Assembly (NCBI GenBank): GCA_020432595.1
Contig: JAGQGA010000390.1
Span: 1-5,550 of the forward strand
DNA: 5,550 bases
Source: Anaerolineales bacterium
GTDB taxonomy: Bacteria; Chloroflexota; Anaerolineae; Promineifilales; Promineifilaceae
Reading direction: 5' to 3'
Shown: positions 1-5,550 of the stretch, one piece after another
How the letters are laid out: every line of letters starts with the position of its first letter
Numbering within the stretch: position 1 is the stretch's first letter
The notes under the pieces: generated by a model
The model's database searches: none
What the model saw: only the letters and a program-made list of their open reading frames with translations
Told to the model about the DNA's origin: nothing
Made by a program: the position numbers and the translations under genes

Positions 1-382
1 GCTAGACATTCCCCTGATCGTGCTCATTAACCAGGGCAGTGCCAGCGCCAGCGAAATTGTGGCCGGGGCGTTGCAGGACAACCATCGCGCCACCCTGTTG
101 GGCGAAACCACCTTTGGCACCGGCACCGTTCTCAACGAGTTCGGCCTGTCCGACGGCTCGGCGCTGCTGCTGGCAACGGAACAATGGCTCACCCCCTCCG
201 GCCGCGTCATTTGGCACAGCGGCATTGTCCCCGACACTGTGGTTCCGCTGTCTTTGGACACCCAACTGCTGCGGCCAGAAGCGGAGCGGCAGCTAACAGC
301 GGCGGAACTAGCAAACAATGCCGACGCGCAACTGCTGCAAGCGATTCAACAACTTATCACAGAAATCAAAGGACAATCGTAG
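1..382 (+). CDS. S41 family peptidase (C-terminal processing protease-like), 3' part only
   Basis: The gene enters from the left edge in frame (first full codon at base 2) and stops at TAG 380-382, leaving 126 residues. The fragment contains the S41 active-site region: NQGSASASEIVAGAL at residues 10-24, in which the middle serine (residue 15) corresponds to the nucleophile of CtpA/CtpB/Prc. Next come the GETTFGTG segment (residues 34-41) and the LSDGSALLLATEQWLTP and GIVPD elements that usually end the catalytic domain. In classical CTPs the general-base lysine lies 25 residues after the serine, in FGKG. Here that position is threonine (residue 40, ACC at 119-121), and the glutamine four residues later is leucine. 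The family is clear, but the standard Ser-Lys-Gln catalytic set is not intact. These proteins are usually exported and have a PDZ domain upstream, which is outside the window. The stop lies one base before the next start, so the two genes are probably co-transcribed. Confidence 0.9.
   Translation, partial: LDIPLIVLINQGSASASEIVAGALQDNHRATLLGETTFGTGTVLNEFGLSDGSALLLATEQWLTPSGRVIWHSGIVPDTVVPLSLDTQLLRPEAERQLTAAELANNADAQLLQAIQQLITEIKGQS
368..373 (+). promoter_or_regulatory. Ribosome binding site for the PAP2 gene
   Basis: AAAGGA lies inside the last codons of the S41 gene, ten bases before ATG 384. It supports ATG 384 as the start rather than an upstream in-frame ATG at 318, which would overlap the peptidase gene by 65 bases. 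The arrangement suggests translational coupling. Confidence 0.55.
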
Positions 383-383
383 C

Positions 384-1055
384 ATGAATCGGCAAAAGAT
401 TAGTTGGTTGTTTATATTGGTGGTGCCATTAACGGCCGTTACTCTTTTTCTTGAACTAGCAGAAGATGTTTGGTTCCGAGAAGGGTTTGCCTGGGATGCC
501 CCTATCATGCTGGCCGTCCACAGCTTCAGCCTGCCCTGGCTCGACACTGTTTTTCGCCTGATTGCCGACACAGCCGGGCCGCTGGTGGGCATTCCGGTGC
601 TAATAACGGCCGTTATTCTCTGGCAAAAACGAGAATGGGTAATGGCTCTCCTGTTCCCCATTTCCCTTGTCGGTGCGGCCGTTCTCAACACCCTGCTCAA
701 ACATATTTTCAGCCGCCCACGCCCCACCGTTTCCCCCCCACTGGTGGCCGAAACAAGCTACAGCTTCCCCAGCGGCCACGCCATGTCAGCCATTGCCTTC
801 TATGGACTGCTCTCCCTGGTGCTGTGGCACCATCGGCAATACGGCTGGGCGATTGTGGCTGGCATCTGGGTTCCGCTTGTCGCCCTCAGCCGCGTCTATC
901 TGGGCGTTCATTATCCCAGCGATGTTCTGGCCTCACTCACCCTCGGTACCATCTGGCTCAGCCTTGTCTGGTTTGTCTACACCGACAAATACGCCCTCTC
1001 ATCCACTTATGCCCAAACAGTTGTTGCCAGGCTCAACAGGCTTTTCCAACCATAA
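384..1055 (+). CDS. PAP2 superfamily membrane phosphatase
   Basis: This 223-residue integral membrane protein has the full three-part PAP2 (type 2 phosphatidic acid phosphatase) signature. Motif 1 is K-x6-RP (K106 to R113-P114), motif 2 is PSGH (129-132), and motif 3 is SR-x5-H-x3-D (S169-R170, H176, D180). In this family H176 would be the phosphorylated nucleophile and H132 the acid that protonates the leaving group. About six hydrophobic segments are visible, near residues 6-25, 55-80, 85-105, 134-150, 153-169 and 181-200. PAP2 proteins of this size remove phosphate from lipid phosphates or pyrophosphates such as phosphatidic acid, phosphatidylglycerol phosphate or undecaprenyl pyrophosphate. 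The exact substrate cannot be read from the sequence. ATG 384 was chosen for its upstream AAAGGA and the one-base gap to the preceding stop. Two copies of AACGGCCGTT (431, 605) fall in codons for Thr-Ala-Val. The gene ends just before a strong hairpin. Confidence 0.93.
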   Translation: MNRQKISWLFILVVPLTAVTLFLELAEDVWFREGFAWDAPIMLAVHSFSLPWLDTVFRLIADTAGPLVGIPVLITAVILWQKREWVMALLFPISLVGAAVLNTLLKHIFSRPRPTVSPPLVAETSYSFPSGHAMSAIAFYGLLSLVLWHHRQYGWAIVAGIWVPLVALSRVYLGVHYPSDVLASLTLGTIWLSLVWFVYTDKYALSSTYAQTVVARLNRLFQP

Positions 1056-1068
1056 ACTAAATAGGTCA

Positions 1069-1102
1069 AGATTGGTTCAATCTCCAAAGATTGAACCAAT
1101 CT
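1069..1102. terminator. Perfect 15-bp hairpin between converging genes (repeat A)
   Basis: AGATTGGTTCAATCT (1069-1083) is followed by a four-base loop, CCAA, and then its exact reverse complement (1088-1102). It sits between the stop of the PAP2 gene (1055) and the stop of the converging small gene (1121), where a bidirectional terminator would be expected. Neither side has a T-run, so it is not a classical intrinsic terminator. It shares the AGATTGG/CCAATCT ends with the larger 7-base-unit hairpins further right and may be a divergent relative. Confidence 0.6.
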
Positions 1103-1120
1103 AAATCACTAAGCAAAGTA

Positions 1121-1360
1121 CTACACCCGCAGCACATGCTGCTGCGGCAAGGCCATTTCCCATGTCAACGTGTCGGGGCGCAAGATGATTTCGCGGGCTT
1201 GCTGACCGGGCAGCATAATGAGGACGTGACGGCCGTTCATATCTAGCCATTGCCGCCCCTGCTCCACCACCTGCCACGCTGCACCTATCTGCACCCGCTG
1301 CACCCGCACAGTGCCGTTGGCCGAAAAAGAACAGTCTACGCCGATTGTTATGTGTGTCAT
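1121..1360 (-). CDS. Hypothetical protein, 79 residues
   Basis: ATG at 1360-1358, stop TAG at 1123-1121. I do not recognise the family. The protein is soluble in character, with no signal peptide or membrane segment. Alternating polar and hydrophobic stretches (TVRVQRVQIGAAWQVV near residues 17-32; RHVLIMLP near 44-51; AREIILRPDTLTWEMAL near 55-71) suggest a small beta-rich fold with several tryptophans. Support for it being real: it fills its interval exactly, lies on the same strand as the genes upstream, and is bounded by intergenic hairpins on both sides. A near-copy of the local palindrome (ACGGCCGTT, 1229-1237) lies in it. No Shine-Dalgarno sequence is visible before the ATG; the upstream bases read CTCCTTTTTT. 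It could be the last gene of the glycosyltransferase operon. No function is proposed. Confidence 0.6.
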   Translation of the reverse strand: MTHITIGVDCSFSANGTVRVQRVQIGAAWQVVEQGRQWLDMNGRHVLIMLPGQQAREIILRPDTLTWEMALPQQHVLRV

Positions 1361-1366
1361 AAAAAA

Positions 1367-1422
1367 GGAGATTGGAGATTAGAGATTGGAGATTGACACC
1401 CTCTCAATCTCTAATCTCCAAT
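1367..1422. repeat. Intergenic 7-base-unit inverted repeat (repeat B)
   Basis: Four successive 7-base units occupy 1367-1394: GGAGATT, GGAGATT, AGAGATT, GGAGATT. After a spacer the mirror-image arm reads CAATCTCTAATCTCCAAT (1405-1422). The 18 bases at 1371-1388 pair perfectly with 1405-1422 around a 16-base loop. Because the units are alike, a shorter pairing (1389-1395 with 1405-1411) is also possible. The element fills almost the whole gap between the small gene and the second glycosyltransferase gene. Confidence 0.85.
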
Positions 1423-1426
1423 TACA

Positions 1427-2182
1427 TCAACGCTTCCGCCATAGCCACGCCAACTTACGGTATTTGTCCCACTCGTAATACGCCATCATGGTGCTGAGCC
1501 AGAAGCCGTGCCAGCCGTCCGAACGGCCGTTTAACGTTACAAACCGCCACCAAAACTGCCGCAAAGGCTGCAAAACATAGTTCTGCGGCTTAGGGCGCGT
1601 CCCCGCCTGGTGCAAAATCGTCGCCTCATAGGTGGCATACGCCCGCTGCGTGCGGTGAAACTGCGCCTTGTCGTGATAGTTATAATGGGTTAGCGGGTTT
1701 TGCAAATGCCCAATGCCACCATCCACCACCGCCACCTCATGCACTGGCCGCTCATAGCGCACGCGCCCATGCTTGAACAGCCGCAGTTGGTAGTCGGGAA
1801 ACCAGCCCGCCCCTAGCGTCAACTTGCCAAAAATATGGTTGTGGCGCGGCACATACCATCCCATTTGCGGCCGTTCCGCCACCACCCGCCGCACTTCAGC
1901 CGCCAGTTCAGCGGTAGCCCGTTCGTCGGCATCCACAAAGAAAACCCAGTCGCAGCTTCCAGCCACAGCATCGAGGGCAGCATTGCGCTGCTGGGCATAG
2001 TTTTCAAAGCGGTTTTGGTAGGTGGTGGCTCCCTCTTGTTGGGCAATGGCAACGGTATCATCCTGGCTATACGAATCAAAGACAACAACCCCATCGGCCC
2101 AGGCCAAACTTTCAATGCACGCCTGAATGTGGCTGGCTTCGTTGAGGGTGAGAATAACGGCCGTTATCGACTGTGGAGACAT
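1427..2182 (-). CDS. Family 2 glycosyltransferase, WaaE/KdtX-like
   Basis: The 251-residue product fits the GT-A glycosyltransferase family 2 group that includes the lipopolysaccharide core beta-1,4-glucosyltransferase WaaE/KdtX. Visible hallmarks are the nucleotide-binding start SITAVILTLNEASHI (residues 5-19), FDSYSQDDT (35-43), NYAQQRNAAL (61-70), the metal-binding DxD-type motif FVDADE (82-87), and the acceptor-side segments YQLRLFK (131-137), RPVHEV (145-150) and LTHYNYHD (164-171). There are no membrane segments, so it is probably cytoplasmic or membrane-associated, using a nucleotide sugar to extend a lipid-linked glycan. ATG 2182 was chosen because homology begins at SITAVI. A longer in-frame start at 2236 would translate through an intergenic repeat and is unlikely. 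No clear Shine-Dalgarno sequence precedes 2182. The first AACGGCCGTT encodes Thr-Ala-Val near residue 8, and another encodes Asn-Gly-Arg near residue 219. The donor and acceptor sugars cannot be read. Confidence 0.9.
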   Translation of the reverse strand: MSPQSITAVILTLNEASHIQACIESLAWADGVVVFDSYSQDDTVAIAQQEGATTYQNRFENYAQQRNAALDAVAGSCDWVFFVDADERATAELAAEVRRVVAERPQMGWYVPRHNHIFGKLTLGAGWFPDYQLRLFKHGRVRYERPVHEVAVVDGGIGHLQNPLTHYNYHDKAQFHRTQRAYATYEATILHQAGTRPKPQNYVLQPLRQFWWRFVTLNGRSDGWHGFWLSTMMAYYEWDKYRKLAWLWRKR

Positions 2183-2249
2183 GAGAAAAGAGATTGGAGA
2201 TTGGGGATTGGAGATTGAGCAATCTCTAATCTCCAATCTCTAGTCTCCA
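2174..2249. repeat. Intergenic 7-base-unit inverted repeat (repeat C)
   Basis: The left units are AGAGATT, GGAGATT, GGGGATT and GGAGATT (2189-2216). The right units are AATCTCT, AATCTCC, AATCTCT and AGTCTCC (2221-2248). The arms 2189-2210 and 2220-2241 pair over 22 positions with two mismatches, around a nine-base loop. An outer TGGAGAC (2174-2180) also matches GTCTCCA (2243-2249), so the structure reaches over the start codon (2182-2180) of the WaaE-like gene. In a + strand transcript the two mismatches would be G-U pairs; in a - strand transcript they would be C-A. Confidence 0.85.
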
Positions 2250-2260
2250 CATTCAAAGAA

Positions 2261-3181
2261 TCAAGTTCCGTTTGTTGACCACAGGGAAATAACCTGTTCA
2301 TAAGCCGCCCGCAGTTCGGGGTCATCGGCCTGCTGCGCTTTTTTGCCCAGGGCAAAGGCCACCATTTTGGCTGCCACCTTTTGCGTCAGGTGGCCGTGGT
2401 GCCGCTTGTAAAGCTGGTAGCGGCTTTGCCACAGGTTATAAACCGAACGCGCCGGTATCTGCTTGGTGCTTTCGCCCCCATAATGCACAATTTCGGCGGC
2501 TGGCACGGTGTAGATTTGCCAGCCGGCCGCCTGCACCCGCCAACTCCAATCTATCTCCTCACAATACATGTGAAACGATTCATCAAAGCCGCCGGTGGCT
2601 TCGGTAACGCTGGCGCGGACGAGCATGGTGGCCCCCAGCGTGTGGTCTACGCGGAAGGGGGCGTGGTCGGGGCGGTAGAGGTGGCGGGGATAACGGCCGT
2701 TTAACCGACTTTCGTACAATCGGGCTGGCATAGGAAACAGGTCAAAGGCCAACTGCACCAAACCGGGAAAGGAGAAGGCACTGTGCTGAAAACGGCCGTC
2801 GCCATAGACCAGCCGCGCCCCGGCAATTCCCGCTTCCGGCCGTTCATCCAGGCAACCAATCAGCCGCTTCAATGCCCCTTCACGCAGCACAGTGTCGGGG
2901 TTGAGCAGAAAATAGTAGCGGGGATGATGGGCGGCAGCGGCTCGCATTCCCTGGTTGTTGGCCGCACCAAAACCGTGGTTATGGTCATTGACAAGCAAAT
3001 GGGCCTGCGGAAAAACATTTTGCAGCAGTTCGGCTGTGCCATCGGTGGAGGCGTTATCCACCACCCACACTTCCCCATGCAGCCGCGACCGCTGTAGTTC
3101 GCGGTAAACGGAGCGCAAACAGTCTGAAAGATAATCACGTACATTCCAGCTAACGATGACAACCGCTACATCTAAGGTCAT
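2261..3181 (-). CDS. Family 2 glycosyltransferase, WbbL/rhamnosyltransferase-like
   Basis: This 306-residue GT-A fold glycosyltransferase begins with the typical VAVVIVSWNVRDYLSDCLRSV (residues 5-25). It continues with VVDNASTDGT (40-49), NHGFGAANNQGM (68-79) and the metal/nucleotide motif LLNPD (92-96). DHTLGATMLVRA (179-190) is followed by GGFDESFHMYCEEIDWSWR (197-215), whose E208, E209 and D211 lie in the usual catalytic-base region. HYGGEST (233-239) closes the domain. This order is typical of WbbL-type enzymes that add rhamnose or related sugars to lipid-linked glycans. The true donor is unknown. ATG 3181 directly precedes the conserved first strand, and no strong ribosome site is visible before it. 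It lies upstream of the WaaE-like gene on the same strand, 78 bases away, with a hairpin repeat between. The pair suggests an envelope or exopolysaccharide glycan. AACGGCCGTT at 2692 encodes Asn-Gly-Arg. Confidence 0.92.
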   Translation of the reverse strand: MTLDVAVVIVSWNVRDYLSDCLRSVYRELQRSRLHGEVWVVDNASTDGTAELLQNVFPQAHLLVNDHNHGFGAANNQGMRAAAAHHPRYYFLLNPDTVLREGALKRLIGCLDERPEAGIAGARLVYGDGRFQHSAFSFPGLVQLAFDLFPMPARLYESRLNGRYPRHLYRPDHAPFRVDHTLGATMLVRASVTEATGGFDESFHMYCEEIDWSWRVQAAGWQIYTVPAAEIVHYGGESTKQIPARSVYNLWQSRYQLYKRHHGHLTQKVAAKMVAFALGKKAQQADDPELRAAYEQVISLWSTNGT

Positions 3182-3192
3182 AGTTTGGTGTG

Positions 3193-3230
3193 GGGTGAAG
3201 GGTGAAGGGATTGATTAACGGCCGTTCACC
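3193..3230. repeat. Short 7-base tandem (GGGTGAA) with inverted partner
   Basis: GGGTGAA is repeated directly at 3193-3199 and 3200-3206, followed by GGGA. TTCACC at 3225-3230 is the reverse complement of GGTGAA (3201-3206), giving a six-base stem around an 18-base loop that contains the intergenic copy of AACGGCCGTT (3217-3226). It lies just upstream of the WbbL-like gene. The unit length matches the other intergenic repeats but the unit sequence differs. Small size makes this the weakest of the repeat calls. Confidence 0.4.
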
Positions 3231-3266
3231 ATTCCTAAAGTCTAGTTGTTGCTACCTGTTTGTTTT

Positions 3267-3320
3267 TGAGATTGGAGATTGGAGATTAAAGATTTGCAAT
3301 CTTTAATCTCCAATCTCCAA
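3267..3320. repeat. Intergenic 7-base-unit inverted repeat (repeat D), perfect 23-bp stem
   Basis: The left units are TGAGATT, GGAGATT, GGAGATT and AAAGATT (3267-3294). After a three-base TGC centre, the right arm reads AATCTTT, AATCTCC, AATCTCC, AA (3298-3320). Bases 3272-3294 and 3298-3320 are perfect reverse complements, 23 bp with a three-base loop, the tightest of the set. The variant unit AAAGATT is matched exactly by AATCTTT in the opposite arm. The right arm overlaps the 3' end of the lipoprotein gene and contributes its last codons and stop. With no clear T-run, it could act as a processing or stability hairpin on the - strand transcript. Confidence 0.88.
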
Positions 3321-4508
3321 CAACGCCGCTAACGGCAAATCCAGCATCTCGGCAATAAAACGAATCGGCTCATAATCACCGTCTGTCGCCACCGCCAACC
3401 CCGCCCAGCCATAAAAATCGGGCGAACAAAGGGAGGTGGCGCACGCTTCAGCAGCGGCAAAATCCAGCAGCGCTTGGGTGACAGTACGCGATAACCCTAG
3501 GGGAAAATCCGCCCCAAAAGCAATAGTTTCATTGGGTATGGGAGCGGTGATGGTAATAATGCGCGTCACGTCAAAAATATCTTCCCTGGTATCAAAAATA
3601 CCGGCGCGGGCATCGCGGATGCGATAGCCACCTGTTTCTGGAGTGCCATTGACCAAAATGTAGCCCAAACCGCTGCGCGTGGGGGGCAAACCCAGTCGCC
3701 GCCACAGTTCCGGGGTGTCTTCGCCATAACGCCACGGCTGTTCGGCAAAGGGCAAAATGGGCGGGGTGAAGGTGGCCGTGGCGATGTCGGCATCGCTATT
3801 GTAAACGGCAAGCAGGCTACTATTGTCGCCCGGCTGCACTAGCTTTTCACCAATGGTGATGCCGTTAGCAAGCAACAAGGCTTCGGCATAGCGCGTTTGT
3901 AAAGAATCGGCACCGTTCACGGCTAGGCGCACACCGCCCAAATCAGTCAAATCGTCCACAGTTCGCACGCCGCTGCGGTCGGGTCGGGCAACCAGCATGT
4001 CGGCCTGCCCTGTGTAGCCATCGTCATGGACGGCTACCAACCCAAGCTGGGCGTGGCACTGCTGCTGGGCGAGGGTGTAGCCAACGGCCGTTAAAAAGCC
4101 AATCGTATCTTGCGGTGCCTGACACAGCAGCCCAATCAGCGTCTGCTCGTCGTCCACAATGCCCACCGCCACATGTAGTCCGGTGGCCGTTTGGATGGCT
4201 TCCAGCAGCGGCTGGACACGCTGGCTGAGCAGGTCGGTGTTAATGGTCGGGGTGAACAAAAGCTGCAACGGCCGTTCCTTGCTGCCCAACGGCGTTTTGG
4301 TCACTTCAACGGCCGTTTCCACGAGCCGCGTCGCTTCCACAACCACCTCACGGGTAATGGGGGCAAGGCGGGTAACTTCGATGGGTGGGGCAGAAACGGC
4401 CGTTTCTGCTTCCACCAACCGCGTCACTTCCACCGCCACCACCTGCGGCTGGCACGCTACCAGCCAGCAAACCAAGCTCATTAATGCAATGCGTCGCACG
4501 CCATCCAC
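3303..4508 (-). CDS. PhnD-like substrate-binding lipoprotein of an ABC importer
   Basis: About 401 residues from GTG 4508. A short basic start (VRR) and hydrophobic core end in the lipobox LVAC, with C19 as the lipid-anchored cysteine. A linker follows with four VEVTR-type segments (about residues 26, 43, 57 and 67), as seen in many Chloroflexota lipoproteins. From about residue 80 it follows the phosphonate-binding PhnD pattern: LQLLFTPT, DTIGFLTAVGYTLA (134-147), YTGQADMLVARPD with VDDL (165-187), GVRLAVNGADSLQTRYAEALLLANGI (192-217), and LLAVYNSDADIATATF (232-247). Four cysteines (129, 151, 356, 361) could form disulfides. The upstream PhnE-type permease gene supports a role as ligand receptor for the same importer, perhaps for phosphonate, phosphite or another small anion. 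Start choice is open: TTG 4538 lies inside a terminator-like hairpin; GTG 4508 and GTG 4499 (after GGTGG) both give good lipoprotein signals. The last five residues (LEIGD) and stop come from repeat D. Confidence 0.82.
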   Translation of the reverse strand: MDGVRRIALMSLVCWLVACQPQVVAVEVTRLVEAETAVSAPPIEVTRLAPITREVVVEATRLVETAVEVTKTPLGSKERPLQLLFTPTINTDLLSQRVQPLLEAIQTATGLHVAVGIVDDEQTLIGLLCQAPQDTIGFLTAVGYTLAQQQCHAQLGLVAVHDDGYTGQADMLVARPDRSGVRTVDDLTDLGGVRLAVNGADSLQTRYAEALLLANGITIGEKLVQPGDNSSLLAVYNSDADIATATFTPPILPFAEQPWRYGEDTPELWRRLGLPPTRSGLGYILVNGTPETGGYRIRDARAGIFDTREDIFDVTRIITITAPIPNETIAFGADFPLGLSRTVTQALLDFAAAEACATSLCSPDFYGWAGLAVATDGDYEPIRFIAEMLDLPLAALLEIGD

Positions 4509-4511
4509 CAG

Positions 4512-4548
4512 AAAATAAAACGACTGACCCTTTGACAAGCGTCAGTCG
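4512..4548 (-). terminator. Terminator-like hairpin with T-run just before the lipoprotein gene
   Basis: Read on the - strand, CGACTGAC (4548-4541) pairs with GTCAGTCG (4528-4521). Three more pairs inside (CTT/AAG, after one mismatch) leave a four-base loop. TTTTATTTT (4520-4512) follows directly. This is the form of an intrinsic terminator. It could end transcription from the permease gene or, if a promoter lies upstream in the gap, act as an attenuator in the lipoprotein leader. It covers the TTG at 4538, which argues against that start. Confidence 0.6.
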
Positions 4549-4569
4549 AGACCATCCTCAATGCGTTCT

Positions 4570-4598
4570 AGTTTACTGTCTGCCCTTGCGAAAGCCAA
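4570..4598 (-). promoter_or_regulatory. Possible weak promoter for the lipoprotein gene
   Basis: On the - strand, TTGGCT (4598-4593) and TAAACT (4575-4570) are separated by 17 bases and partly match the sigma-70 -35 and -10 consensus. Transcription would start near 4563, upstream of the terminator-like hairpin. The match is imperfect and found by eye, so this is only a candidate. Confidence 0.2.
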
Positions 4599-4641
4599 CC
4601 AAACTTAGACAAGGCTCATTCTCTAGGGACTTGACTCGCTT

Positions 4642-4715
4642 TTGACGTGGTGCGTAGTACGTAGCCAATGGGCTTTTTATTGAACGCACCACGCACTACG
4701 CACCAATTTTGTCAA
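4642..4715. repeat. Intergenic inverted repeat with a different 7-base unit (repeat E)
   Basis: The right arm consists of ACGCACC, ACGCACT and ACGCACC (4684-4704). The left arm has the mirrored units GGTGCGT and AGTACGT (4649-4662). TGGTGCGTAGTACGTAG (4648-4664) pairs with 4689-4705 with two mismatches, which would be G-U pairs in a - strand transcript. An outer TTGAC (4642-4646) matches GTCAA (4711-4715). The loop holds GCCAATGGGC followed by TTTTT. The element lies in the 4509-4765 gap between the permease and lipoprotein genes. That gap otherwise holds only the terminator-like hairpin and the weak promoter candidate. Confidence 0.75.
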
Positions 4716-4765
4716 CCTCACAAGACCTGAAAGAACCTTTTGGTTGATGTTGGCACTGTTAGCAC

Positions 4766-5550
4766 CTAAATAATCCGCGCCCGAATCCGAGAGCTAACGT
4801 AATCGAGCAGCATAACCACCAGGGCAATGGCAATCATCATCACGCTGGCCTGGCGGTAACGAAGCTGCTGGATATTTTGGCTGAGAACAAAGCCAATGCC
4901 GCCACCGCCCACAAAACCAATGATGGTTGACATCCGCACGTTTATGTCCCAGCGGTAGAGCGTAAAGGCGATGTAGGGGGGGATAATTTGCGGGATGACG
5001 GCATAGACGATCATTTGCAGGCGGCTGGCCCCGGTGGACAAAATCGCTTCGATTGGCCCCTCATCAATCCCTTCAATCTGCTCTGAAAATAGCTTGCCCA
5101 GGGCGGCAATGGTGTGGAGCGTTAGTGCCATAATCCCGGCAAACGGCCCCAGGCTGACCCACACCACAAACACAATCCCCATGATCAGCGGCTCGATGGA
5201 GCGCAGGGCGTTGAGGATGCTGCGGGAGATGGTGTAGATGACAAAGCCGACGGCAAACGGCCGTTTAACACGCAAAAACCCCGCCACCACCGCCATGATA
5301 ACCGCCGCCACCGCTGCCGGGATCGTCGTCCACCGCTCCGGGTTGTCAAAAAGGTAAAGCCAGTTGAGGGCTGAACCGATGCCGTAGACCAAAACGGCCG
5401 TTCCCACCAGCGTCACCGCCACCGTCAATGCCCGCGCTGATGTTTCATTCAGCCGCAGCACCGCCTCCTGCCCATAGTGGCTGCCATAGCTGGCGGCCAA
5501 AAACGCCCCCAGCAGCCCCAGCACCCCCGGAAGGCCAATTAAAATAAAGT
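4766..5550 (-). CDS. phnE: PhnE-type ABC transporter permease, 5' end beyond the window
   Basis: The reading frame is open to the right edge, so the start lies outside; about 260 residues are visible, close to the full length of a PhnE (usually 250-290). Stop TAG at 4768-4766. It is an inner-membrane permease with several hydrophobic segments. The ABC permease EAA loop reads EAILSTGASRLQMIVYAVIP (encoded at about 5050-4991), with the conserved glycine and the final I-P that dock to the ATPase. The stretch after it (PPYIAFTLYRWDINVRMSTIIGFVGGGGIGF) is characteristic of the phosphonate importer permease PhnE. The residues before the GTG at 5524 (FILIGLPG) still look like membrane protein, so that GTG is not the start. 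It probably works with the downstream PhnD-like lipoprotein and an ATPase encoded outside the window. Two copies of AACGGCCGTT lie in it, in different codon phases (Arg-Pro at 5256, Thr-Ala-Val at 5393). The actual ligand is not known. Confidence 0.9.
   Translation of the reverse strand, partial: FILIGLPGVLGLLGAFLAASYGSHYGQEAVLRLNETSARALTVAVTLVGTAVLVYGIGSALNWLYLFDNPERWTTIPAAVAAVIMAVVAGFLRVKRPFAVGFVIYTISRSILNALRSIEPLIMGIVFVVWVSLGPFAGIMALTLHTIAALGKLFSEQIEGIDEGPIEAILSTGASRLQMIVYAVIPQIIPPYIAFTLYRWDINVRMSTIIGFVGGGGIGFVLSQNIQQLRYRQASVMMIAIALVVMLLDYVSSRIRARII

What the first reader, a model, noticed from the sequence alone, without database searches (positions are those of the whole stretch)
431..5402. 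AACGGCCGTT is enormously over-represented and independent of codon phase
Twelve exact copies in 5.5 kb compare with well under 0.1 expected for a random 10-mer. In genes the motif is read in all three phases: as ACG-GCC-GTT (Thr-Ala-Val) at 431, 605, 2156, 4083, 4308, 4395 and 5393; as AAC-GGC-CGT (Asn-Gly-Arg) at 1522 and 2692; and with CGG-CCG (Arg-Pro) at 4267 and 5256. One copy is intergenic. A protein-level cause would favour one phase, so a DNA-level cause is likely. HIP1 (GCGATCGC) in cyanobacteria is the established parallel. Possible causes are a methylation site, a repair or mutation bias, or a chromosome-organising site.
Basis: partly seen in the sequence, partly recalled or inferred. 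Interest (0 to 1): 0.75.

Follow-up and report, generated by a model that had tools for sequence, protein, structure and literature searches.

The report
Lineage-specific iterated palindrome in Chloroflexota
A ten-letter DNA palindrome that recurs about once per kilobase in an order of uncultured Chloroflexota bacteria, and is also found in some phages, is held in place at the DNA level even where the protein would not care, so these genomes seem to carry their own, independent version of the cyanobacterial HIP1 signature, with different 'dialects' in different lineages.

Summary
In detail: 12 exact AACGGCCGTT in 5.55 kb, 0 in 200 shuffles, in the stated phases. It is not local. The window's genome is not held, but relatives carry AACGGCCGTT up to 5,060 times and the shorter ACGGCCGT 2,887-15,176 times in 28 of 56 genomes of one Chloroflexota order; of 249 genomes sampled from the class, 9 exceed 1,000, all in that order. 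The core CGGCCG is shared, but flanks form lineage dialects: A.T, AA.TT, T.A (9,414 and 7,668 copies), G.C, or none. Sites are maintained as DNA: four-fold synonymous positions inside the motif are 96-100% identical between species versus 58-83% for the same codons elsewhere. A.T sites persist between A.T loci at about 70% identity, but at 0 of 46 positions in loci of another dialect. Some phages carry it. Unlike HIP1, none of the methyltransferase families searched explains it. Best reading: an independent HIP-type element, read as a whole palindrome by an unidentified protein and maintained inside the cell; protein and purpose are unknown.

The parts
431..440 (.). AACGGCCGTT, in PAP2 gene, read ACG-GCC-GTT
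605..614 (.). AACGGCCGTT, in PAP2 gene, read ACG-GCC-GTT
1522..1531 (.). AACGGCCGTT, in first glycosyltransferase (minus strand), read AAC-GGC-CGT; core in 0 of 23 aligned relatives
   Evidence: loci L001-L041 only
2156..2165 (.). AACGGCCGTT, in first glycosyltransferase, read ACG-GCC-GTT; core in 11 of 18 aligned relatives
   Evidence: loci L001-L041 only
2692..2701 (.). AACGGCCGTT, in second glycosyltransferase, read AAC-GGC-CGT; core in 29 of 40 aligned relatives
   Evidence: loci L001-L041 only
3217..3226 (.). AACGGCCGTT, intergenic
4083..4092 (.). AACGGCCGTT, in phosphonate-binding-protein-like gene, read ACG-GCC-GTT
4267..4276 (.). AACGGCCGTT, same gene, read CGG-CCG
4308..4317 (.). AACGGCCGTT, same gene, read ACG-GCC-GTT
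4395..4404 (.). AACGGCCGTT, same gene, read ACG-GCC-GTT
5256..5265 (.). AACGGCCGTT, in ABC-transporter permease gene, read CGG-CCG
5393..5402 (.). AACGGCCGTT, same gene, read ACG-GCC-GTT
1228..1237 (.). GACGGCCGTT: 8-mer form ACGGCCGT, one outer base off
2791..2800 (.). AACGGCCGTC: 8-mer form ACGGCCGT, one outer base off
199..204 (.). core CGGCCG only
676..681 (.). core CGGCCG only (GCGGCCGT)
1868..1873 (.). core CGGCCG only (GCGGCCGT)
2524..2529 (.). core CGGCCG only
2837..2842 (.). core CGGCCG only (CCGGCCGT)

Best explanation
AACGGCCGTT is a highly iterated palindrome of the HIP type that arose independently in one order of Chloroflexota. SHOWN: in relatives it is genome-wide, centred on CGGCCG, conserved at the DNA level site by site, and exists as lineage dialects that exclude one another. 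Some bacteriophages carry it too. INFERRED: the whole 8-10 bp palindrome is read as a unit by a symmetric (probably dimeric) DNA-binding protein that acts on any DNA in the cell, chromosome or phage, and whose binding is either useful (selection for sites) or biases repair toward the motif. When the protein's specificity changes, old sites decay and sites of the new dialect build up elsewhere. A methyltransferase dedicated to the motif seems not to be required, so this is not simply HIP1 with another enzyme.
For: Abundance: AACGGCCGTT 2,526-5,060 copies in eight of 19 genomes, reversed-word control 7-42 in those eight; ACGGCCGT 0.44-2.10 per kb in 28 of 56 genomes of the order. DNA-level maintenance: ACGGCCGT kept at 78-98% of aligned sites in 11 pairs against 20-72% for same-composition 8-mers; four-fold sites inside the motif identical at 90/91, 60/61, 111/116, 46/46, 20/20, 34/34 against 0.58-0.83 expected from the same codons outside. 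Unit recognition: A.T flank 66-136 times expectation in six A.T samples, one-sided flanks 0-7 times, except up to 13 times on counts of 3-4 in the two small samples G013 and G015. Dialects: T.A 9,414 (G017) and 7,668 (G016) against 198 and 85 A.T; G.C flanks 39 of 46 cores in the G012 sample. Turnover: A.T sites kept at least once at 68 of 152 positions in eight A.T targets, at 0 of 46 in three T.A or G.C targets, at 68-71% identity. Phages: contigs with portal, capsid-protease, terminase or tape-measure genes carry 1.2-2.2 ACGGCCGT per kb. MutS family found in 55 of 56 genomes.
Against: No binding protein was identified, and no binding, methylation or repair was measured. Further methyltransferase families (for example PF07669) were not searched, PF02384 was searched in eight genomes only and is present in six of them, and many genomes are draft metagenome bins, so an overlooked or unbinned cognate methyltransferase is possible. 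Spacing is close to random (CV 0.89-1.12) with only a shortage of gaps under 30 bp, so no chromosome-scale pattern was seen. Slight depletion in non-coding DNA (7.6-11.0% of sites against 10-14% of bases) gives no hint of a regulatory role. Not every site is old: the window copy at 1522 is in none of 23 aligned relatives. The phage contigs were picked by a scan for the motif.
Confidence: 0.6

Rival explanations
1. Cognate-methyltransferase HIP, as in cyanobacteria: an orphan methyltransferase for CGGCCG or ACGGCCGT marks sites, and methylation-directed mismatch repair ratchets near-sites into sites (Elhai's model).
For: Elhai (PMC4390886; abstract and sections 7, 13, 18 part 1 of 2, 19 seen) ties each alternate HIP to a methyltransferase for that word. 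MutS family present in 55 of 56 genomes. In G009/G007, 10 of 12 one-off partners deviate at the outermost base, as HIP1 one-offs tend to. Three of the five methyltransferase-poor genomes below (G003, G009, G265) do have PF02384 matches.
Against: m5C family PF00145 has no match (E <= 0.001) in 14 of the 28 A.T-dialect genomes (the 28). Five of those 14 (G003, G009, G010, G265, G281) have no PF01555 match better than 9.5e-10; their PF02086 match aligns with the Dam-type group (two representatives, G013 and G016, named Dam family), and G281 and G010 have no PF02384 match. Of 30 PF00145 loci fetched, 21 gave a protein for comparison and these are not one orthologous group.
Confidence: 0.2
2. DNA-uptake signal: the palindrome is preferred by the natural-transformation machinery, and transformation drives its accumulation, as with the DUS dialects of Neisseriaceae.
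For: Constant core with lineage-specific flanks is what is described for DUS dialects (PMC3630211, passages). ComEC family PF03772 found in 50 of 56 genomes. Genome counts are in the thousands in both.
Against: The motif is a perfect palindrome; DUS are not palindromes (PMC1939737, passage). Some phage contigs carry it at host-like density, whereas mobile elements in Neisseriaceae show atypical DUS distributions (PMC7371117, abstract). ComEC is also present in motif-poor genomes of the order (G267, G268, G271, G272) and in 10 of the 14 control genomes.
Confidence: 0.1
3. Pure mutational or codon-usage by-product: genomic codon and dinucleotide preferences make ACG-GCC-GT common.
For: The most frequent phase, ACG-GCC-GT, holds 416 of 858 sites in four contigs. 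CGGCCG is also raised without a dominant flank in some genomes.
Against: Order-3, order-4 and order-5 Markov models underpredict about 20-26, 8-10 and 2.0-2.5 fold. All three phases and non-coding DNA carry it. The same codons outside the motif are far less conserved. Flank dialects differ between relatives of similar GC.
Confidence: 0.03
4. Copies of a dispersed mobile repeat that happens to carry the palindrome.
For: Intergenic repeats are present in the window.
Against: Bases beyond the motif are not shared between copies, apart from a mild preference for G four bases out from the core, which I take, untested, for the first codon position; most copies lie inside unrelated genes in different phases.
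Confidence: 0.01

Closest known systems
HIP1 (GCGATCGC) and alternate HIPs of cyanobacteria (Elhai 2015, PMC4390886)
   Same: GC-rich palindrome at around 500-2,500 per Mb as stated in that paper's section 7 (here 437-2,102 per Mb in 28 genomes), centred on a palindromic hexamer, carried in genes regardless of phase, replaced by other palindromes in some relatives.
   Different: Different word, different phylum, dialects around one shared core, and no methyltransferase family among those searched that explains the word. A word search of that paper's main text finds neither Chloroflex nor CGGCCG.
DNA uptake sequence dialects of Neisseriaceae (PMC3630211, passages)
   Same: Thousands of copies, constant core, flanks vary by lineage.
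   Different: Here palindromic and without orientation; carried by some phages at host-like density; no uptake evidence.
Chi sites (recalled, no call)
   Same: Short, over-represented, species-specific recognition words.
   Different: Chi is not palindromic and is directional.

Membership tests
HIP (highly iterated palindrome) | Palindrome among the most over-represented words genome-wide, around 500-2,500 per Mb | tested here: met
   (in relatives; the window's genome is not held)
HIP (highly iterated palindrome) | Present in coding sequence in every phase and in non-coding DNA | tested here: met
HIP (highly iterated palindrome) | Conserved at the DNA level beyond codon constraint (a property of HIP1 recalled, not read here) | tested here: met
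HIP (highly iterated palindrome) | Replacement by another palindrome in some relatives | tested here: met
HIP (highly iterated palindrome) | Methyltransferase specific for the word (or its core) present where the word is frequent | tested here: not met
   By family presence only. Specificities were not measured; PF02384 in eight genomes only, PF07669 and smaller families not searched
HIP (highly iterated palindrome) | One-off variants deviate mainly at the outermost bases | tested here: inconclusive
   10 of 12 in G009/G007, 3 of 4 in G007/L018, 4 of 9 in G001/G003, 1 of 2 in G009/L018, 0 of 12 in the seven other pairs
HIP1 proper | Sequence GCGATCGC in a cyanobacterium | tested here: not met
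   the word is another and the relatives are Chloroflexota
DNA uptake sequence | Non-palindromic, directional word | tested here: not met
DNA uptake sequence | Constant core with lineage dialects | tested here: met
DNA uptake sequence | Atypical distribution in mobile elements | tested here: not met
   the contigs were found by a scan for the motif, so they are a chosen set
DNA uptake sequence | Raises DNA uptake in transformation | not testable with these tools
   needs a cultured strain

The most novel reading that the evidence does not exclude
A methylation-independent self-signature: the cell reads a lineage-specific palindrome on all resident DNA through an unknown dimeric protein (a repair, recombination or defence checkpoint).
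Probability: 0.2. Interest if true: 0.92.

Novelty: new variant of a known kind. Interest (0 to 1): 0.78.

Why it matters
HIP1 is still unexplained, in part because it is one case in one phylum (my view). This gives a second, independent system with a natural experiment built in: one core, several flank dialects, bare-core genomes and losses, in relatives that can be aligned. It separates what HIPs share (palindrome, density near one per kilobase, DNA-level maintenance) from what they may not need (a cognate methyltransferase). Finding the gene that switches with the dialect would identify the HIP reader directly. As a side use, the dialect could help assign phages and unbinned contigs to hosts.

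Tried and rejected

Hypotheses tested and set aside: codon-usage origin; mobile-repeat origin; methyltransferase families PF00145, PF01555, PF02086 (56 genomes each) and PF02384 (eight genomes) as a common cause. The PF02086 protein was at first a candidate because it is nearly universal, but two representatives are named Dam family and resemble DpnM and E. coli Dam, whose GATC target (recalled) is not in the motif; it is also present in motif-poor G267, G268, G271 and G272. DNA phosphorothioation: dndC over its cut-off in 5 of 56 genomes. ComEC presence does not discriminate.

Polarised gains and losses gave too few events to separate selection from biased repair: in 5,702 aligned starts of five loci, 15 sites, 9 of them shared by all five.

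Literature: none of these searches listed a paper that, from its title and abstract start, describes this motif: 'highly iterated palindrome'; overrepresented palindrom + methyltransferase + Chloroflexi (0 papers); CGGCCG + Chloroflex + palindrom; CGGCCG + methylation motif + metagenom; ACGGCCGT (17 listed, unrelated by title); HIP1 terms; over-represented palindrome terms (15 of 41 listed); HIP1 + Chloroflex + palindrom; Promineifilum/Ardenticatenia/palindrome terms (15 of 1,056 listed). The library lacks most subscription papers.

Limits: the pairs share sequence and are not independent; the binomial values ignore this. In one search positions were binned by three bases. Rows not pooled because they are neither clearly A.T nor switched: L041 15 of 34 pairs kept, L030 16 of 35, L014 23 of 58, L028 7 of 61, L016 38 of 97, L027 26 of 59; these come from only 1 of 4, 1 of 5, 2 of 14, 1 of 15, 4 of 22 and 2 of 13 positions.
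Full report
OBSERVATION. AACGGCCGTT occurs 12 times in the 5,550-base window at the coordinates given; none appears in 200 dinucleotide shuffles. The genes are the end of an S41 peptidase, a PAP2 gene, a short one without a Pfam match, two family-2 glycosyltransferases, a phosphonate-binding-protein-like gene and a transport permease. There are 19 CGGCCG cores, 14 of them within ACGGCCGT.

WHERE IT COMES FROM. No genome is held for the window. The second glycosyltransferase finds Chloroflexota metagenome bins labelled Ardenticatenaceae, Promineifilum, Anaerolineae or Chloroflexi, best match 72% identical; 80 of 213 places are kept. In a tree of 45 rows the window sits beside L031, L006 and L007 with support 93/90, below the tool's strong threshold. 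L031's genome, G013, has the highest AACGGCCGTT count of the 19 searched. The name Promineifilales for this order is my recall; the tool does not name it.

GENOME-WIDE SCALE. Of 19 relatives searched whole, eight have 2,526-5,060 AACGGCCGTT, six have 79-877 and five have 1-20; the same word reversed gives 0-42. In the 56 genomes of G013's order, ACGGCCGT reaches at least 2,800 in 29; in 28 of them it makes up at least 34% of all CGGCCG, at 0.44-2.10 per kb. In 249 genomes drawn from the class, 9 exceed 1,000 copies, and all 9 are in that order's list. In 100-153 kb samples of four genomes ACGGCCGT is the 8-mer with the highest order-3 z score: 314, 309, 214 and 172 seen; 12.2, 12.4, 8.6 and 8.5 expected at order 3; 31, 38, 24 and 20 at order 4; 125, 139, 108 and 69 at order 5. 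At order 6 the expectation is 0.86-0.91 of the count, because the model then contains most of the motif.

DIALECTS. CGGCCG is the most over-represented palindromic hexamer in 30 of the 32 sets given to (4-20 times expectation; in G006 and L016 another hexamer ranks first). Those sets were chosen from likely relatives; some loci of the same part of the tree are low (L035 0.2, L029 1.4, L037 2.0). Flanks differ. A.T is 66-136 times expectation in six A.T samples, while one-sided matches are 0-7 times (up to 13 on counts of 3-4 in the small G013 and G015 samples). G012 prefers G.C (72 times), G016 and G017 T.A (74 and 67 times); G018 and G168 have no dominant flank pair. T.A is whole-genome: 9,414 in G017 and 7,668 in G016, against 198 and 85 of A.T; the next highest T.A count is 2,070 in bare-core G018. 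In G013, G010, G015 and the window most A.T forms extend to AA.TT (second base A at 0.62-0.76). In the gene tree dialects tend to go with clades, though many deep branches are unresolved.

DNA-LEVEL MAINTENANCE. In 11 locus pairs ACGGCCGT is kept exactly at 78-98% of aligned sites, against 20-72% for other 8-mers of the same composition in the same alignments; the 10-mer is kept at 18 of 24 and 20 of 34 sites against 21% and 12%, and the bare core at 64 of 97 against 30% in L030/L032. Motif columns are 0.88-1.00 identical; the six columns on either side range from 0.65 to 1.00. Protein constraint does not explain it. At four-fold degenerate third positions whose first two codon bases are conserved, identity inside the motif is 90/91, 60/61, 111/116, 46/46, 20/20 and 34/34, against 0.68, 0.62, 0.58, 0.71, 0.69 and 0.83 for the same codons outside. 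The codon CGT shows it best: 17 of 19 kept inside and 25 of 126 outside in G009/G007. All three phases and non-coding DNA carry sites: 416 / 240 / 129 / 73 (phases 0, 1, 2, non-coding) in four contigs.

TURNOVER. Between A.T loci at 69-71% identity, A.T sites were kept in 56 to 84% of locus pairs across eight targets (444 of 617 pairs), and at least once at 68 of 152 target positions; same-composition controls were kept at 4-12%. In the T.A loci L036 and L038 and the G.C locus L026, at 68-69% identity, 0 of 192 pairs and 0 of 46 positions were kept, and the core was lost in every one; controls there were kept at 2-3%. So constraint applies to the local dialect, and a change of dialect goes with sites at new places: of the T.A and G.C sites aligned to A.T loci, none is ACGGCCGT there. 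The pairs are not independent. In the window itself the copy at 2692 has its core in 29 of 40 aligned relatives, 2156 in 11 of 18 and 1522 in 0 of 23, so widely shared and unshared sites are both present.

PHAGES. A scan of viral contigs for two close copies returned 21 stretches. Among them, L199 (portal and capsid-protease genes) has 19 AACGGCCGTT in 12.9 kb, L211 (terminase, capsid-protease) 17 in 14.3 kb, L207 (tape measure) 10 in 14.8 kb and L200 (terminase) 4 in 11.7 kb. The terminase gene of L200 itself has no ACGGCCGT. These were found by the motif, so they show that such phages exist, not how common they are, and their hosts are not known; other stretches of the scan, such as L194 and L206, are hardly enriched in the core (2.7 and 1.6 times).

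MECHANISM. Elhai's account of HIP1 ties each such word to a methyltransferase (PMC4390886; abstract and sections 7, 13, 18 part 1, 19), while noting that some HIP1-rich genomes lack a CGATCG enzyme. Here PF00145 is absent from 14 of the 28 A.T genomes, and the 21 members compared are not one orthologous group. PF01555 is common, but has no match better than 9.5e-10 in five of those 14. PF02384 is absent from two of those five, G281 and G010, and present in the other three; eight genomes were searched. The one near-universal enzyme is PF02086, with a match at or below 1e-50 in 24 of the 28; the representatives tested are Dam-type, and Dam's GATC target (recalled) is not in the motif. MutS family proteins are in 55 of 56. 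The symmetric, nearly all-or-none flanks, and the loss of old sites under a new dialect, fit a dimeric protein that reads the whole palindrome. Whether it keeps sites by selection or by biased repair cannot be decided from this. Host-like density in some phages argues for a process inside the cell rather than uptake.

WHAT IT IS. It works like a HIP and meets the sequence-based features of one, but the methyltransferase feature, tested only by family presence, was not met. I therefore call it a new variant of a known kind, a HIP-type element, and not HIP1.

CAVEATS. Most loci carry MAG titles and the outputs give no completeness. Methyltransferase absence is by profile search in four families. 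Genes are simple open-frame calls. No function was measured.

Noticed in passing
window 1368-1422, 2169-2254, 3265-3320: Three intergenic inverted repeats built of GATTGGAGATT units (one with 23-bp perfect arms and a 3-base gap); GAGATTGGAGATT or its complement occurs 7 times in the window and, of L001-L041, in L001, L002, L005, L009, L010, L021 and L033.
   Followed up: partly
window 4647-4704: A second, unrelated intergenic inverted repeat (GTGGTGCGTAGTACGTAG ... CACCACGCACTACGCACC), read from the sequence.
   Followed up: no
56 genomes of the order: A Dam-type match (PF02086 at or below 1e-50) is present in 24 of 28 A.T-dialect genomes and absent from G018, G287, G288 and G219; G018 and G219 have CGGCCG without a dominant flank, the other two are likely so from their counts. 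Against a simple link: bare-core G168 and motif-poor G267, G268, G271 and G272 have it.
   Followed up: partly
the 11 genome samples: GGGCCC (0.0-0.5 times expectation) and AGGCCT (0.0-0.3) are strongly avoided while CGGCCG is enriched; TGGCCA is 3.6-4.0 times enriched in G009 and G007 but 0-0.4 in G013 and G015.
   Followed up: no
G271; L035: CGGCCG is nearly lost (447 copies in 4.0 Mb against 7,315 of GCCGGC in G271; 0.2 times expectation in L035), as if avoided.
   Followed up: no
L191, L192, L255: Contigs filed as viral, of which L191 and L192 have replication-initiation, helicase-loader, antirepressor or FtsK-like matches, carry 3.0-3.7 ACGGCCGT per kb, more than any of the 29 genomes computed; they may be phages or other mobile elements.
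   Followed up: partly
G002, G007, G014, G229, G274: dndC (DNA phosphorothioation) over its curated cut-off in 5 of 56 genomes.
   Followed up: no
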